From an uncultured Cytophagales bacterium (GTDB taxonomy: Bacteria > Bacteroidota > Bacteroidia > Cytophagales > Thermoflexibacteraceae): DNA of 64,000 nt. Below the pieces are notes generated by a model that had not been told where the DNA came from, did no database searches, and worked only from the letters and a program-made list of their open reading frames with translations. A program made the position numbers and the translations under genes. The stretch is taken from positions 1 through 64,000 of the forward strand of contig CALHUI010000011.1 in assembly GCA_938039675.1 (NCBI GenBank), in the 5' to 3' direction. Below, in pieces: positions 1 through 64,000 of this stretch (positions are counted from its first letter, which is position 1; each line of letters opens with the position of its first letter).

Positions 1-738
1 CCCGACTACGTTTTCCCTGCCACAGCCAACCTCATTGGCGCAGCTATTGGCGCTGTCAATGCTTTCGGCTTCGATTTGCAGGCTGCCTGCTCCGGCTTCC
101 TCTATGGGCTGACCATCGGTTCGCAGATGATAGAAACAGGCAGATACAAAAAAATTCTGCTGGTAGGGGTAGATAAAATGTCTTCCATCATCAACTACGA
201 AGACCGCGCTACCTGTATCATCTTTGGCGATGGTGCCGGAGCCGTATTTTTAGAACCTGACAACTCGGGCAACGGCTTTATAGATGCCTATTTACGCTCC
301 GACGGCAAAGGAGCAGAGTTTTTGCACATGAAAGCCGGCGGCAGTTTGTACCCCGCCTCTGCCGAAACAGTAGCCAACAAAGAGCACTACGTTTACCAGG
401 AAGGTGCAACCGTATTCAAATTTGCCGTAACCAAAATGGCTGAGGCGGTTGAAATTATCATGCAAAAAAACAACCTCACAAGCGACGATATTGCCTTCCT
501 TGTTCCTCATCAGGCCAACAAACGCATTATTGATGCAACAGCCGAGCGCGCGGGATTGCCTCCCGAAAAAGTGATGCTCAACATCGAGCATTACGGCAAT
601 ACAACCAATGCAACTTTGCCACTCTGTTTATGGGACTATCGCCATCAACTCAAAAAAGGCGATAATCTGATTTTCGCGGCTTTCGGCGGTGGATTTACTT
701 GGGGAGCCGTTTATTTGAAATGGGGTATTGAAGTGTAG
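1..738 (+). CDS. fabH: beta-ketoacyl-ACP synthase III (FabH), 5' end cut by window edge
   Basis: The reading frame is open from base 1, so the gene starts upstream; about 245 residues are visible of a usual 320-335. FabH condenses acetyl-CoA with malonyl-ACP to start fatty-acid synthesis in the cytoplasm. The family's Cys-His-Asn triad is visible: the nucleophile Cys in QAACSGF (codon 30), the His in PHQANKR and the Asn in YGNTTNAT. The C-terminal glycine-rich FGGGFTWGA motif is also present. It is followed in the same direction by accB and accC, so the three genes form a fatty-acid synthesis group. In many Bacteroidota, efp lies between fabH and accB; here the gap is only 84 bp and holds no gene. 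Confidence 0.95.
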   Translation, partial: PDYVFPATANLIGAAIGAVNAFGFDLQAACSGFLYGLTIGSQMIETGRYKKILLVGVDKMSSIINYEDRATCIIFGDGAGAVFLEPDNSGNGFIDAYLRSDGKGAEFLHMKAGGSLYPASAETVANKEHYVYQEGATVFKFAVTKMAEAVEIIMQKNNLTSDDIAFLVPHQANKRIIDATAERAGLPPEKVMLNIEHYGNTTNATLPLCLWDYRHQLKKGDNLIFAAFGGGFTWGAVYLKWGIEV

Positions 739-822
739 TTCAAAGAGCGGAAAACTTTTCACTTTCCACTTTTAACTCATAACTTAGCCCCTCAATTAGG
801 ATGACGTTATCTTTTTTATCTT

Positions 823-1320
823 ATGGACGCAAAAGAAATACAGGAACTCATCAGTTTTATTGCCGGCTCCGGTTTAGATGAAGTCAGTGTAGAAACCGGC
901 GATTTCAAACTACACATAAAGCGCCACTCTGAAGTAAAAGGAGTTGCCGTAGCTGCGCCGGTAATGGCAGCCCCCCAAGCCTTAGTGGCTGCGCCGGTAG
1001 TTACACAGTCTCAGCCGGTAGTTGCAGAAAGCAAACCGATAGAAACCGCCGCACAACCTGCCGCTGAATCTCCCAAAAAGTTAGTAGCTATCAAATCTCC
1101 TATGATTGGTACCTTCTATCGCTCTTCTAAGCCTGAAAATCCGCCTTACGTGAATGTAGGCGATGAGGTTCGCAAAGGACAGGTAGTATGCATTATAGAA
1201 GCTATGAAACTGTTTAACGAAATAGAATCGGAAGTTGAAGGACGCATTGTGAAGGTATTAGTAGATAACGCCAATCCGGTAGAATACGACCAAGAGTTGT
1301 TTCTGATTGAACCGTTCTAA
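823..1320 (+). CDS. accB: biotin carboxyl carrier protein of acetyl-CoA carboxylase
   Basis: 165 residues, the usual AccB length. It carries the biotin that shuttles CO2 from biotin carboxylase to the carboxyltransferase in malonyl-CoA synthesis. An N-terminal region of about 45 residues is followed by an Ala/Pro/Val-rich flexible linker (about 46-85) and the biotinyl domain (about 86-165). The biotinylated lysine is K129 in the EAMKL motif. The start ATG is preceded by an A/T-rich stretch without Shine-Dalgarno, normal for Bacteroidota. The accC gene begins 51 bp downstream, and the two proteins act as one complex. Confidence 0.96.
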   Translation: MDAKEIQELISFIAGSGLDEVSVETGDFKLHIKRHSEVKGVAVAAPVMAAPQALVAAPVVTQSQPVVAESKPIETAAQPAAESPKKLVAIKSPMIGTFYRSSKPENPPYVNVGDEVRKGQVVCIIEAMKLFNEIESEVEGRIVKVLVDNANPVEYDQELFLIEPF

Positions 1321-1371
1321 CAAACAAAGCCAAACCACAACACAGGCGTTCTGAAATAAACCTGCACTTTC

Positions 1372-2715
1372 ATGTTCAAGAAAATACTGATTGCAAACCG
1401 TGGTGAGATTGCGCTGCGCATCATTCGCACGTGTCGCGAAATGGGCATCAAAACCGTAGCAGTATATTCCACTGCCGACCGCGAAAGCCTGCACGTTAAG
1501 TTTGCCGATGAGGCAGTGTGCATCGGGCCTCCTCCCGGTAAAGAATCTTACCTGAATATTCCCCGCATTATTGCAGCCGCAGAAATCACCAACGCCGATG
1601 CCATTCACCCGGGCTATGGTTTCCTTTCCGAAAATGCGGAATTTTCTGCCATTTGTGCCGAAACTAACATCAAATTTATCGGGCCTGCACCTGAAATGAT
1701 TCAGGCTATGGGTGACAAGGCTACTGCCAAAGCTACCATGAAAGCAGCAGGCGTGCCTGTTATCCCCGGCTCCGATGGTTTGCTGGAAAACATGGAAGAA
1801 GGTATGCGTTTGGCGGCTGAATTCGGCTACCCTGTTATCATCAAAGCAACGGCGGGCGGCGGCGGCAAAGGCATGCGCGTCATCCACGATGAATCAGGCT
1901 TTAAAAAAGCATGGAACGATGCCAAAATGGAAGCCAAAGCAGCCTTCGGTAACGACAGCCTCTATCTGGAAAAATTCGTAGAAGAACCGCGACACATTGA
2001 AATTCAGGTAGTTGGCGACCAGACAGGCCGTGTATGCCACCTTTCCGAACGCGACTGCTCCATTCAGCGCCGCCACCAAAAGTTAGTAGAAGAAACGCCT
2101 TCTCCGTTCATTACCCAAGAACTGCGTGACCGCATGGGGCAGGCTGCCATCCGCGGTGCAGAATATATCAAATATGAAGGTGCCGGAACCATTGAATTTC
2201 TTGTGGACAAATACGGCAACTTCTATTTCATGGAAATGAATACTCGTATTCAAGTAGAGCACCCTATTACCGAAGAAGTAACTGATTTTGACCTGATTAA
2301 AGAGCAAATAAAAGTCGCCATGGGCGAACGCATCTCGGGTAGGAACTACTATCCGCAACTGCATGCGATGGAGTGCCGCATCAATGCCGAAGACCCGGCA
2401 CGCGATTTCCGCCCTTCACCGGGTAAAATCACTAACCTGCACATTCCCGGCGGGCGCGGTGTACGCGTAGATACGCACGTATATGCGGGCTACGTAATTC
2501 CTCCTAACTATGACTCTATGATTGCCAAACTGATTGTATCGGGGCAAACCCGTGAAGAGGTTATCGTGCGCATGAAGCGTGCCTTGCAAGAATTTGTGAT
2601 TGAAGGGGTTAAAACCACCATTCCATTCCACATTAAACTGATGGATGACCCGCAGTTTCGGGCGGGAAACTTTACTACCAAGTTCCTCGAAAGTTTCGAT
2701 TTGAGCGACTTGTAG
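1372..2715 (+). CDS. accC: biotin carboxylase subunit of acetyl-CoA carboxylase
   Basis: 447 residues, full length for AccC. It carboxylates the biotin on AccB using ATP and bicarbonate. An N-terminal Rossmann-like pre-ATP-grasp domain starts [14 protein letters not shown]. The ATP-grasp domain contains the glycine-rich loop GGGGKGMRV (about residue 165) and the catalytic stretch [13 protein letters not shown] (about 290-302). The biotin carboxylase C-terminal domain follows ([11 protein letters not shown]). It lies directly after accB and ends before a strong hairpin terminator at 2736, so the fab/acc group probably ends here. Confidence 0.97.
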
Positions 2716-2735
2716 GCAAAATCTGCAAAAAATAT

Positions 2736-2774
2736 AAAATCCTGACACGTGAAAAACCTGTCAGGATTTTTCTT
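2736..2774. terminator. hairpin terminator between accC and the converging amidotransferase gene
   Basis: A perfect 12-bp inverted repeat: AAAATCCTGACA at 2736-2747 and TGTCAGGATTTT at 2759-2770, with an 11-nt loop and a T-rich 3' side. The genes on both sides converge, so it can end transcripts from both strands. The core CCTGACA/TGTCAGG recurs in other hairpins of this window. Confidence 0.8.
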
Positions 2775-2790
2775 TTGTAGCATTTAACGG

Positions 2791-3651
2791 TTACTCATTC
2801 ACCAACTCCCCTTGCAGGCTGTTGATGGCCTGATTCAGGAAGGCAGGGATAAGCGTGCTGTAAGTCAGCATGATTTTATCGGGGTCGTTGAGGTGGTTAA
2901 TCATGTCTTCATACTTTTGCAACCCGTGGTTTTTAATCACTTGCTCGCGCTTTTCTTCCTGCTGGAAATAAATGCTCATACCAATCGGGTCGGCTTCAGG
3001 GTGAAACTGTGTACCAAAGAACTCATTGGAAATTCGCATGGCCATCACGGCGCGTTCTAAGTCCACATGCGGACGGATTTTTTCCAATGAAAGAATCTGC
3101 ACCCCGATTTCACGCATACGGTTAAAATTGGGCTGTACTACCTGCCAATCGCGGGAATCTACCGCATAGAACGGGTCGGGCAGCAGCCCCAAGATGCTGT
3201 CGTTCATGCCTTCCACTGTTTTATGCACGGGGAAAACGCCAAAAGAGGTGGAACGACGCTGTGTAACGTGTCCTAAGTCAAACAACCGCACTAGCATCTG
3301 GAATGAATGGCATATAAAAAGCACATGCTTTCTATTTTCATTTTGGTTCTGATTATGACTCCACAACTTCTCAATCAGCCCAAAATAATTTTTTTCCCAT
3401 TGTTTACCCTCTCCATCGTATGGGCTGCCGGGCCCCCCTGTAGAAATGTACACATCATATTGTTCAGGGTTGGGAAATTCGTTCCGGTAGCGACATTCAA
3501 AAACGTCAAAGTCTAACTGCATGCCCGCGTTCAGGCCGCTTTGTTCATGAATAATCTGTTTGATACAACGCATTCCCTGATTGGGAAAATTGTCGTATAA
3601 ATCGAGGATGGCTACCCGCATCGTGGGCTGTGCTTTACTAATAATTTCCAT
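2791..3651 (-). CDS. class-I glutamine amidotransferase-like protein (GMP synthase-like GATase domain)
   Basis: 286 residues. The fold is a stand-alone class-I amidotransferase: nucleophile Cys in LFICHSFQM (about residue 152) and the His-Glu pair in FGTQFHPEAD (about 217). A conserved GGPGSPYDGEG loop near residue 73 resembles the oxyanion region. The motif ICHSFQ differs from the ICLGMQ/ICYGQ of synthetase-linked domains, so its nitrogen acceptor is unknown; such proteins are often annotated as GMP synthase-like, but there is no synthetase domain here. The start could instead be the internal Met of MRVAILD at 3621. The next gene in the same direction begins upstream at 4844. Confidence 0.8.
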   Translation of the reverse strand: MEIISKAQPTMRVAILDLYDNFPNQGMRCIKQIIHEQSGLNAGMQLDFDVFECRYRNEFPNPEQYDVYISTGGPGSPYDGEGKQWEKNYFGLIEKLWSHNQNQNENRKHVLFICHSFQMLVRLFDLGHVTQRRSTSFGVFPVHKTVEGMNDSILGLLPDPFYAVDSRDWQVVQPNFNRMREIGVQILSLEKIRPHVDLERAVMAMRISNEFFGTQFHPEADPIGMSIYFQQEEKREQVIKNHGLQKYEDMINHLNDPDKIMLTYSTLIPAFLNQAINSLQGELVNE

Positions 3652-3701
3652 ACCGGTAAAAAATTACGGTCGAATCTCTTCAATCTGTTACAAAAAGCAA
3701 G

Positions 3702-4844
3702 TCAAGTAATTTGTTCTGTTGGTTTATGGAGTGCCTGCAAAATGGCTGCTGCTTCCTCCGGCGTGTTGGCATTGGCCAAATGTTCGGGAAAGGCAGGTTG
3801 CAGTAATTTTATATCGTTGTTAATCAATGCTTTGCGCGGGCACTGATAACCCATGCTCAAAAATTGCAACAATATTGGGTACGCCTTTGGCTCCCAAATG
3901 GTAATTAATGGTTCAGGTAAACTGTCGTGTAGACTTTGGAAGGTTGTCGCCATTTTTAGCGGGTTGCGCTCGTTTACTAATTGCGCCAAAGTAGCCGCTT
4001 GTATCAGCGGCAAGTCGCAGGCCAGCACTAACCAAGCTGCATTGGGGTGTTGCCTGAAAGCCGATAAAATGCCGCTCAAAGGGCCTAAATCTGTGAAAGT
4101 ATCGGGCAGTCCTTCATAACCCGCCGGAATGGCTGCCATCTGTTCAGGGCGGCAGGAAATGAACACGCGCTCGCAGTGTTGCGTGAGAAGGTCGGCTGTA
4201 TGTTGTTGCTGTGGCTTGCCGTGGTAGTTGAGTTGTGCTTTGTCCTGCCCCATGCGCTCGCTTTTGCCGCCGGTGAGCACCAGCCCATACAGCGGTGCAC
4301 TGCGGCTTGTAAGATAGCCTTTTACCCATTGGGCAATAGCAGCGGTATCTTGCCAAGCAAGTACAGGCAGGCTGCGCCCTTCCAGATGTGCCGACAGATA
4401 ATTAGGGATGGCGATAGCTTCAGAATATTTGAGTATCAGTTGAACGTTGGTCAGCTTGTGCAACTTTTTTTCCAAAGGTTTGGCAGGGTCTATCACGGCA
4501 ATTTGTGCAGCAGCCTCAAAGTGATTGCCGTTTACCAGCACCCAGTCGGCAACAAGCAGTGCGGTTTTTTTCTGAAAATCGGTGAGTTGGCCTGTAAAAT
4601 CCAAACGGGTAAAGTTGATTTTATCGGAAAAAATACCCCAACAGCCTGCCTGCATAGTAGCTGTGCGGTCATTATTGCCTGCCCGATGGTCAGCATCGGC
4701 ATATACCGTTTTCAGTTCGGGCAGTGCCTGTACCAAAGCGTTTGCCAGTTGCTCTATTTTGCCGCAAGGCGTACCCAGCACAGCCAGCTCGTGCCTGTGA
4801 AAAGTTCCAATTTGCGGACGCGATATTTTATCGTGTTTGGGCAC
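3702..4844 (-). CDS. molybdenum cofactor guanylyltransferase-like protein (MobB-like plus MobA-like fusion)
   Basis: 380 residues with two parts. The C-terminal half (about 185-380) is a MobA-type nucleotidyltransferase: GLVLTGGKSERMGQDKAQL carries the GGxSxRMGxDK signature, and ACDLPL supplies the metal-binding Asp. MobA joins GMP to molybdopterin. The N-terminal half (about 15-180) has the position and size of MobB, the P-loop GTP-binding partner, but its presumed loop reads LGTPCGKI rather than GxxxxGKT/S, so nucleotide binding there is doubtful. No other moa/moe gene is in the window. It may act in molybdenum cofactor maturation or transfer a nucleotide to another substrate. The family call is inferred from motifs. 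Confidence 0.75.
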   Translation of the reverse strand: MPKHDKISRPQIGTFHRHELAVLGTPCGKIEQLANALVQALPELKTVYADADHRAGNNDRTATMQAGCWGIFSDKINFTRLDFTGQLTDFQKKTALLVADWVLVNGNHFEAAAQIAVIDPAKPLEKKLHKLTNVQLILKYSEAIAIPNYLSAHLEGRSLPVLAWQDTAAIAQWVKGYLTSRSAPLYGLVLTGGKSERMGQDKAQLNYHGKPQQQHTADLLTQHCERVFISCRPEQMAAIPAGYEGLPDTFTDLGPLSGILSAFRQHPNAAWLVLACDLPLIQAATLAQLVNERNPLKMATTFQSLHDSLPEPLITIWEPKAYPILLQFLSMGYQCPRKALINNDIKLLQPAFPEHLANANTPEEAAAILQALHKPTEQIT

Positions 4845-4891
4845 TGGATACGGGGTTTATGCAATTGTTATAACGTCTTGCCAACTCTTAA

Positions 4892-6073
4892 TTATTGCAA
4901 ACCTGCAAAGAAGAAGTACATGCCAAATATGTACTGCTGAATGGCCGTAATATGGTCAGCCCCCTGAATTTCAATCAGTTGCACATCGGCTGCACCGCGC
5001 TGACGCATGGCATTGAGTGCATCGCGGGAGTGAGACAGCGGAACTGTCGTATCGGCAGTGCCGTGATAGAGACGCACAGGGGCTTGTGGTCGCCAATCGT
5101 GCACGTCATTGTCGCGAAAGGCATTAATGAATGCCACATCGGTTCGGTTGCGAATGCCGGCAGCAAACTCGGCAGTAAATAATTGTTGAGGATTGGAGTT
5201 TACTGGCGCAAATACGCCGTTTGCCTGCACCGATGCTGCCGAGGGCTGCGTAAGTATGGCTGTCCATGGGCGATTGATTTTGTAGATACGGTTGTAGGTA
5301 TCCAACACCCACAAGTAAAGATTAATGGCAGCCTGCGGCTGATTGGTTGTTACCAAAAAGTTGGCAAACCCCGTTTTGTTGTACGCACCCGCACCCGGAG
5401 CACTTGCCGTTACTCGGAATTCGTTAGTAGCTTCTTCCTCAATTTTCTTGTGGAGCGCCATGGTTGCACCGCCACCTTGTGAGTAGCCGGTCAGAAACAA
5501 TTTTTCATTGAGTTGAATATTGTTGAGGCGGCAATATTCCTTAACAGCGCGGAGCATATCCAGCGACACCTGCGCCGTATTTTTGGCGTGTTCATACGGA
5601 TGCGGAATATTGCGGGAGATACCATACCCCAAATAATCGGGAGCAGAAACTACATAACCCGCCGAAGCCAGAATCGTACCAACTGACCATGCTTCACTTT
5701 GGTTGGTGTAGTTAGAAGGTGCCTGATTATCGTTGGTAATGGTGCCGTGTTGGTAGCTCAACAGTGCCGGCAGTCGGTTGGGATTGGTCGGAAAAATCAA
5801 TGCCCCTGAAGCACGAACTTCCTGACCATCAGGGTCTTTGGTGCGGTAAACAATGCGCACGGCACGTACGTCAAAAGAAGTAAGTGTAGCTACCAAAGGG
5901 ATGCCGGGCAATCGCGATGCAATATCCGACTTAGTAACATCGGCAATGGTGGTTGATTCTATCAGAAATTGAGGGACAAACTCATCTTTTTTGTTATTAC
6001 AGGCATTCAGTAAAATAAGCCCTGCCAGAGAAAGTACGGTCAGCAGGCGGCTGAATTTAAGCACAGTGTTCAT
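4892..6073 (-). CDS. lipoprotein alpha/beta hydrolase (secretory lipase / prolyl-peptidase-like)
   Basis: 393 residues. A lipoprotein signal peptide ends LAGLILLNAC (Cys about residue 25), so the protein is membrane-anchored outside the cytoplasm. The alpha/beta hydrolase triad is visible: nucleophile Ser in GYSQGGG (about 200), Asp in YHGTADTTVP (about 340) and His in GADHITAI (about 377). The insertion-rich cap and the DYLGYGIS motif resemble secretory lipases and tannase/prolyl peptidase-like hydrolases. The substrate is unknown. The upstream 450 bp are empty of genes, so it probably has its own promoter. Confidence 0.8.
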   Translation of the reverse strand: MNTVLKFSRLLTVLSLAGLILLNACNNKKDEFVPQFLIESTTIADVTKSDIASRLPGIPLVATLTSFDVRAVRIVYRTKDPDGQEVRASGALIFPTNPNRLPALLSYQHGTITNDNQAPSNYTNQSEAWSVGTILASAGYVVSAPDYLGYGISRNIPHPYEHAKNTAQVSLDMLRAVKEYCRLNNIQLNEKLFLTGYSQGGGATMALHKKIEEEATNEFRVTASAPGAGAYNKTGFANFLVTTNQPQAAINLYLWVLDTYNRIYKINRPWTAILTQPSAASVQANGVFAPVNSNPQQLFTAEFAAGIRNRTDVAFINAFRDNDVHDWRPQAPVRLYHGTADTTVPLSHSRDALNAMRQRGAADVQLIEIQGADHITAIQQYIFGMYFFFAGLQ

Positions 6074-6523
6074 TTTTATACAAATAGCTATTAATAAGTG
6101 TGAAATTAAGTAATTTTACGATTAGAACCTTGCAAAATGCTTGTTAGCCGCAGCTAATAGCTCTTTTTCTTTGTTGGCAGCATAGTTTAGAAAATTGATT
6201 AGTAGCTTGCAAGTAGTAGCATATGAGTGCTGAAATTAGTGCTAAATAATAGCTTTACTATCTGTTAGGAGCAGAACCGTTATTTTCTAAAGATTCTATT
6301 CAGGGTTGATAGGCAGGGCAATATTCTGCAGCAGTTTTCAGGGCTGCTCTTGAAAACTTGCCGAACTAAATAAATTTAGAAGCCTCTACGATGGTATCAG
6401 ACTCGGCGGCATAGTAATTTATTTGATAGCCTGCAAATTACTCAAACAATCAATATTTATCTGTATTGATATCTAAAATTCCAAATTTCAAATGAATAGA
6501 CTTTTTGTCGGGCTGAGACTTCT
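6074..6523. other. 450-bp AT-rich intergenic stretch, nothing recognised
   Basis: This is the upstream region of the lipoprotein hydrolase and the downstream region of the membrane protein ending at 6524. No frame gives a convincing protein, no tRNA-like cloverleaf was seen and only short imperfect inverted repeats occur. It may hold the promoter of the hydrolase gene. Confidence 0.4.
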
Positions 6524-7018
6524 TTACCCCAACAGTTTGGGTATCAAAATAATCCAAATAATGATGCTCAAAACCCCACTCGCTATGTACATCCACCGTG
6601 CAGCCGCAAGCAAATGCCATTGACCTTTGCCAAAAAGCAACAAGCCATAGGCTGCCAGTAACAACAGAGATGCTAAACGAAACGCAAACGACAACCAACT
6701 GCCATTTTGCGCTAATGAATTGATATTTTCCTGTGTTAGAACTGCAGCAATGATTGCACCGACAATGGTCAATGAACTAAAAAAAACAACCGACCAACGA
6801 ATCAACTTATTAGCAGAAATCCAATTCAAACAGCCGTACCATGCCAATATGAAGGTTAATCCTACTAATGTTGCAACAAATACTGCCAACAGAAATAGCA
6901 GCCATAAGCCACTACCCATAACCGTATCACCATCTTTGGGTACAGGTTGACCATAAATAGTTTGATATATGAGCAGGAAGAAAAGCAGGCTAATGAGCCA
7001 AAAGATTTTTGCGGCCAT
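6524..7018 (-). CDS. unrecognised small integral membrane protein
   Basis: 164 residues, not assigned to a family. Four to five hydrophobic segments are visible: about 4-24 (possibly a signal-like first helix), 38-62, 72-95, 108-128 and 138-160. Charged residues are few and no catalytic motif is apparent. It starts only 5 bp after the stop of the gene at 7024-7878, so the two are almost certainly co-transcribed and translated in sequence, suggesting a shared envelope function. Confidence 0.65.
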   Translation of the reverse strand: MAAKIFWLISLLFFLLIYQTIYGQPVPKDGDTVMGSGLWLLFLLAVFVATLVGLTFILAWYGCLNWISANKLIRWSVVFFSSLTIVGAIIAAVLTQENINSLAQNGSWLSFAFRLASLLLLAAYGLLLFGKGQWHLLAAARWMYIASGVLSIIIWIILIPKLLG

Positions 7019-7023
7019 ATCAG

Positions 7024-7878
7024 TTAGGGTTGTTGCTTGGGTGTTTCTTTCTCTTGGTCTATCCGGTAAACATCAGTTAGGGCACGCCCTTGTGCATCGC
7101 GAAACTCGACAAACTCGCTGACCGAAATACCTTTGCCACAGTAGCGCCAATCAGAACTAACTATTAGCGTATCGCCACCGTCGTTTAGTCTGCCTAAACC
7201 ACAACCATAGCCGCCAACATATTCTGGACTTTTTAACTCAAAAAAAACCGCTCCCCATGGATTGACCTGAATTTTTTCGTGTCTATTCTCTTTGTAACGC
7301 TCAAAAACTTCATTTGTTAGTTGTTTGTAGTCAAAGTAAACTGTTCGCCAAATGGTTAAGGAGTATTTGTGGAGCATATCCCACCGGGTTGTAATATCTT
7401 TAATGAGCTCAGCACTTAGGCGCTCTTGGGCTTGGGTGAGTTGCTTGCCAAATTTGAGAAGCATTTCATTAATGCGTCGGTATTCATCGGGGCTAAATTT
7501 ATCGGGGCTAACCCATACCGTCCAAACTATTTTACCATTTGCAAAGTTTTCCGCATTGGCATAAGTAGGGTCTATTATTGTAACGGTGAGTTTTTCACGG
7601 TCTGAATGACGTACAGGAAACACATTACCCGGATTGTAACCTTTCTCATAGTAACAATCGAAGATATCAACTAACTTTCTATTGAATGACAAGGAAAAAC
7701 CGGTGCACTCGTTGCCCCACTTAGACATATAGTGATAGGTCAGTTCCAGACGGTCGTTGTTATCTTTAAACTCAGCAACCAAATACTCGCGCTTGGTAAC
7801 GGCCATATAATATAGCCAACCCCCAAACAAAGCAATCAGCGCAATGATTGTGCCGACAATGATAAGGAAGCTCTTCAT
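7024..7878 (-). CDS. unrecognised membrane-anchored protein with large extracytoplasmic domain
   Basis: 284 residues with one N-terminal hydrophobic helix (about 4-27) followed by a soluble domain, consistent with an inner-membrane anchored periplasmic protein. No domain was recognised. The soluble part holds several cysteines (NECTGF, FDCYYE, GYGCGLG, WRYCGKG) that could form disulfides outside the cytoplasm. The C-terminal tail is Lys/Glu/Pro/Gln-rich. It forms a two-gene unit with the membrane protein 5 bp downstream. Transcription probably starts in the 79 bp between this gene and the ABC transporter gene. Confidence 0.6.
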   Translation of the reverse strand: MKSFLIIVGTIIALIALFGGWLYYMAVTKREYLVAEFKDNNDRLELTYHYMSKWGNECTGFSLSFNRKLVDIFDCYYEKGYNPGNVFPVRHSDREKLTVTIIDPTYANAENFANGKIVWTVWVSPDKFSPDEYRRINEMLLKFGKQLTQAQERLSAELIKDITTRWDMLHKYSLTIWRTVYFDYKQLTNEVFERYKENRHEKIQVNPWGAVFFELKSPEYVGGYGCGLGRLNDGGDTLIVSSDWRYCGKGISVSEFVEFRDAQGRALTDVYRIDQEKETPKQQP

Positions 7879-7957
7879 ATGTCTTTGTAGTAAGAGGCAT
7901 GTTAAGCTAACTTTTTTCTTTGAAAATCAAGCAATTGTCAGCATATTAAATTTTTGC

Positions 7958-9772
7958 TTATGCTTCCAGCATTTGCAGGCGGATTAGATTGCTGTAAGTT
8001 CCTGTGTCGTCGTTGAGAAGTTCTTCGTGAGTGCCTTGTTCTATAATTTGCCCTTTGTCTATCACGTAAATTCTGTCCACTTTTTTAATAGTTGCCAGTC
8101 GGTGGGCAATAATCAGCGTGGTGCGGTCTTTCATCAGGGTTTCCAACGCCTCTTGTACCAAGTGTTCTGATTCGGCATCTAAGGAACTGGTCGCTTCGTC
8201 GAGCACCAAAATAGCAGGGTCTTTCAGAATGGCACGGGCAATGGCGATGCGCTGTCGCTGTCCGCCCGAAAGTTTTACACCGCGCTCGCCAACAATGGTA
8301 TTCAGTCCTTCGGGGAAGCTCTGAATAAAATTCCATGCATTGGCTTTGCGGGCGGCTTCTATAATTTCCGCTTCGCTTGCGGTAGGCTTACCATAGGCAA
8401 TGTTTTCGCGAATGGTACCACCAAACAGGATAACCTCTTGCGGTACAATGGCGATATTGCTGCGGTAGGCGGTCAGATTGTAATTGGCAACAGGTTGATT
8501 ATCAACCATAATTTGCCCGCTTTGGGGCTCATAAAAACGCAATAGCAGTTGTACGATAGTAGATTTTCCGGCACCGCTATGCCCTACCAAGGCCACCTTT
8601 TCACTGGCTTTGACGTGGAAAGACAAATCGTTTAGCACTGTTACATCCTCACGGGTAGGATAACGGAACACAATGTTTTGATAGGCTATATCACCTTTTA
8701 AGCGTAACACCGTTGTTGTGGATTTTGTATGGGCAAATTCATCCTCCATTTCCAAAATTTCGCGGACGCGCTCCGATGCACCCACGGCGCGTTGCAACTG
8801 CCCGTAGATGTCGCCCAGACCGCCGATGCTGCCACCGATGAACATGGTGTAAATGACAAAAGAGGTGAGGTCGCCGATGGTGATTTCGCCCGAAGCCACC
8901 AGTCCTGCGCCGTACCAGAGTACTGCCACAATGCCGCCAAACAGTGCCAAAATGATAAATGATACAAATGCACCACGATAACGCGCTGCGTGCAGTGCCG
9001 TTGCAATGACTTTTTGCAACGAGGTATGATAGCGATTTACTTCGTAAGCCTCATTAGTATATGCTTTTACCATGCTGATGGATTGCAGCGTTTCTTCCAC
9101 CACTACGTTGGCTTTGGCGAGTTCGTCCTGCGTTTGCTTGGACATTTTGCGGATGCGTTTGCCGAAAAGCAAGCCCAAAATTACCAGCACGGGAATTACC
9201 CCCAGCATAAATAACGTGAGCTTAGGCGTATTCCAAAACAGCACGCCTAACCCGATGATAAGTATGCAAAACTGGCGGAAAAACTCTGCCAGCGTAATGG
9301 AAAAGGTATCTTGCAAAAGAGCAATATCGGCTGTAATACGGCTCATCAGCTCGCCTGTGCGCTGGCTGTCAAAAAAGCCCATAGGCAGGTGCATGAGTTT
9401 TTTGTAGAGTGTTTGCCGAATATCTGCCATACTGCGCTCGCTTACGCGGCTGAAAAAATATACGCGCAGAAATGAAAAGACAGCCTGCACAATCAATACG
9501 ACCATTAGCGCCAGCGAAATCGTATTGATGCCTTGCAACATGGCAGGCGCATTGCCTGTGGCAGCATCTACCAACTTGCCTGTCAGGAATGGAAATGCTA
9601 GCACAACCGTACTGGAAAAAAACAGGAAGAACATCCCTGCAAAAAAATGTCCGCGATATGGGTACATGAAGCGGTAAATACCCGCCAGATGTTTGAGCGT
9701 ATTTTTATTGATTTTGCCTTTTTCGCGGTCGGGAAGGTCTTTGCGTGCCATTGAAATGCTGTTTGAAGCCAC
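7958..9772 (-). CDS. MsbA-like ABC exporter, fused membrane and ATPase domains
   Basis: 604 residues, the normal size of a half-transporter that works as a dimer. The first about 340 residues hold the six-helix exporter domain; the ATPase domain follows with Walker A GHSGAGKST (about 400), signature LSGGQRQRI (about 500), Walker B ILVLDEATSSLD and the H-loop IIAHRLAT. Proteins of this type export lipids (MsbA), drugs or peptides; the sequence alone does not settle the substrate. There is no peptidase or accessory domain. It is transcribed away from the ROK kinase, with 173 bp between the start codons for two divergent promoters. Confidence 0.92.
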   Translation of the reverse strand: MASNSISMARKDLPDREKGKINKNTLKHLAGIYRFMYPYRGHFFAGMFFLFFSSTVVLAFPFLTGKLVDAATGNAPAMLQGINTISLALMVVLIVQAVFSFLRVYFFSRVSERSMADIRQTLYKKLMHLPMGFFDSQRTGELMSRITADIALLQDTFSITLAEFFRQFCILIIGLGVLFWNTPKLTLFMLGVIPVLVILGLLFGKRIRKMSKQTQDELAKANVVVEETLQSISMVKAYTNEAYEVNRYHTSLQKVIATALHAARYRGAFVSFIILALFGGIVAVLWYGAGLVASGEITIGDLTSFVIYTMFIGGSIGGLGDIYGQLQRAVGASERVREILEMEDEFAHTKSTTTVLRLKGDIAYQNIVFRYPTREDVTVLNDLSFHVKASEKVALVGHSGAGKSTIVQLLLRFYEPQSGQIMVDNQPVANYNLTAYRSNIAIVPQEVILFGGTIRENIAYGKPTASEAEIIEAARKANAWNFIQSFPEGLNTIVGERGVKLSGGQRQRIAIARAILKDPAILVLDEATSSLDAESEHLVQEALETLMKDRTTLIIAHRLATIKKVDRIYVIDKGQIIEQGTHEELLNDDTGTYSNLIRLQMLEA

Positions 9773-9945
9773 AAAGTAAACTCAAAATCGCACGAATCCG
9801 CACAATATACCACAGATTTCGGCAAGGAATGTATCGGCAGGCATTCGCCAATAAACCTTCCAGTTTAGTGCAGATTATTTGTATAAATCGCCGCAAAATC
9901 ACAATATTGCCAAACGACAATTAATATTTAAGCATTTCCTTCACT

Positions 9946-10932
9946 ATGCAGACAGGCGCACCTGAATTTGTTTTAGGGATAGACGTGGGCGGTACTTTTA
10001 CTAAGTACGGATTTGTAAGCCATCAGGGCGAATGTGTGGGCGAAAACAACATCCCCACCCATGCCAATGAACCTTTCAGCCACTTTTTGGCGCGATTAGT
10101 TCAGGCGGTAGAAGAAAGCCGTCGGGAATTGGGCTATGAAATTGTTCTGCGGGGCATTGGTATGGGTGCGCCCAATGCCAACTACTACACCGGCCGCATT
10201 GAAAAACCTGCCAACCTGAGCTGGGGCGATGTGGACGTGGTCGGGCTGATGGGCAAGCATTTCAAAAACATTCCCATTATCATCACCAACGATGCCAATG
10301 CGGCTGCCATCGGCGAAATGAGGTTCGGGGCAGCACGAAACATGCGCGACTTTGTGATGATTACCCTTGGCACAGGGCTGGGCAGCGGGCTGGTTTCCAA
10401 CGGGCAACTGATTTACGGCCATGACGGATTTGCCGGCGAATTGGGACACATTATTGTAGACCCCAACGGTAGGATGCACCCCAACGGTAGGCGTGGCGCG
10501 CTGGAAACCTATGTTTCGGCAACAGGCATCAAACGGACGGTATTCCATCTGTTGGCAGAGTACCCCGACGAAAGCGAATTACGAGACTTGAGTTTCCACG
10601 AAATGACAGGCGAACACATTACCGCGGCAGCCCAACGCGGCGATAAAATCGCACTGGAAGCCTATGAATACACCGGGCGCATTTTAGGCATCAAATTAGC
10701 CGATACGGTAGCCTACACCAGCCCCGAAGCCATTATCTTTTTCGGCGGCCCTACCAAGGCAGGCAACCTGCTTTTAGACCCCATCAAAAAACACATGGAG
10801 GAAAACCTCTTCCCAATTTATCGCAACAAAGTCAAGTTGCTGATTTCGGCACTGGAAGGCCGCAACGCTGCCGTTTTGGGCGCAAGCGCCTTAGTTTGGC
10901 AAGAACTTGACAGAGCAGCCATGAGCAGATAA
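9946..10932 (+). CDS. ROK-family sugar kinase (glucokinase-like), zinc cysteines missing
   Basis: 328 residues. ROK kinases phosphorylate glucose, GlcNAc, ManNAc or related sugars with ATP in the cytoplasm. The N-terminal phosphate loop is GIDVGGTFTKYG (about 10-21); the catalytic Asp lies in ITNDANAAA (about 110), and GTGLGSG and GELGHIIV are the other ROK signatures. The usual CxCGxxGCxE zinc site after GHIIV reads HPNGRRGALE, with every Cys replaced while the closing GALETYVSATG is kept. There is no N-terminal helix-turn-helix, so this is an enzyme rather than a ROK repressor. The exact sugar is not determined. Confidence 0.88.
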   Translation: MQTGAPEFVLGIDVGGTFTKYGFVSHQGECVGENNIPTHANEPFSHFLARLVQAVEESRRELGYEIVLRGIGMGAPNANYYTGRIEKPANLSWGDVDVVGLMGKHFKNIPIIITNDANAAAIGEMRFGAARNMRDFVMITLGTGLGSGLVSNGQLIYGHDGFAGELGHIIVDPNGRMHPNGRRGALETYVSATGIKRTVFHLLAEYPDESELRDLSFHEMTGEHITAAAQRGDKIALEAYEYTGRILGIKLADTVAYTSPEAIIFFGGPTKAGNLLLDPIKKHMEENLFPIYRNKVKLLISALEGRNAAVLGASALVWQELDRAAMSR

Positions 10933-11066
10933 ATTAAAAACGCATCATGCAGAGCCATTTCGGATTCGGGATTTCGGAGTAAAAAAGCAATGTAAATCTG
11001 CATCATTTGCTGTGTGCACCCAATCCGTAGTTTCAAAAAGTCATCCGTTAAAAACCATCCAAAAAA

Positions 11067-11846
11067 ATGAATCCACACTTGCTTGTTACACAAGAAGGGG
11101 CTATTAAAACCCTGACTTTCAACCTTCCCGATAAGAAAAACCCCGTAACGCCCGAAATTTTGCAGGGTATGAAACAAGCCTTGCAAGCAGCCGAAACCGA
11201 CGGCACCCGCATCATCATCCTGACCGGTGCAGGAGACGATTTCAGTGCAGGCGCTGACCTCTCTGCAGGCGCAGAAGACCCGCGCAACGAAAACGTTACC
11301 GAATACCTCCGCACGACAGTAAATCCCGTCATTCTAATGATGCGGCAAACCGACATCCCAATTATCGCCAAAGTGCGCGGCGTTTGTGTGGGTGTCGGTT
11401 TCAACTTCGCCCTTGCCTGCGACCTGATTTTTGCCGAAGAAAAAGCCGCATTCAGTCAAATTTTCACGCGCATCGGTTTGGCTTCCGACGGTGGCGGGGC
11501 ATTCTTTCTGCCTCGCCTGACAGGCTATCACAAAGCATTTGAACTGATGGTAACCGGCGCAATGATTAAAGCCGAAGATGCGCTGCGCATGGGCATTGTC
11601 AATCAGGTTTTTGCGGGCGATTTGCTGGATGCTGCCGTTCAGAAAATGGCCAATCAGTTGGCTAACGGGCCATACGTGGCTATCCGACAAATGAAAGCCA
11701 ACCTCCGCGTTGGCATAGCAGGAACATTGGCAGAAACCCTTGATGCAGAAGCAGTTAATCAGTACAAATGTTTCCAAACCCATGATTTCAAAGAAGGCGT
11801 AACGGCATTTCTGGAAAAGCGGCGGGCGAATTTTAAAGGTGAGTAA
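11067..11846 (+). CDS. enoyl-CoA hydratase/isomerase family protein, PaaG-like
   Basis: 259 residues, typical crotonase length. Crotonases act on acyl-CoA thioesters. The oxyanion-hole regions are visible: DDFSAGADLS (about 57-66) and CVGVGFNFALACDLIF (about 106-121). The active-site loop reads GLASDGGGAFFLPRL; an Asp at this place with flanking glycines is typical of 1,2-epoxyphenylacetyl-CoA isomerase (PaaG), whereas hydratases carry Glu. No other phenylacetate gene is in the window, so the substrate may be a different enoyl-CoA. A strong hairpin follows the stop codon at once. Confidence 0.88.
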   Translation: MNPHLLVTQEGAIKTLTFNLPDKKNPVTPEILQGMKQALQAAETDGTRIIILTGAGDDFSAGADLSAGAEDPRNENVTEYLRTTVNPVILMMRQTDIPIIAKVRGVCVGVGFNFALACDLIFAEEKAAFSQIFTRIGLASDGGGAFFLPRLTGYHKAFELMVTGAMIKAEDALRMGIVNQVFAGDLLDAAVQKMANQLANGPYVAIRQMKANLRVGIAGTLAETLDAEAVNQYKCFQTHDFKEGVTAFLEKRRANFKGE

Positions 11847-11854
11847 CTCACACG

Positions 11855-11895
11855 GGTGTTAGCCGTATTTTTTGTAACTTTGGCTAACACCTTTT
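11855..11895 (+). terminator. terminator after the crotonase gene
   Basis: Perfect 10-bp stem GGTGTTAGCC (11855-11864) / GGCTAACACC (11882-11891) followed by TTTT. The loop contains TAACTTTG (11875-11882), which matches the Bacteroidota -7 box TAnnTTTG and could be the promoter of the next gene, whose ATG lies at 11904. Confidence 0.75.
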
Positions 11896-11903
11896 CTTCA
11901 GCT

Positions 11904-12511
11904 ATGCTAAACCCGACATTAAACCAACCTGTTGCCGATAAAATTTACACATATGCCGACTATCTGACGTGGCAGTTGGATAGCTCCTTAGAGTTGTTGC
12001 GCGGAAAAATGCTCGCCATGTCGCCTGCGCCCTTGCGTATTTATCAGAAAATTGCAGGGAAATTATACTTGAAAATAGGCACATACTTACAATCAAAAAC
12101 TTGCGAAGTCTATACGGTTCTCTTTGATGTGCGCTTTCCGCACTGCAAAGACGAAACAAGCGACGAACAGATTACCACTGTTTTGCAGCCCGATATTTGT
12201 GTGATTTGCGATTTGAGTAAGTTAGATGCAAGAGGCTGCTTTGCCTTGGTGCCCCCGACTGGGTGATTGAGGTTCTTTCGGCAGGCAACTCTGCCCGCGA
12301 AATGCGCCAAAAGTACCAGATTTATGAAGAAAGCAGCGTTCGTGAGTATTGGATTGTCAATCCTGAAAACGAAAGTATCCTTCCATATGTACTTGAAAAC
12401 AAATCTTTTGTAGGTAAAGCCCCTATGATTAAGGGCGATAAAGTAAGCCCGCATATTTTCCCTAAGTTAGTGATTGATTTAGACTACATTTTTGAGTCGG
12501 AAAAATTGTAA
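11904..12511 (+). pseudogene. Uma2-family (DUF820) restriction-endonuclease-like gene, frameshifted
   Basis: Uma2/DUF820 proteins have the PD-(D/E)xK nuclease fold; their biological role is poorly known. The first part (11904-12266) runs through YADYL, a VLFDVRF strand and VLQPDICVI, then leaves the frame after DARGCF and stops at 12264-12266. The second part (from about 12247, another frame) continues GAPDWVIEVLS, then REYWIVNP, to 12511. Joined, they give a normal protein of about 190-200 residues with all family segments. The break lies in about 12238-12250, where TTTG and CTTG repeat; an insertion of 5 (or 2) nt or loss of 1 nt explains it. The intact remainder suggests recent damage or a sequencing error. 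Confidence 0.8.
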
Positions 12512-12558
12512 CTTATGCGCTGCTCACCAGATTTTATTTGAAAAACTGCCCAATAACC

Positions 12559-13995
12559 ATGAATACAACTTATGCTGAAGCAGGCATTACAGCCATTACG
12601 GATGTATTTGCCGCCCAACAAAAAACAGCGATTAAACTGCGCAAAAGCACTGCCGATGAACGCATTGCCAAGCTCAAAAAGTTAGCCGCAACAATAGAAA
12701 AATACGAACCGGCATTTATTGAAGCTATGTATGCCGATTTCCGCAAGCCTCGTCAGGAGGTGATAGCCACCGAAATACTGCCTACGCTGATGGATACGCG
12801 CCACGCGATTGCCAATGTACGCAAATGGATGAAAACCAAGCGCGTGGGAACACCTGCTTCGCTGTTTGGGGCAAGTTCTTATGTGCAATATGAACCCAAA
12901 GGCGTATCGCTGATTATCTCACCTTGGAATTATCCGATTTATTTGGTTTTCGGACCCTTGGTATATGCCATTGCTGCAGGCTGTACGGCAATAGTGAAAC
13001 CCTCGGAGCTTACGCCTAATACCTCTGCCGTCATCAGCCGTGTCATTGCGGAAGCCTTCGGCAAAGAGGAAATAGCCTGCTTTGAAGGAGGCGTGGAAGT
13101 TTCCACCGCCTTGTTAGAGCTGCCTTTCAATCATATTTTCTTCACGGGAAGCCCTGCCATCGGCAAAGTAGTCATGCAGGCGGCAGCTAAATATCTTACT
13201 TCTGTAACGCTGGAACTGGGCGGCAAATCGCCCGCTTTCATAGACGAAAGCACTGACCTGAAAGATGCTGCCGAAAAATTGGTTTGGGGTAAGTTCGTGA
13301 ACAACGGGCAAACCTGCGTAGCACCGGATTATCTTTTGGTAAAGCGCGAAAGGCAAGAGGCACTCATCAATGAAATGAAAAATTTCATTGAAAAGTACTA
13401 CAATTCCGACCGCCGGGGGGTTGAGCATTCCTCATCTTATGCACGCATCGTAAACGACCGCCACTTTCAGCGAATTAGCCAACTCATTACCGATGCCTTA
13501 GAAAAAGGCGCTCACATGGCAACCAGCGGCAGAACCATTGCCGAAGAGCGTTTCATTGCGCCAACAATCCTGACCAACGTTACCACGCATATGAAAATTA
13601 TGCAAGAGGAAATCTTCGGACCCGTGCTGCCTGTTATTACCTATGATAACCTCGGCGAAGCCATTGACTTTGTGAACAGCATGGAAAAACCGCTGGCATT
13701 GTACATATTCAGCAAGAGTAACGAAAAAATCAACCGCATTTTGCAGGAAACCTCTGCGGGCGGTACTTGTATCAATGATTGTATTATCCATCTTGCCAAT
13801 CACAATTTGCCGTTTGGCGGGGTGAATAACAGCGGCATTGGCAAAACACACGGCTTCTATGGCTTTGAGGCATTCTCAAACATCCGTGCTGTTTTGCGTC
13901 AGCGCATAGGTTTTACTACCGTCAAAACCTTATACCCTCCTTACGGGGAGAAGATAGACAGTATGTTAAAAATGATGCGGCGCTTTTTTGCATAA
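12559..13995 (+). CDS. NAD(P)-dependent aldehyde dehydrogenase (fatty/aromatic aldehyde class)
   Basis: 478 residues from the ATG at 12559; an upstream in-frame TTG at 12538 is less likely. It oxidises aldehydes to carboxylic acids. The catalytic Cys lies in NNGQTCVAPDY, the general-base Glu in TLELGGKSPAF, and the cofactor motifs ISPWNYP and FTGSPAIGK are present. The lack of an N-terminal extension and the C-terminal hydrophobic/basic tail (LKMMRRFFA) fit the class-3/fatty aldehyde group, which may touch the membrane. HisG starts 9 bp after the stop, so they are probably co-transcribed although the functions differ. Confidence 0.92.
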   Translation: MNTTYAEAGITAITDVFAAQQKTAIKLRKSTADERIAKLKKLAATIEKYEPAFIEAMYADFRKPRQEVIATEILPTLMDTRHAIANVRKWMKTKRVGTPASLFGASSYVQYEPKGVSLIISPWNYPIYLVFGPLVYAIAAGCTAIVKPSELTPNTSAVISRVIAEAFGKEEIACFEGGVEVSTALLELPFNHIFFTGSPAIGKVVMQAAAKYLTSVTLELGGKSPAFIDESTDLKDAAEKLVWGKFVNNGQTCVAPDYLLVKRERQEALINEMKNFIEKYYNSDRRGVEHSSSYARIVNDRHFQRISQLITDALEKGAHMATSGRTIAEERFIAPTILTNVTTHMKIMQEEIFGPVLPVITYDNLGEAIDFVNSMEKPLALYIFSKSNEKINRILQETSAGGTCINDCIIHLANHNLPFGGVNNSGIGKTHGFYGFEAFSNIRAVLRQRIGFTTVKTLYPPYGEKIDSMLKMMRRFFA

Positions 13996-14004
13996 ATTTG
14001 CCGC

Positions 14005-14871
14005 ATGAACTACTCAGCTAAACTCAGAATTGCTATTCAGAAGTCGGGGCGGCTTAGCGAAGACTCTCTGCAAATGATTAAAGAATGTGGTATCAGCTTT
14101 AAAAACGGCATAGGCGCGCTTAAAGCCGAAGCCACTAATTTTCCTATGGAGTTTTTACTGCTCCGCGATGACGACATACCGGGCTATGTGGCCGACGGCG
14201 TAGCCGACATCGGTATTGTAGGCGAAAATGTATTAGCCGAAAAACAACGCGATGTAGTAGTTGCCCATAAACTCGGGTTTTCTAAATGCCGCCTCTCCAT
14301 CGCCATACCCAAAAGTGAGCCTTATGAAGGCGTTCACCAGTTAGACGGCAAGCGTATTGCCACCTCCTACCCGAAAATTCTGGAAACATTCCTGCACAAT
14401 AACAATGTGCAGGCAGACATACACGAAATCAGTGGTTCTGTGGAAATTGCTCCGGGCATAGGCCTTGCCGATGCCATTTGCGATATTGTCAGCTCTGGCA
14501 GTACGCTGTTTACCAACGGTTTGAAAGAGGTGCAGCCCATCTTCCATTCGGAAGCAGTGCTTATCAGCCGCCCCGATATAGCAGAGGAACAACGAACACT
14601 ATTAGACAAACTGCTGTTCCGCATTCGCTCGGTACAGGCTGCGCGCAACAACAAATACATTTTGCTCAATGCCCCCGAGTCAAAAATAGAAGTCATAAAA
14701 TCACTTATTCCGGGCATGAAAAGCCCCAGCATACTACCGCTGGCAGAACCCGGTTGGGTTTCCATGCACTCGGTTATTAACGAGAACGATTTTTGGGAGG
14801 TGATTGAAAAATTACAGGCTGAAGGAGCGCAAGGCATATTAGTTGTTCCTATAGAAAAAATGATTCTCTAA
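14005..14871 (+). CDS. hisG: ATP phosphoribosyltransferase, long form
   Basis: 288 residues. HisG couples ATP and PRPP in the first, feedback-controlled step of histidine synthesis. The length and the C-terminal about 75-residue domain (NAPESKIEVIKSLIPGMKSP onwards) mark the long form with its own histidine-binding regulatory domain, which does not need HisZ. The catalytic domain starts LRIAIQKSGRLSEDS, and the PRPP region GIGLADAICDIVSSGSTL is intact. No hisD, hisC or hisB follows; the next gene is a secreted protease after a terminator, so hisG is separated from the rest of the pathway in this window. Confidence 0.95.
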   Translation: MNYSAKLRIAIQKSGRLSEDSLQMIKECGISFKNGIGALKAEATNFPMEFLLLRDDDIPGYVADGVADIGIVGENVLAEKQRDVVVAHKLGFSKCRLSIAIPKSEPYEGVHQLDGKRIATSYPKILETFLHNNNVQADIHEISGSVEIAPGIGLADAICDIVSSGSTLFTNGLKEVQPIFHSEAVLISRPDIAEEQRTLLDKLLFRIRSVQAARNNKYILLNAPESKIEVIKSLIPGMKSPSILPLAEPGWVSMHSVINENDFWEVIEKLQAEGAQGILVVPIEKMIL

Positions 14872-14894
14872 AACAAAGAACTTATTGCATTGAG

Positions 14895-14932
14895 GCAAGA
14901 TGGCACAAGCGCTATGTCGTCTTGCTTTTTTT
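14895..14932 (+). terminator. terminator after hisG
   Basis: GCAAGA (14895-14900) pairs with TCTTGC (14920-14925), extended inward by several more pairs including G-U, then seven T residues. Classic intrinsic terminator shape. Confidence 0.75.
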
Positions 14933-15013
14933 GATTATCTTACATTGATATTCTGTTTAAAAAACCTTCATTGAACATCAAATTGTTTGATTACTTATCA
15001 AGTAAACTTTCAC

Positions 15014-18000
15014 ATGAAAAAACTCCTACTCACAGGTTTTTCAGGGTTGGTTATAAGTGGTATGCTGTATGCACAATCGCCCAAAACTAATTCCGTTGAG
15101 TTAGAGCGTCTTGCTCGCGATTTTCAACAAGCCCATAACAGCGAAATGGAAAAAGCGCGTGCCATTATCAAGCGCTGGGGCATCCCCGAAGTAATCAGCT
15201 ATCCTGACGGCACGGTAGCATCGCTGAACGGTTTGGATGATGCAGGCTACCCCGAATACCTCATCACCTACAACAATACGCGTGCCGCAGCCACTACCAA
15301 CACCACCGCACTTTGGCAGGGCGGCAGCCTGGGGCTTAATCTGAGCGGCAGAAGCGAGTTTATTAGGAATCGCCTTGGCATTTGGGAAGCTGGTGGTAAT
15401 GTGCTTGCCACACATGAAGAGTTTACCGGCCGCATTGTCTTTGGTGATGATGACCGTACCCCCTCGAGCCATGCCACCCACGTAGCAGGAACAATGATTG
15501 CAGCCGGTATCAACCCGATTGCACGCGGTATGGCATTTGGTGCACGACTACAAGCATATAGCTCTGCCAATGATATTACCGAAATGACAACCGCCTCAAA
15601 CGGCGGACTTCTCATCTCTAACCACTCTTATGGAGCAATTGCCGGTTGGTATAACAACCCTTCGCGCTCCGGTACAGCCGACAACCCACGCTGGGAATGG
15701 CATGGAGACCCAACAGTAAATGGTACAGAAGATTGGAAATTCGGGTTTTACGACACCCGCTGCCGCGACTTAGACCGCCTAGTACAAGCTTCGCCCTATT
15801 ACCTCCCTGTTTTTGCTGCGGCCAACAACCGAACCAGTACCGGCCCTGCCATAGGACAACCATATTGGCAACGCGATGTTGCTGCATCGGGTGGCTACCG
15901 ATTAGTAGAAGCACGCCCCGACAGTATCAGTTCTAATACAGGCTATAACACCATTCCTACGGCAAGTAATGCAAAGAATATTCTGACCGTTGGAGCAGTA
16001 AACCCCATCGCCAATGGCTATACTCGCCCGTCGGACGTGGTGATGTCGGCGTTCAGCAGTTGGGGACCTACCGACGACGGTCGCATTAAGCCCGATTTGG
16101 TGGGTAATGGTGTGGCGGTGGTTTCAGCCACAAACTCAGCCAATAATGCTTATGCTTCGCTGCAAGGTACATCCATGGCTACGCCCAATGTTTCGGGTAC
16201 GATGTTCCTTTTACAAGAACTCTACGGGCAGCAAAATCAGGGCAATTTTATGCTGGCTGCCACCCTCAAAGCGCTGGCTATTCATACAGCCAATGAAGCA
16301 GGCAATGCACCCGGCCCCGACTATCGGTTCGGATGGGGGTTGCTGAACGCTGAGCAGGCAGGTATCGTGATTCTCAATCGCGACCGCACACATGCCATCC
16401 GTGAGGAAAACCTCAACCAAAATCAGACCTTTACGCTGGATGTAATTGCCAGCGGTAACGGCCCGCTAAAAGCTACCATCGTATGGACAGACCCCGAGGG
16501 AACAGTTTTACCTGTTATCAGAGCGAACGTTAATAACCCCAGCCCAAGATTGGTAAACGACTTAGACCTGCGCATTGTCGAAGGCAACACTACCCATCTG
16601 CCGTGGGTATTAAATCCTGCACAGCCCGAGGCAGCGGCTACCCGCGGCGACAATATCCGCGACAATGTGGAGCAGGTGATTGTGGACGACCCGATTCCAG
16701 GCAAAACTTACACCATCCGCGTGAGCCACAAAGGAACTCTACGCGGTAATGCTCAAAACTTTTCGCTCATAATGAGCGGCATAGGCGGAACTGCCTACTG
16801 CGCATCTGCGCCCGCATCCAATGCAGATTCCCGCATTGAAAGCGTTGTATTTGCCAATTTGAATCACACACCGGAAAATGCCTGCCGCACCTATTCGGAT
16901 TTTACCAATCTAACCGCTAACCTTGCTCCCGGGCAGCAGGCAAGCCTAAGAATCGGGCTGGGCACTTGCGGTGCCAATTTTGCTAAAATTGCCCGCGCTT
17001 ATATAGACTGGAACGGCAACGGCAATTTCACCGATGCAGGCGAGTTGGTGGCTACTTCCGCCGCAATTAATGGCACAGAAAGCTTCATAACCAACGTACA
17101 GGTTCCGAATTCGGTACAAATAGGAAGACGTACTCGTATGCGGATTGTGCTATCTGAAACCAACAATGCTGCCAACATAGCACCCTGCGGCAGCTATGCC
17201 AAAGGTGAAACTCGCGACTATACGATTGCTTTTGTGCGTCCGCAAGCAGACATTGCCGTCACAGGACTTATTAGCCCTGTTTCGGGTATTTGTCCGGAGC
17301 AAACCGTCAGCGTTGTTTCCGTAAGCATACGCAACTTGGGTAATACCAATATCACCAACGGCAATTTTTCGCTGACTATTACCAACCCGCAAAACCAACA
17401 ATTGGTCGATTTTTCGGGCACTTTCAGTTTCTCAGCAGGATTGCCCTCATTGGCAACAAGTTTTGTACACATCACCTTGTCCCAACCGTTGCGTTTGCAA
17501 GCCGGTACGGTGTATACAGTGCGCAGCAACTTTACCGTTGAGGGCGATGCAGACCCAAGCAACAACGTAAATATCAGCACATTCAGGTCGGCAGATGCCG
17601 GCACGGCACCTACCGGGCTTTCTGTGGTTGCCTGCGGTACTGACGGCCCCGTAACCCTTAGCAGAGCCTCCGAAGGAAGCGGACTATATTGGTACGATGC
17701 TCCTGTGGGCGGCAACCTGATTGGAGCAGGCAACCGAGTAGTTACCAACGCAAGACCTGCCGATGGTCGCTACTACGCTGCTATCAATGATTTTGTACGC
17801 ACTGGACTCGGCCCCAAAACCAAAGAAGTATTTGCAAGCGGCGGCTACAACCAGTTCAGCCCCTCTATCAACGTACGCGTACAACAGCCCGTAGTTATAG
17901 AATCGGCAAGGTTGTACATCGGCAATGCAGGGCTGTTGCAATTTACCGTAACCGATGTTCGTACCCGCGAAGAGGTTTCTTCTGTGGTGATTAATGCCCG

Positions 18001-19039
18001 TGCAACACGCACTGTTCCGGCTGCCGGTTCACAAGACAATGACCCGTTAGATACCGGTCAGGTATATCGTTTAGACCTCACCTTCCCGCGTGCAGGCGAC
18101 TATGAAATTTCCATTGCCTACGGCACGGGAACAACCATCTATCGGAACAACAACATCCCTGAATTGCAGAACCCATATCCGCAAACGCAAATACCGGGCG
18201 TGTTTGCCATTACGGGCAATACCGCCACGCCTAACCCTAGTGCCTTTTGGTATTACTTCTACGATATAACCCTGCGCGCTTTCGGATGCTCTACACCAAG
18301 AGCTCAGGTGCATGCCTCACAAGCCGATGCACCAACCGTTACCATTACTCCTTCGCGACAATTGCCTATTTGCCAAGGCGAAGCCGTTACGCTCACCGCC
18401 AACTCGAGTGACCCCAACGTAAATTATCAGTGGCGCAGAAACGGCGTTAATATCATCAATGCCAACCAGTCTACACTGACCACTGCCGAGGAAGGAGAGT
18501 TCAGCGTAGTAGTAACCAACATGACGGGTTGTGCTATCACCTCTGCTCCCATTCGGGTCAATGTGGTCAGCATTATTCGCCCTACCGTTAGCGTGCAGGG
18601 GCAGGTATTTACGTCCAGCTCACCAATCGGCAACCAGTGGCTGCTCAACGGCAATCCTATACCGGGAGCAACCGGACAAACCTATAATGCCGACCAAGCA
18701 GGTATTTTTACGGTACGGGTAACATCCGACGGCTGTTCGGCTGTGTCTGACCCCATTGTATTGACCGCAACAGAAGAGATTGTTAAAAATGCCGAACTGA
18801 AAGTATATCCGAACCCTGCCCAAGAATCTATCAAAGTAGCTTACAGCGAGCGCAGCAATGCAGACGTAGAAATACGCATTACTGATATTACAGGCAAAGT
18901 ATTGCAAAATATCAGCGTACAGAAGCGCAGCTTTACCGTAGAGCAAGAGATAGACCTGAAAGCATTGGCATCAGGCATCTACTTCTTGCAAATCAGCAAC
19001 GGAGAAGGGCATATTGTCCGTCGGATTGTGAAGGAGTAA
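15014..19039 (+). CDS. large secreted subtilisin-like serine protease with GEVED and T9SS sorting domain
   Basis: 1341 residues from the ATG at 15014, chosen because MKKLLLTGFSGLVISGMLYAQ is a clear signal peptide. The S8 domain spans about 80-470: His in HATHVAGTM (about 156), Ser in GTSMATPNVSG (about 385) and the N of AAANN; where the catalytic Asp is expected the sequence is GIWEAGG, i.e. Glu. Next come a P-domain-like region (about 480-590), a GEVED domain (IDWNGNGNFTDAGE, about 665), a CARDB-like stretch, SprB-like or Ig-like repeats, and a C-terminal sorting domain (LKVYPNPAQ to the end). It is probably exported by T9SS and attached to the surface or released. The gene stands alone between two terminators. 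Confidence 0.9.
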   Translation: MKKLLLTGFSGLVISGMLYAQSPKTNSVELERLARDFQQAHNSEMEKARAIIKRWGIPEVISYPDGTVASLNGLDDAGYPEYLITYNNTRAAATTNTTALWQGGSLGLNLSGRSEFIRNRLGIWEAGGNVLATHEEFTGRIVFGDDDRTPSSHATHVAGTMIAAGINPIARGMAFGARLQAYSSANDITEMTTASNGGLLISNHSYGAIAGWYNNPSRSGTADNPRWEWHGDPTVNGTEDWKFGFYDTRCRDLDRLVQASPYYLPVFAAANNRTSTGPAIGQPYWQRDVAASGGYRLVEARPDSISSNTGYNTIPTASNAKNILTVGAVNPIANGYTRPSDVVMSAFSSWGPTDDGRIKPDLVGNGVAVVSATNSANNAYASLQGTSMATPNVSGTMFLLQELYGQQNQGNFMLAATLKALAIHTANEAGNAPGPDYRFGWGLLNAEQAGIVILNRDRTHAIREENLNQNQTFTLDVIASGNGPLKATIVWTDPEGTVLPVIRANVNNPSPRLVNDLDLRIVEGNTTHLPWVLNPAQPEAAATRGDNIRDNVEQVIVDDPIPGKTYTIRVSHKGTLRGNAQNFSLIMSGIGGTAYCASAPASNADSRIESVVFANLNHTPENACRTYSDFTNLTANLAPGQQASLRIGLGTCGANFAKIARAYIDWNGNGNFTDAGELVATSAAINGTESFITNVQVPNSVQIGRRTRMRIVLSETNNAANIAPCGSYAKGETRDYTIAFVRPQADIAVTGLISPVSGICPEQTVSVVSVSIRNLGNTNITNGNFSLTITNPQNQQLVDFSGTFSFSAGLPSLATSFVHITLSQPLRLQAGTVYTVRSNFTVEGDADPSNNVNISTFRSADAGTAPTGLSVVACGTDGPVTLSRASEGSGLYWYDAPVGGNLIGAGNRVVTNARPADGRYYAAINDFVRTGLGPKTKEVFASGGYNQFSPSINVRVQQPVVIESARLYIGNAGLLQFTVTDVRTREEVSSVVINARATRTVPAAGSQDNDPLDTGQVYRLDLTFPRAGDYEISIAYGTGTTIYRNNNIPELQNPYPQTQIPGVFAITGNTATPNPSAFWYYFYDITLRAFGCSTPRAQVHASQADAPTVTITPSRQLPICQGEAVTLTANSSDPNVNYQWRRNGVNIINANQSTLTTAEEGEFSVVVTNMTGCAITSAPIRVNVVSIIRPTVSVQGQVFTSSSPIGNQWLLNGNPIPGATGQTYNADQAGIFTVRVTSDGCSAVSDPIVLTATEEIVKNAELKVYPNPAQESIKVAYSERSNADVEIRITDITGKVLQNISVQKRSFTVEQEIDLKALASGIYFLQISNGEGHIVRRIVKE

Positions 19040-19061
19040 ATTCGGTATTTTGAGTAAAAGC

Positions 19062-19101
19062 AAAAAAGCCTGTCAGGTTCACATATCTGACAGGCTTTTT
19101 T
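19062..19101. terminator. bidirectional terminator between protease and FMN reductase
   Basis: Perfect 15-bp stem AAAAAAGCCTGTCAG (19062-19076) / CTGACAGGCTTTTTT (19087-19101) with a 10-nt loop. A-tract and T-tract on the two sides let it work on both strands, fitting the convergent genes. It carries the CCTGTCAG core. Confidence 0.85.
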
Positions 19102-19126
19102 AAGCAAGGTCTAATCTTGCTGCGAG

Positions 19127-19711
19127 CTAACGAAACCAACGTTGAGCGATGCGGAGCGCATATTCCACAAAAGCCGTTGCTCCTTTGATATAGGCTTCAG
19201 AACCAATGAAATTGCCATCGGCATCCAACATTTGGTCTGTTTCGTGCGACTCGAAAATACGCGGCGCAATTACCGAATTGCCGTCCAGAAAATTGATGAG
19301 CTTGTTCAGTACGGTAGTCAGTTGAAGAGCAGGCTGCCTGCCGCCGCGCCCCGAAGAAACCCCCGCCAGCGCAAATACCTTATTGTCAAACAAATGTGCA
19401 AATGCTTTGCCGCCAAGTTGGTCTAAGGTATTGATTAACTGCGGGCTAAAACTCCAGTTGTATTCGGGCGAAACAATAAACACTACATCACTTTTATTCC
19501 ACACATTTATCAAATAGTACTGAAAATCAGTAAGTTGCTTGGGGTTAATGTCTCCTTCTCCTACCCATGGAATATCATAGTATTCAAAATTAACTATCTG
19601 AACTTCCGTAAAACTTCTTTCAGCGAGCAGGTGTTGCAGTGCTTTAGCAAAGCGCAGTGAGTTGCTGTTTCTTTGCGGCGACGCAGATATGATACCAACA
19701 GTAAAAGCCAT
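19127..19711 (-). CDS. NADPH-dependent FMN reductase-like flavoprotein
   Basis: 194 residues with the flavodoxin-like fold of the NADPH-dependent FMN reductase/azoreductase family. The FMN phosphate loop is ISASPQRNSNSLRFA (about 9-23), and SPEYNWSFSPQLINTLDQLG (about 81-100) is the conserved second flavin segment. AGVSSGRGGRQPALQL (about 116) completes the site. Such enzymes reduce free flavin, quinones or azo compounds in the cytoplasm; the substrate is unknown. Stands alone, with terminators downstream and a 254-bp hairpin-rich gap upstream. Confidence 0.9.
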   Translation of the reverse strand: MAFTVGIISASPQRNSNSLRFAKALQHLLAERSFTEVQIVNFEYYDIPWVGEGDINPKQLTDFQYYLINVWNKSDVVFIVSPEYNWSFSPQLINTLDQLGGKAFAHLFDNKVFALAGVSSGRGGRQPALQLTTVLNKLINFLDGNSVIAPRIFESHETDQMLDADGNFIGSEAYIKGATAFVEYALRIAQRWFR

Positions 19712-19842
19712 ATTTCAGCACGGTTTGATTTGGAAGCAGCCTGTAAGGGCATACAAAGTTAAGCCAATTCTAAGTAGCTTGGTTAAGCCGTTGAACAAAT
19801 TTAGATGCATTGCATCAAAAAAGGATTTTGGCAGATATAAGC

Positions 19843-19875
19843 AAACCTGATAGAGTTTAACACCCTGTCAGGTTT
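19843..19875. repeat. intergenic hairpin of the CCTGTCAGG family
   Basis: AAACCTGA (19843-19850) and TCAGGTTT (19868-19875) form an 8-bp stem. It is an imperfect member of the recurring hairpin family seen at 2736, 19062, 35629 and 49205. Confidence 0.5.
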
Positions 19876-19896
19876 AAACATCTGAATTTGAATTAC

Positions 19897-19941
19897 TTAT
19901 ACAAAAAGTTTTCTCGCAAAGCCACTTGCGCTTTTGTATAA
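19897..19941 (-). terminator. hairpin downstream of the KdnB-like gene
   Basis: Outer perfect stem TTATACAAAA (19897-19906) / TTTTGTATAA (19932-19941), with an inner stem CGCAA/TTGCG (about 19915-19930). It sits 25 bp after the stop of the minus-strand gene ending at 19966 and fits a terminator. Confidence 0.55.
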
Positions 19942-19965
19942 TGTGCGCTTGAATGAATTGCAGTA

Positions 19966-21045
19966 TTATATCCGTTCAAACAATTCACGAACTTGTGAGC
20001 GGCTGATTCTTTCTTTCCAATCAGACCCTACGGCGTGATTCCACATATGATGGAGTGCCAGCGTAACATCTACCATTTTCTCAATCTGCTCGTCAGTCCA
20101 GTCTTTGGCCAAATTCTGCGGCAAGTAGATGTCATGTTTGGCAACCATCTCCTTGAACTCACGCACTCCTTCGGGATAGAAATCTTCTAACTGGTTGAAA
20201 ATAATGCAGTTAGCATAGCAGTGGCGCGTGCCGAACACATAAGAAAGTCCGTAAGAAAGCGCATGGCAAACACCCACTTCCGAATAGGTAAGGCTAAGGC
20301 CGCCAAAGAGTGAGGCTACCATCAGTTTTTCATCCGTTTCAGGATTCTGCCCACTGTTGGGGCCTAAATATACCTCACGACAAAGGTCTAAGGCTTTATA
20401 GCCGTAGGCCTCACTGTATGCGTTTTTCAAATGTCCCGTCATAGACTCTACGCAGTGGATGTAGGTATCCATGCCCGTATAGAACCACTGATTGCGCGGC
20501 ACAGTAGCCGTTAGCGTGGGGTCTAATACAATTTGGTCAAAAACTGTCCATTCGCATTTGAGACCTAATTTCTTTTCGGGGCCTGTCAGAACAGCCGTAG
20601 TGCTTACCTCCGCGCCCGTTCCTGAAATAGTCGGTACGCCTACATGATATACACCCGGCTTCTTAATCAGGTTCAGCCCCTGATAAAGTTGCGATGAGCC
20701 CTCGTTGGTCAGCATCAGGGCAACGGCCTTGGCAATGTCCATGATACTGCCACCGCCAATACCTATTACTCCGGCGGGCAAGCCTTTGGTTTGCAGAATT
20801 TCATCGCGCAAGGTATCCACTTGATACGTAGTAGGCTCGTGGGGGTCTACATCTACAAAGAAAACCATATCCTGCACATGAGCAGGCAACCGATTTTCCA
20901 ACTCCTTGCCTTTGAAGTAGTTATCTACAATAAACACCATGAAATCGGAAGGCTGCCGACGTTTTTCGGCGAGGATTTCATCTAAATGATTGAAACTGCC
21001 TGTACCGTACACAGTTTTGGCAACAGCGCGAATATTTTTATACAT
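19966..21045 (-). CDS. kdnB: iron-containing alcohol dehydrogenase, probable 3-deoxy-alpha-D-manno-octulosonate 8-oxidase (KdnB-like)
   Basis: 359 residues. The family is group-III, metal-dependent dehydrogenase: NAD-binding GIGGGSIMDIAKA (about 95-107) and metal ligands in GMDTYIHCVES (Asp and His) and in VCHALSYGLS and GTRHCYAN (His). The overall sequence resembles KdnB, which oxidises Kdo at C8 so that KdnA can aminate it to 8-amino-Kdo in lipid A core sugars. KdnA is not in the window, so the specific role is inferred from family likeness; a general alcohol dehydrogenase is the alternative. It lies 38 bp downstream of the DUF3108 gene, probably in one operon, which also suggests an envelope context. 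Confidence 0.75.
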   Translation of the reverse strand: MYKNIRAVAKTVYGTGSFNHLDEILAEKRRQPSDFMVFIVDNYFKGKELENRLPAHVQDMVFFVDVDPHEPTTYQVDTLRDEILQTKGLPAGVIGIGGGSIMDIAKAVALMLTNEGSSQLYQGLNLIKKPGVYHVGVPTISGTGAEVSTTAVLTGPEKKLGLKCEWTVFDQIVLDPTLTATVPRNQWFYTGMDTYIHCVESMTGHLKNAYSEAYGYKALDLCREVYLGPNSGQNPETDEKLMVASLFGGLSLTYSEVGVCHALSYGLSYVFGTRHCYANCIIFNQLEDFYPEGVREFKEMVAKHDIYLPQNLAKDWTDEQIEKMVDVTLALHHMWNHAVGSDWKERISRSQVRELFERI

Positions 21046-21083
21046 GCGATAAAATGCTAAGAGGCAAATATACGTTACTCCGC

Positions 21084-21905
21084 CTATTTTTTATTGAACT
21101 TGTGTTTCAATCCCTTGTGTTCAATCAAATCCAGCTCGAATGCACCAACGAACATAGCCACTTCTACGCGCAGCGGTACGCGGTTTTCATCGTCCGAAAT
21201 CCACATTTTGATAGCATCTCTGCCGTCAAACAATTGGTTTTCGGGCATTACAGGGGAAATAATGGCAGCTTTAATTTTTCCGAATTGCGTTTGCAGGCGC
21301 TCTTTGCCAAGGTAAACCACCTGTAAGTCATATACCTTGTCTTCAAAAAAGCCCTGAATAGTCAGCGTATCTTTTTCTTTAATGTTGGTAAAATCCAATG
21401 TGCGCAGGTAGTAGTAGCCGCTGACAATATCCTGCACATTTTTCGGAATTTTATGATTGTCAATCTTTTCGGGGGCTTGTCCGGTAATTTGTCGCACTTG
21501 CGCCGTACCTTTCAGGTGGTCAAAGAAAATAGTTTCAACCTTTTTGTAGTTGTTTTCCTTGATATCGCGGAAAAATTTATGCGGCACAATGGCAGCCGTA
21601 TCAATATAGGAGCGCCACAAGTCGTCCACCTTCATGGTCATACCAAAAACACCGATGGTTTTTCCCTGAATGTCCACTCTGTAACAGGGGCGATTGTTGA
21701 TGGTATGAATTTTCTGGTCTAACGTAACTGTTGCCTCGCCTACATTGACAAAGCCGTAGTGCACCAAGTAGGTCAGTTTTTCACCGGTACTGAACTTGTT
21801 ATTAGGCAAGGAGCGATACCCCTCATCGGGTGTAAAAGCAAATAACAGGGGGCTTAAAACCGATAATGCCAACAGGCGCGTCCAAATCTTTTTCATAATT
21901 TCCAA
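21084..21905 (-). CDS. DUF3108 secreted protein
   Basis: 273 residues (269 if it starts at the second Met, 21893, which gives the cleaner signal peptide KKIWTRLLALSVLSPLLFAF). After the signal, the DUF3108 fold is recognisable: GEKLTYLVHYGFVNVGEATV (about 42-61), an all-beta pattern, and PVMPENQLFDGRDAIKMWIS near the C-terminus. DUF3108 proteins are periplasmic or lipid-facing proteins of unknown function. It is followed closely by the KdnB-like gene. No catalytic residues can be assigned. Confidence 0.8.
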   Translation of the reverse strand: MEIMKKIWTRLLALSVLSPLLFAFTPDEGYRSLPNNKFSTGEKLTYLVHYGFVNVGEATVTLDQKIHTINNRPCYRVDIQGKTIGVFGMTMKVDDLWRSYIDTAAIVPHKFFRDIKENNYKKVETIFFDHLKGTAQVRQITGQAPEKIDNHKIPKNVQDIVSGYYYLRTLDFTNIKEKDTLTIQGFFEDKVYDLQVVYLGKERLQTQFGKIKAAIISPVMPENQLFDGRDAIKMWISDDENRVPLRVEVAMFVGAFELDLIEHKGLKHKFNKK

Positions 21906-22019
21906 ACACAGGCTCTACCTTTTCAGGTTCAAACCTGATTCCATTTGCAAAATATTAACAAAGATATGACGGATTTGAGAGGCTACACGTTGAGCAAGCA
22001 ATTAAAAATTGTTAAGGAA

Positions 22020-22448
22020 TTAGGCGACCTTGCTACTTTCATGCAGCTTTATCAGCCATTCTCTTGCCTTCGTGCGGTCAGAGAAGAAACACGAGGTTAG
22101 TAACTGCGCATTCTTTTCATCTAGCAGTTGCTTGGCGGACACCCGTGCGAATATATCTTCGCTGACTACAATTGCCGTAAAAGCCACACCGGCCTGATGA
22201 GTGCGCGGAATAATATTTTCTGCCACCCATTCCTGCAAATGTGGCATAATAACGTAATCCTCGCCTTCACTGTATGTCAGATAAAAAGTGGGATGATATT
22301 GCTCGGCCAGTTCGGCATAGCGAGTAAACACCTGCTTAAAATCCTCATCGCTCATATGAGTAACAGCAGGCAGCCATACCATTTCAATAATGCCGTGTGC
22401 TTTGTCAAGTGAGATTTTAACAAACTGATTTTTGTAGAGGAGTTCCAT
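22020..22448 (-). CDS. unrecognised small protein, STAS-like pattern
   Basis: 142 residues, no signal peptide, no membrane helix. The alternation of strands and helices (short beta-strands at about 8-25, helix 36-48, strand FYLTYSEG, C-terminal helix REWLIKL) and length resemble small SpoIIAA/STAS-like proteins common in Cytophagales, but this is only a pattern. It stands between the DUF3108 gene and the decayed esterase. Function not known. Confidence 0.6.
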   Translation of the reverse strand: MELLYKNQFVKISLDKAHGIIEMVWLPAVTHMSDEDFKQVFTRYAELAEQYHPTFYLTYSEGEDYVIMPHLQEWVAENIIPRTHQAGVAFTAIVVSEDIFARVSAKQLLDEKNAQLLTSCFFSDRTKAREWLIKLHESSKVA

Positions 22449-22536
22449 ATATTTTTTGGCAGCTTTAACGATATTTTAAAATCGCTTTTTTTCGTAAAAA
22501 AGCAAAAAATACTCAATTAATACAGTAAGGATATTG

Positions 22537-23131
22537 CTAAAACATAAGGCGTTGTACGGTTTTGATTTCCTCCGTAGTAATGGTATGTGGCATAGCAGGA
22601 TAAACAATGTGTATAACCAAAGCCCCCGTGCTTTCCATCAGCTGCGCTGAGGCTTCGGAGCACTCAGCAGGCACTTGCGGGTCGAAGTCGCTGTTGCCAA
22701 TGAAAACAGGTATGCCATTAGAGTTTCCGCTGTATTCTTCGGGTTTCAGCACCTCAACAATTAAGCCACCCATAAAGGCCGCTACGCCTGTATATTGTTG
22801 CGCAAATTGGGCGACTACTTCCAAACCCGGGCAAGCCTCTTGCGAAAAGCCTGTAATGTAGATGTTTTCGGAAGAAATTTGTACGCTTATTTGGTCTATC
22901 AGCAGCTTTACCGTTGCCACTGCCGATAGCGCAACCAAGGCTCATTTTGCGACTCGGGTGTCAGAAAGCCGTAAGGATACCATGTGTGGTTAGTAGCCTG
23001 TGGTGCTGCTATGTAGAAACTATCGTCGCAAAACGTATCGGCAAGACCGATGCGCGTCCATGCAATAAAACAATAGCCTTTGCTGCCTGATGCAGCGATT
23101 TGCCTTTTTCAAGAATTTGATGGTTGTGCAT
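22537..23131 (-). pseudogene. decayed phospholipase/carboxylesterase-type alpha/beta hydrolase
   Basis: Reading minus from the ATG at 23129-23131, three frames are needed. Frame A gives an N-terminus with IVLLHGR (strand plus oxyanion HGxG), then shifts near 23050-23060. Frame B carries DSFYIAAPQATNHTWYPYG and LTPESQNEPW, then shifts near 22925-22945. Frame C (to 22537) carries ITGFSQEACPG, the Asp in GNSDFDPQVP and the His in AMPHTITTEE. In the family the nucleophile elbow is GFSQGA; here the second Gly is Glu, and about seven residues after HGR appear deleted. Two shifts, a deletion and an active-site change point to true decay. Confidence 0.8.
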
Positions 23132-23395
23132 ATGATTTTTATTTCAGGTTATACCTGAGAAGCATACTTGATGGTAGGAACAAGCGGCATGAGCATAGTA
23201 AATGCTACGCATGACTTGTCTGCTATGGAAAGTTTGTTGCCTATAGGTCAGAAAAAATGAAACTCCCGAACATCAGGAGTCCCATTCCACTTTAATAAAC
23301 TAAACTAACAAACAAACTTCAAACTAATAACACACAAAGATGTGATTTGGTTTTCGCTTTTTTTCATTTTTCCAAAAAAAATTTTTGGAAACTTT
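23132..23395. other. 264-bp intergenic region with small hairpins and a strand-biased AC-rich stretch
   Basis: Contains TCAGGT/ACCTGA (23144-23158), a hairpin ACTCC/GGAGT near 23262-23280, and then about 60 bp almost free of G on the plus strand (about 23290-23340). No protein frame. The AC-rich stretch may be an untranslated leader, but there is no plus-strand gene downstream. Confidence 0.35.
23369..23391 (-). terminator. palindrome at the 3' end of the DUF255 gene
   Basis: TTTCCAAAAA (23369-23378) and TTTTTGGAAA (23382-23391) form a perfect 10-bp stem, starting 5 bp beyond the stop codon at 23396. Probable terminator for the minus-strand gene. Confidence 0.5.
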
Positions 23396-25456
23396 TTAAA
23401 GTGCTTTTATTTGCTCAAAAGCCTCTTCTACACTATCTACGGGGCGTTGGCAGGCTTGTTGGCGACAAATAAAAATTTTGGTTTGCCCTTCAAAAAAACG
23501 ATTTTCCAATAGCGGAAGCGTACTTGCGACTGTACTGAAAGCAACTACTTTGTGCGGGAAGTAGGCCTTTGCGTGCAGGTCGCGGGCAAAGGTTTCTGCC
23601 TGTGTGCCCGTGATGGCTACCTCTACGGGCGGTGCAACATATTGAAGGAAAAGTGCTGCCCAATTTGCCATAAAGCGCACATCTTTTTGAAGCATTGGCA
23701 CAACAGAAAGCAACATGCGCTTTGCTTTTTGCTCATAGTCTGTTCGGTTAGGCAACAGCAGCGACAGGGCAAATAGGTTGTGCGCCATTATGGAGTTGGA
23801 GGCAGGAATCACATTGTCAAACAGTTCTTTTTTGCGGGCAATGAGCTCTTTTGCCTGTACTTTGCCGACAAAATAGAACAACTCGCCTGTTTCATCGGAA
23901 AAGTTTGCCAGCACGTGGTCGGTGAGTTGCTCGGCGCGCTGCAGCCAGAAGGCATCGCCGCTTACTTGATACAGTGCTGTGAACCCTTGAATCACAGCTG
24001 CATAATCTTCCAAATAGGCTGGAATATCAGCTTTGCCGTTTTTATAGTTGCGGAAAAGTTGCTTATCCGCCGTCATTTTTTCTTGGATGAATCGGGCGGT
24101 TTGTACGGCCTGTTGCAGGTAGTCGGCAATGCCCGTTGCTGCGTAGGCATCGGCTAAACCTTTGAGCATGAGGCCGTTCCAGCCGGAAAGGATTTTGTCG
24201 TCCAAGCAGGGGCGGATACGCAGCGCACGCGCTTCCAGCAACAATTTTTTCCATCGGACGATTTTTTCTTGTAATATTTCGGGGCTGAGTTGGTGGGTTC
24301 GGCAGAATTCCTCATTGCTTACGGGGCAGTTGAGAATGTTGTAGCCGTGCTCCCAGTTACCGTCGGGGTAGCAGTCGTAGTAGTCTTTGCAAAGTCGTGC
24401 CTCATGGGCAGAAAGCCCCGCCGCCTGAAATGCTGCATCCAATTCTTCATCTTTCCAGACGTAAAAACGCCCTTCCATACCTTCGCTGTCGGCATCCAGT
24501 GCAGAGTAGAAGCCCCCCTCAGGCGAAAGCAGTTCTCGGCGGGCAAAGGCAATGGTTTCATCCATTATTTGCTTGTAAAGCAGGCGCCGAGTGGCGTTGT
24601 AGGCTTCGGCATACAGGCTGATGAGTTGCGCATTGTCATAGAGCATTTTTTCAAAGTGTGGCACTAACCATTTTTCATCTACCGAATAGCGGGCAAAACC
24701 TCCGCCTGCTTGGTCATAAATGCCGCCGCGTGCCATTTTTTCTAATGTGAGGTGTATGTGTTTCAAGGCTGCTTCGTTGCCGCTTACGTGCCAATAGCGC
24801 AGCAGGAACAGGTAAATGCTCGGCATGGGGAACTTGGGGGCGCGGTTCATACCACCCAGTTGGGTGTCAAACTGTTTGCTGAGGCGTTCAAACATGCTGT
24901 TGGCCTGTGCGAGGGTAACGGCTTCCTTCGCCTGTATCATGGCGGCAGAGAGGCCATACTGCTCCTCTTCGTTACGGTTCAATACGCGGTTGAACTGCTC
25001 GGCAGATTCGCTGATTTTCTCGCGCTCATTGGCAAAGGCATTGGCGACTTGTTGCAAGAGGTTTGCCCATACTCTTGGCGGGAAGTACGTGCCGCCATAG
25101 AAAGGCTTAGCATCGGGCGTAAGAAATACATTGAGCGGCCAGCCGCCGTTCAACCCCATGGCGTGCAGTGCATCCATATAAATCTGGTCTATGTCGGGAC
25201 GCTCTTCCCTATCTACTTTGATACATACATAGTAGCGGTTCATCAATTCGGCAAGTGCCTCATTTTCAAAACATTCACGCTCCATTACATGACACCAGTG
25301 GCAGGCAGAGTAACCAATGCTGACGATAATGGGTTTGTCTTCCTTGCGGGCTTTGGCAAGTGCCTCTTCGCCCCACGGATACCAATCTACAGGGTTGTGT
25401 GCATGTTGCAGCAAATAAGGGCTGGTGGCCTGTGCCAGACGGTTGGTAAATGACAT
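23396..25456 (-). CDS. DUF255 thioredoxin-like / six-hairpin glycosidase-like protein (YyaL/SPATA20 family)
   Basis: 686 residues, full length for this family. The N-terminal thioredoxin-like domain (1-170) carries [15 protein letters not shown] (about 51-65) with the CxxC motif; the rest is an alpha/alpha-barrel like that of N-acylglucosamine 2-epimerases, with [16 protein letters not shown] near 269. The family is widespread (yeast to human SPATA20) but has no settled function. The start [22 protein letters not shown] matches the family's typical N-terminus. It is transcribed alone, divergent from the Mpo1-like gene with 73 bp between starts. Confidence 0.93.
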
Positions 25457-25529
25457 ATTTCAAAAAGCAATATGTTGAAGAATCAAAAATAGATTAAATT
25501 AGCCAATCAGATTTTAAATCCGCGTAAAT

Positions 25530-26012
25530 ATGAAAACAATGCAACAATGGTTTGATGAATACAGTGAAAGTCATCAAAACAGCTTTAACAAAATAATGCA
25601 CTGGATTTGCGTGCCATCTATCTTTTTTAGCGTTATCGGTTTGCTTTGGAGCATTCCAAGTGAGTTTTTGAGCAGTTTGTTTCCTGCACCAATTGCTCCT
25701 TATGTCAATTTTGCAACCATCTTGCTGCTGCTGGGGCTAATTTTCTATCTCCGACTCTCATTCGGGATGTTTATCGGGATGCTGTTGGTTTCCATAGCAG
25801 TTGTTATAGGTGTAAAAGCACTGGAAGCAGCACAAATTGCGCCCTTGTGGATGATTTCTCTGACAGTTTTTGTGATAGCATGGATTGGGCAGTTTTGGGG
25901 GCACAAAGTGGAAGGTAAAAAACCCTCCTTTTTTAAAGATTTGCAGTTCTTGATGATTGGTCCTGCATGGCTGTTGAGCTTTATCTACAACAAAGTAGGA
26001 CTGAAGTACTAA
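25530..26012 (+). CDS. Mpo1-like (DUF962) membrane protein
   Basis: 160 residues. The DUF962/Mpo1 family includes the yeast 2-hydroxy fatty-acid dioxygenase of phytosphingosine breakdown. The signature HQNSFNKIMHWICVP (about 14-28) with its two His residues is present, followed by hydrophobic segments (about 28-45, 60-90, 93-115 and 140-155) and the second His in WIGQFWGHKVEGKKPSF. In bacteria the substrate is not established. The protein is expected in the inner membrane. It converges with the efflux operon. Confidence 0.85.
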   Translation: MKTMQQWFDEYSESHQNSFNKIMHWICVPSIFFSVIGLLWSIPSEFLSSLFPAPIAPYVNFATILLLLGLIFYLRLSFGMFIGMLLVSIAVVIGVKALEAAQIAPLWMISLTVFVIAWIGQFWGHKVEGKKPSFFKDLQFLMIGPAWLLSFIYNKVGLKY

Positions 26013-26115
26013 ACAGCCCCAATGATGACCCGTTACCGGATACATGCGCTGTGTCATCGTTCCGAATCGGTGTCCTTTGAAGCAACTATTTGCATTGCAA
26101 AGGAAATGCTCTCTT

Positions 26116-27312
26116 CTACTCTCCCCCAACGTTCACACCGCTCATTTGGCGGCGTTGCGTTTCCAATACCATCACATTGCTTTTGGCAACCACAATGTTG
26201 GGGGGTGTGCCGTTAGGGAAAATGATTTCGGCAAGCGTATCGCTGGTGCTGCCTACTTCTACTTTGTACTTAACAATTTTGAGCTTGCCTTGCGGGTTAG
26301 GTTGGTTCTCACCGGCAAAAATGTAGGTTTGGTCATCTTCCTTCATCAGCGATGAAGTCGGAACGGTAACGGCACCTTTGGTTCCTTCCTTGTTGAGGAC
26401 AACCGCCCGCACGTTCATACCCGGCAATATCAGCGCGCCTTTGGGGGCTGCAAATTGTACAAAAGCTGTAATAGCACGGGTTTCGGTATTGATAGCACGC
26501 GAAATACTCATCACTTTGCCCATGACATTTTCAAAAGCATTATTGATGAAGTCTATTTCCACTTCCTGCCCTTCGCTGATGAGGTCAAGGTCTTTTTCAT
26601 AGACAAAAATCTCTGCATACAGTTGGCTGTTATCCACGATTTCGGCTAACTTGGTTTGTACCGAGGCGAGCATCCCGACCGTAACGGGCAGGTCGGTAAT
26701 GTAGCCGTCAATTGGCGATTTAATTGTTACCGAAGGCGCAATGACAGATGTTTTCGGGTTTTTGAATTGGTCTGCATCAATGTCCAACAGTTGCAGCTTG
26801 GCACGCAACGCTTTTTCGCGGCTCATGGCAGCGTTGTACTTGGCTTCCGTAACCTGAAAATCTGCCAGCGCACCTACGTTGTTCTTGAGGAGTTCTTCCT
26901 GACGCTTAAATTCAACGGCAAAGAAATCCACTTCGGATTTGGCGGCGAGGTATTCATTTTGCAGTTCAATGAGCTGCATACTGCTCAATACCATCAGCGG
27001 CTGTCCTTTGCGAACGAGGCTGCCTTTGGCAACAAATACTTTCTCTACTTTGCCTTCAATATTGCTGCTCACGCTGGCACTCAGGTTGGGCAGGGAGGTT
27101 ACTTTGCCGTTCAGGTAGATATTGGAAACAATCGGCTGGGTGCCGGGAGTTATCATCTGAATTTCCATGGTTTTCAACTGCTGTGGTGTCAGTTCCACAA
27201 ACTCTACCTGACGAATTTCAGGGTCATTGGCAGCAGTTTCCTGCTTGCCGGAACAACTTGCAGCCGCTACTGCGGTCAGGCTGAAAAGAATATAGCTGAT
27301 AAAACGGTTCAT
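26116..27312 (-). CDS. RND efflux periplasmic adaptor lipoprotein (CusB/CzcB type)
   Basis: 398 residues from the ATG at 27310-27312, chosen because MNRFISYILFSLTAVAAASC is a lipoprotein signal. Membrane-fusion proteins bridge the inner-membrane pump and the outer-membrane channel. The lipoyl-like half-motifs (SNIEGKVEKVFVAKGSLVRK and VTIKSPIDGYITDLPV), the helical hairpin between them (about 120-180) and the beta-barrel region (EIFVYEKDLDLISEGQEVEI) are visible. There is no Met/His-rich metal-chaperone N-terminus as in E. coli CusB. It starts about 50 bp after the pump gene, so they form an operon. Confidence 0.92.
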   Translation of the reverse strand: MNRFISYILFSLTAVAAASCSGKQETAANDPEIRQVEFVELTPQQLKTMEIQMITPGTQPIVSNIYLNGKVTSLPNLSASVSSNIEGKVEKVFVAKGSLVRKGQPLMVLSSMQLIELQNEYLAAKSEVDFFAVEFKRQEELLKNNVGALADFQVTEAKYNAAMSREKALRAKLQLLDIDADQFKNPKTSVIAPSVTIKSPIDGYITDLPVTVGMLASVQTKLAEIVDNSQLYAEIFVYEKDLDLISEGQEVEIDFINNAFENVMGKVMSISRAINTETRAITAFVQFAAPKGALILPGMNVRAVVLNKEGTKGAVTVPTSSLMKEDDQTYIFAGENQPNPQGKLKIVKYKVEVGSTSDTLAEIIFPNGTPPNIVVAKSNVMVLETQRRQMSGVNVGGE

Positions 27313-27364
27313 TTTTGGACTTTGCAATTTGAGGTTCATGATGTGCTAGGGATGTAACAAACGC

Positions 27365-30300
27365 TTATTGTTCACCGCGCAGGTATTTGAGGTAAATGAT
27401 GGAATAGTTGTAGTCGCGCAGGGTGTTGAGATAGTTCATCTCCAGCTGGAAGGCAAGTTCAAGGTTTTGCAGGTACTGGTAGTAGGTAATGCTGCCCAAG
27501 CGGTAGCTCGTGCGGGCATCGCGCACGATTTCCTGCGCCTCGCGCAAACCCACGGTTTCAAAATACTGCAGGTTTTCATTGGCTTGTCGGTACATGGCAA
27601 TGGCTTTGGCATACTCTGCACCAAGTTGCAGGTTGGTAATCTGTGCCTGCGTTTGCGATATGGTAACACCTTTTTTGGCAGCGTTGATATTGGCGCGGTA
27701 GCTCCATGCCCAAATCGGTAGCGTTACCCCAAATCGAAAGCGCGAACCTAACGGCGCACCGCCCGATGCTTCGCTGCCCGGGTTGCCTTGGTTGAGGAAG
27801 CCGATTTGCAGTCCGGGGAGCATTTTATTGCGCTCTACGCTCAAAAGGCTTTGCTGCAAACTTACGTTGCGCATGTTGAAGCCCACAATCGGGTTGGCAG
27901 CAAAAGCAAGCGTATCGGTGGCATACAAAATTCCCATGTCGGGCAGTTTGGCTAGAGGCTTGTCTGGGACCAGGGTCGTATCGCCGGAACGCCCGAGCAG
28001 CGAAGCCAGCAATGCCTGCCCGCCTTTGAGTTCTGCCTGTGCCTGTTTGAGGTTGTATTGGATGCGCTTGTACTGACTCTCGCCGTTGATGCGCTCCAAG
28101 TTACTGATTTGACCAACGCGGTGGCGCACTCCATTCACGCGGATAATATCGTCATAAATTGTATCCTGACGGGTAAGCAACAGGTAGCGAGCAACCATGA
28201 ACTGCAAGTCGTTGAAGGCTGCTTTTGTCCTGAAAACCAATCCGTTGATGGTTATATCTTTTTCGGCTTGTGCCAATTCTACGCGCTTTTGCTGTGCCTG
28301 TGCCTGCGCGCCGTAAACGGTAGGAAACTCAAAGGTTTGCAACACGCCCGGACGCAAATCTTCGCCCGTCGGGGCTTCAAACAACAAGTCCAGATTGGGG
28401 ATATTGTAAGCTGCCGGCTTGAGCAGTTGCTGCTGCTCTATTCGCTGGTCTGCCAATCGCATTTCAGGATTCTTAGAGGTAGCAATTTTGACAGCCTCAT
28501 CTACACTGATAGTTACGCCGTTTTGTATGACAGGCGCTTGTGCCTGTGCCCCCGTACTAACAACCGCCAAGAGCAAGGCAACAGCTAAGGCTTTGATATC
28601 CACATGGGTTTCGGTGTGCCCAACTTCATCATCTACGGCAACGGGATTGCCAAATGTGTGGTTTTTGTTGACAAGTGCGTACATAACGGGAAGAACGATT
28701 AAAGTGAGTACGGTAGCAGTGAAAAGTCCGCCGATAACAACGGTTGCCAGCGGTTTTTGCACCTCCGCGCCTACGCTCGTAGAAAGTGCCATCGGCAGGA
28801 AGCCCAACGCGGCTACGGCAGAGGTCATCAGCACAGGGCGGAAAGGCTCGTTAAGCCCCTGAATGACAGCATTCTCTGCGCTCATGCCGCGCTTCATCAG
28901 TTCGTTGAAGTGGCTGACCAACAAAATACCGTTCAGTACGGCAATACCAAAAAGTGCAATGAACCCCACACCTGCCGAAATACTGAAATTCATATCGCGC
29001 AGCAGCAGCGAGAACACGCCGCCCACTGCCGAAAGCGGAACGACGGCGTAAATTAACAAACTGTCGCGAATATTGCCGAAAGAAGCAAACAACAGCCCGA
29101 AAATAATCGCCAGCGCAATCGGTACTACAATGCCGAGGCGTTGTTTGGCACGGCGCAGGTTTTCAAATTCACCGCCGAATTCCAGCCGATAGCCGGCAGG
29201 CAGTATCACATTTTTGCCTACCAAATCCATTGCCTCATACACAAGTGATTCTACATCGCGCCCACGCACGTTGAAACCGATGTTGGCGCGGCGACCGAGG
29301 TTTTCATGTCCGATTTCCGAAGGACCGACGTTTTCCTGAATATCTGTCAATTCTTTGAGCGGAATCGGGTTGCCGTCTTTACTTGTAACCAGCAGATTTT
29401 TGATGTTTTCGGGGCGCACTCGGTCGTCGTCCGAAAGGCGCAGCGTTAGGTCAAAGCGTTTGTCTTTTTCATACACCAGCCCTGCGGTAGCCCCTGCGAA
29501 GGCAATTTGCAGCGTGCGGTTCATTTGCTCAACCGTAATGCCATAGGTTGCCATCTGGCGGCGGTCATACTGAATATTGATTTGCGGCAAACCAAAAATC
29601 TTACTTTCCTGCACGTCCACCGCACCGGGTACGGTACGCAAAATGCTAATGATTTCGTTGGATTTTTTCACGAGCGTGTCCAAATCGTAGCCGTAGAGCT
29701 TCACAACAATGTCGGTGCGCGAGCCTGCCATCAACTCATTAACGCGGTTTTCAATCGGCTGTTGGATGGAGAGTACCAGCCCCGGAAATGCTTTCATTTC
29801 ATCGGCTACGAGGTCGGCAAGGTCTTCCTGTTTTTTGGCTTTTTTCCATACGTCCTTTGGTTTGAGTACAACGATGGTTTCCATTGCCTCCATCGCCTGC
29901 GGATCGGTCGGCACTTCGGAAGTACCGATTTTGGATACCACGCGCTCTACCTCGTCGGGGAATTTTTCTAACAGCATTTTCTCTACTTTGCCGGAAAGTT
30001 TCATAGACTCGGTCATGGATGTACCTACGGGCAGGTTCATTTCTACGACAAGGTCGCCTTCCTGCAATTTGGGCACAAACTCGCCGCCGATGACTTTAAA
30101 GCCCCAAATGCCTGCTGCAAGTACGCCCAGCGCAACGGCAATAGTGCCGTATTTAAATTTCATACCCAAGCGGATGAGCGGCTTGAAAACGGCATAAATT
30201 GCTTGTACGATTTTTTCGGAAAAACCGTGGTCGTGCGGGTCTTTGGGTGGTTTGATGATGAGCGCACTCATCATCGGCACGTAGGTGATTGCCAAAATCA

Positions 30301-31792
30301 GTGCTCCGAGAATCGCAAAACTTACCGTCTGCGCCATCGGGGTAAACATTTTTCCCTCAATGCCCTGTAAGGTCATAATCGGGAAGTACACAATTAGGAT
30401 AATCGCACCGCCGAAAACCACTGATTTTTTAACCTTTGATGCCGACTGAATAACGACCTCTTGCCGTTCGCGGTAGCTGAGTTCCGAGCTTTCACTTTTG
30501 CCGTTGAATTGCAGGTGCCGCTGATAGGCAAGTGCCAGAAACAGCACGACAGATTCCACGATGATAATTGCAGGGTCAACCAGTAAGCCGAAGTCAATCG
30601 CGCCCAAGCTCATGATGTTGCCGACTACGCCGAAATACTGCATCCAGATGAAGGCAAAAAGCATCGCCAGCGGGATAACGGAAGCCGCCAGCAAACTTGC
30701 CCGCCAGTTGCCAAGGAAAACGACAATTACCACAACTACAATTAGTGCACCCTCTGCCAAGTTAGTGGCAACGGTCTTGATGGCATTATTCACAATTTTG
30801 GAGCGGTCCACAAACGGCTCAATTACCAACGAAGCGGGCAATTGTTTTTCAATTTCCGCCATTTTTTCCTTTACGCGGGTGATGACTTCGTTGCCGTTGC
30901 CGCCTTTCACCATCATGATGATGCCACCTACGACTTCACCTTCGCCATTCATGGTCATGGCTCCGTAGCGAATGGCATTGCCAAACTCTACCTCTGCTAC
31001 ATCTTTGACCAGCACGGGAACAGTGCCTTTATTTTTGACCACTGTATTGGCGATGTCGTCTAAGTTGGTTGCCAAACCGACACCGCGAATCGTAAAAGCT
31101 TTATTTTCTTTCTCAATGTAAGCACCGCCGGTGTTGCTGTTACCCTGAGCAAGTGCATCGTACACATCGTCAATGGTTACGCCAAGGGAGCGCATTTGGT
31201 CTAACTTGAGCTTTGCCTGATATTCCTTTTTGAAGCCGCCGAAGCCGCTTACCTCTGCCACTCCCGGCACGCCCAGCAATTGTTTGCGGATGAACCAGTC
31301 CTGCATGGTGCGCAGTTCCATCGGCGAAAAGGACTTGTCGGTCAGGTCGCGGGGGCGAATGACATACTGATAAACCTCCCCCAAACCCGTAGAAACGGGA
31401 CCCATGTACGGCTCACCTGCCGCCTCGGGGATTTCGTTCTTGATTTGTTGCAGGCGTTCAAATACCTGTTGCCGCGCCCAGTAAATATCGGTGTCGTCGT
31501 TGAAAACAAGTTTGACAACCGATAAGCCGAATTTGGAAATGGAGCGGGTTTGCAATAGCCCCGGAATATTGGACATCGCCATTTCTATCGGCGAGGTTAC
31601 GAACATTTCCATTTCCAGCGAAGCCAGACTGGGCGTATAGGTGATGACATCCACCTGATTGTTGGTAACATCAGGTACGGCATCAATCGGAAGTTTTTTG
31701 AGTGAATAACCGCCGGCAATAGCCATTATAAGGGTTATTGCGCCAATCGTCAGCGGATTGCGCACACTAAACGCAATGATTTTGTCAATCAT
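27365..31792 (-). CDS. heavy-metal RND pump fused to a TolC-type outer-membrane protein (CusA/CzcA-CzcC fusion)
   Basis: 1475 residues. Residues 1 to about 1045 are a CusA/CzcA pump: PIDAVPDVTNNQVDV near 35-49, two large periplasmic loops, twelve helices, and the proton-relay helix GAIDFGLLVDPAIIIVES (about 400) with Asp, Asp and Glu of the CzcA pattern kept. Then an extramembrane linker (VDDEVGHTETHVD), a hydrophobic segment ending STGAQAQAP (about 1063-1085) that looks like an internal signal peptide, and an outer-membrane efflux domain (about 1090-1475) with the long helices of TolC. The metal is probably Cu/Ag or Zn/Co/Cd; it is not certain. With the adaptor downstream and a small protein upstream this is a complete efflux operon. 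Confidence 0.92.
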   Translation of the reverse strand: MIDKIIAFSVRNPLTIGAITLIMAIAGGYSLKKLPIDAVPDVTNNQVDVITYTPSLASLEMEMFVTSPIEMAMSNIPGLLQTRSISKFGLSVVKLVFNDDTDIYWARQQVFERLQQIKNEIPEAAGEPYMGPVSTGLGEVYQYVIRPRDLTDKSFSPMELRTMQDWFIRKQLLGVPGVAEVSGFGGFKKEYQAKLKLDQMRSLGVTIDDVYDALAQGNSNTGGAYIEKENKAFTIRGVGLATNLDDIANTVVKNKGTVPVLVKDVAEVEFGNAIRYGAMTMNGEGEVVGGIIMMVKGGNGNEVITRVKEKMAEIEKQLPASLVIEPFVDRSKIVNNAIKTVATNLAEGALIVVVVIVVFLGNWRASLLAASVIPLAMLFAFIWMQYFGVVGNIMSLGAIDFGLLVDPAIIIVESVVLFLALAYQRHLQFNGKSESSELSYRERQEVVIQSASKVKKSVVFGGAIILIVYFPIMTLQGIEGKMFTPMAQTVSFAILGALILAITYVPMMSALIIKPPKDPHDHGFSEKIVQAIYAVFKPLIRLGMKFKYGTIAVALGVLAAGIWGFKVIGGEFVPKLQEGDLVVEMNLPVGTSMTESMKLSGKVEKMLLEKFPDEVERVVSKIGTSEVPTDPQAMEAMETIVVLKPKDVWKKAKKQEDLADLVADEMKAFPGLVLSIQQPIENRVNELMAGSRTDIVVKLYGYDLDTLVKKSNEIISILRTVPGAVDVQESKIFGLPQINIQYDRRQMATYGITVEQMNRTLQIAFAGATAGLVYEKDKRFDLTLRLSDDDRVRPENIKNLLVTSKDGNPIPLKELTDIQENVGPSEIGHENLGRRANIGFNVRGRDVESLVYEAMDLVGKNVILPAGYRLEFGGEFENLRRAKQRLGIVVPIALAIIFGLLFASFGNIRDSLLIYAVVPLSAVGGVFSLLLRDMNFSISAGVGFIALFGIAVLNGILLVSHFNELMKRGMSAENAVIQGLNEPFRPVLMTSAVAALGFLPMALSTSVGAEVQKPLATVVIGGLFTATVLTLIVLPVMYALVNKNHTFGNPVAVDDEVGHTETHVDIKALAVALLLAVVSTGAQAQAPVIQNGVTISVDEAVKIATSKNPEMRLADQRIEQQQLLKPAAYNIPNLDLLFEAPTGEDLRPGVLQTFEFPTVYGAQAQAQQKRVELAQAEKDITINGLVFRTKAAFNDLQFMVARYLLLTRQDTIYDDIIRVNGVRHRVGQISNLERINGESQYKRIQYNLKQAQAELKGGQALLASLLGRSGDTTLVPDKPLAKLPDMGILYATDTLAFAANPIVGFNMRNVSLQQSLLSVERNKMLPGLQIGFLNQGNPGSEASGGAPLGSRFRFGVTLPIWAWSYRANINAAKKGVTISQTQAQITNLQLGAEYAKAIAMYRQANENLQYFETVGLREAQEIVRDARTSYRLGSITYYQYLQNLELAFQLEMNYLNTLRDYNYSIIYLKYLRGEQ

Positions 31793-31967
31793 TTTAGAAT
31801 TGAAAAGATTGTTAGGGATATTTTTTTGAAAACGAAAGTTGTCCCGATTTTGGGACGTTGACAGTTAGCGGATGATGCACGCCGTTTTAAAACGCAGATT
31901 GCAGGTTGATAACTCAGATTTTAACATCCTGCATATGTAGGTACAGGGTATGCTATCCCTCTGACGT

Positions 31968-32028
31968 AGTTCGTGCCCCCACGAACTGCAATTAATCGAT
32001 TGCTTGTGAGGACATAAGCAACAGCAAT
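31968..32028. repeat. two adjacent related palindromes in the leader of the efflux operon
   Basis: First: AGTTCGTG (31968-31975) / CACGAACT (31980-31987), loop CCCC. Second: TTGCTT (32000-32005) / AAGCAA (32016-32021), nested in GATTGC/GCAATC (31998-32003 and 32023-32028), loop with GAGGAC. Read on the other strand, the second resembles the first (GTTCGTG-CCCC against GCTTATG-TCCTC), as if two copies of one repetitive palindrome lie in opposite orientation. Confidence 0.55.
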
Positions 32029-32057
32029 CTGCACGCCTCATCCGAGAGGTGTACGTG

Positions 32058-32426
32058 CTACAACCTAAAGCGGCAGATGCGGATAAAAATTTTGACGGAT
32101 AAATAGCCTTGAAAGCCCTGAACAGCCGAGGCAAGAGCAGCTGATTGGCTGCCATGCAAAACAGTGATGCCGTAACGGCAGAAAATGCAAGAAAACTCGG
32201 AAGGCTGGCGGCGGTCGTCTTCTTGTACGGGACGTTGTCTCTTGCCGTTACTGGTGTTAGGCTGATTATTGTCCAACCACGAAATCAGCGAAGACGGAAG
32301 ATTGTCTTCCTGAACCGTAAAATCCTCATAGTCAGGAATATCATATACAGGTCGGAACTCCTGACGGTCGGTATGCAGCGACCATACGAGCAGGAACCAT
32401 GTTGAAATAATGACGAGGATGCGCAA
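32058..32426 (-). CDS. putative small secreted protein upstream of the efflux pump
   Basis: 122 residues with TTG start (32424-32426) and no nearby ATG. The N-terminus RILVIISTWFLLVWSLHTD looks like a signal peptide. The middle is acidic and polar, followed by a CIFC pair (about 79-84). Bacteroidota metal-efflux operons are often preceded by a short secreted Cys/His-containing protein of this size, and the position and C-terminal shape fit that pattern, but I cannot match the sequence firmly. The alternative is a chance open frame: the region is 265 bp from the pump start and includes palindromes. Confidence 0.4.
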   Translation of the reverse strand: MRILVIISTWFLLVWSLHTDRQEFRPVYDIPDYEDFTVQEDNLPSSLISWLDNNQPNTSNGKRQRPVQEDDRRQPSEFSCIFCRYGITVLHGSQSAALASAVQGFQGYLSVKIFIRICRFRL

Positions 32427-32480
32427 TGTCGGCTTGAATTATTATTACAAATCTACGAGTAGAACGTATGAAATACAATT

Positions 32481-33611
32481 TTAGTGTGTGTCAAGTTCCG
32501 CCAGTGCCTTGCTGAAATCGTCAATCAGGTCATCGGGATGTTCCAATCCGATGGAAACACGCAGCAAAGCGTCGGAAAAATTGGCATGAGCCGCCTCTAC
32601 GGTTGCGCGGTGTTCAATCAGGCTTTCGACGCCGCCGAGGCTGGTAGCGCGGGCAAAAAGTTTCAGCCCTGCGATGGTTTTCAAAGCAGCCGCCTTGCCG
32701 CCTTTGAGTTCCATGGAAAGCATCCCGCCAAAAGCCGACATCTGCGAGGCAGCAAGCGCATGTTGCGGATGTGAAGGCAAACCTGCGTAATGCACCTTGT
32801 CAATGGCAGGATGTTGTGCCAGAAATTCCGCCACACGCATGGCATTGCGGCAGTGGGCTTCCAATCGCTGTGGCAGGGTTGCAATGCTGCGCAGCATCAG
32901 CCAGCACTCAAAAGGCGAAGGAACAGCCCCGCCGATTTGCTGGAACAAACGGATGCGCTGCATTATTTCACTGTCGCTGCGGGCAATGACCGCGCCGCCG
33001 AGCAGGTCGCTGTGTCCCCCAATGTATTTGGTGGTAGAGTACATGACCAAGTCCACGCCTAAATCCAGTGGCTTTTGAATGAGCGGAGTCCACGTATTAT
33101 CGCATACGCAAATAGCACCGATGCTGTGTGCAAGAGCTGCCACGCGCCGCAAATCAGTAATTTTAACCAGAGGATTGGAAGGTGTTTCCGTCCATATCAG
33201 GCGCGTATTGGGGCGTATGGCAGCCTCAATCTGTGCGATGTCGGTCATGTCTGCCATGCTGAACTGCAACCCCCATCGGCTGTAAAGTGCCTCTAACTGA
33301 ATGCGTATACCAAAATACATATCAGGAGAGACGACAATATGGTCGTTCGGGGAGAGGCTGTGTAAAATAGCCATTGCAGCGGCCAGCCCCGATGAAAAAG
33401 TAACTGCTTCAGTGGCTTGTTCCATTGCCGCCAGTCGCTTCTCAAGTGCACTGCGGTTGGGGTTGCCTGCCCGCGCATAGTAAAATTCGCTGATAAGTTC
33501 GTTTTGCTCGTTGCGAGCAAAAGTAGTAGAAAGCACCATGGGTGCAATTACTGCACCTGTATGTGGGTCAGTGTGTGAGCCGGCGTGAATAGCGGCAGTT
33601 TCAGGGCGCAT
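32481..33611 (-). CDS. trans-sulfuration PLP enzyme (cystathionine gamma-synthase / gamma-lyase family)
   Basis: 376 residues from the ATG at 33609-33611, whose product begins MRPETAAIHAGSHTDPHTG as in the family; the frame is open further upstream without a good start. It makes or breaks C-S bonds in Met/Cys metabolism. The PLP lysine is in MYSTTKYIGGHSD (about 200), the phosphate-binding SSGLAAAMA near 73, and FARATSLGGVESLIEHR near the C-terminus is a family signature. Whether it works as synthase, lyase or homocysteine synthase is not decidable from motifs. It is divergent from the small secreted protein (87 bp between starts). Confidence 0.9.
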   Translation of the reverse strand: MRPETAAIHAGSHTDPHTGAVIAPMVLSTTFARNEQNELISEFYYARAGNPNRSALEKRLAAMEQATEAVTFSSGLAAAMAILHSLSPNDHIVVSPDMYFGIRIQLEALYSRWGLQFSMADMTDIAQIEAAIRPNTRLIWTETPSNPLVKITDLRRVAALAHSIGAICVCDNTWTPLIQKPLDLGVDLVMYSTTKYIGGHSDLLGGAVIARSDSEIMQRIRLFQQIGGAVPSPFECWLMLRSIATLPQRLEAHCRNAMRVAEFLAQHPAIDKVHYAGLPSHPQHALAASQMSAFGGMLSMELKGGKAAALKTIAGLKLFARATSLGGVESLIEHRATVEAAHANFSDALLRVSIGLEHPDDLIDDFSKALAELDTH

Positions 33612-33698
33612 GGGCAACGGTTGGTTTGCAGATGTTATGGGGTTGTAAATGTAGCGTTTTACGTAAAGTTGTGCACAGATTTTGCGCAAAATCAATGG

Positions 33699-34010
33699 AT
33701 GAAATTGCTGTTTGTCGTTTTTTTATTCGTTTCCGCTCTTAGTTTTGCGCAACCGCGCCCAATGGGCTTTCTATCACAAGATTCGCTGTTGCAAATCTAT
33801 TATGTACCCAAATTCCGATGGGCAGACTCTATCTTGCACATCGTCAAACAGCAGGCAGCAGGGCATATGTCGGAAGAAGTTTACCGAAAAATTAAAGCGT
33901 TGCAACAAAAAAATCGGGCAGAAAATAAGCCGCCTGCCCCCTACCCTACGGCACACAGTGCTGTTTTTTGGGAGGGAAAGTCTGTAAAGCGAAAGAAAAG
34001 CAAGCGCTAA
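33699..34010 (+). CDS. small secreted protein, unrecognised
   Basis: 103 residues. The ATG at 33699 gives a clean signal peptide MKLLFVVFLFVSALSFAQ, cut before PRPMG. The mature part has the pattern of a short helical protein (MSEEVYRKIKALQQKNRAE) and ends in a very basic tail (SVKRKKSKR). No domain recognised. The 3' end overlaps the converging EboE gene by 4 bp, so the stop codons of the two genes interlock and no terminator lies between them. Confidence 0.6.
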   Translation: MKLLFVVFLFVSALSFAQPRPMGFLSQDSLLQIYYVPKFRWADSILHIVKQQAAGHMSEEVYRKIKALQQKNRAENKPPAPYPTAHSAVFWEGKSVKRKKSKR

Positions 34011-35206
34011 GGCATCTGTTCCACAATATTTTTTACCCACTGCAATTCCCTCGCAATGGATTCGTTAACAGGCAGTTGCATATCGGCAGGCAGTACCGTC
34101 CACGTATAGGTTTCCACTTCCAAATGTCGGGAATAGTCGTGCTGTTGCTGCAATTGCAGCACCTCAACAATATCTTGCTGCGTAGATTGAATCAGCCCGT
34201 AGTTGTCCAAAAAAATCGGCACGTGGAAATGCGTGCGCCACTCGGCAGCTGCCCAAGCCTCTGCCGAAGCAAGTGCCTGCGGCAAATCGGGGAAGTGCAA
34301 CAGACCACCCGCAGTGCTTCGTGCCACTACCTGATGCAAGTACGTAGGCTCGTCAAAGGCTGCAATGGCTTTTCGTTGGGCTTCGCGTTGAGCGTCCTGC
34401 CACTGCACCCGCAGCGCAGCACTCAACTGAAACTTACCGATGCGGATACTCTCGGCCGTGAGTTGTTTCAGTGCCTCGGCGTGCGGCTCAAAAGCAACGG
34501 CAAAATGGCAGACATCGTAGCACAGTTGCAGGTGTGCCCGCAGCAATTCGGACGAGATACCTTCCGCAGCCGCCAGCCTGTCCGATGCAGGAATGATAAA
34601 CTGTCGGAACGTTTGCAGCGTTGTGGCAAGGTCTTCCATAATGCCATCAGGCTCGGGTTCAAGGTCTATGTGAATCATTTGACCTGTTTGCTCAAAAATT
34701 CTGAACAGTGCCAACGCTGCCCGCGCAAGTTGCTCGGCTGCCTCTTGCGTTGCGGCTGTCAAATCTGCTGCCGAACGATACCATGGTGCATAACTGAGCG
34801 GCGAAGTAGAAATTCCTCCTGCAATACCGGCGGGCAGCAACTCTGCTAAAATATTTGCCAACCTGACGGTATAATCCAGTCGCTGCCTGCTTGTCCAGTC
34901 GGGCGTGTGCACCGCATCTTTAATCCGCTGATGATGAAAGCCGCCAAACGGAAAACCGTTCATCGTAAACACATAAGCATTTTGCGCTTGCAGCCATGCT
35001 TTGAATACAACAAGATGCTCATTTTCAAGTATTTGCCTACTTGCCAAATCGGAAAGGCGCAAACCGATGCCAAAAGGTTGATTGGGGCAAACCTGTTGGT
35101 GCACGGCAGGGATGTGTTGTTGCAGAGAAGCCCAAACCTCCGCCCAACTTTCGCCCGGGTGGATATTGGTACAGTAGGTTAGGTGTGTATGATTAGCTAA
35201 TCGCAT
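34007..35206 (-). CDS. eboE: EboE-like metabolite traffic protein (xylose isomerase-like TIM barrel)
   Basis: 399 residues. The N-terminus HLTYCTNIHPGESWAEVW and the motif FTMNGFPFGGFHHQRIKD are characteristic of EboE, a sugar-phosphate isomerase/epimerase-like protein. HIDLEPEPDG (about 175) and LCYDVCHFAVAFE (about 230) carry the metal-ligand pattern of the TIM-barrel family. EboE belongs to the eboABCDEF set, linked in cyanobacteria to moving metabolites (scytonemin precursors) to the periplasm. None of the other ebo genes is in the window. The substrate is unknown. The intergenic region upstream is occupied by a complex repeat. Confidence 0.8.
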   Translation of the reverse strand: MRLANHTHLTYCTNIHPGESWAEVWASLQQHIPAVHQQVCPNQPFGIGLRLSDLASRQILENEHLVVFKAWLQAQNAYVFTMNGFPFGGFHHQRIKDAVHTPDWTSRQRLDYTVRLANILAELLPAGIAGGISTSPLSYAPWYRSAADLTAATQEAAEQLARAALALFRIFEQTGQMIHIDLEPEPDGIMEDLATTLQTFRQFIIPASDRLAAAEGISSELLRAHLQLCYDVCHFAVAFEPHAEALKQLTAESIRIGKFQLSAALRVQWQDAQREAQRKAIAAFDEPTYLHQVVARSTAGGLLHFPDLPQALASAEAWAAAEWRTHFHVPIFLDNYGLIQSTQQDIVEVLQLQQQHDYSRHLEVETYTWTVLPADMQLPVNESIARELQWVKNIVEQMP

Positions 35207-35335
35207 GAGCGTGTGTCTAAAATTCGGGTTGTATATTAGGGTGAAACAGGCTACTTGTATATGCCGAACTTAAATTTATTTTGATATTTGATGAAAGTGT
35301 TGCCGGATATTCGCGATGATAAAGCAATTGCACTT

Positions 35336-35616
35336 AAGTAACTGAGCAGTTTTTAAACGCATTATCGCAAGCACATTGCACGCTATTATATTGTGCCGTT
35401 TGCAAGTCGTTTATGTGCCATAGGCACTGCATATCGGTAGTAAAATGATACTCTATCCCTTTTTTTGCTTCGTCAGAGGCTGCATATTCATGCTTTTATG
35501 CCCATATGTAACGCCTGCGGCATAGGGATATGAAGATGGTAAATACTTGATGTTGCTACCGATATGCAATGCCTACGGCGTAAATGTGCGCAACAGTCTA
35601 AACCGCTCAGTTACTT
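35336..35616. repeat. 281-bp nested inverted-repeat element (MITE-like)
   Basis: Outer arms: AAGTAACTGAGC (35336-35347) and GCTCAGTTACTT (35605-35616), perfect 12 bp and still similar for five more bases inward. Inner arms: GCATATCGGTAG (35429-35440) and CTACCGATATGC (35556-35567), perfect 12 bp; their outer flanks, TGCCATAGGCACT and AATGCCTACGGCG, are also close complements. A third imperfect hairpin built on CGCC-TGC-GGC lies in the middle (about 35503-35533). There is no open frame of note. The symmetry suggests a non-autonomous mobile or extragenic palindromic element. Confidence 0.75.
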
Positions 35617-35628
35617 GATACGCACAAC

Positions 35629-35657
35629 CCCTGACGGGTCTCTAAGCCCCGTCAGGG
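35629..35657. terminator. strong hairpin beside the nested repeat
   Basis: CCCTGACGGG (35629-35638) / CCCGTCAGGG (35648-35657), perfect 10-bp stem with AA and TT beyond. It is 90 bp past the rlmN stop and can end that transcript; it is a GC-richer variant of the CCTGACAGG family. Confidence 0.6.
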
Positions 35658-35747
35658 TTAATTACTTGCTTTCCGTTTACTTTAGGATAAGCCAGCCAAA
35701 GCAATTATAACAGATGCGGAACTGAAAGAATGATTGCCGTTGAGCGA

Positions 35748-36860
35748 TTAATTTTTATTCCGAATCGCTAATTGCCCGCAGGCTGCGTCAATATCTTTGC
35801 CACGACTGCGCCGCACATTGACAACAACGCCGCGTTTCTCTAAATAAGCTGAAAATTTATCCAACGTTTGCGGGTCGGTATTAACGTATTGTGCCTCTGA
35901 AATGGGATTGTACTCAATGATATTGACCTTTACAGGTACATGCTTGGTGAATTGGTACAATTCTTCCGCATCCTGCAAAGTGTCGTTAAACTTGTAGAAA
36001 ACGATGTACTCAAACGTGATTTCGCCTTTGGTTTTGGCATAAAAGTACTTCAACGCATCGCGCAGGGCTACCAAGCTGTTGCTTTCGTTAATGGGCATAA
36101 TTTGGTTGCGCTTCTCGTCGTTGGCGGCATGGAGCGAAAGTGCCAAATTGAACTTCACTTTGTCGTCGCCCAATTTGCGAATCATTTTGGCGATACCTGC
36201 CGTAGAAACCGTAATGCGCTTAGGCGACCAACCCAAGCCCTCGGGCGAAGTAATCAGGCGAATAGATTCCAACACGTTGGCATAGTTCAGCAGCGGCTCG
36301 CCCATGCCCATGTACACGATGTTGGTCAGCGGCATATTGTAGTTTTGTTTTGCCAAACGGTCAATCAAAACTACTTGGTCGTAAATTTCTGCTGCATCCA
36401 AGTTGCGCACTCTGTCCATATAACCCGTTGCGCAGAACTTACAGGTGAGCGAACAGCCGACCTGCGAAGATACACACGCGGTCATCCGCGTTTCTGTCGG
36501 AATGAGGACACCTTCTACCAGATGCTTGTCGTGGAGTTGCAGCCCGAGTTTAATAGTGCCATCGCTGCTTTTTTGCTGCTGGGCAATAGTTACGGGAAGA
36601 ATGTCAAACTGTTCGGCTAACTGTTCGCGGAGCGTTTGCGGCAGATTGCTCATTGCTGCCACATCGGTTACGGATTTTTTCCAAAGCCACTCCTGAATCT
36701 GTTTGGCACGAAAAGCAGGCTGGCCTTGTGCAGTCATAAAAGCCTGTAAGTCAGCGATGGCTGTTTTGCGCAGGTCTTTCTTGGCAACAAGTTTAACTGT
36801 ACCCGCAGGGGTAGTTATTTTTGGTTCGACAGGCATATTCATGCTGCAAAGTTCGCACAT
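35748..36860 (-). CDS. rlmN: dual-specificity 23S rRNA A2503 / tRNA A37 methyltransferase, radical SAM
   Basis: 370 residues. RlmN methylates C2 of A2503 in 23S rRNA and of A37 in tRNAs. The radical-SAM cluster is CSLTCKFCATG (CxxxCxxC, about 136-146); KRITVSTAGI and YMGMGEPLLNY are family motifs. The mechanistic Cys near the C-terminus is in DAACGQLA. The N-terminal helical domain (FRAKQIQEWLWKK) is present. The start at 36860 gives MCELCSMNMPVEPK; 36842 or 36836 are possible alternatives. It stands alone with a 382-bp upstream gap. Confidence 0.95.
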   Translation of the reverse strand: MCELCSMNMPVEPKITTPAGTVKLVAKKDLRKTAIADLQAFMTAQGQPAFRAKQIQEWLWKKSVTDVAAMSNLPQTLREQLAEQFDILPVTIAQQQKSSDGTIKLGLQLHDKHLVEGVLIPTETRMTACVSSQVGCSLTCKFCATGYMDRVRNLDAAEIYDQVVLIDRLAKQNYNMPLTNIVYMGMGEPLLNYANVLESIRLITSPEGLGWSPKRITVSTAGIAKMIRKLGDDKVKFNLALSLHAANDEKRNQIMPINESNSLVALRDALKYFYAKTKGEITFEYIVFYKFNDTLQDAEELYQFTKHVPVKVNIIEYNPISEAQYVNTDPQTLDKFSAYLEKRGVVVNVRRSRGKDIDAACGQLAIRNKN

Positions 36861-37242
36861 TTGCAGCAGAGAAGCAACCTGTATAAAAGACTGATTATCA
36901 AATCATTTGTTTTTTGCGCATATGCTTATGTACGATAGCCGGATATCCATTTAGTATTCCTTGAATAGTTGTATGGGCATTTTGAAAATGCAGTATTTTT
37001 TTGCAGATTTTTCTTTTATTCAAACGCCCACCGGTATTTTCCCATGTTATCCGCCAAAAGTCCGTGGCGCATTCAGTGTGCTTGTGTAATGTATTGTATC
37101 AACTGCCTGCTTGTACGAAAATAGCTATTATTAGGCAGGAAATTTGTTAAAAGTTACGTTAATGACTGCGTACGTCATTGCGTTATTTCAACCTTCAACA
37201 AAAAGCACGTCTTTTACATAGCATTATTTTGATTGTATTGTG
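36861..37242. other. 382-bp divergent intergenic region, promoters likely, no gene seen
   Basis: Lies between the divergent starts of rlmN and the WD40-OmpA gene. Short palindromes only: GCATTTTGAAAATGC (about 36971-36985) and AATGAC/GTCATT (37161-37166 and 37174-37179). No tRNA or protein frame was found. Confidence 0.4.
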
Positions 37243-38799
37243 ATGAGAACAACATTCTTCAGCAAATTACTTCTCCAAGTGGTCTTGATTGTTTTTGGGG
37301 CATATGGCAGCCTTGCGCAAGAATTTCAGTTGGAGCGCACCCTGCAAGGGCACGAAGGGCAGGTACAAAACATTCGGTTCAGTCCCAACGGCAAAATGAT
37401 TGCCAGCGGTGGCTCCGATGGGCAAATCATTCTCTGGGATGTAGCCACGGGGCGAATCATCCGCAAAATGAAAGGACATGCCAAAACAGTTTATGAGGTA
37501 ACGTTCAATAAAGACGGCTCCTTATTGGCCAGTGCGGGCGAAGAAGGAACAGCCTGCGTATGGGAAGTAGCCACTGGGAAAAATATCGGATGCTTTCAAA
37601 ACAAACCTTTCCCTACGTTTTCAGGCATTTTCAAACAAGATTTGGTATCGGTTTCCTTTGTTGTGTTTTCGCCTGACAGCCGTTATATCTATTTCAGCGG
37701 CGACAATGGCTACATTATGAAAGCCGACCTCAAAACGGCAGTGTCGGGCAGGGTGCAGCCCGCCGAGGTAATTCACTCTACCAACGAACCCAGTGGCAGG
37801 TGGTACAGCACCGTAACAGGCGGTACGGTATCGCAAGACGAAAAATATTTGGTGGTTACGGTTGGCAACTTAGTAAAATTCATAGACCTCAACGACGGGC
37901 TAATGGTGCGCTATTTCCGCTACGAGGGCAACTACCTGAACGATGTGGTAAACGGGCCTTTCCCCAACAGCATTGCTACATGGAGTTATGATGGTAAGGT
38001 TACTTTCTGGAATGCCACCAACGGGCGCATTCTGAACAGCTATCAAGTGTCAGACCCGGAGAATTACAGCGGGGCATCCTTCAGCCGCGATGGCAAACTG
38101 ATGGTAACTTCGGCCTATGGTACATCTGTTAGAATATGGGATTTGAGCAATGGCAAACTGATTGCCACCTTAGGTGGGCACAGGCAAATAGTGCGCATGT
38201 CGCGCTTCAGCCCTACTGACGATTTGATTGCTTCGGGCAGCTACGATGGCAGCATTAAACTCTGGCGACTCAAAAAGCCGGAATCAGAAGAACCGATAAT
38301 AGCCGCAAAGCCTGAACCCAAACCCGCGCCTAAGCCCAACAACGAAGGTATCCCCCCCGCTAATAACTCTTCCAATAGTAGCAACACAGCCAACAGCGGC
38401 AATGCGGGCGGTAAAGAGAGCGGTATTACTTTCAAAGACGAGAAAGTAGAAGTCGGGAAAACCATCCAACTTTCCAACATCTTGTTTGAGCAGAGCAGTT
38501 TCCTGTTACGCCGCGAGTCGTACCCTGAGCTGGATAAATTAGTAGCTTTCTTGAAAGAAAATCCTAATATTTCTATTGAACTGCGCGGTCATACCGATAA
38601 CGTAGGCGACCCGCAAAAAAACCACACCCTTTCCGAAAGGCGCGTAACAGCCGTTAAAAACTACCTGACCCAGCGCGGTATCAGCGAAGAGCGAATTGAA
38701 ACCGCTGCCTTTGGCGGCTCCATGCCAATTGCCGACAACAGCACAGAAGCCGGCCGACAGAAAAACCGACGAGTAGAAATGAAAATCCTGCGATTGTAG
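37243..38799 (+). CDS. secreted WD40-repeat protein with OmpA peptidoglycan-binding domain
   Basis: 518 residues from the ATG at 37243 (a GTG lies one codon before). A signal peptide (to about residue 26, YGSLAQ) is followed by a WD40 propeller (about 30-350) with recognisable repeats such as [21 protein letters not shown] and [21 protein letters not shown] Pro/Lys then Asn/Ser-rich linker (about 350-400) leads to an OmpA-like domain (about 415-518) with [25 protein letters not shown] and the Arg-rich RQKNRRVE end. The OmpA part binds diaminopimelate in peptidoglycan, so the propeller is held in the periplasm, perhaps as a scaffold. PorE-like T9SS anchors have a related layout, but assignment is uncertain. 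Confidence 0.88.
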
Positions 38800-38815
38800 T
38801 GAACCCAAAACCCAC

Positions 38816-38848
38816 GGGCTTCGTTGTATTAACGAAGCCCATTTTTTT
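38816..38848 (+). terminator. strong terminator between WD40-OmpA and dnaJ-like genes
   Basis: GGGCTTCGTT (38816-38825) / AACGAAGCCC (38831-38840), 10-bp perfect stem with 5-nt loop, then ATTTTTTT. The next gene starts only 14 bp later, so it must be read from elsewhere or by read-through. Confidence 0.85.
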
Positions 38849-38861
38849 AACTAAAAACAAC

Positions 38862-39806
38862 ATGGAATACAAAGACTATTACAAAATTTTAGGCGTACCT
38901 AAAAATGCCACAGCTGACGATATTAAGAAGGCTTACCGCAAACTGGCAAAACAATATCATCCCGACAAAAATCCGGGCAATAAGGCCGCAGAGGCTAAAT
39001 TTAAAGAAATTACAGAAGCCAACGAGGTACTGAGCGACCCCGAAAAACGCAAATATTACGATAAATTGGGAGCCGATTGGGCAAAATACAGCCAATATGG
39101 CGGCAACCCCGAAGACTTTATGCGCGGCCAAAGCTATGGCGGCGGGCGTTCGTGGCAACAGCAATACCGCCCGCAGGAAGAAGGCGGGTTTAATTTCGGC
39201 GACATCTTCGGCGAAGGTGGCTTCTCTGATTTTTTCAAGCAGTTTTTCGGTGGTGAAGAGCGCACCTCTTCGCGACGTGCCGCAGGTATGCGCGGACAGG
39301 ACTATGAAACCGAAATGGAAATTTCATTGGAAGATGCCGCTCATGGTGTATCGCGCATTTTGGCAGTGATGGATAAAAAACTGCGTATAAAAATCAAGCC
39401 CGGTGTGGCAGACGGTCAGGTGCTCAAACTATCAGGGCATGGCGGCGACAGTAACGTTCCCGGTGGCACTAAAGGCGATTTATTCGTAAAAATCAAGGTA
39501 AAGCCACATAAAAACATCGAGCGCAAAGGCAATGACCTGTACTACACATTGCCTGTCAATAGTTTTACAGCCTTGCTGGGCGATAAGGTTTCCATAGATG
39601 TACTAGGTACGCAAGTAGCCTTTTCTATCCCTAAAAACAGCGACAGCGGCAAGGTTTTCCGCCTAAAAGGCAAGGGTATGCCTGTGTATGACAACCCTGA
39701 ACAGCGCGGCGACCTTTACGTAACACTGCAAATTCACTCGCCAAAGAACCTCAGCGAGGAAGACTTGGCAACCATTCGCCGCATAGCAGAAAAATACAAT
39801 AAGTAG
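38862..39806 (+). CDS. DnaJ-family co-chaperone, CbpA type
   Basis: 314 residues from the ATG at 38862, which starts [12 protein letters not shown] as in the family. The J domain (1-70) has the HPD motif in QYHPDKNPG, which stimulates DnaK ATPase. A Gly/Phe-rich region (about 78-140) follows, then two beta-sandwich substrate-binding domains (about 155-310). There is no cysteine-rich zinc-finger, so it is a CbpA/type-II protein rather than DnaJ itself. It follows a terminator and converges with trpA, with 7 bp between stops. Confidence 0.93.
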
Positions 39807-39813
39807 AGACAAG

Positions 39814-40605
39814 CTACCGCAAAGCAGCCACGAATTGTTGTATATCTGTTTCCAAGTCGGTGCTCTGGCTCAGCAGATTGATAAAGGCACTGCCGATAAT
39901 TGCACCTTCTGCGTAGCGACAAGCTCCCTCAAAGGTCGCTTTGTCCGAAATACCAAAACCAATAAGTTTGGGGCTTTTGAGTTGCATGGCAGCTATGCGC
40001 TCAAAATAGCGGCATTGCTCGTCCGAAAAGCCTTGTTTAGCACCGGTTGTGCTGGCCGACGACACCATGTAAATAAAACTTTCTTGCGAAAGTTCGTCTA
40101 TTCGGCGGATGCGTTCCTCTGCTGTTTGCGGCGTAATGAGGAAGATATTAAACAGGCCGTAGCGCTCAAACACAGGTTTGTACTCGCTCAGATATTCGTG
40201 CATGGGCAAATCGGGCAAAATAAGTCCGTCAATGCCGACTTGTTGCGCAGCATAGCAGAAATTTTCAACACCAAACTGAATCACGGGATTCAGGTAGCCC
40301 ATCAGCAGCAACGGTACGTCCGTATATTGGCGGATGTCTTTCAGTTGCTCAAAAAGCAACCGCAAGCTCATCCCATTGTCAAGTGCCTGCTGGCTGCTTT
40401 GCTGAATAGTAGGGCCGTCAGCCAGCGGGTCAGAAAAAGGCATTCCTATTTCAATCATATCTACTCCCGCAGCCGAAAGCGCTCGGATGATGCGCACGGT
40501 GTCTTGCAATTGAGGAAAACCGGCTGTAAAATAAATATTCAAAATGTTGCGCTTAGCAGCGAACAGCAATTGAAGCCGATGGGTAACAGTTTGAGTGTTT
40601 TGCAT
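39814..40605 (-). CDS. trpA: tryptophan synthase alpha subunit
   Basis: 263 residues from the ATG at 40603-40605; an open extension upstream lacks family similarity. TrpA splits indole-3-glycerol phosphate to indole, passed to TrpB. Catalytic Glu in DMIEIGMPFSDPLADGP (about 48) and Asp in GLILPDLPMHE (about 130) are visible, and the phosphate loop VSSASTTGAK (about 180) and GFGISDKATF are present. The other trp genes are not in the window. A downstream dnaJ-like gene converges on it. Confidence 0.95.
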   Translation of the reverse strand: MQNTQTVTHRLQLLFAAKRNILNIYFTAGFPQLQDTVRIIRALSAAGVDMIEIGMPFSDPLADGPTIQQSSQQALDNGMSLRLLFEQLKDIRQYTDVPLLLMGYLNPVIQFGVENFCYAAQQVGIDGLILPDLPMHEYLSEYKPVFERYGLFNIFLITPQTAEERIRRIDELSQESFIYMVSSASTTGAKQGFSDEQCRYFERIAAMQLKSPKLIGFGISDKATFEGACRYAEGAIIGSAFINLLSQSTDLETDIQQFVAALR

Positions 40606-40662
40606 AGCACAAATGTAAGCAAACTTCCAACTACAAATGCGCAAAAGTATGCCGACAAGAAC

Positions 40663-40691
40663 TTGCAAAAAAAGAAAGCATAGTATTTTTA
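40663..40691 (+). promoter_or_regulatory. candidate Bacteroidota-type promoter of the second subtilase
   Basis: TTG at 40663-40665, 18 bp, then TATTTTTA at 40684-40691, close to the Bacteroidota -33 TTG / -7 TAnnTTTG pattern except for the last base. The first ATG follows at 40717. Confidence 0.35.
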
Positions 40692-40716
40692 CATCCGAAA
40701 TAAAATCTACGTATAA

Positions 40717-43128
40717 ATGATGAACCTAAACTATCTTAAAGCGCTACGTATAATCGCTTTTTGGCTTATAAGCAGTTGCTTATAAGCGCAAATTCCGTCT
40801 AATTTAATGAGGACAACAGGCATTAGCGGTAAATCCGGTAATGTACAGAATGCTCTCAATGCAAGAGCAGCCTTGTTAGCACACAATCGCTCTGACCTCC
40901 TTAAAATAGAGAATGGTCGTGTGCTGATTAATGCTGTGGCAACTACCCACACAGACTCTCTCCGTGCTCAACTTGTACGAGCAGGATTTGTTGAAACAGG
41001 TGTAGAAGGACGCATGGTTTCAGGCTTTTTGCCTATAGCTAACGTTGCTCAGCTCGATAATATGAGCTTCCTGCTAGAAGCACGTGCCGTTTTTGCAAAG
41101 AGCAACAACAGTCCAATTAGCCAGGCGGTACAGGCACAGGCAGTAAATATTGCTCGCGAGCGCTACGGCTTGACAGGTAAAGGAGTAAAAGTAGGTGTTC
41201 TTTCAGATAGCTACAATAATCTTGGCGGCGAGGCAGCCGGCATAGCAACAGGCAATCTGCCGGGACCCGGTAATCCTAACGGTAAAACAACACCTGTACA
41301 AGTTTTAAAAGACTTGTCATCTGGTGGTTCTGATGAGGGAAGAGCAATGTTAGAACTCATACACGATATTGTTCCTGATGCTGAATTGGCTTTTGCCACA
41401 GCATTCAGCGGTGATGCAGGCTTTGCACAAAATATTAGGAACTTACATTTTCAGGCAAAATGTGATGTCATTGTAGATGATGTCTCCTATTTCTTACAAC
41501 CATTTTTTCAGCAAGGTATTATTGCTCAGGCTGCTGATGCCGTAGCAGGTGTGGGTTCTATTTACCTATCTTCTGCCGGTAACTTTGGTGGTAATTCGGG
41601 ATATGGTTATGAATCACCTTTTAAACCATCAGGTGTTACAGCTACCGTGAGTGGAGTCATTTATGAGTTGCATAATTTTGCAACAGCTCCGACCGTAGAA
41701 CTATTCCAACAACTTTCTATTCCTCCTTTTGGATTTAACGATATTATCTTGCAATGGGATGAGCCTTTTGCATCAGTTTGTCCCGGATGCCCCGGTGCGA
41801 GAAACAATGTTGACCTATTAATAACAACGTTGTCAGGTCCGACTCCTATTTTTACAGCAGTAAATCTTTCTACAATTGGTGGCGATGCAGTTGATTACTA
41901 TTATTTAGACAATTATTCAACTACTACTCCTATCGTTGTAGGTTTGGTGCTGGGTTACGAAAAAATACCCGGTACACCTACACCGGGTTATGTAAAATAT
42001 GTTGGTTTTTCTAGTGGATTCGGTAGTAGCTCTTTGCTTACTTACACGGTTAATCAAACAGGTAGCGGTACAATGATGGGCAATAACTCAACTTTGGTTA
42101 ATGGATTTACCATTGCAGCAGCACCATTTTTTAAAACACCTGCTTTCGGGGTAAATCCTCCCGTATTAGAGAACTTCTCTTCACGTGGCCGAATAGGTGG
42201 AACGCCCCTTTTCTTTGATACACAAGGAAAAAGGCTTTCTGAACCACTTATTTTATATAAGCCTGATATGACAGGAATTGACGGTGTAAATACCTCGTTT
42301 TTTGGGAACGATAGTCCGGAAGATTCTGATATATTCCCTAACTTCTTCGGAACCTCAGCTGCTGCACCTAATGTAGCTGCTGTTGTCGCAATGATGATTG
42401 AAGCAAACGGAGGAAGGATGAATCCTGCCATTGTACGTCAGATTTTACAAAGCACGTCCATTGATATGGATGATGACCGTACAGCTGTTTTTGATAGAGG
42501 TTTTGACTTTGCGTCTGGTTCTGGTCTGATTAATGCAGCTGCTGCTATAGATGCTATGCCTTTTGGTTCACCAACCAATCTGCGCGGTCGTCCGGGTAGC
42601 GGTAGTGTAGAATTGACGTGGACACTGGCTCCGGGCAAACTGGTTGTTCGTTATGAAATTTATGCCGTTGCATCTGTTGGCAACCCCATTGAAACACTTG
42701 TTGGTACAACAACCGAATCAAATTTTACAGTAAACAACCTAATTAACGGCACTACTTATTCTTTTCGTGTACGCGGGGTAACAGGTAATGGCCGCTTTAC
42801 TGCTTACACAAACCGCATAGATTTGCGTCCTTCAATTATTTTGGCTACGGAAGTTGATGTAAACGCTGTACCTAAGACGACATTCAACGTATATCCTAAC
42901 CCAAGCAAAGGAACTTTTAACATTTATTTCCGCGAAACTATGGCGGGTAACACTGTAAAAATCAGTTTATCTAATGCTGCGGGTCAGGAAATATTTAATA
43001 AGCAAGTAAATTATCCGGGAAGTGTGGAGGACACAATTGATACTGTAGGTTTACCAAGTGGTGTTTACATCTTATGTATTGAGACCGAAAAAGGTGTTCA
43101 TCGACGCAAAATCAGCATCATTCAATAA
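40717..43128 (+). pseudogene. secreted S8-type serine peptidase with FnIII and T9SS sorting domain, signal peptide interrupted by a stop codon
   Basis: From ATG 40717 the frame encodes a signal-peptide-like MMNLNYLKALRIIAFWLISS then C, L, a TAA (40783-40785) and, in the same frame, AQIPSNLM and the rest of the protein, so one nonsense codon separates signal and mature parts. The part from the ATG at 40807 is 773 residues: Asp in VGVLSDSYNN, Asn in SSAGNFGG, Ser in FGTSAAAPNVAA; at the subtilisin His place the sequence is DEGRAMLELIHD, with Glu. A fibronectin-III-like domain (about 595-675) and a sorting domain (FNVYPNPSKGTF onward, about 690-773) follow. Without the signal the product would stay in the cytoplasm. 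Codons look AT-richer than in neighbours. Confidence 0.8.
40764..40787. repeat. 24-bp perfect palindrome over the interrupting stop codon
   Basis: GCTTATAAGCA (40764-40774), 2-nt centre, TGCTTATAAGC (40777-40787). The same ten bases GCTTATAAGC are therefore also a direct repeat with 4-bp spacing. The premature TAA at 40783-40785 lies within the second arm. Confidence 0.7.
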
Positions 43129-43157
43129 TTTCAAATCTTAAATAGAAAATAAATCTT

Positions 43158-43594
43158 ATGAAAAAGCATATTTACATATTGTTTGTCGTGTTTTCGGTTG
43201 TGCTATCCATAACAGGTTGCACTACTAACACCGGCAGCGATAACATCAATGTATTACTACAAATCTTATCCAAACAAGGTGGGGAACATGGCGTGTAAAT
43301 AGCGCTACTTTTGGCGATGAGGAAGCCCCATTTAGCATGTTTGCCGATTATCGCATTACTTTCCGTCCTGACGGTACTTATCAGGTAGTGAACCCTGCTG
43401 GCGCACCTTCTTTCACTCGTAATGCTACTGGTACTTTTACTGTATCTAATCGTTTGCTTAACTTCGATGGCGGTGCAACTATTGCCAGAGAAATAAGTGT
43501 AGGCACTTTAAATCCTAACAGGCTTATGTTTGAGTTTGATGTAGTACTGCCCGGGAAGTCTGCTACAACTTACCGTTTTGAGCTTGTAAGATAA
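43158..43594 (+). pseudogene. small lipoprotein (lipocalin-like), frameshifted
   Basis: The ATG at 43158 begins a lipoprotein signal: MKKHIYILFVVFSVVLSITGC (Cys at 21), then TTNTGSDNINVLLQIL, then leaves frame and stops at 43297-43299. A second frame, open from 43244 to 43594, encodes WGTWRVNSATF, an ADYRITFRPDGTY segment and YRFELVR, the strand pattern of small lipocalin-like proteins. A shift of one base lost (or two gained) between 43244 and about 43282 joins them to about 145 residues. It lies 29 bp after the damaged subtilase and before a strong terminator, so the two were probably one transcript. Its role is unknown. Confidence 0.7.
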
Positions 43595-43615
43595 GATTAA
43601 CTTCCATAAAAAGTA

Positions 43616-43661
43616 AAACAATATAGGCTGTTCCCAGAGTTGGAAATAGCCTATATTGTTT
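43616..43661. terminator. terminator before the CHAT protein gene
   Basis: Perfect 14-bp stem AAACAATATAGGCT (43616-43629) / AGCCTATATTGTTT (43648-43661) with an inner TTCC/GGAA pairing (43631-43634 and 43642-43645), followed by TAATTTTAAT. It separates the lipoprotein from the CHAT gene, which begins 30 bp further. Confidence 0.8.
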
Positions 43662-43690
43662 AATTTTAATACATAAAATTATTTTTTTAC

Positions 43691-46600
43691 ATGGTCCGTA
43701 TAGCTGTTTACTTACTCCTGTTGTTGTTCCACTACAACCTGCTTGCTCAATCTGCCGAGAAAACCTATGCCACTCTTGCTGTATGCGAGCAATACTATGA
43801 CGACGGCGACTACGAAAAAGCACTTGAAAAGTGTGAAAAACTAATAAGAAACCTCAAACAAGGTTCTTACGGGCAAGCAGTAGCCTACTCGCTGCCTTAT
43901 TTGGCAAAATATCAGGAAGCAATGGGGCAATACCTGAACTTTGAGCGCACCATTCAGGAAATACTGAACCTGCGCCTGATTAACGGCGATAAAAGCCGCA
44001 GCTATGGGCTTGGGTTGCTCCATGCCGCCACTGCTTACGCTGAGTACGGCTATGCCAATCGGGCAGAAGAATATCTCGGCAAAGTACAGGCATTATTTGC
44101 CAATGAGAAAAGTCCGCTCATCAGGGCAGAGATGCTGCATACCGGCATTCGCATTGCCGTGCTTCGGCAAGACTTTGCAGCGTTTCAGCAGCAAATCGGC
44201 AATGCATTGAAAGCACAAGAGGCAATACTGGTCAATGAAGAAACCTATTTCGACGAAATTGAACGTGCAGAAAAAACAAGAGCGGTAAATGCCATAGAAC
44301 TCCGCCGCCGCAAAAATCAATATGCCGAACTACTGAACACTTGGGGGGACATGCTGCGGCAGGCAGGCAGGTATGGCGATGCAGGCAATAAATTGTCGGA
44401 AGCCGAAAACTGGATTCGCAGCAACCTCAGCACGCGCGATGCGGCAATGATTATCAACAGGCACTTTCAGAATCTGCTCAATTTAGATATGGGCGGCAAC
44501 AATAAAGAGTCGCTGCAAAAGCAGTTAGACCGCCATATTTTCACGGCCGAAAAGCGCTTTACCCCTGTACACAAAACCTATCTGGCGATTCATGAAACCC
44601 TGATAGACAACTACATAGAAAGCAAATTTATCCGCCGAAGCAGCAAACAGCGCTGGGAGTTGCGGCAAAATACGCTCAAATACTACGGGCGCGACAAAAT
44701 GCCCTATGCCATCTCGCAGCGATTAGACGCGCGAACCGCCTATAAGTTTCAGAATTACCGTGAAGCACAAGAACTGCTGAACGATGCACTGAAATTGCCC
44801 GAAAAAGTGCCTGTAGAGCATCAGGAGTACCGCAAACTAATGCAACAGGCCTATGAACTTGCCCTTGCAACCGACAATTTGGGCAAGGCAGAGGCTTACC
44901 TACAGGCACATATAGCAAGTGCGGAGAAGGCATTGGGGAAAAATTCGCTGCCCTATCATTATGCCCGCATGAGGCTGGCTAATTATTATGCCGCTTTTAC
45001 CAATCGCTTCAGCACTACCGACAGCATTATCCGCGAGAGCTATCACGGCTTTATCAGCAAAAAAATTGCACCGGAACACAAAGACAGGGTAGATTTTCTG
45101 AACAATATTGCTACGTATTACCAAATGACGGGCCGTTACGATTCGGCTTTGGTACAACTCAATCAAGCGGTGGGAATTGCCAAAAAACGCTTTGGTGAAA
45201 ACAATGTCAGCTATGCAGTTGAATTGCAGAAATTGGTTAAAGTGCAGATGCAGCAAGGGCGCTTTGCCGACGCAGACAAAAACATCACCCGCATTCTGGA
45301 TATTTTCAAAAAAGCCTATAACCGCACGTTGAATCTGGAATACTCGCAGGCATTGGAAACGGCAGCATCTTATTACGCCACAATGGGGCTATTCAACGAT
45401 GCGAGGGGTGCCCTGCTGCGCGCCGACCGCCTGTTTCAGCGTTCCAACAGTTCTATTGCAAGCTCTACTGCTATTGACGATTTGGCAGGGCTTTACATTG
45501 CCATGGAACGTTTTACCCAAACTGAACGCCTGCTGAATGATGCCATTGAGGTGCGCCGCACCCGCTACGGTGAAAACAATCGTTTCCTGATAAATCCGTA
45601 CAACCAATTGGCACGGCTCTATCTGGCAACAGGCGACTACGTAAAAGCCGATGACTTCGCAGCCAAAGCCTTCAAGCTGGCTTCTGAAACTTTTGGTGAC
45701 AGTTCGACGATAACTTCCGAAATAGCTGAAACACAGGTACTTATTCAAGCTGCCATCGGCGACTACGAAAAAGCAATTGCCGAAATTCTGCGCGTGCGAC
45801 AAATAAAAGAGCGCAATTTCGGGCGTAACAATATTGCTGTAGCCAATTTGTTGCGGCAAGAAGGCCTCATTCGCTATTTCGGCAAAGAACCTCCGCAAAC
45901 CTTGGAGCAGCTTTTTAACGAATCGCGGCAAATTATCGCCCGCAATTTGGGCAGCCGCAACCCCGTTTATGCCGATGCGCTGAAAGACCTCGCGCTGATT
46001 TATACCGAAAGCAATCAACCCACACAGGCTTTGCAGTTGTTAGACAGTGCCAATCGCATTTGGAACAGTATCCTGAAAACAGGTAACAATACCAATGCGG
46101 CAGAGATAGCTATACTCAAAGGCAATGTTTACACCCGTGTGGGCAATTTTGGCAATGCTGACAAACATTACAAAAGCGCCATGCGCATACTGGCCAAAAT
46201 TCTCAGCACAAAGCATCCTCTGTACGTACAGGCACAGGCGCAACATGCCCGCATGTTCTTTGCACAGAAAAATTATGCACAGGCACAGAAAATTATGGAA
46301 AGCGTACTGGCAGGCTATCGGCAGTACATCACAACCTTTTTCCCTGTGCTGAGCGACCGCGAAAAAACCAAGTACTGGGGACTGGTACGCGCCGACTATG
46401 AGTTTTACAACAACTTGCTGGTGCGTCGCCTGCCCGACAATCCCGCGCTGGCAGGCATACTTTATGACAACGCCACATTTGCCAAGTCTCTTTTGGTAAG
46501 CAATGCGGGCAAGCTGCGCAATCTGATTATGAACTCCAACGATTCGGCTACCGTACGCCGCTACCGCGAGTGGATAGACAAAAAGCATTTGCTCACCAAA

Positions 46601-47908
46601 GCACTTGCCTATTCGCCGCAGCAGTTGCAGGAAGCAGGCATTGATTTGCGCAAACTGCAAAAAGAAATTGACGATTTGGATAAAAATCTGAGTCGGCGCT
46701 CCAAAGTATTTATAGAAGCAAGGCAATTGCAAATCCGCCGCTGGCAGGAAGTAGCGGCACAGTTGCAGACGGGAGAAGCAGCAGTTGAAATTATTCGCTA
46801 CCCTTACTACGACAAGGGTTTTACCGATTCGGTCGTATATGCAGCCCTTGTATTGCTCTATGGTGAAAAAACTGCACCGAAGTTTATTCCTATTGCCAAT
46901 GGTAATGCACTGGAAGACACTTATTTAAAGATATATCGCAATTCGGTGAAGTTTGGGCTCACCGACCGGCTTTCCCATAAGCGCTATTGGGAAGCAGTAG
47001 ATAAAGCCCTTACCGATGCAAAGAAAGTTTACTTGTCGGTAGAAGGAGTTTACAATCAAGTGAACGTGGAGGCATTGCTTGTCGCAGACGATACCTATGT
47101 AATAGACCGCCGTGAAATAGTTTTACTCACCGCTACAACCGATTTACTAGAGCAAAACCGACAAACCACTGCCTCAACCAACAGTTTTGTATTTTTTGGC
47201 AACCCTGTTTTCTATAAAGACCTGCAACCGGAAGAGTATTTGGGCACACGCAACAGAAAAATTCCGCAATTGCCCGGTGCATTCAACGAAGTGAAAAATC
47301 TGACCCAACTTATTGGCAAGGGCAATCTGTCTATCCGCGAATTTGTACTGACGGAAGCCACCGAAGAACAGGTAAAACAACTGCAAAGCCCGCGTGTACT
47401 CCACATTGCCACCCATGGTTTTTTTGAGCCCGATTTAGCAATCAATCTCTCCGACAATGAACTGAGCAGCAGGCAAACCATAAATAACCCGCTATTGCGT
47501 TCAGGGCTGCTGCTGCGTAACGGCGGCGATTTGGTCGCTACCGAAAATGTATATGCCTACAACAAAGAAGAAGGCATTTTGACAGCCTATGAAGCAATGG
47601 ACTTGGTGCTGGAAAATACGGAGTTGGTAGTGTTAAGTGCCTGCGAAACAGGGCGGGGCGATACTCGAATCGGGGAAGGGGTTTATGGTTTACAACGTGC
47701 GTTTCGCGTGGCGGGAGCCAAAAGCCTGATTATGAGTTTATTCAAGGTAGATGATGTAGCCACGCAGCGTTTGATGGAGTTGTTCTACGCCCGCTGGTTA
47801 CAAAACGGTGATAAACGCGAGGCTTTTACCTATGCCAAAAAAGAATTGCGCAAAGAATATCCTTCACCCAAATTCTGGGGAGCGTTTATCATGGTCGGGG
47901 CAGAGTAA
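43691..47908 (+). CDS. secreted TPR-CHAT protein (caspase-like peptidase domain)
   Basis: 1405 residues. A signal peptide (VRIAVYLLLLLFHYNLLAQ) directs export. About residues 25-880 are tandem TPR helices (YYDDGDYEKALEKCEKL and many more), a protein-interaction scaffold; a helical region (about 890-1060) leads to a C-terminal CHAT domain (about 1110-1405). The catalytic dyad of the caspase clan is present: His1242 in HIATHGFF and Cys1318 in LSACETG, with the family end SPKFWGAFIMVG. CHAT proteases cleave partner proteins, e.g. in gasdermin-linked or CRISPR-linked defence, but those are cytoplasmic; this one is predicted extracytoplasmic, and no gasdermin gene is nearby. The target is unknown. 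Confidence 0.9.
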   Translation: MVRIAVYLLLLLFHYNLLAQSAEKTYATLAVCEQYYDDGDYEKALEKCEKLIRNLKQGSYGQAVAYSLPYLAKYQEAMGQYLNFERTIQEILNLRLINGDKSRSYGLGLLHAATAYAEYGYANRAEEYLGKVQALFANEKSPLIRAEMLHTGIRIAVLRQDFAAFQQQIGNALKAQEAILVNEETYFDEIERAEKTRAVNAIELRRRKNQYAELLNTWGDMLRQAGRYGDAGNKLSEAENWIRSNLSTRDAAMIINRHFQNLLNLDMGGNNKESLQKQLDRHIFTAEKRFTPVHKTYLAIHETLIDNYIESKFIRRSSKQRWELRQNTLKYYGRDKMPYAISQRLDARTAYKFQNYREAQELLNDALKLPEKVPVEHQEYRKLMQQAYELALATDNLGKAEAYLQAHIASAEKALGKNSLPYHYARMRLANYYAAFTNRFSTTDSIIRESYHGFISKKIAPEHKDRVDFLNNIATYYQMTGRYDSALVQLNQAVGIAKKRFGENNVSYAVELQKLVKVQMQQGRFADADKNITRILDIFKKAYNRTLNLEYSQALETAASYYATMGLFNDARGALLRADRLFQRSNSSIASSTAIDDLAGLYIAMERFTQTERLLNDAIEVRRTRYGENNRFLINPYNQLARLYLATGDYVKADDFAAKAFKLASETFGDSSTITSEIAETQVLIQAAIGDYEKAIAEILRVRQIKERNFGRNNIAVANLLRQEGLIRYFGKEPPQTLEQLFNESRQIIARNLGSRNPVYADALKDLALIYTESNQPTQALQLLDSANRIWNSILKTGNNTNAAEIAILKGNVYTRVGNFGNADKHYKSAMRILAKILSTKHPLYVQAQAQHARMFFAQKNYAQAQKIMESVLAGYRQYITTFFPVLSDREKTKYWGLVRADYEFYNNLLVRRLPDNPALAGILYDNATFAKSLLVSNAGKLRNLIMNSNDSATVRRYREWIDKKHLLTKALAYSPQQLQEAGIDLRKLQKEIDDLDKNLSRRSKVFIEARQLQIRRWQEVAAQLQTGEAAVEIIRYPYYDKGFTDSVVYAALVLLYGEKTAPKFIPIANGNALEDTYLKIYRNSVKFGLTDRLSHKRYWEAVDKALTDAKKVYLSVEGVYNQVNVEALLVADDTYVIDRREIVLLTATTDLLEQNRQTTASTNSFVFFGNPVFYKDLQPEEYLGTRNRKIPQLPGAFNEVKNLTQLIGKGNLSIREFVLTEATEEQVKQLQSPRVLHIATHGFFEPDLAINLSDNELSSRQTINNPLLRSGLLLRNGGDLVATENVYAYNKEEGILTAYEAMDLVLENTELVVLSACETGRGDTRIGEGVYGLQRAFRVAGAKSLIMSLFKVDDVATQRLMELFYARWLQNGDKREAFTYAKKELRKEYPSPKFWGAFIMVGAE

Positions 47909-47932
47909 TGCAATCGTCTTGCGAGATGGCCG

Positions 47933-49171
47933 TCAGGTCAATACAACAGCCTGTGGCCTGCGAATCAGCAAGGCGCAAAGGACGGCGGAAACACTTACGC
48001 CAATGAGTATGTGAATGCCCGTCAAATAGTTCCCCTGCATGGTGCGCAGTGTACCGAGCAGGTAAATGCCCGCACTGCCTGCCAAAGTATCCATGGTTGT
48101 TACTACCCCCAAAATTTTACCGAAGTTTTTGCCTGCATAATACTCAGCAACCGTAAGTTGAACCATTGTGAATGCGCCACTGTAACCAAGACCGTAAATA
48201 ATAGCAAAAAGCGGCAAAAAAATATCGCTGTTGTAAGGAATGAAACGCATCAGTACAGAGCCTATGGTCATATTGACCACTGCTGCCACAAGGATGCTTT
48301 TTTTAGAGAAGCGGTCGCTAAGCGCACCAAAAACGAGCTTGCCCGCAATGCTGCAAATGAAAAACAGACTAAGCGCATTGGCAGTTTGTGTATCGTTTAA
48401 ACCCACATCGCGCATGAAAAGGGCAAAGTTTTGCACTATGCCCGTAATACAGAAAAATACGGCAGCCGTTACATATAACACCAAGTAAAACATAGAATTG
48501 CCAAGCGCATCAGCAAGCGTAGGGTTGCCGGCATCAGATGAGGCAACAACATCCGTATCTGCAACGAAGGGTGTACTTTGCCCGTCGGGTATCGTATTTT
48601 TTTCCGCAGGTCGGTTGCGCACAAGCAGCAGCGGCACAACGGCCAGCAATACAGCTACCGCAGCCAATATCAATGCGGTTTTTTGCCAGCCGTTGGCTTG
48701 CGTTAAAGCAGCAATCAGTTGCGGGAAAACAATCCCTCCCAAACTGGAACCGACTAAGTAAATGCCTACGGCAATTCCACGGTAGCGATTGAACCAGTAA
48801 GACAGCAACGTAACGCCTGCGATAGCACCTCCCAGCGTAATGGAGGCCGCACACAGCACATAAATACCCACCAAATGCCAAGGTTCGGTTATGTAAGGAT
48901 ACAGGAACAGCGCAAGAACAGTCAGCAGGCTGCCTACGCCCATCATCAGACGCGGCCCGAACCTGTCTACCAACGCGCCGGCAAAAGGGGACACAATAGC
49001 AACAACGAAATACAGAACAGAAGGCCCACGTGTAACTTGTTCGTGCGTCCAGCCAAAAATTTCTTTGAGTGATACATTGAGTAGCGGCAGCCCGTTTACG
49101 CCAATGGTAACTACTGCAAAAATGATAAAGGCACTTGCCAGCACAAGCCAGCCATAGAAGAGTGATTTCAT
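47933..49171 (-). CDS. MFS transporter, oxalate/formate antiporter (OFA)-like
   Basis: 412 residues from the ATG at 49169-49171; two further in-frame Met codons lie upstream (49177 and 49189). Twelve hydrophobic segments in two six-helix bundles are separated by a polar cytoplasmic loop (about 190-225, VRNRPAEKNTIPDGQ). The motif-A-like loop GALVDRFGPRLMMGVG between helices 2 and 3 and GALSDRFSKKSILV in the second half are typical MFS signatures. The arrangement resembles monocarboxylate/oxalate-formate exchangers, but the substrate is unknown. It converges with the CHAT gene with 24 bp between. Confidence 0.88.
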   Translation of the reverse strand: MKSLFYGWLVLASAFIIFAVVTIGVNGLPLLNVSLKEIFGWTHEQVTRGPSVLYFVVAIVSPFAGALVDRFGPRLMMGVGSLLTVLALFLYPYITEPWHLVGIYVLCAASITLGGAIAGVTLLSYWFNRYRGIAVGIYLVGSSLGGIVFPQLIAALTQANGWQKTALILAAVAVLLAVVPLLLVRNRPAEKNTIPDGQSTPFVADTDVVASSDAGNPTLADALGNSMFYLVLYVTAAVFFCITGIVQNFALFMRDVGLNDTQTANALSLFFICSIAGKLVFGALSDRFSKKSILVAAVVNMTIGSVLMRFIPYNSDIFLPLFAIIYGLGYSGAFTMVQLTVAEYYAGKNFGKILGVVTTMDTLAGSAGIYLLGTLRTMQGNYLTGIHILIGVSVSAVLCALLIRRPQAVVLT

Positions 49172-49204
49172 TTTCATTATTTTGAGCAATTAATATAAAC
49201 AAAA

Positions 49205-49232
49205 AACCTGTCAGGCGAACACCTGACAGGTT
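49205..49232 (-). terminator. hairpin between the TPR gene and the MFS gene
   Basis: AACCTGTCAGG (49205-49215) / CCTGACAGGTT (49222-49232), 11-bp perfect stem, flanked on the left by A residues that become U in the minus-strand transcript. It ends the coaX-OMP-TPR transcript. Confidence 0.8.
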
Positions 49233-49263
49233 GAAAGACCCATACAAAACCAAATACAAAAGC

Positions 49264-50610
49264 CTATTTGTTGGACGGTCTTCTGCGGATAGTGGTGCTT
49301 GTGTTAATCCAGCACCCTACACTGATAGGTGCACCTTCCTGCATGCCAAGTGTAAAAATATCTTCCATAGAAGGGAACTGTGCCTTAGCATCGGCCATGC
49401 CCTTGCTGTCGCCGGCTTTTTCGTACATATCGTAAGCAGCTAAGAATACTGCACGGTTTTCAACAGGGTTTTTACCCTGACATTGCTGATAGCTGCTCAT
49501 GTACATATCGCCAATAGCCTTATAAGCCTCTTTTGCATTGGCCGGGTCATATTCAATGGACTGCTGATATAGTTTGCGTGCTTCAGAAAGTTTACCATCA
49601 CGGCGTGCAATTTTGGCAAGTTCCATGATCAAATCTGCTTTTTTAGCTTTTTCATCGGCGGGCAGCAAGTCTATGGCTTTTTGATACATTTCTTTGCCTT
49701 CTGCTGTTTTGTTTTGAGCCATGAGCAATTTGCCGATAATGATAGCGTTACCCGCACTTGGTTCAGCGCGGAACTGCACTTGCAATGCCTGTAAGAACAG
49801 AGGTTCGGTAGGGCATTTTGCCATGTAGGCTACAATCTTCTTGGCAAGTTTGATATCGTCAGGGTTTTCCTGCAATTTGGGTTCTAAGTTTTTCTTTACA
49901 AACTCACAATCTACTTTTATGTAAATCTGCACCATGCCGTCAATAGCATCTTTGGTTTTAATCCAACTGGATGCGGCTTCACCGCCTGCAGCGATTTTTT
50001 TCTCTATGATAGGTATGATTTCGTTGTCGTAAACATCCATAAAGATGTCATCGGTAATACCCTCCACGCCAATCTCTTTGGCTTTACCGGTTGCGTCCAA
50101 ATAATACTGTAAGTAGGCAGGAGAGGACAATTCGTCTTTGTATTTGTTTACCAAGTTTTTGTAGAACTCATATACGGCTTTCTCTTGTCCTTTGCGGGGC
50201 ATCAGGTAGTCGTAAAAAATAGCAGCCTTGCGTTCCATCAGGTCTTTAGTTACCCCAAAGCAGTGCATACGTTTGTCGTAAAGTGACAATATCTTATCTT
50301 GTAATGCAACTTTTTTAGCCTCATCCGCTTCTTTATTGACTAATGCAGTATATAATTGTACGGATTTGACATAAAGCGAAGCGTGCAAATTGGGTATGTT
50401 GTTGAGCAGCCATTCACCATTTTCAATAGCAATATCGTACTCTTTTGTATTGAGGGCATCGGAAAACAGCGTCCATTTTTCTTTTGCCGCGCCCGGGTCT
50501 TTGCCCCAGCACCAGCCATTGTCTAAGCCGGCTTCACAAGGGCAGTTTTGAGCAAATGCCGCTTGAAAAAATCCTACACCGATTGCCATTGCGAGCAGTA
50601 GTCTATTCAT
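49264..50610 (-). CDS. secreted TPR protein of the coaX operon
   Basis: 448 residues. A signal peptide ends at FFQAAFAQ and the mature N-terminus is Cys-rich (NCPCEAGLDNGWCWGKDPG), perhaps disulfide-bonded. The rest consists of TPR-like helices (e.g. GKLLMAQNKTAEGKEMYQKA and SEARKLYQQSIEYDP) and ends with a basic tail after a Cys-containing ISVGCWINT. Genes of this type follow coaX and an outer-membrane protein gene in many Bacteroidota and are thought to act in the cell envelope; the exact role is unknown. It begins 50 bp after the barrel-protein stop. Confidence 0.75.
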   Translation of the reverse strand: MNRLLLAMAIGVGFFQAAFAQNCPCEAGLDNGWCWGKDPGAAKEKWTLFSDALNTKEYDIAIENGEWLLNNIPNLHASLYVKSVQLYTALVNKEADEAKKVALQDKILSLYDKRMHCFGVTKDLMERKAAIFYDYLMPRKGQEKAVYEFYKNLVNKYKDELSSPAYLQYYLDATGKAKEIGVEGITDDIFMDVYDNEIIPIIEKKIAAGGEAASSWIKTKDAIDGMVQIYIKVDCEFVKKNLEPKLQENPDDIKLAKKIVAYMAKCPTEPLFLQALQVQFRAEPSAGNAIIIGKLLMAQNKTAEGKEMYQKAIDLLPADEKAKKADLIMELAKIARRDGKLSEARKLYQQSIEYDPANAKEAYKAIGDMYMSSYQQCQGKNPVENRAVFLAAYDMYEKAGDSKGMADAKAQFPSMEDIFTLGMQEGAPISVGCWINTSTTIRRRPSNK

Positions 50611-50660
50611 CGTCTTGTTATTTTTAAGTGGTAAATAAATTGCTTATGTGTACAGCTGTT

Positions 50661-51929
50661 TTAATTAATTCTTCGTTTTTGAAACCAGTACGGGTCATTT
50701 ACGGTAAGCCCCAAAGTCAGCCGAAAGAAATTTTCTTTGAGCAGATTGTTTTCAGTAGTGCCGCGTTGCCCTATCAAAGCGACCAAACTTGCAGTAGAAA
50801 ACGTGCGACTTACAGGTAGAGCTACTCCAAAATTGATACCAAATTCCTTAATTTGCTGACCGTTTAGCACGGTCGGGGTCAGAGTGTAGTAGCCGCCCGT
50901 GCGGTAAGCCACCCGCGCAAAGTAACTGGTCAGCGAACTAATGTTGGGAATAACCTCCGCACCGACGCTAATTCGCCATGAGTCGGCAAGATTTTCCTGA
51001 TTGATACCCCTGTATGCACTCCAAGGTTGCATGGAATAGTCTATGGCAAAAGTATAGGCATAGGGCTTTTCAAAGCTGATACCAAACGACTGCTGGCGCG
51101 GTATGAAAATCCGATTTGCGTTGCTGTTGAAAATGGTATCGGAAGAAATAATTTCTTCTACAATGTTTTTGCGTTGAATGGCCTGAAGGCGTGTAGCATT
51201 CATATTAACCTCAGGCTCAGTTATGTAGCCAATATTGATACTCTTATCTTTTCCTATCGGCTGACGATAAGCAGCACCCAAGCGATAAGTGATAGCAGAA
51301 ATATTCACGCGGTCAAAAGAGCCGGTGGTATAGCCACCCGTAAATTGATTATCTATCAACACCGAAAAAATATCAGTTTGTACAAAGCCGAAATTATGGT
51401 TGGCAGTTGCTCCTATGTGCAGGCGTTTAAAAAACGAGGAGCCTACGCTCAAAAATGCCTGACTTACGCTGCCCGAACCCTGAAAACGATATTCGATGAA
51501 GGTGGGCGTAAAAGGCAGTTTATTGGTGGCTATCAGCTTATAATTAACCGTGCTGTAAGGCTGTAAACCTGTGGCAACGGTCAGCCGCATAGGCACAATA
51601 GGAAATGAAAAAGCCAAATAACCTAAGTTGCCATAGCTGTAGCGGCGGTTGAGTTCGTCGCTGCGCAACTGTTTCAGTTCGCCATAATAGGCAGCTTCAA
51701 AACTCATGATGCTATTGCGGCTAAGCAAGGCAGGATTGGTAAGGTTGAGTGCAGTGGGGGCGGAATTGCTCACGCCTGTGCCGCCCATTGCCTGACTGTA
51801 CAAAGAAGCACGCGGCGCCAGTTCGCCCAAACCTGAAAGCGAATAGGGCGAATTGCCGGATTGTGAGTACAAAACTACCGGAAATACGGTTGCTGCCGAT
51901 AGAAGCAGCCCTTTGACGATGTTTTTCAA
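50661..51929 (-). CDS. outer-membrane beta-barrel protein of the coaX operon
   Basis: 422 residues with a signal peptide (KNIVKGLLLSAATVFPVVLYSQ). The mature N-terminus GNSPYSLSGLGELAPRASLY and the repeated amphipathic strands ending in aromatic residues give a beta-barrel pattern like PorV/FadL-type proteins. The start codon is TTG (51927-51929), overlapping the TGA stop of coaX as TTGA, so translation is coupled. The gene is followed by a TPR protein. Ligand or partner unknown. Confidence 0.78.
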   Translation of the reverse strand: MKNIVKGLLLSAATVFPVVLYSQSGNSPYSLSGLGELAPRASLYSQAMGGTGVSNSAPTALNLTNPALLSRNSIMSFEAAYYGELKQLRSDELNRRYSYGNLGYLAFSFPIVPMRLTVATGLQPYSTVNYKLIATNKLPFTPTFIEYRFQGSGSVSQAFLSVGSSFFKRLHIGATANHNFGFVQTDIFSVLIDNQFTGGYTTGSFDRVNISAITYRLGAAYRQPIGKDKSINIGYITEPEVNMNATRLQAIQRKNIVEEIISSDTIFNSNANRIFIPRQQSFGISFEKPYAYTFAIDYSMQPWSAYRGINQENLADSWRISVGAEVIPNISSLTSYFARVAYRTGGYYTLTPTVLNGQQIKEFGINFGVALPVSRTFSTASLVALIGQRGTTENNLLKENFFRLTLGLTVNDPYWFQKRRIN

Positions 51930-52660
51930 AACTTAGAGTTTACTAAATTAAAATCCAAAGCGGCTTTTAAGCCGTCAAGCACCACATTCTCGTTCACAAA
52001 GTTGGCTTCTTTTATGCTTTTATCAAAAAAAAGGGCATCGCCACCAGTGAGTAAGATGTTAAATCCTCCAAAAATGGTTTGGTAATGGCTGATGATACCG
52101 TTAATTTCGGCAGCTAAGCCGTTAAACGCACCGCTTAACATCGCATCGGTCGTATTTTGCCCGATGAGGGGTGGTTTTTTGGAGAAATCGCAGGTAATCG
52201 GCGGTAAGCGTGCCGTAAAAGTGTGCATGGCTTTCAGCCGCATTTGCAGCCCGGGGGCAATGATGCCGCCCATAAATTCGGCAGCAGCCGTTACAAAATC
52301 GTAGGTAACGCATGTCCCCGCATCTATAACCAGCGTATGTTGCCGTGGAAACTGCGCCCATGCACCCAAAGCCGCTGCCAGCCTGTCCATGCCGAGGGTT
52401 TGCGGGGTTTGATAGCAATTTTTCAGTGGAATGGGCAACTCGTGCGTCAGCCGGAGCAAGTGCCCACGAAACCCTGCGGAGGCTATCAGTTCGGAAGCTG
52501 CGCCGCGAACGTCGCAGTAGATAATGTTTTCGGGGTGGTATTGCCTGATAAGCAGCCTGAGGGCTTCATCGCTCAACTGACGTTGGTAAACAGGCGGTTT
52601 GCCGGGCTCATCTATGCGTACTTTTCCGAACGTGTTGCCCAAATCCAAACAAAGATTCAT
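51926..52660 (-). CDS. coaX: type III pantothenate kinase
   Basis: 244 residues from the ATG at 52658-52660. CoaX phosphorylates pantothenate as the first step of coenzyme A synthesis. The N-terminal phosphate loop is LCLDLGNTFGKV; GMDRLAAALGA and the catalytic-Asp strand VIDAGTCVTYDFV (about 115-127) are intact, and LTGGDA lies near the end. It starts the coaX-OMP-TPR operon and is divergent from argC with 73 bp between starts. Confidence 0.93.
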   Translation of the reverse strand: MNLCLDLGNTFGKVRIDEPGKPPVYQRQLSDEALRLLIRQYHPENIIYCDVRGAASELIASAGFRGHLLRLTHELPIPLKNCYQTPQTLGMDRLAAALGAWAQFPRQHTLVIDAGTCVTYDFVTAAAEFMGGIIAPGLQMRLKAMHTFTARLPPITCDFSKKPPLIGQNTTDAMLSGAFNGLAAEINGIISHYQTIFGGFNILLTGGDALFFDKSIKEANFVNENVVLDGLKAALDFNLVNSKF

Positions 52661-52733
52661 GCGCCTAATCAGGTATTTTATTGCCAAATTTGCAAAACAT
52701 TCCATCATACACCAAAACATATTGCAACAAGCG

Positions 52734-53687
52734 ATGATAAAAGTGGGCATCATAGGCGCGGCAGGCTACACAGGCGGTGAGGCCATACGCATTTTATTGC
52801 GCCATCCGAAAGCTAAAATAGTTTTTGCACAAAGCAACAGCCAAGGCGGTAAGCCTGTGAGCCATGTGCATACCGATTTGCTGGGAGAAACCGATTTGTA
52901 TTTTGCCGAAAATTGGCATACAGATATAGATGTGCTGATGCTGTGCACCGGCCATGGCGAAGCTGCTAAATTTATGCAAGCCAACCACATTCCGGATGAG
53001 GTAAAAGTAATAGACCTCAGCCACGACCATCGGCTGAATCAGTGGACATACGGACTTCCCGAACTCAACAAAGAACAGATTTCACAAACCAATCGGCTGG
53101 CCAATCCCGGGTGTTTTGCCACAGCCATTCAGCTCGCGCTGCTGCCGCTGGCTGCCGCCCAACTGATTACTGCCGAAGTGCACGTCAGTGCGACTACCGG
53201 CTCAACCGGTGCGGGGCAAAAACCTACCGACACCTCCCATTTCAGTTGGCGCAGCAATAACTTGTCGGTTTACAAAGCCTTTGAGCACCAGCATTTGGGT
53301 GAAATTTACCAAAGCCTGCGGCAACTGCAACCTTCTTTGTCAAAAGATGTTAATTTTATCCCTTATCGCGGCAACTTTACGCGCGGCATTTTGGCAACCG
53401 TTTATACGGAGTGCACCTTAGGACTGGAAGAAGCACAACAACTTTTTACAAATTATTACAGGCAAGCGCCGTTTGTAGTTTTTTCCGATAAAAATCCTGA
53501 TTTGAAGCAGGTTATCAATACGAATAAATGCTTGCTCCATTTAGAAAAACACAGGAATAAGCTACTCATAATCAGCATGATAGACAATCTTACCAAAGGA
53601 GCTTCCGGCCAAGCGGTACAAAACATGAATCTGATGTGCGGCATAGAAGAAACAACAGGACTTTTAATGAAACCAGTTGCATTTTAA
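52734..53687 (+). CDS. argC: N-acetyl-gamma-glutamyl-phosphate reductase
   Basis: 317 residues from the ATG at 52734. ArgC reduces N-acetylglutamyl phosphate to the semialdehyde in arginine synthesis. NADP-binding GIIGAAGYTGGEAIRIL at the N-terminus, active-site Cys in LANPGCFATA (about 125) and His in IPYRGNFTRGILATVY are seen. The other arg genes are not adjacent; an intergenic gap and nhaD follow. Confidence 0.94.
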   Translation: MIKVGIIGAAGYTGGEAIRILLRHPKAKIVFAQSNSQGGKPVSHVHTDLLGETDLYFAENWHTDIDVLMLCTGHGEAAKFMQANHIPDEVKVIDLSHDHRLNQWTYGLPELNKEQISQTNRLANPGCFATAIQLALLPLAAAQLITAEVHVSATTGSTGAGQKPTDTSHFSWRSNNLSVYKAFEHQHLGEIYQSLRQLQPSLSKDVNFIPYRGNFTRGILATVYTECTLGLEEAQQLFTNYYRQAPFVVFSDKNPDLKQVINTNKCLLHLEKHRNKLLIISMIDNLTKGASGQAVQNMNLMCGIEETTGLLMKPVAF

Positions 53688-53835
53688 ATGTTTCACCGAT
53701 TTTTCATTAGCAGCATATTTGGGTAAAAAAATCGAATATGCTAACTTGTGAACGCAACAAGCAGAAGGGCTGCGAAATAATGTTGCATCAGTTGTTATCA
53801 TTAATATGAAAATTAGCTAAAAACAAAGCGAAATA

Positions 53836-55134
53836 ATGGAAACCGCCCTGATTCTGACCTTTTCGATAGGTTATCTGGCAATTGCTCTTGAACATCCCTT
53901 AGACATTAATAAAGCCTCTCCCGCACTGATGATTGGCGGTCTGTGTTGGGCTATCTACGCAATTTTTGGGGAAACAGAAGCCAAAGTTGTTGAACATCAG
54001 TTGCTGGAACATTTTGGCGAAATTGCCAGTATTCTGTTCTTCTTGCTCAGCGCCATGACCATTGTAGAACTCATAGACGCGCATCAGGGCTTTTCTATTG
54101 TAACCGACCGCATCCGCACAACAAGTATTACCCAACTGCTTTGGATTATTGCTATCTTGGCTTTTTTCCTTTCTGCCGTTTTGGACAACCTGACCACTAC
54201 CATTGTGATGACTTCCATTTTGCGCAAAATGGTGAAGCAAAGGGAAGCGCGTTTGTACTTTATCAGTCTGATAGTTATTGCAGCCAATGCGGGTGGTGCA
54301 TGGTCGCCTATTGGTGATGTAACCACCACAATGCTTTGGATTGGCGGTCAGGTAACAACCGCCTCACTAATTGTACACCTCCTCATTCCCAGCTTAATCT
54401 GCATGGTTATTCCGGTGCTGATAATGATTCCCATTGTAAAGAGAATACCCATTTCGGGCTTGGTAAGCGATGAAACAGTTGCCGATGTAGGCGGACACGG
54501 TCATGCGGTCTACGAAGTTTCCAAAGGAAGAAGAAATACGATTTTCATTACAGGGCTTACCGCATTAATTATGGTGCCTGTAATCAAAACTATTACGCAC
54601 TTGCCACCGTTTATTGCCATTTTGATGAACCTTGGTGTTATGTGGCTGGTAACCGAACTGGTACACCGCGGAGAAGAGAAGCACGTAAGAGACCCTCTGA
54701 CAGTGGTAAATGTTATTCGCCGTATTGATACTCCCAGCGTATTGTTCTTTGCAGGTATTTTGCTGGCGGTGGCGTGTTTGCAGTCTACCGGTATTTTGAC
54801 CCACTTAGCGCAATATTTGGATAAAGCCATCGGGAATTTGACGATTATTTCATTTACGCTTGGCCTACTTTCGGCTATTGTGGACAACGTACCGCTGGTA
54901 GCTGCTGCTATGGGTATGTACACACTGGAAGTTCACCCTGTGGACAGCCAACTCTGGCAACTTATTGCCTACTGCGCGGGTACAGGTGGAAGCTGCCTCA
55001 TCATTGGTTCGGCTGCCGGTGTTGCCGCTATGGGCATGGAGCGCATCGAGTTTATCTGGTATGCCAAGAAAATTGCATGGATTGCTCTGCTTGGATACTT
55101 GGGTGGTATGCTGTTTTTCATTTTTATATTCTGA
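53836..55134 (+). CDS. nhaD: Na+/H+ antiporter NhaD
   Basis: 432 residues with about 11-12 hydrophobic segments. NhaD (ion-transporter superfamily) exchanges sodium for protons at the inner membrane. SAVLDNLTTTIVM and ANAGGAWSPIGDVTTTMLW are the characteristic paired re-entrant motifs, echoed in the second half by SAIVDNVPLVAAAMG and GTGGSCLIIGSAAGVAAMG. The gene stands alone, with a terminator after it. Confidence 0.93.
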   Translation: METALILTFSIGYLAIALEHPLDINKASPALMIGGLCWAIYAIFGETEAKVVEHQLLEHFGEIASILFFLLSAMTIVELIDAHQGFSIVTDRIRTTSITQLLWIIAILAFFLSAVLDNLTTTIVMTSILRKMVKQREARLYFISLIVIAANAGGAWSPIGDVTTTMLWIGGQVTTASLIVHLLIPSLICMVIPVLIMIPIVKRIPISGLVSDETVADVGGHGHAVYEVSKGRRNTIFITGLTALIMVPVIKTITHLPPFIAILMNLGVMWLVTELVHRGEEKHVRDPLTVVNVIRRIDTPSVLFFAGILLAVACLQSTGILTHLAQYLDKAIGNLTIISFTLGLLSAIVDNVPLVAAAMGMYTLEVHPVDSQLWQLIAYCAGTGGSCLIIGSAAGVAAMGMERIEFIWYAKKIAWIALLGYLGGMLFFIFIF

Positions 55135-55158
55135 TTGAACATTTGATTGGTAGATAAG

Positions 55159-55192
55159 AGTCATCTCGACTGAGTCGGGATGGCTTTTTTTA
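55159..55192 (+). terminator. terminator after nhaD
   Basis: AGTCATCTCGACT (55159-55171) and AGTCGGGATGGCT (55173-55185) pair over 13 positions with two G-U pairs, followed by TTTTTT. The glycosyltransferase starts just after it. Confidence 0.75.
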
Positions 55193-55204
55193 TAGGAGAT
55201 TTTT

Positions 55205-56197
55205 ATGGATGTAAGCATTGTGCTTGCGGTGCGCAACGAAGAGCGCTACCTGCCTTCCTGCTTGGAAGCATTGGAGGCAAGTATTCGGGCAAGCGGCCTG
55301 TGCTGCGAGCTGCTGATAGGCAATGACGGTTCCACCGACCGCACCTTAGCTATTGCCAATGCATTTGCCAGCCGCGCGTCCTTTCCTTGTAAGATAGTGG
55401 AAGTAAAAGGAACAATAGGGCTGGCACGCGGCAAAGCCAATGCAGTGGGGCAAATCATCCCTCATGCTGCTGCAGAATTGCTGCTAATTACCGATGCCGA
55501 CACCTGTGTTCCTACAACATGGGTGGCAGCTATGGCGGCGGCTTTTGCACCCGATGTCGGCTTAGTTACAGGCTTTACGCTTGTAGGTGGCAAGCCGCTG
55601 TATGCTCGTTTGCAAGCCGTTGATTGGTCGGTAGCCTTGGGAACGTCGCATTTGCTGGCTTGGCTCGGCTTTCCGCTCACCTCTTTGGGCAATAACATGG
55701 CTTACAGAAAAAGTGCTTATCTGCAAACAGGCGGCTACGAGGCATTACCGCTTTATATCACCGAAGATTTGGCACTACTGAAAGCCGTCAGGCAGAAGGG
55801 CTGGCGAACGGTACATTTGGCTCAAAGACAGATTCTGGCCGTAACAGCACCCGTAGAGACTCTGATTGAATGGGTGTTGCAGCGCAAGCGGTGGTTTGCC
55901 GGCGCACTTGCCATGCCGCTCCCTTTGCGGACGTTGATGCTGACAGACGGTTTGCTACTGTTCATTCTGGCGGCAGTTGCAGTTTTTTCCCTGCCCGCTG
56001 CCGTAGGCCTTTGGGTAGGCCGGTTTGCCATTCACGCATTGATTAGCGGCGTTTATCTGCTCAAAATGGGGCGCGGCGACCTCACACTGTTGCTACCTTG
56101 CTACGAAGTGCTAATCACTTTGCTTCATCCGCTGGTTTTTCTGCATTATCTCTTCTTTCGGCACACCAACTGGAAGGAACGCCGCCATGACCTTTGA
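55205..56197 (+). CDS. family-2 glycosyltransferase, membrane-bound
   Basis: 330 residues. GT-A signatures in order: NDGSTD (about 39), DADTC (DxD-like, about 97), GNNMAYR, TEDLAL and QRKRW (QxxRW, about 227), the set typical of processive or polyprenyl-linked GT2 enzymes. The C-terminus has two to three membrane helices (about 245-265, 268-285 and 300-318), so the enzyme sits on the inner membrane. The sugar donor and product are unknown. It stands alone; no polysaccharide cluster is visible nearby. Confidence 0.87.
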   Translation: MDVSIVLAVRNEERYLPSCLEALEASIRASGLCCELLIGNDGSTDRTLAIANAFASRASFPCKIVEVKGTIGLARGKANAVGQIIPHAAAELLLITDADTCVPTTWVAAMAAAFAPDVGLVTGFTLVGGKPLYARLQAVDWSVALGTSHLLAWLGFPLTSLGNNMAYRKSAYLQTGGYEALPLYITEDLALLKAVRQKGWRTVHLAQRQILAVTAPVETLIEWVLQRKRWFAGALAMPLPLRTLMLTDGLLLFILAAVAVFSLPAAVGLWVGRFAIHALISGVYLLKMGRGDLTLLLPCYEVLITLLHPLVFLHYLFFRHTNWKERRHDL

Positions 56198-56437
56198 ATC
56201 AGGCAAGCAAGCCACTGGAAAAATTCTGTTTCTTTGCGAAAAAATTTTTACATAAGTTATTGAAAAACAGCTTTTTAAATTTAAATCTGACAGGTTTTCG
56301 ACATTGGGGCATAAGAACGCAGGTTGGGGTCGGCAAATAAAAACTTGCGTAGATTTTTCTTTCTTAAAAGAAATTTTATCTAAATAAATTTGGCAAATAT
56401 TCACCATCTGCACACAGGGGCAGGCGACCGCCGATAA

Positions 56438-58171
<1,734 letters not shown>

Positions 58172-58215
58172 ATGCAATTGTTATCAAAATCCGGATTAAC
58201 ACCCATTTATTTATC

Positions 58216-60036
58216 ATGGATAAAAATTCAACCATCGGCATTGTCCTGATTTCGGCCATGTTGCTGATTTATCTGACCTTTTTTGGCGAAGGGCCGCAAA
58301 CTCCGCAACAATTAGCCACAACGGACAGCAAACAGGTAACTCAACCGGCTGCCAATCAGCCCGCTACGCTGAAGCCCAGTAATGCAGAAGCGGAAGCTAT
58401 GACACTTCCCGATTCGGTTTTCAATCAGAAATACGGCATTTTAGCTCCTTTAATGAAAGGCGAAGCCCAAGACGTAGTGCTGGAAAATGCCGATATGAAA
58501 GTAACATTCAGTACCAAAGGCGGCCGAGTAAAGGAGGTCTTGCTCAAAAATTACGTTACTTATCAAAAAACGCCCCTCATTCTGATTGACCAGTTCAGTA
58601 GCAGCACCTCTGCACAGGTCTCTACGGCTTTTGGCGAGGTAGATTTACACCAGTTGTATTATACTGTTGCACAAAATACCGGAAATCAGATTGTTTTTCG
58701 CGCACAGTTGGATAGCGCCCGCTATATCGAGCAACGCTACGTTTTGCCCAAAGAAGGCTTTGTGCTGAGTTGGCGCGCCAATTTGGATGCGCTAGGCAGT
58801 GCCGTTACTAACCGCAACGTGCGTTTCAATTGGACAGACCGCCTCAAGCAACAGGAAAAAGACATTGAGCAGATACGCGTTACGGCTACGGTAAACTACT
58901 ACCAAGCCCAAAGCGGCTTAGAAAAACTATCGGAAACATCTACCGACCCGCAAGAAGAACGTGCAACTGAGCCTGTGCAGTGGATATCATTGAAGCAAAA
59001 ATTCTTTAATACAGCTCTGATTACCAAGGCCTCTTTCCCTGAGGTGATTGTGCGCAGCAATCCGCCGGCACTGCCCGCCAAAGAAGTAAAACAACTTTCC
59101 ATGCAGGTAAGCATCCCGCTGGATGACCTCAAAGACGACAGCAAAGACATCCGCTTCTTCTTTGGGCCCAACGATTTCCGCATCGCCGAAAAAGTGGCCC
59201 CCGGCTTCGAAGAAAACGTACATCTGGGTTGGGCAATTTTCAGCACGGTAAACCGCTACATCATTATGCCGCTGTTTGAATTACTGGAAAAAGTATCGTC
59301 TAACTATGGCATCGTGATTTTGCTGCTGGTAATCATCGTTAAGTCGGCATTGTTTCCGCTGGTCTATCGCTCCTATCAGTCCATGGCCAAAATGCGCGTG
59401 CTGAAACCCGAATTAGACCAACTCAAAGCACAATACGGCGACGACATGCAGCGCTTCCAACAAGAGCAAATGAAACTCTACTCGCAGTTTGGCGTGAACC
59501 CATTGAGCGGCTGTATCCCCGTTTTGTTGCAGTTGCCCGTGCTTTTGGCAATGTTCAACTTCTTCCCCAATGCCATTCAATTGCGCCAAAAAACATTCCT
59601 TTGGGCAGATGACCTGTCCTCGTACGACTCTATTCTGGACTTGCCGTTCTCTATTCCGTTCTACGGCGACCACGTGAGCTTGTTTACCATCCTGATGACC
59701 CTTTCCACCATCGCCTACACGTATTACAACAATCAACTGTCGCCCAACATAGACCCAAACATGAAAATTGTTTCCTACGCGATGCCTGTGATTTTTGTAT
59801 TCGTACTCAACTCATTTTCAGCTGGTTTAACCTACTATTACTTTGTTTCCAACATCATCACAATTGTGCAGCAACTGGCCATTCGCAGCTTTGTAGATGA
59901 GTCTAAAATACGAGCGAAATTGGAAGAAAACCGCAAAAAGTTCTCTGACCCCAACCGCAAGAAATCAGGTTTTCAGCAGCGTTTGGAAGAAGCCCTGAAA
60001 GCACAGGAAGAGGCGAAAAAGAACAAGAAAAAATAG
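58216..60036 (+). CDS. yidC: membrane protein insertase YidC
   Basis: 606 residues, full length. YidC inserts and folds inner-membrane proteins with or without Sec. The first helix is NSTIGIVLISAMLLIYLTFF; a beta-supersandwich periplasmic domain (about 85-340) and the conserved core with the positively charged cytoplasmic loop (YRSYQSMAKMRVLKPE) follow, ending with further helices and a very basic tail (KKNKKK). It lies between pyrG and gldC; the spacing to gldC is 8 bp, so they are co-expressed. Confidence 0.96.
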   Translation: MDKNSTIGIVLISAMLLIYLTFFGEGPQTPQQLATTDSKQVTQPAANQPATLKPSNAEAEAMTLPDSVFNQKYGILAPLMKGEAQDVVLENADMKVTFSTKGGRVKEVLLKNYVTYQKTPLILIDQFSSSTSAQVSTAFGEVDLHQLYYTVAQNTGNQIVFRAQLDSARYIEQRYVLPKEGFVLSWRANLDALGSAVTNRNVRFNWTDRLKQQEKDIEQIRVTATVNYYQAQSGLEKLSETSTDPQEERATEPVQWISLKQKFFNTALITKASFPEVIVRSNPPALPAKEVKQLSMQVSIPLDDLKDDSKDIRFFFGPNDFRIAEKVAPGFEENVHLGWAIFSTVNRYIIMPLFELLEKVSSNYGIVILLLVIIVKSALFPLVYRSYQSMAKMRVLKPELDQLKAQYGDDMQRFQQEQMKLYSQFGVNPLSGCIPVLLQLPVLLAMFNFFPNAIQLRQKTFLWADDLSSYDSILDLPFSIPFYGDHVSLFTILMTLSTIAYTYYNNQLSPNIDPNMKIVSYAMPVIFVFVLNSFSAGLTYYYFVSNIITIVQQLAIRSFVDESKIRAKLEENRKKFSDPNRKKSGFQQRLEEALKAQEEAKKNKKK

Positions 60037-60044
60037 CCTGCCCT

Positions 60045-60383
60045 ATGAAACACGCAGAAATCCGCTTTTCCATAGAATTAGACGACCAAAACATCCCCGA
60101 CAAGATTTTCTGGTCGGCTACCGACAGCCCCAATGGCGGGCTGCAAGAAACCAAAGCCATTAATCTTTCCATTTGGGACCATCGCCGCAAAGAAACCATG
60201 CGAATAGACCTATGGGCAAAAGATATGCCCGTAGATGAAATGAAACGGTGTGTAGTAGATACCATTTTGGGCATGGCGGATATGATTCGCACCTCCACCG
60301 ACGATGAGGTGATGGCTGCACACATGGAAGAATTGGGCAGCAAACTCATCTGCCATATCAAAGAAATGCACGGCGCAAAATAG
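60045..60383 (+). CDS. gldC: gliding motility protein GldC
   Basis: 112 residues, matching GldC in length and in KAINLSIWDHRRKETMRIDLW and AKDMPVDEMK. GldC was found through gliding-defective mutants of Flavobacterium and is cytoplasmic; its exact function is not settled. It has no signal peptide. It lies 8 bp after yidC and 19 bp before the NFACT gene, which suggests translation-linked co-expression. Other gld/spr genes are not in the window. Confidence 0.92.
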   Translation: MKHAEIRFSIELDDQNIPDKIFWSATDSPNGGLQETKAINLSIWDHRRKETMRIDLWAKDMPVDEMKRCVVDTILGMADMIRTSTDDEVMAAHMEELGSKLICHIKEMHGAK

Positions 60384-60402
60384 TTTTTTGTACACTTGCC
60401 TG

Positions 60403-61953
60403 ATGCACAACAACTATTACATCCTCCGATTGCTCACAAGCCTGTTGGCCGAAAAGCTGACAGGCTTGTCGCTGCTTACCTGTTTCAGCCAATTGAAAGA
60501 CGAGCTGATATTGGGTTTTGCAGAAGAGCTTCGTCAGTTTTATATCCGCGCCAACCTCAACCCCGAAGCCTGCTACCTGAGCTTTCCCGAAGAGGTAAGT
60601 CGTGCCCGACAAAACAGCATTGAGTTGTTCCGTCCCGTATTGGGCGCACAGGTAGTGAACGTGCGACAATACCTGAACGAGCGTTGTTTTTCTGTCCACT
60701 TCAACAGCGGGAGCGCACTACTCTTCAAGATGTACGGGCAGCGCTCTAACCTCATTTTGTTTGAACCCGACGAGGAAGGCAACCTGTTTCCTGAAGAACT
60801 TTTTCATAACAAGCAGGAAAAAGACCGCCTGTTGCGATTGGAAACCTTAGACCGCCCGATTGACCAGAGCCGCGAGGCATTTTTTGCCAACGGTTTGCAG
60901 GCTACCTTCCCTACGTTTGACCGCCAAATGGTGGCACTTATTGCAGAAGCGGGCGAAAGTCGCGAGGCACAGTGGGAGGCTGTGCAGGACTTACTGGCTT
61001 ACCTGCAAGCCCCTGAGTTTTATGTGGTAGCCGAAGGCAGCCGTGTTTCTTTTTCGGTTTTCCCTTCGAGAAACAACACCTACTGCGGTACAGACCTGAT
61101 AGAAGCACTCAATGAGTATCATTATACCTTTTCGCGCCTCTATTATTTTGAGCATGAAAAAGCGGAGGCCATCCGCCAATTAGAAAAGCAAAAGCACAAA
61201 ATCGAGCGATTCATCCGACAAGCAGAGGAAAAACTCATGGAGTTAGAACTGGAAAACCGCTACGAAGAAATTGCTAATATCCTCATGGCCAATCTGCATG
61301 AGATTCCACAGCGGGCAAGTTCAGTCCAACTCTTTGATTTCTACCGCAATACTTATACAGAAATCAAGTTGAAAGAAATGCTCAATGCACAGAAAAATGC
61401 AGAAGTCTATTATCGCAAGTCCAAAAATCATAAAATTGAAATTGAGAAACAGCGCGAGGCAGTTGCCGCCAAACAGAAAGAACTGCAAAAAATCAATCGC
61501 CAAATAGAAGAAATCGGCAAACAGCAGCGACTCAAAGACCTGCGCCGCTACCTGAAAACCGAAGGGCTGGCAGGTAAAACCGCCGAAGCGCCCGAACTGC
61601 CTTTCCGCCGCATGGAAATTGACGGATTTGAGGTGTGGATTGGCAAAAATGCCCGCAGTAACGATTTGCTCACGCAGAAGTATGCCTACAAAGAAGACCT
61701 TTGGCTGCATGCCCGCGATGTAAGCGGCTCCCACGTGGTGATTAAATACAAAGCAGGCAAGCCGTTTCCGCCGCAGGTAATAGAAAAAGCGGCACAACTG
61801 GCGGCGTGGCATTCCAAACGGCGATACGAAACACTATGTCCCGTTATTTACACCCCCAAAAAATACGTGCGTAAGCCCAAAGGAATGCCTGAGGGCGCGG
61901 TTGTGGTGGATAGGGAGCAGGTTATAATGGTAGAACCTGCGGCTGAGGTATAG
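60403..61953 (+). CDS. NFACT-family ribosome quality-control protein, RqcH-like
   Basis: 516 residues from the ATG at 60403. RqcH binds obstructed 50S subunits and adds alanine tails to stalled chains. NFACT-N (1-about 200), a coiled coil (about 255-375, rich in Lys, Glu and Gln, e.g. EAIRQLEKQKHKIERFIRQA) and an NFACT-R domain (about 400-516; LWLHARDVSGSHVVIKY) are visible. Where B. subtilis RqcH has LDRIM, with Asp and Arg needed for tailing, this protein has NERCF (about 94), i.e. Glu-Arg; GQRSN replaces GRHSN. It is shorter than the Firmicute protein. The stop abuts that of the converging VWA gene. Confidence 0.88.
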   Translation: MHNNYYILRLLTSLLAEKLTGLSLLTCFSQLKDELILGFAEELRQFYIRANLNPEACYLSFPEEVSRARQNSIELFRPVLGAQVVNVRQYLNERCFSVHFNSGSALLFKMYGQRSNLILFEPDEEGNLFPEELFHNKQEKDRLLRLETLDRPIDQSREAFFANGLQATFPTFDRQMVALIAEAGESREAQWEAVQDLLAYLQAPEFYVVAEGSRVSFSVFPSRNNTYCGTDLIEALNEYHYTFSRLYYFEHEKAEAIRQLEKQKHKIERFIRQAEEKLMELELENRYEEIANILMANLHEIPQRASSVQLFDFYRNTYTEIKLKEMLNAQKNAEVYYRKSKNHKIEIEKQREAVAAKQKELQKINRQIEEIGKQQRLKDLRRYLKTEGLAGKTAEAPELPFRRMEIDGFEVWIGKNARSNDLLTQKYAYKEDLWLHARDVSGSHVVIKYKAGKPFPPQVIEKAAQLAAWHSKRRYETLCPVIYTPKKYVRKPKGMPEGAVVVDREQVIMVEPAAEV

Positions 61954-63327
61954 CTATTTCAAAATATCTACTAGCACCGATTTGCCTCCCTGTATGGTAA
62001 AGTGTCGAAAAACTGTATAAACAGCACCCTTCGCCTCATTTGCCCGAAAAACGATTTTGTAGTTGCCGGGTTGCAGGGCAATATTGGCAACTTTGCCTTC
62101 CAGCGTGTAGTTTCCTACCCACTCTTGCCCGTCGGAGTTGAGTTTATACAATGAGGCGATGCCGCTGTAATAATGGTTCAGTGTTAAAATGCCCGGCTGT
62201 TCTATGGGGACTTCGGTGGTTTGCCCCTGCCGAACGATAACATTGCGAACAAACGTTCGCGGCGTGGTGAGTACCTCCACGTCGTAGTTGCCTGCCAAAT
62301 AACGCTGCGAAGTGCCAACTTCCTGCACGTAAAGTGTTTCGCTTTTGCCTGCCTGTCGGATAATGGCTTTCAGGTTGCCGTATTCCTTCGGGGTTTGCAT
62401 TTTGAAAGTGAGCAGTCCCTGTGGTGCGCGAATGCGGATAACGTTGTGTTTGCCGCCTTCAATCTGTACGTCTTTTTTCAGGATGACGGGGATTGTGCCT
62501 ACTTCAATATCGTAGTTAATCACCGGGTCAATCACCAGTGTATCGGTGCGCCCGCGAGCATCGCGAAAGTGAATCAGGTCATAAATCGCCTTGCCCGTAA
62601 CGTTGTTGATAAAGGTCATGTTTACATCTTTCTCTATCGGTTTGTCGGCGGCATCGGTGAGCTCCACCGTAACGGTGGTGCGCCCCAGAATCTGCCGCGA
62701 AATAGCCCCCAGAATGGCGCGGAAATCCTCGGCACTGCGGGCATCATACGCCTTACCGACACAGTTAAAAGCAGCCGTGAAATCCTTTCCGACCCCCAAC
62801 CCGATAATAAAAGGCTTGAGTACAATTCCGTTTTTCTGAAGCCCCAAAGAAATGGCGCAAGGGTCGCCGCCGCAGGCTTCTATACCATCGGTAATCATGA
62901 TAATCACGTTGCGGTAGTTGCCTTCGGGCGGAAAGTCTTTAACCGCCTGTTCCAGCGAATAGGCAATTGGCGTAGTGCCTTTGGGTGCGAGCCGTGTCAG
63001 CGCTGCCTTGATTTGGGTGTGATTATTGGCTGCAAAACCGACTTCCAATTTGGAATCCGTACAGTTTTTTTGCTTGAAATCAAATTGATGCCCATAAACT
63101 CGCAGTGCCATTTCCACATTCGGATTGCGGCGCAGCGAATCCACAAAAGCCGCAATTTTATCTTTGGCAATATTGATTCTCAAGTCATTATCCCATTTAG
63201 AGAGCATACTGCCCGAAGCATCCAGCACAAGCAGCAAGCGCGTTTTTTCGGGCATCAATTGCTGCGGACGCTGGGCTTGAGCGGTAGCGGAAAGCCAACA
63301 GAAAAACAATAGGAGTTTTGTTTTCAT
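61954..63327 (-). CDS. secreted von Willebrand factor A domain protein
   Basis: 457 residues. The ATG at 63325-63327 gives a signal peptide (KTKLLLFFCWLSATAQAQ). The VWA domain (about 30-220) has a complete MIDAS: DASGSM (about 35-40), GTTPIAYSLEQ (about 135) and ITDGIEACGGD (about 155). The C-terminal half (about 225-457) is made of beta-sandwich modules (e.g. GNYDVEVLTTPRTFVRNVIV). Such proteins bind metal-dependent ligands at the surface or periplasm; the partner is unknown. The stop codons of this gene and the NFACT gene touch without a gap. Confidence 0.86.
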   Translation of the reverse strand: MKTKLLLFFCWLSATAQAQRPQQLMPEKTRLLLVLDASGSMLSKWDNDLRINIAKDKIAAFVDSLRRNPNVEMALRVYGHQFDFKQKNCTDSKLEVGFAANNHTQIKAALTRLAPKGTTPIAYSLEQAVKDFPPEGNYRNVIIMITDGIEACGGDPCAISLGLQKNGIVLKPFIIGLGVGKDFTAAFNCVGKAYDARSAEDFRAILGAISRQILGRTTVTVELTDAADKPIEKDVNMTFINNVTGKAIYDLIHFRDARGRTDTLVIDPVINYDIEVGTIPVILKKDVQIEGGKHNVIRIRAPQGLLTFKMQTPKEYGNLKAIIRQAGKSETLYVQEVGTSQRYLAGNYDVEVLTTPRTFVRNVIVRQGQTTEVPIEQPGILTLNHYYSGIASLYKLNSDGQEWVGNYTLEGKVANIALQPGNYKIVFRANEAKGAVYTVFRHFTIQGGKSVLVDILK

Positions 63328-63622
63328 CAATTACGCATCATTGTTGTTTTAGATGAGATTAAAATTTTGCATATGGCAAATTAACCATTTGCGGCGGATA
63401 ATAAAATTGCCTGTATTCGAGTTTTCCCGTAGCTATGTGCAACAAGGCATAAATTACGGGGTATATACCTCCATAGCGAAGGATTTACAAACCCTTCACA
63501 ATGGAGGCGTGTGCAACATTCTACAAAACCCGCAAGCACCGGCCTTAAAAATTTCTCACCGCTTAGCCGCGTTTTTTAATCTATTTACTATATTGGTAGT
63601 TGCATTAAAAATTACATAAACA
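63328..63622. other. upstream region of gltB with a nested palindrome
   Basis: 295 bp between the divergent starts of the VWA gene and gltB. A stem CCTCCAT (63468-63474) / ATGGAGG (63501-63507) encloses GAAGG (63478-63482) / CCTTC (63493-63497), and GTGCAAC occurs on both sides (63437-63443 and 63511-63517). An 88-codon open frame here has no protein-like features. The hairpin may be an intergenic repeat or a leader structure of gltB. Confidence 0.45.
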
Positions 63623-64000
63623 ATGGGGCAATTTTTTCAGGAAAATGAAAAATCGGCTTGTGGCGTAGGATTTATTGCCAGCCGACAGGGTGAGTATGAC
63701 CACCGGATTCTACAACAGGCATTGTATGCCTTAAAATGCGAAGAACATCGCGGAGGCTGTGCAGCCGACCGCATCACCGGCGACGGTGCCGGCATTATGA
63801 CTGACATTCCCTTTGATTTACTGGGGTATAAACGGGGTGAAGTAGCAGTAGCCTCGCTTTTTCTGCCCACCGATGCGGAAAAGCAACGCGTTGCGCTGAA
63901 AACCTTTGAAGAATCGTTTTCACTCATGGGGCTGGAGGTGATTGAATATCGCGATGTACCTATCAATCCTGATGTGTTGGGGCCGCAAGCCCGCGCCTCA
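63623..64000 (+). CDS. gltB: glutamate synthase large subunit, N-terminal part
   Basis: 126 residues visible, the window ends inside the gene. GltB makes glutamate from 2-oxoglutarate and glutamine. The protein begins MGQFFQENEKSACGVGFIA: the Cys after the short leader (residue 13) is the expected nucleophile of the class-II amidotransferase once the propeptide is removed. CEEHRGGCAADRITGDGAGI matches the glutaminase domain. A structured region lies upstream. The rest and any gltD lie outside. Confidence 0.92.
   Translation, partial: MGQFFQENEKSACGVGFIASRQGEYDHRILQQALYALKCEEHRGGCAADRITGDGAGIMTDIPFDLLGYKRGEVAVASLFLPTDAEKQRVALKTFEESFSLMGLEVIEYRDVPINPDVLGPQARAS

Follow-up and report, generated by a model that had tools for sequence, protein, structure and literature searches.

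In-frame stop in the signal peptide of a T9SS-type subtilase and frameshift in the adjacent lipoprotein gene: probable recent loss of a two-gene unit in an uncultured Cytophagales bacterium

Effectors of the T9SS carry an N-terminal Sec signal peptide for reaching the periplasm (PMC10202324, in excerpt). The protease described here shares with the S8 subtilases bearing a T9SS type-A sorting domain all four of the domain models and the catalytic-type motifs, but differs from such cargo in having a stop codon between the signal peptide and the body of the protein. It shares with bacterial pseudogenes arising by nonsense mutation a single stop in an otherwise open frame, an intact relative and a partner gene that is broken too, but the absence of decay in the body would make the event a recent one. 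Genes suspected of readthrough likewise show one stop in a constrained frame, but the survey that described them relied on stops common to at least two species (PMC7918605), whereas the only orthologue found here has none. Besides, template switching in Escherichia coli renders imperfect inverted repeats more perfect, and the stop reported below likewise lies in an arm of an imperfect repeat, as in the quasipalindrome-associated mutations attributed to this process (PMC7202029, in excerpt), although a plain point mutation accounts for it as well. Among the literature matches listed, seen as excerpts, no case was found of a premature stop in the signal peptide of a T9SS subtilisin from Cytophaga.

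The stretch analysed, hereafter the window, comprises the first 64,000 nucleotides of contig CALHUI010000011.1, and the same-genus genome that carries the orthologue (G002) is referred to as the sister. The features of the locus are as follows.

40717-40785, plus strand: signal-peptide frame, ended by TAA after 22 codons; start conserved in the sister
40764-40787, no strand assigned: imperfect inverted repeat (22/24) in which a perfect 10-bp palindrome is present twice in direct orientation; hairpin predicted by RNA folding
40783-40785, plus strand: in-frame TAA, located in the repeat's 3' arm; the sister has a tyrosine codon here
40807-43128, plus strand: S8 subtilase body, including the fn3 domain and the T9SS type-A sorting domain; the longest open reading frame, 773 aa, starts at ATG 40807
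43158-43298, plus strand: 5' part of the lipoprotein gene, ended by TAA 43296-43298 after 46 codons
43278-43284, plus strand: G-rich stretch where the lipoprotein frame breaks relative to the sister in the alignment
43285-43594, plus strand: remainder of the lipoprotein gene in a different frame; 74% identity to the sister over 111 residues (match 43259-43591)
43616-43661, plus strand: strong stem-loop 3' of the lipoprotein gene, likely the end of the unit (-27.5 kcal/mol, z -7.57)

The frame opened by ATG 40717 encodes MMNLNYLKALRIIAFWLISSCL (22 codons), meets TAA at 40783-40785 and then continues in the same frame as the protease for 780 codons up to its stop codon, TAA 43126-43128. The first-pass annotation, which had described a signal peptide, a single TAA and a complete protease in one frame, was thus borne out by translation, and the start is found again in the sister. 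The signal peptide was called from the hydropathy of the leader, rather than by a dedicated predictor, with a best 11-residue mean of 2.34 in the window and 1.67 in the sister. At its C-terminus, the truncated peptide of 22 residues carries ISSCL, a sequence similar to a lipobox; the sister has no cysteine there. Within the body, the models PF00082, PF00041, PF18962 and TIGR04183 all exceeded their curated cut-offs. For the S8 model PF00082, the score was 32.1 bits (cut-off 21.8) and the best stretch covered only residues 510-573 of the 773-aa open reading frame, while the C-terminal sorting domain scored 48.9 bits with PF18962 (cut-off 27) and 43.6 bits with TIGR04183 (cut-off 23). The motifs SDSYN, ELIHD, SSAGN and GTSA, presumably those of the predicted catalytic Asp, His and Ser and of the oxyanion Asn, are present in both the window and the sister. 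Among solved chains, Mirolase gave the best sequence match, a weak one (E 7.7e-5). A SprA_N domain was detected in an open 2585-aa frame of the same genome (sprA, T9SS translocon), so that the T9SS pathway seems to be present in this organism. No second full-length copy of the protease was found in the genome, its other three matches being C-terminal.

Comparison with an orthologue had been proposed as a check on the stop, and it was informative. Out of four genomes of the genus, its own included, only this one and the sister carry the orthologue (79% identity), and in 13 genomes of the family the remaining protease matches were C-terminal only. A search of genome contigs placed the gene at a single locus, JANWVT010000009.1 (MAG Bernardetiaceae bacterium SKYG123), which was taken to be the sister contig G002:C107. 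There, the protease lies in the same genomic place, starts with MMNLNY as in the window and runs for 797 codons without interruption; its signal peptide is as long as that of the window, and a tyrosine stands at the position of the TAA. Hence, the Sec signal peptide is joined to the body in the sister and split from it in the window. The flanking genes, trpA upstream and a TPR-CHAT gene downstream of the pair, showed no stop in their window matches to the sister. The TPR-CHAT protein (43691-47908, 1405 aa) is intact, begins with a hydrophobic, signal-peptide-like N-terminus and lies downstream of the pair in the sister too. Gene order appears to be much reshuffled within the genus, since collinearity between the window and the initial 80 kb of the sister contig is confined to the block 39842-49203 (about 9.4 kb); outside it, a single match of 1.1 kb was listed.

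The stop lies in a repeat that had been described as a perfect 24-bp palindrome and also a direct repeat. The direct repeat was confirmed: the sequence GCTTATAAGC, a perfect 10-bp palindrome, occurs at 40764-40773 and again at 40778-40787. The larger palindrome is imperfect, as only 22 of the 24 positions agree between the element and its reverse complement; the outer 11 bases on each side pair and the two central bases do not. A repeat-finding tool reported arms of 16 nt with 88% complementarity at this element. The window contains one such 24-mer, where 100 simulations under a first-order Markov model gave 0.03 per 64 kb on average; this comparison was chosen only once the element had been seen. 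RNA folding of the 41 nt at 40755-40795 gave -16.1 kcal/mol (z -4.07). An origin of the direct repeat by tandem duplication was disfavoured, since 22 codons precede the stop position in the window and in the sister alike.

The rarity of the element and its stable predicted fold would fit a regulatory hairpin controlling the protease gene, with the stop as its part. This reading is, however, extremely improbable: the hairpin does not form in the sister, whose frame is open and whose equivalent stretch folds at -7.9 kcal/mol into another shape, and the 141-nt leader surrounding the element is no more stably folded than shuffled versions of it (z -0.54). Nor is the 10-mer enriched, with six sites in the genome (two of them in the element itself) against four for a reversed control pattern, and 2, 7 and 1 against 3, 4 and 0 in three other genomes of the genus. 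A genomic repeat or a regulator site was rejected on the same grounds, the 10-mer being rare across the four genomes searched. As for the origin of the stop, the imperfect inverted repeat may have given rise to it through a template-switch mutation. This is plausible, though less likely than not and a weaker inference than the loss itself: the TAA sits in one arm, and the signal peptide of the sister is too different to show the prior state.

The body of the protease was then examined for signs of decay. Its dN between window and sister was 0.168, the sixth highest among 31 genes (range 0.031-0.245) that are a hand-picked subset of the window-sister matches, and its identity was 0.78, compared with a median of 0.835 for these genes. 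The dN/dS ratio was unusable for the last step, dS being undefined (saturated) for the protease and for other genes among the 31. Polarization relied on 19 S8 relatives with 30-43% identity by blastp, which are not necessarily orthologues, drawn from the 20 of 395 genomes of the class with a match, its own included. With the closest outgroup, 12 changes were assigned to the window only and 18 to the sister only. Over all 19 outgroups, the direction of the rate difference varied (smallest p 0.22), and the window was evolving no faster than the sister. Similarly, of 121 columns conserved in at least 90% of the outgroups, one deviates in the window alone and two in the sister alone. No relaxation of constraint was seen with these 19 outgroups, nor any further stop over the 780 codons. 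Because the body is clean and not evolving faster, the stop would be young, or false, or the gene still used. If the protease were free of selection, the absence of a second stop would bound the age of the event at about 0.04 substitutions per site; after a recent loss, neither further lesions nor decay of the body would be expected.

The gene following the protease turned out to be interrupted as well, a frameshift that the first-pass annotation made no mention of and that is new here. The start at 43158 is followed by a lipoprotein-type signal (judged by eye), and the sister gene is open over 145 codons from an ATG matching that of the window. Lipoprotein Pfam matches were to DUF5004 and Lipocalin_4, both below cut-offs, and relatives were limited, besides the two pieces of the window itself, to weak matches in two of 295 genomes of the class. 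The protease and lipoprotein genes are separated by 29 bases in the window, compared with 30 in the sister, and both genomes have a stem-loop 3' of the second gene (-22 kcal/mol, z -5.55 in the sister); because of this arrangement, the two genes probably form one transcription unit. The terminator scan listed the sister stem-loop as terminator-like, and that of the window at 43616-43661 was not listed, the scans of the window having given nothing informative at the unit.

The background rate of broken genes was then estimated from a census of the open frames of the sister against the window plus the 40 kb that follow on its contig (104 kb in total), which yielded 72 distinct matched frames and is blind to breaks outside the matched stretches. 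Nine of the 72 rows were flagged, of which three were judged broken (the frames at 22540 and 40717 and the lipoprotein row) and six were dropped on inspection. In five of the latter (21087, 81946, 85120, 97404 and 98986), the stop lay near one end of the match, either by the likely start or within the last residues, 98986 being the least clear; the sixth (78586), a match of 94 residues with stops close to either end, was taken as a non-gene. The third broken gene, encoding an Abhydrolase_2 protein (phospholipase/carboxylesterase; 22540-23131, minus strand), is open in the sister and spread over three frames in the window, with a 19-base gap and a 2-base insertion relative to the sister; as judged from the alignment, it is a pseudogene with two lesions. 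Two of the three broken frames are the adjacent protease-lipoprotein pair. With three broken among 72, the chance of at least one adjacent pair is 0.08, so that this clustering is suggestive, not strong. Since only three of the 72 frames are broken, the assembly is not break-rich, and the genome has at least one gene with pseudogene-like lesions.

These numbers bear on the possibility that the TAA at the hairpin and the G-rich frameshift are both consensus errors of sequencing or assembly, both genes being whole in the cell. The clean, normally constrained protease body would agree with it, as would the hairpin at the site of the TAA and the G run at that of the frameshift. It would, however, require two independent errors within one unit, in an assembly where only three of the 72 matched frames were judged broken and the third of these carries indels of 19 and 2 bases. 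We therefore regard such an error as unlikely, albeit less so than any of the other alternatives to gene loss.

A further alternative is that the protease is still made, either by readthrough of the TAA or by a restart at ATG 40807, giving a form without signal peptide. In its favor, the body is clean and constrained, the first in-frame ATG (40807) lies only 22 bases 3' of the stop, the base directly after the TAA is a G, a context associated with reduced termination accuracy in E. coli (PMC11126739, in excerpt), and in-frame stops have been described as widespread among bacterial genes under constraint (PMC7918605, in excerpt). Against it, TAA leaked less than the other stops when tested with reporters in E. 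coli (PMC11126739, in excerpt) and is the commonest stop here, terminating 20 of the 36 open reading frames of the window taken as genes (TAG 11, TGA 5), which also led us to reject a general reassignment of this codon. In addition, the stop is absent from the orthologue in the sister, the only one found, no ATG of the sister aligns with ATG 40807, a restart form would not be exported, and a broken partner gene better matches loss. Continued production is thus quite improbable. Combining it with the hairpin, the TAA might act as a lineage-specific switch, the protease being off unless readthrough or restart at 40807 yields a conditional or cytoplasmic form; this is more improbable still.

Taken together, a unit encoding a T9SS-secreted S8 subtilase and a small lipoprotein has probably been inactivated recently in this lineage, and ordinary recent gene loss is our best reading of the sequence. 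Ribosomes starting at ATG 40717 would halt after 22 codons, and a protein begun at ATG 40807 would be devoid of the Sec signal needed by T9SS cargo; the secreted protease would be lost on both counts. Loss is supported by the intact copy in the sister, the frameshifted partner and the open flanking genes, while the clean body is equally compatible with a recent loss, an error and continued use of the gene and, as such, weighs against it. Of the three explanations initially offered for the stop, the pseudogene is therefore the best supported, by the intact sister and the broken partner, readthrough is disfavoured, and an assembly error keeps the low probability given above. Because the partner gene is broken too, the case for loss is better supported than it was from the data of the first-pass annotation.

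This case shows how a single in-frame stop can be assessed in the absence of reads, from an intact relative, the fate of the partner gene and the surrounding rate of breaks. For annotation, the 773-aa open reading frame starting at 40807 should not be called a secreted, working protease. If the template-switch origin is true, the stop would represent a natural loss-of-function mutation produced at a local inverted repeat.
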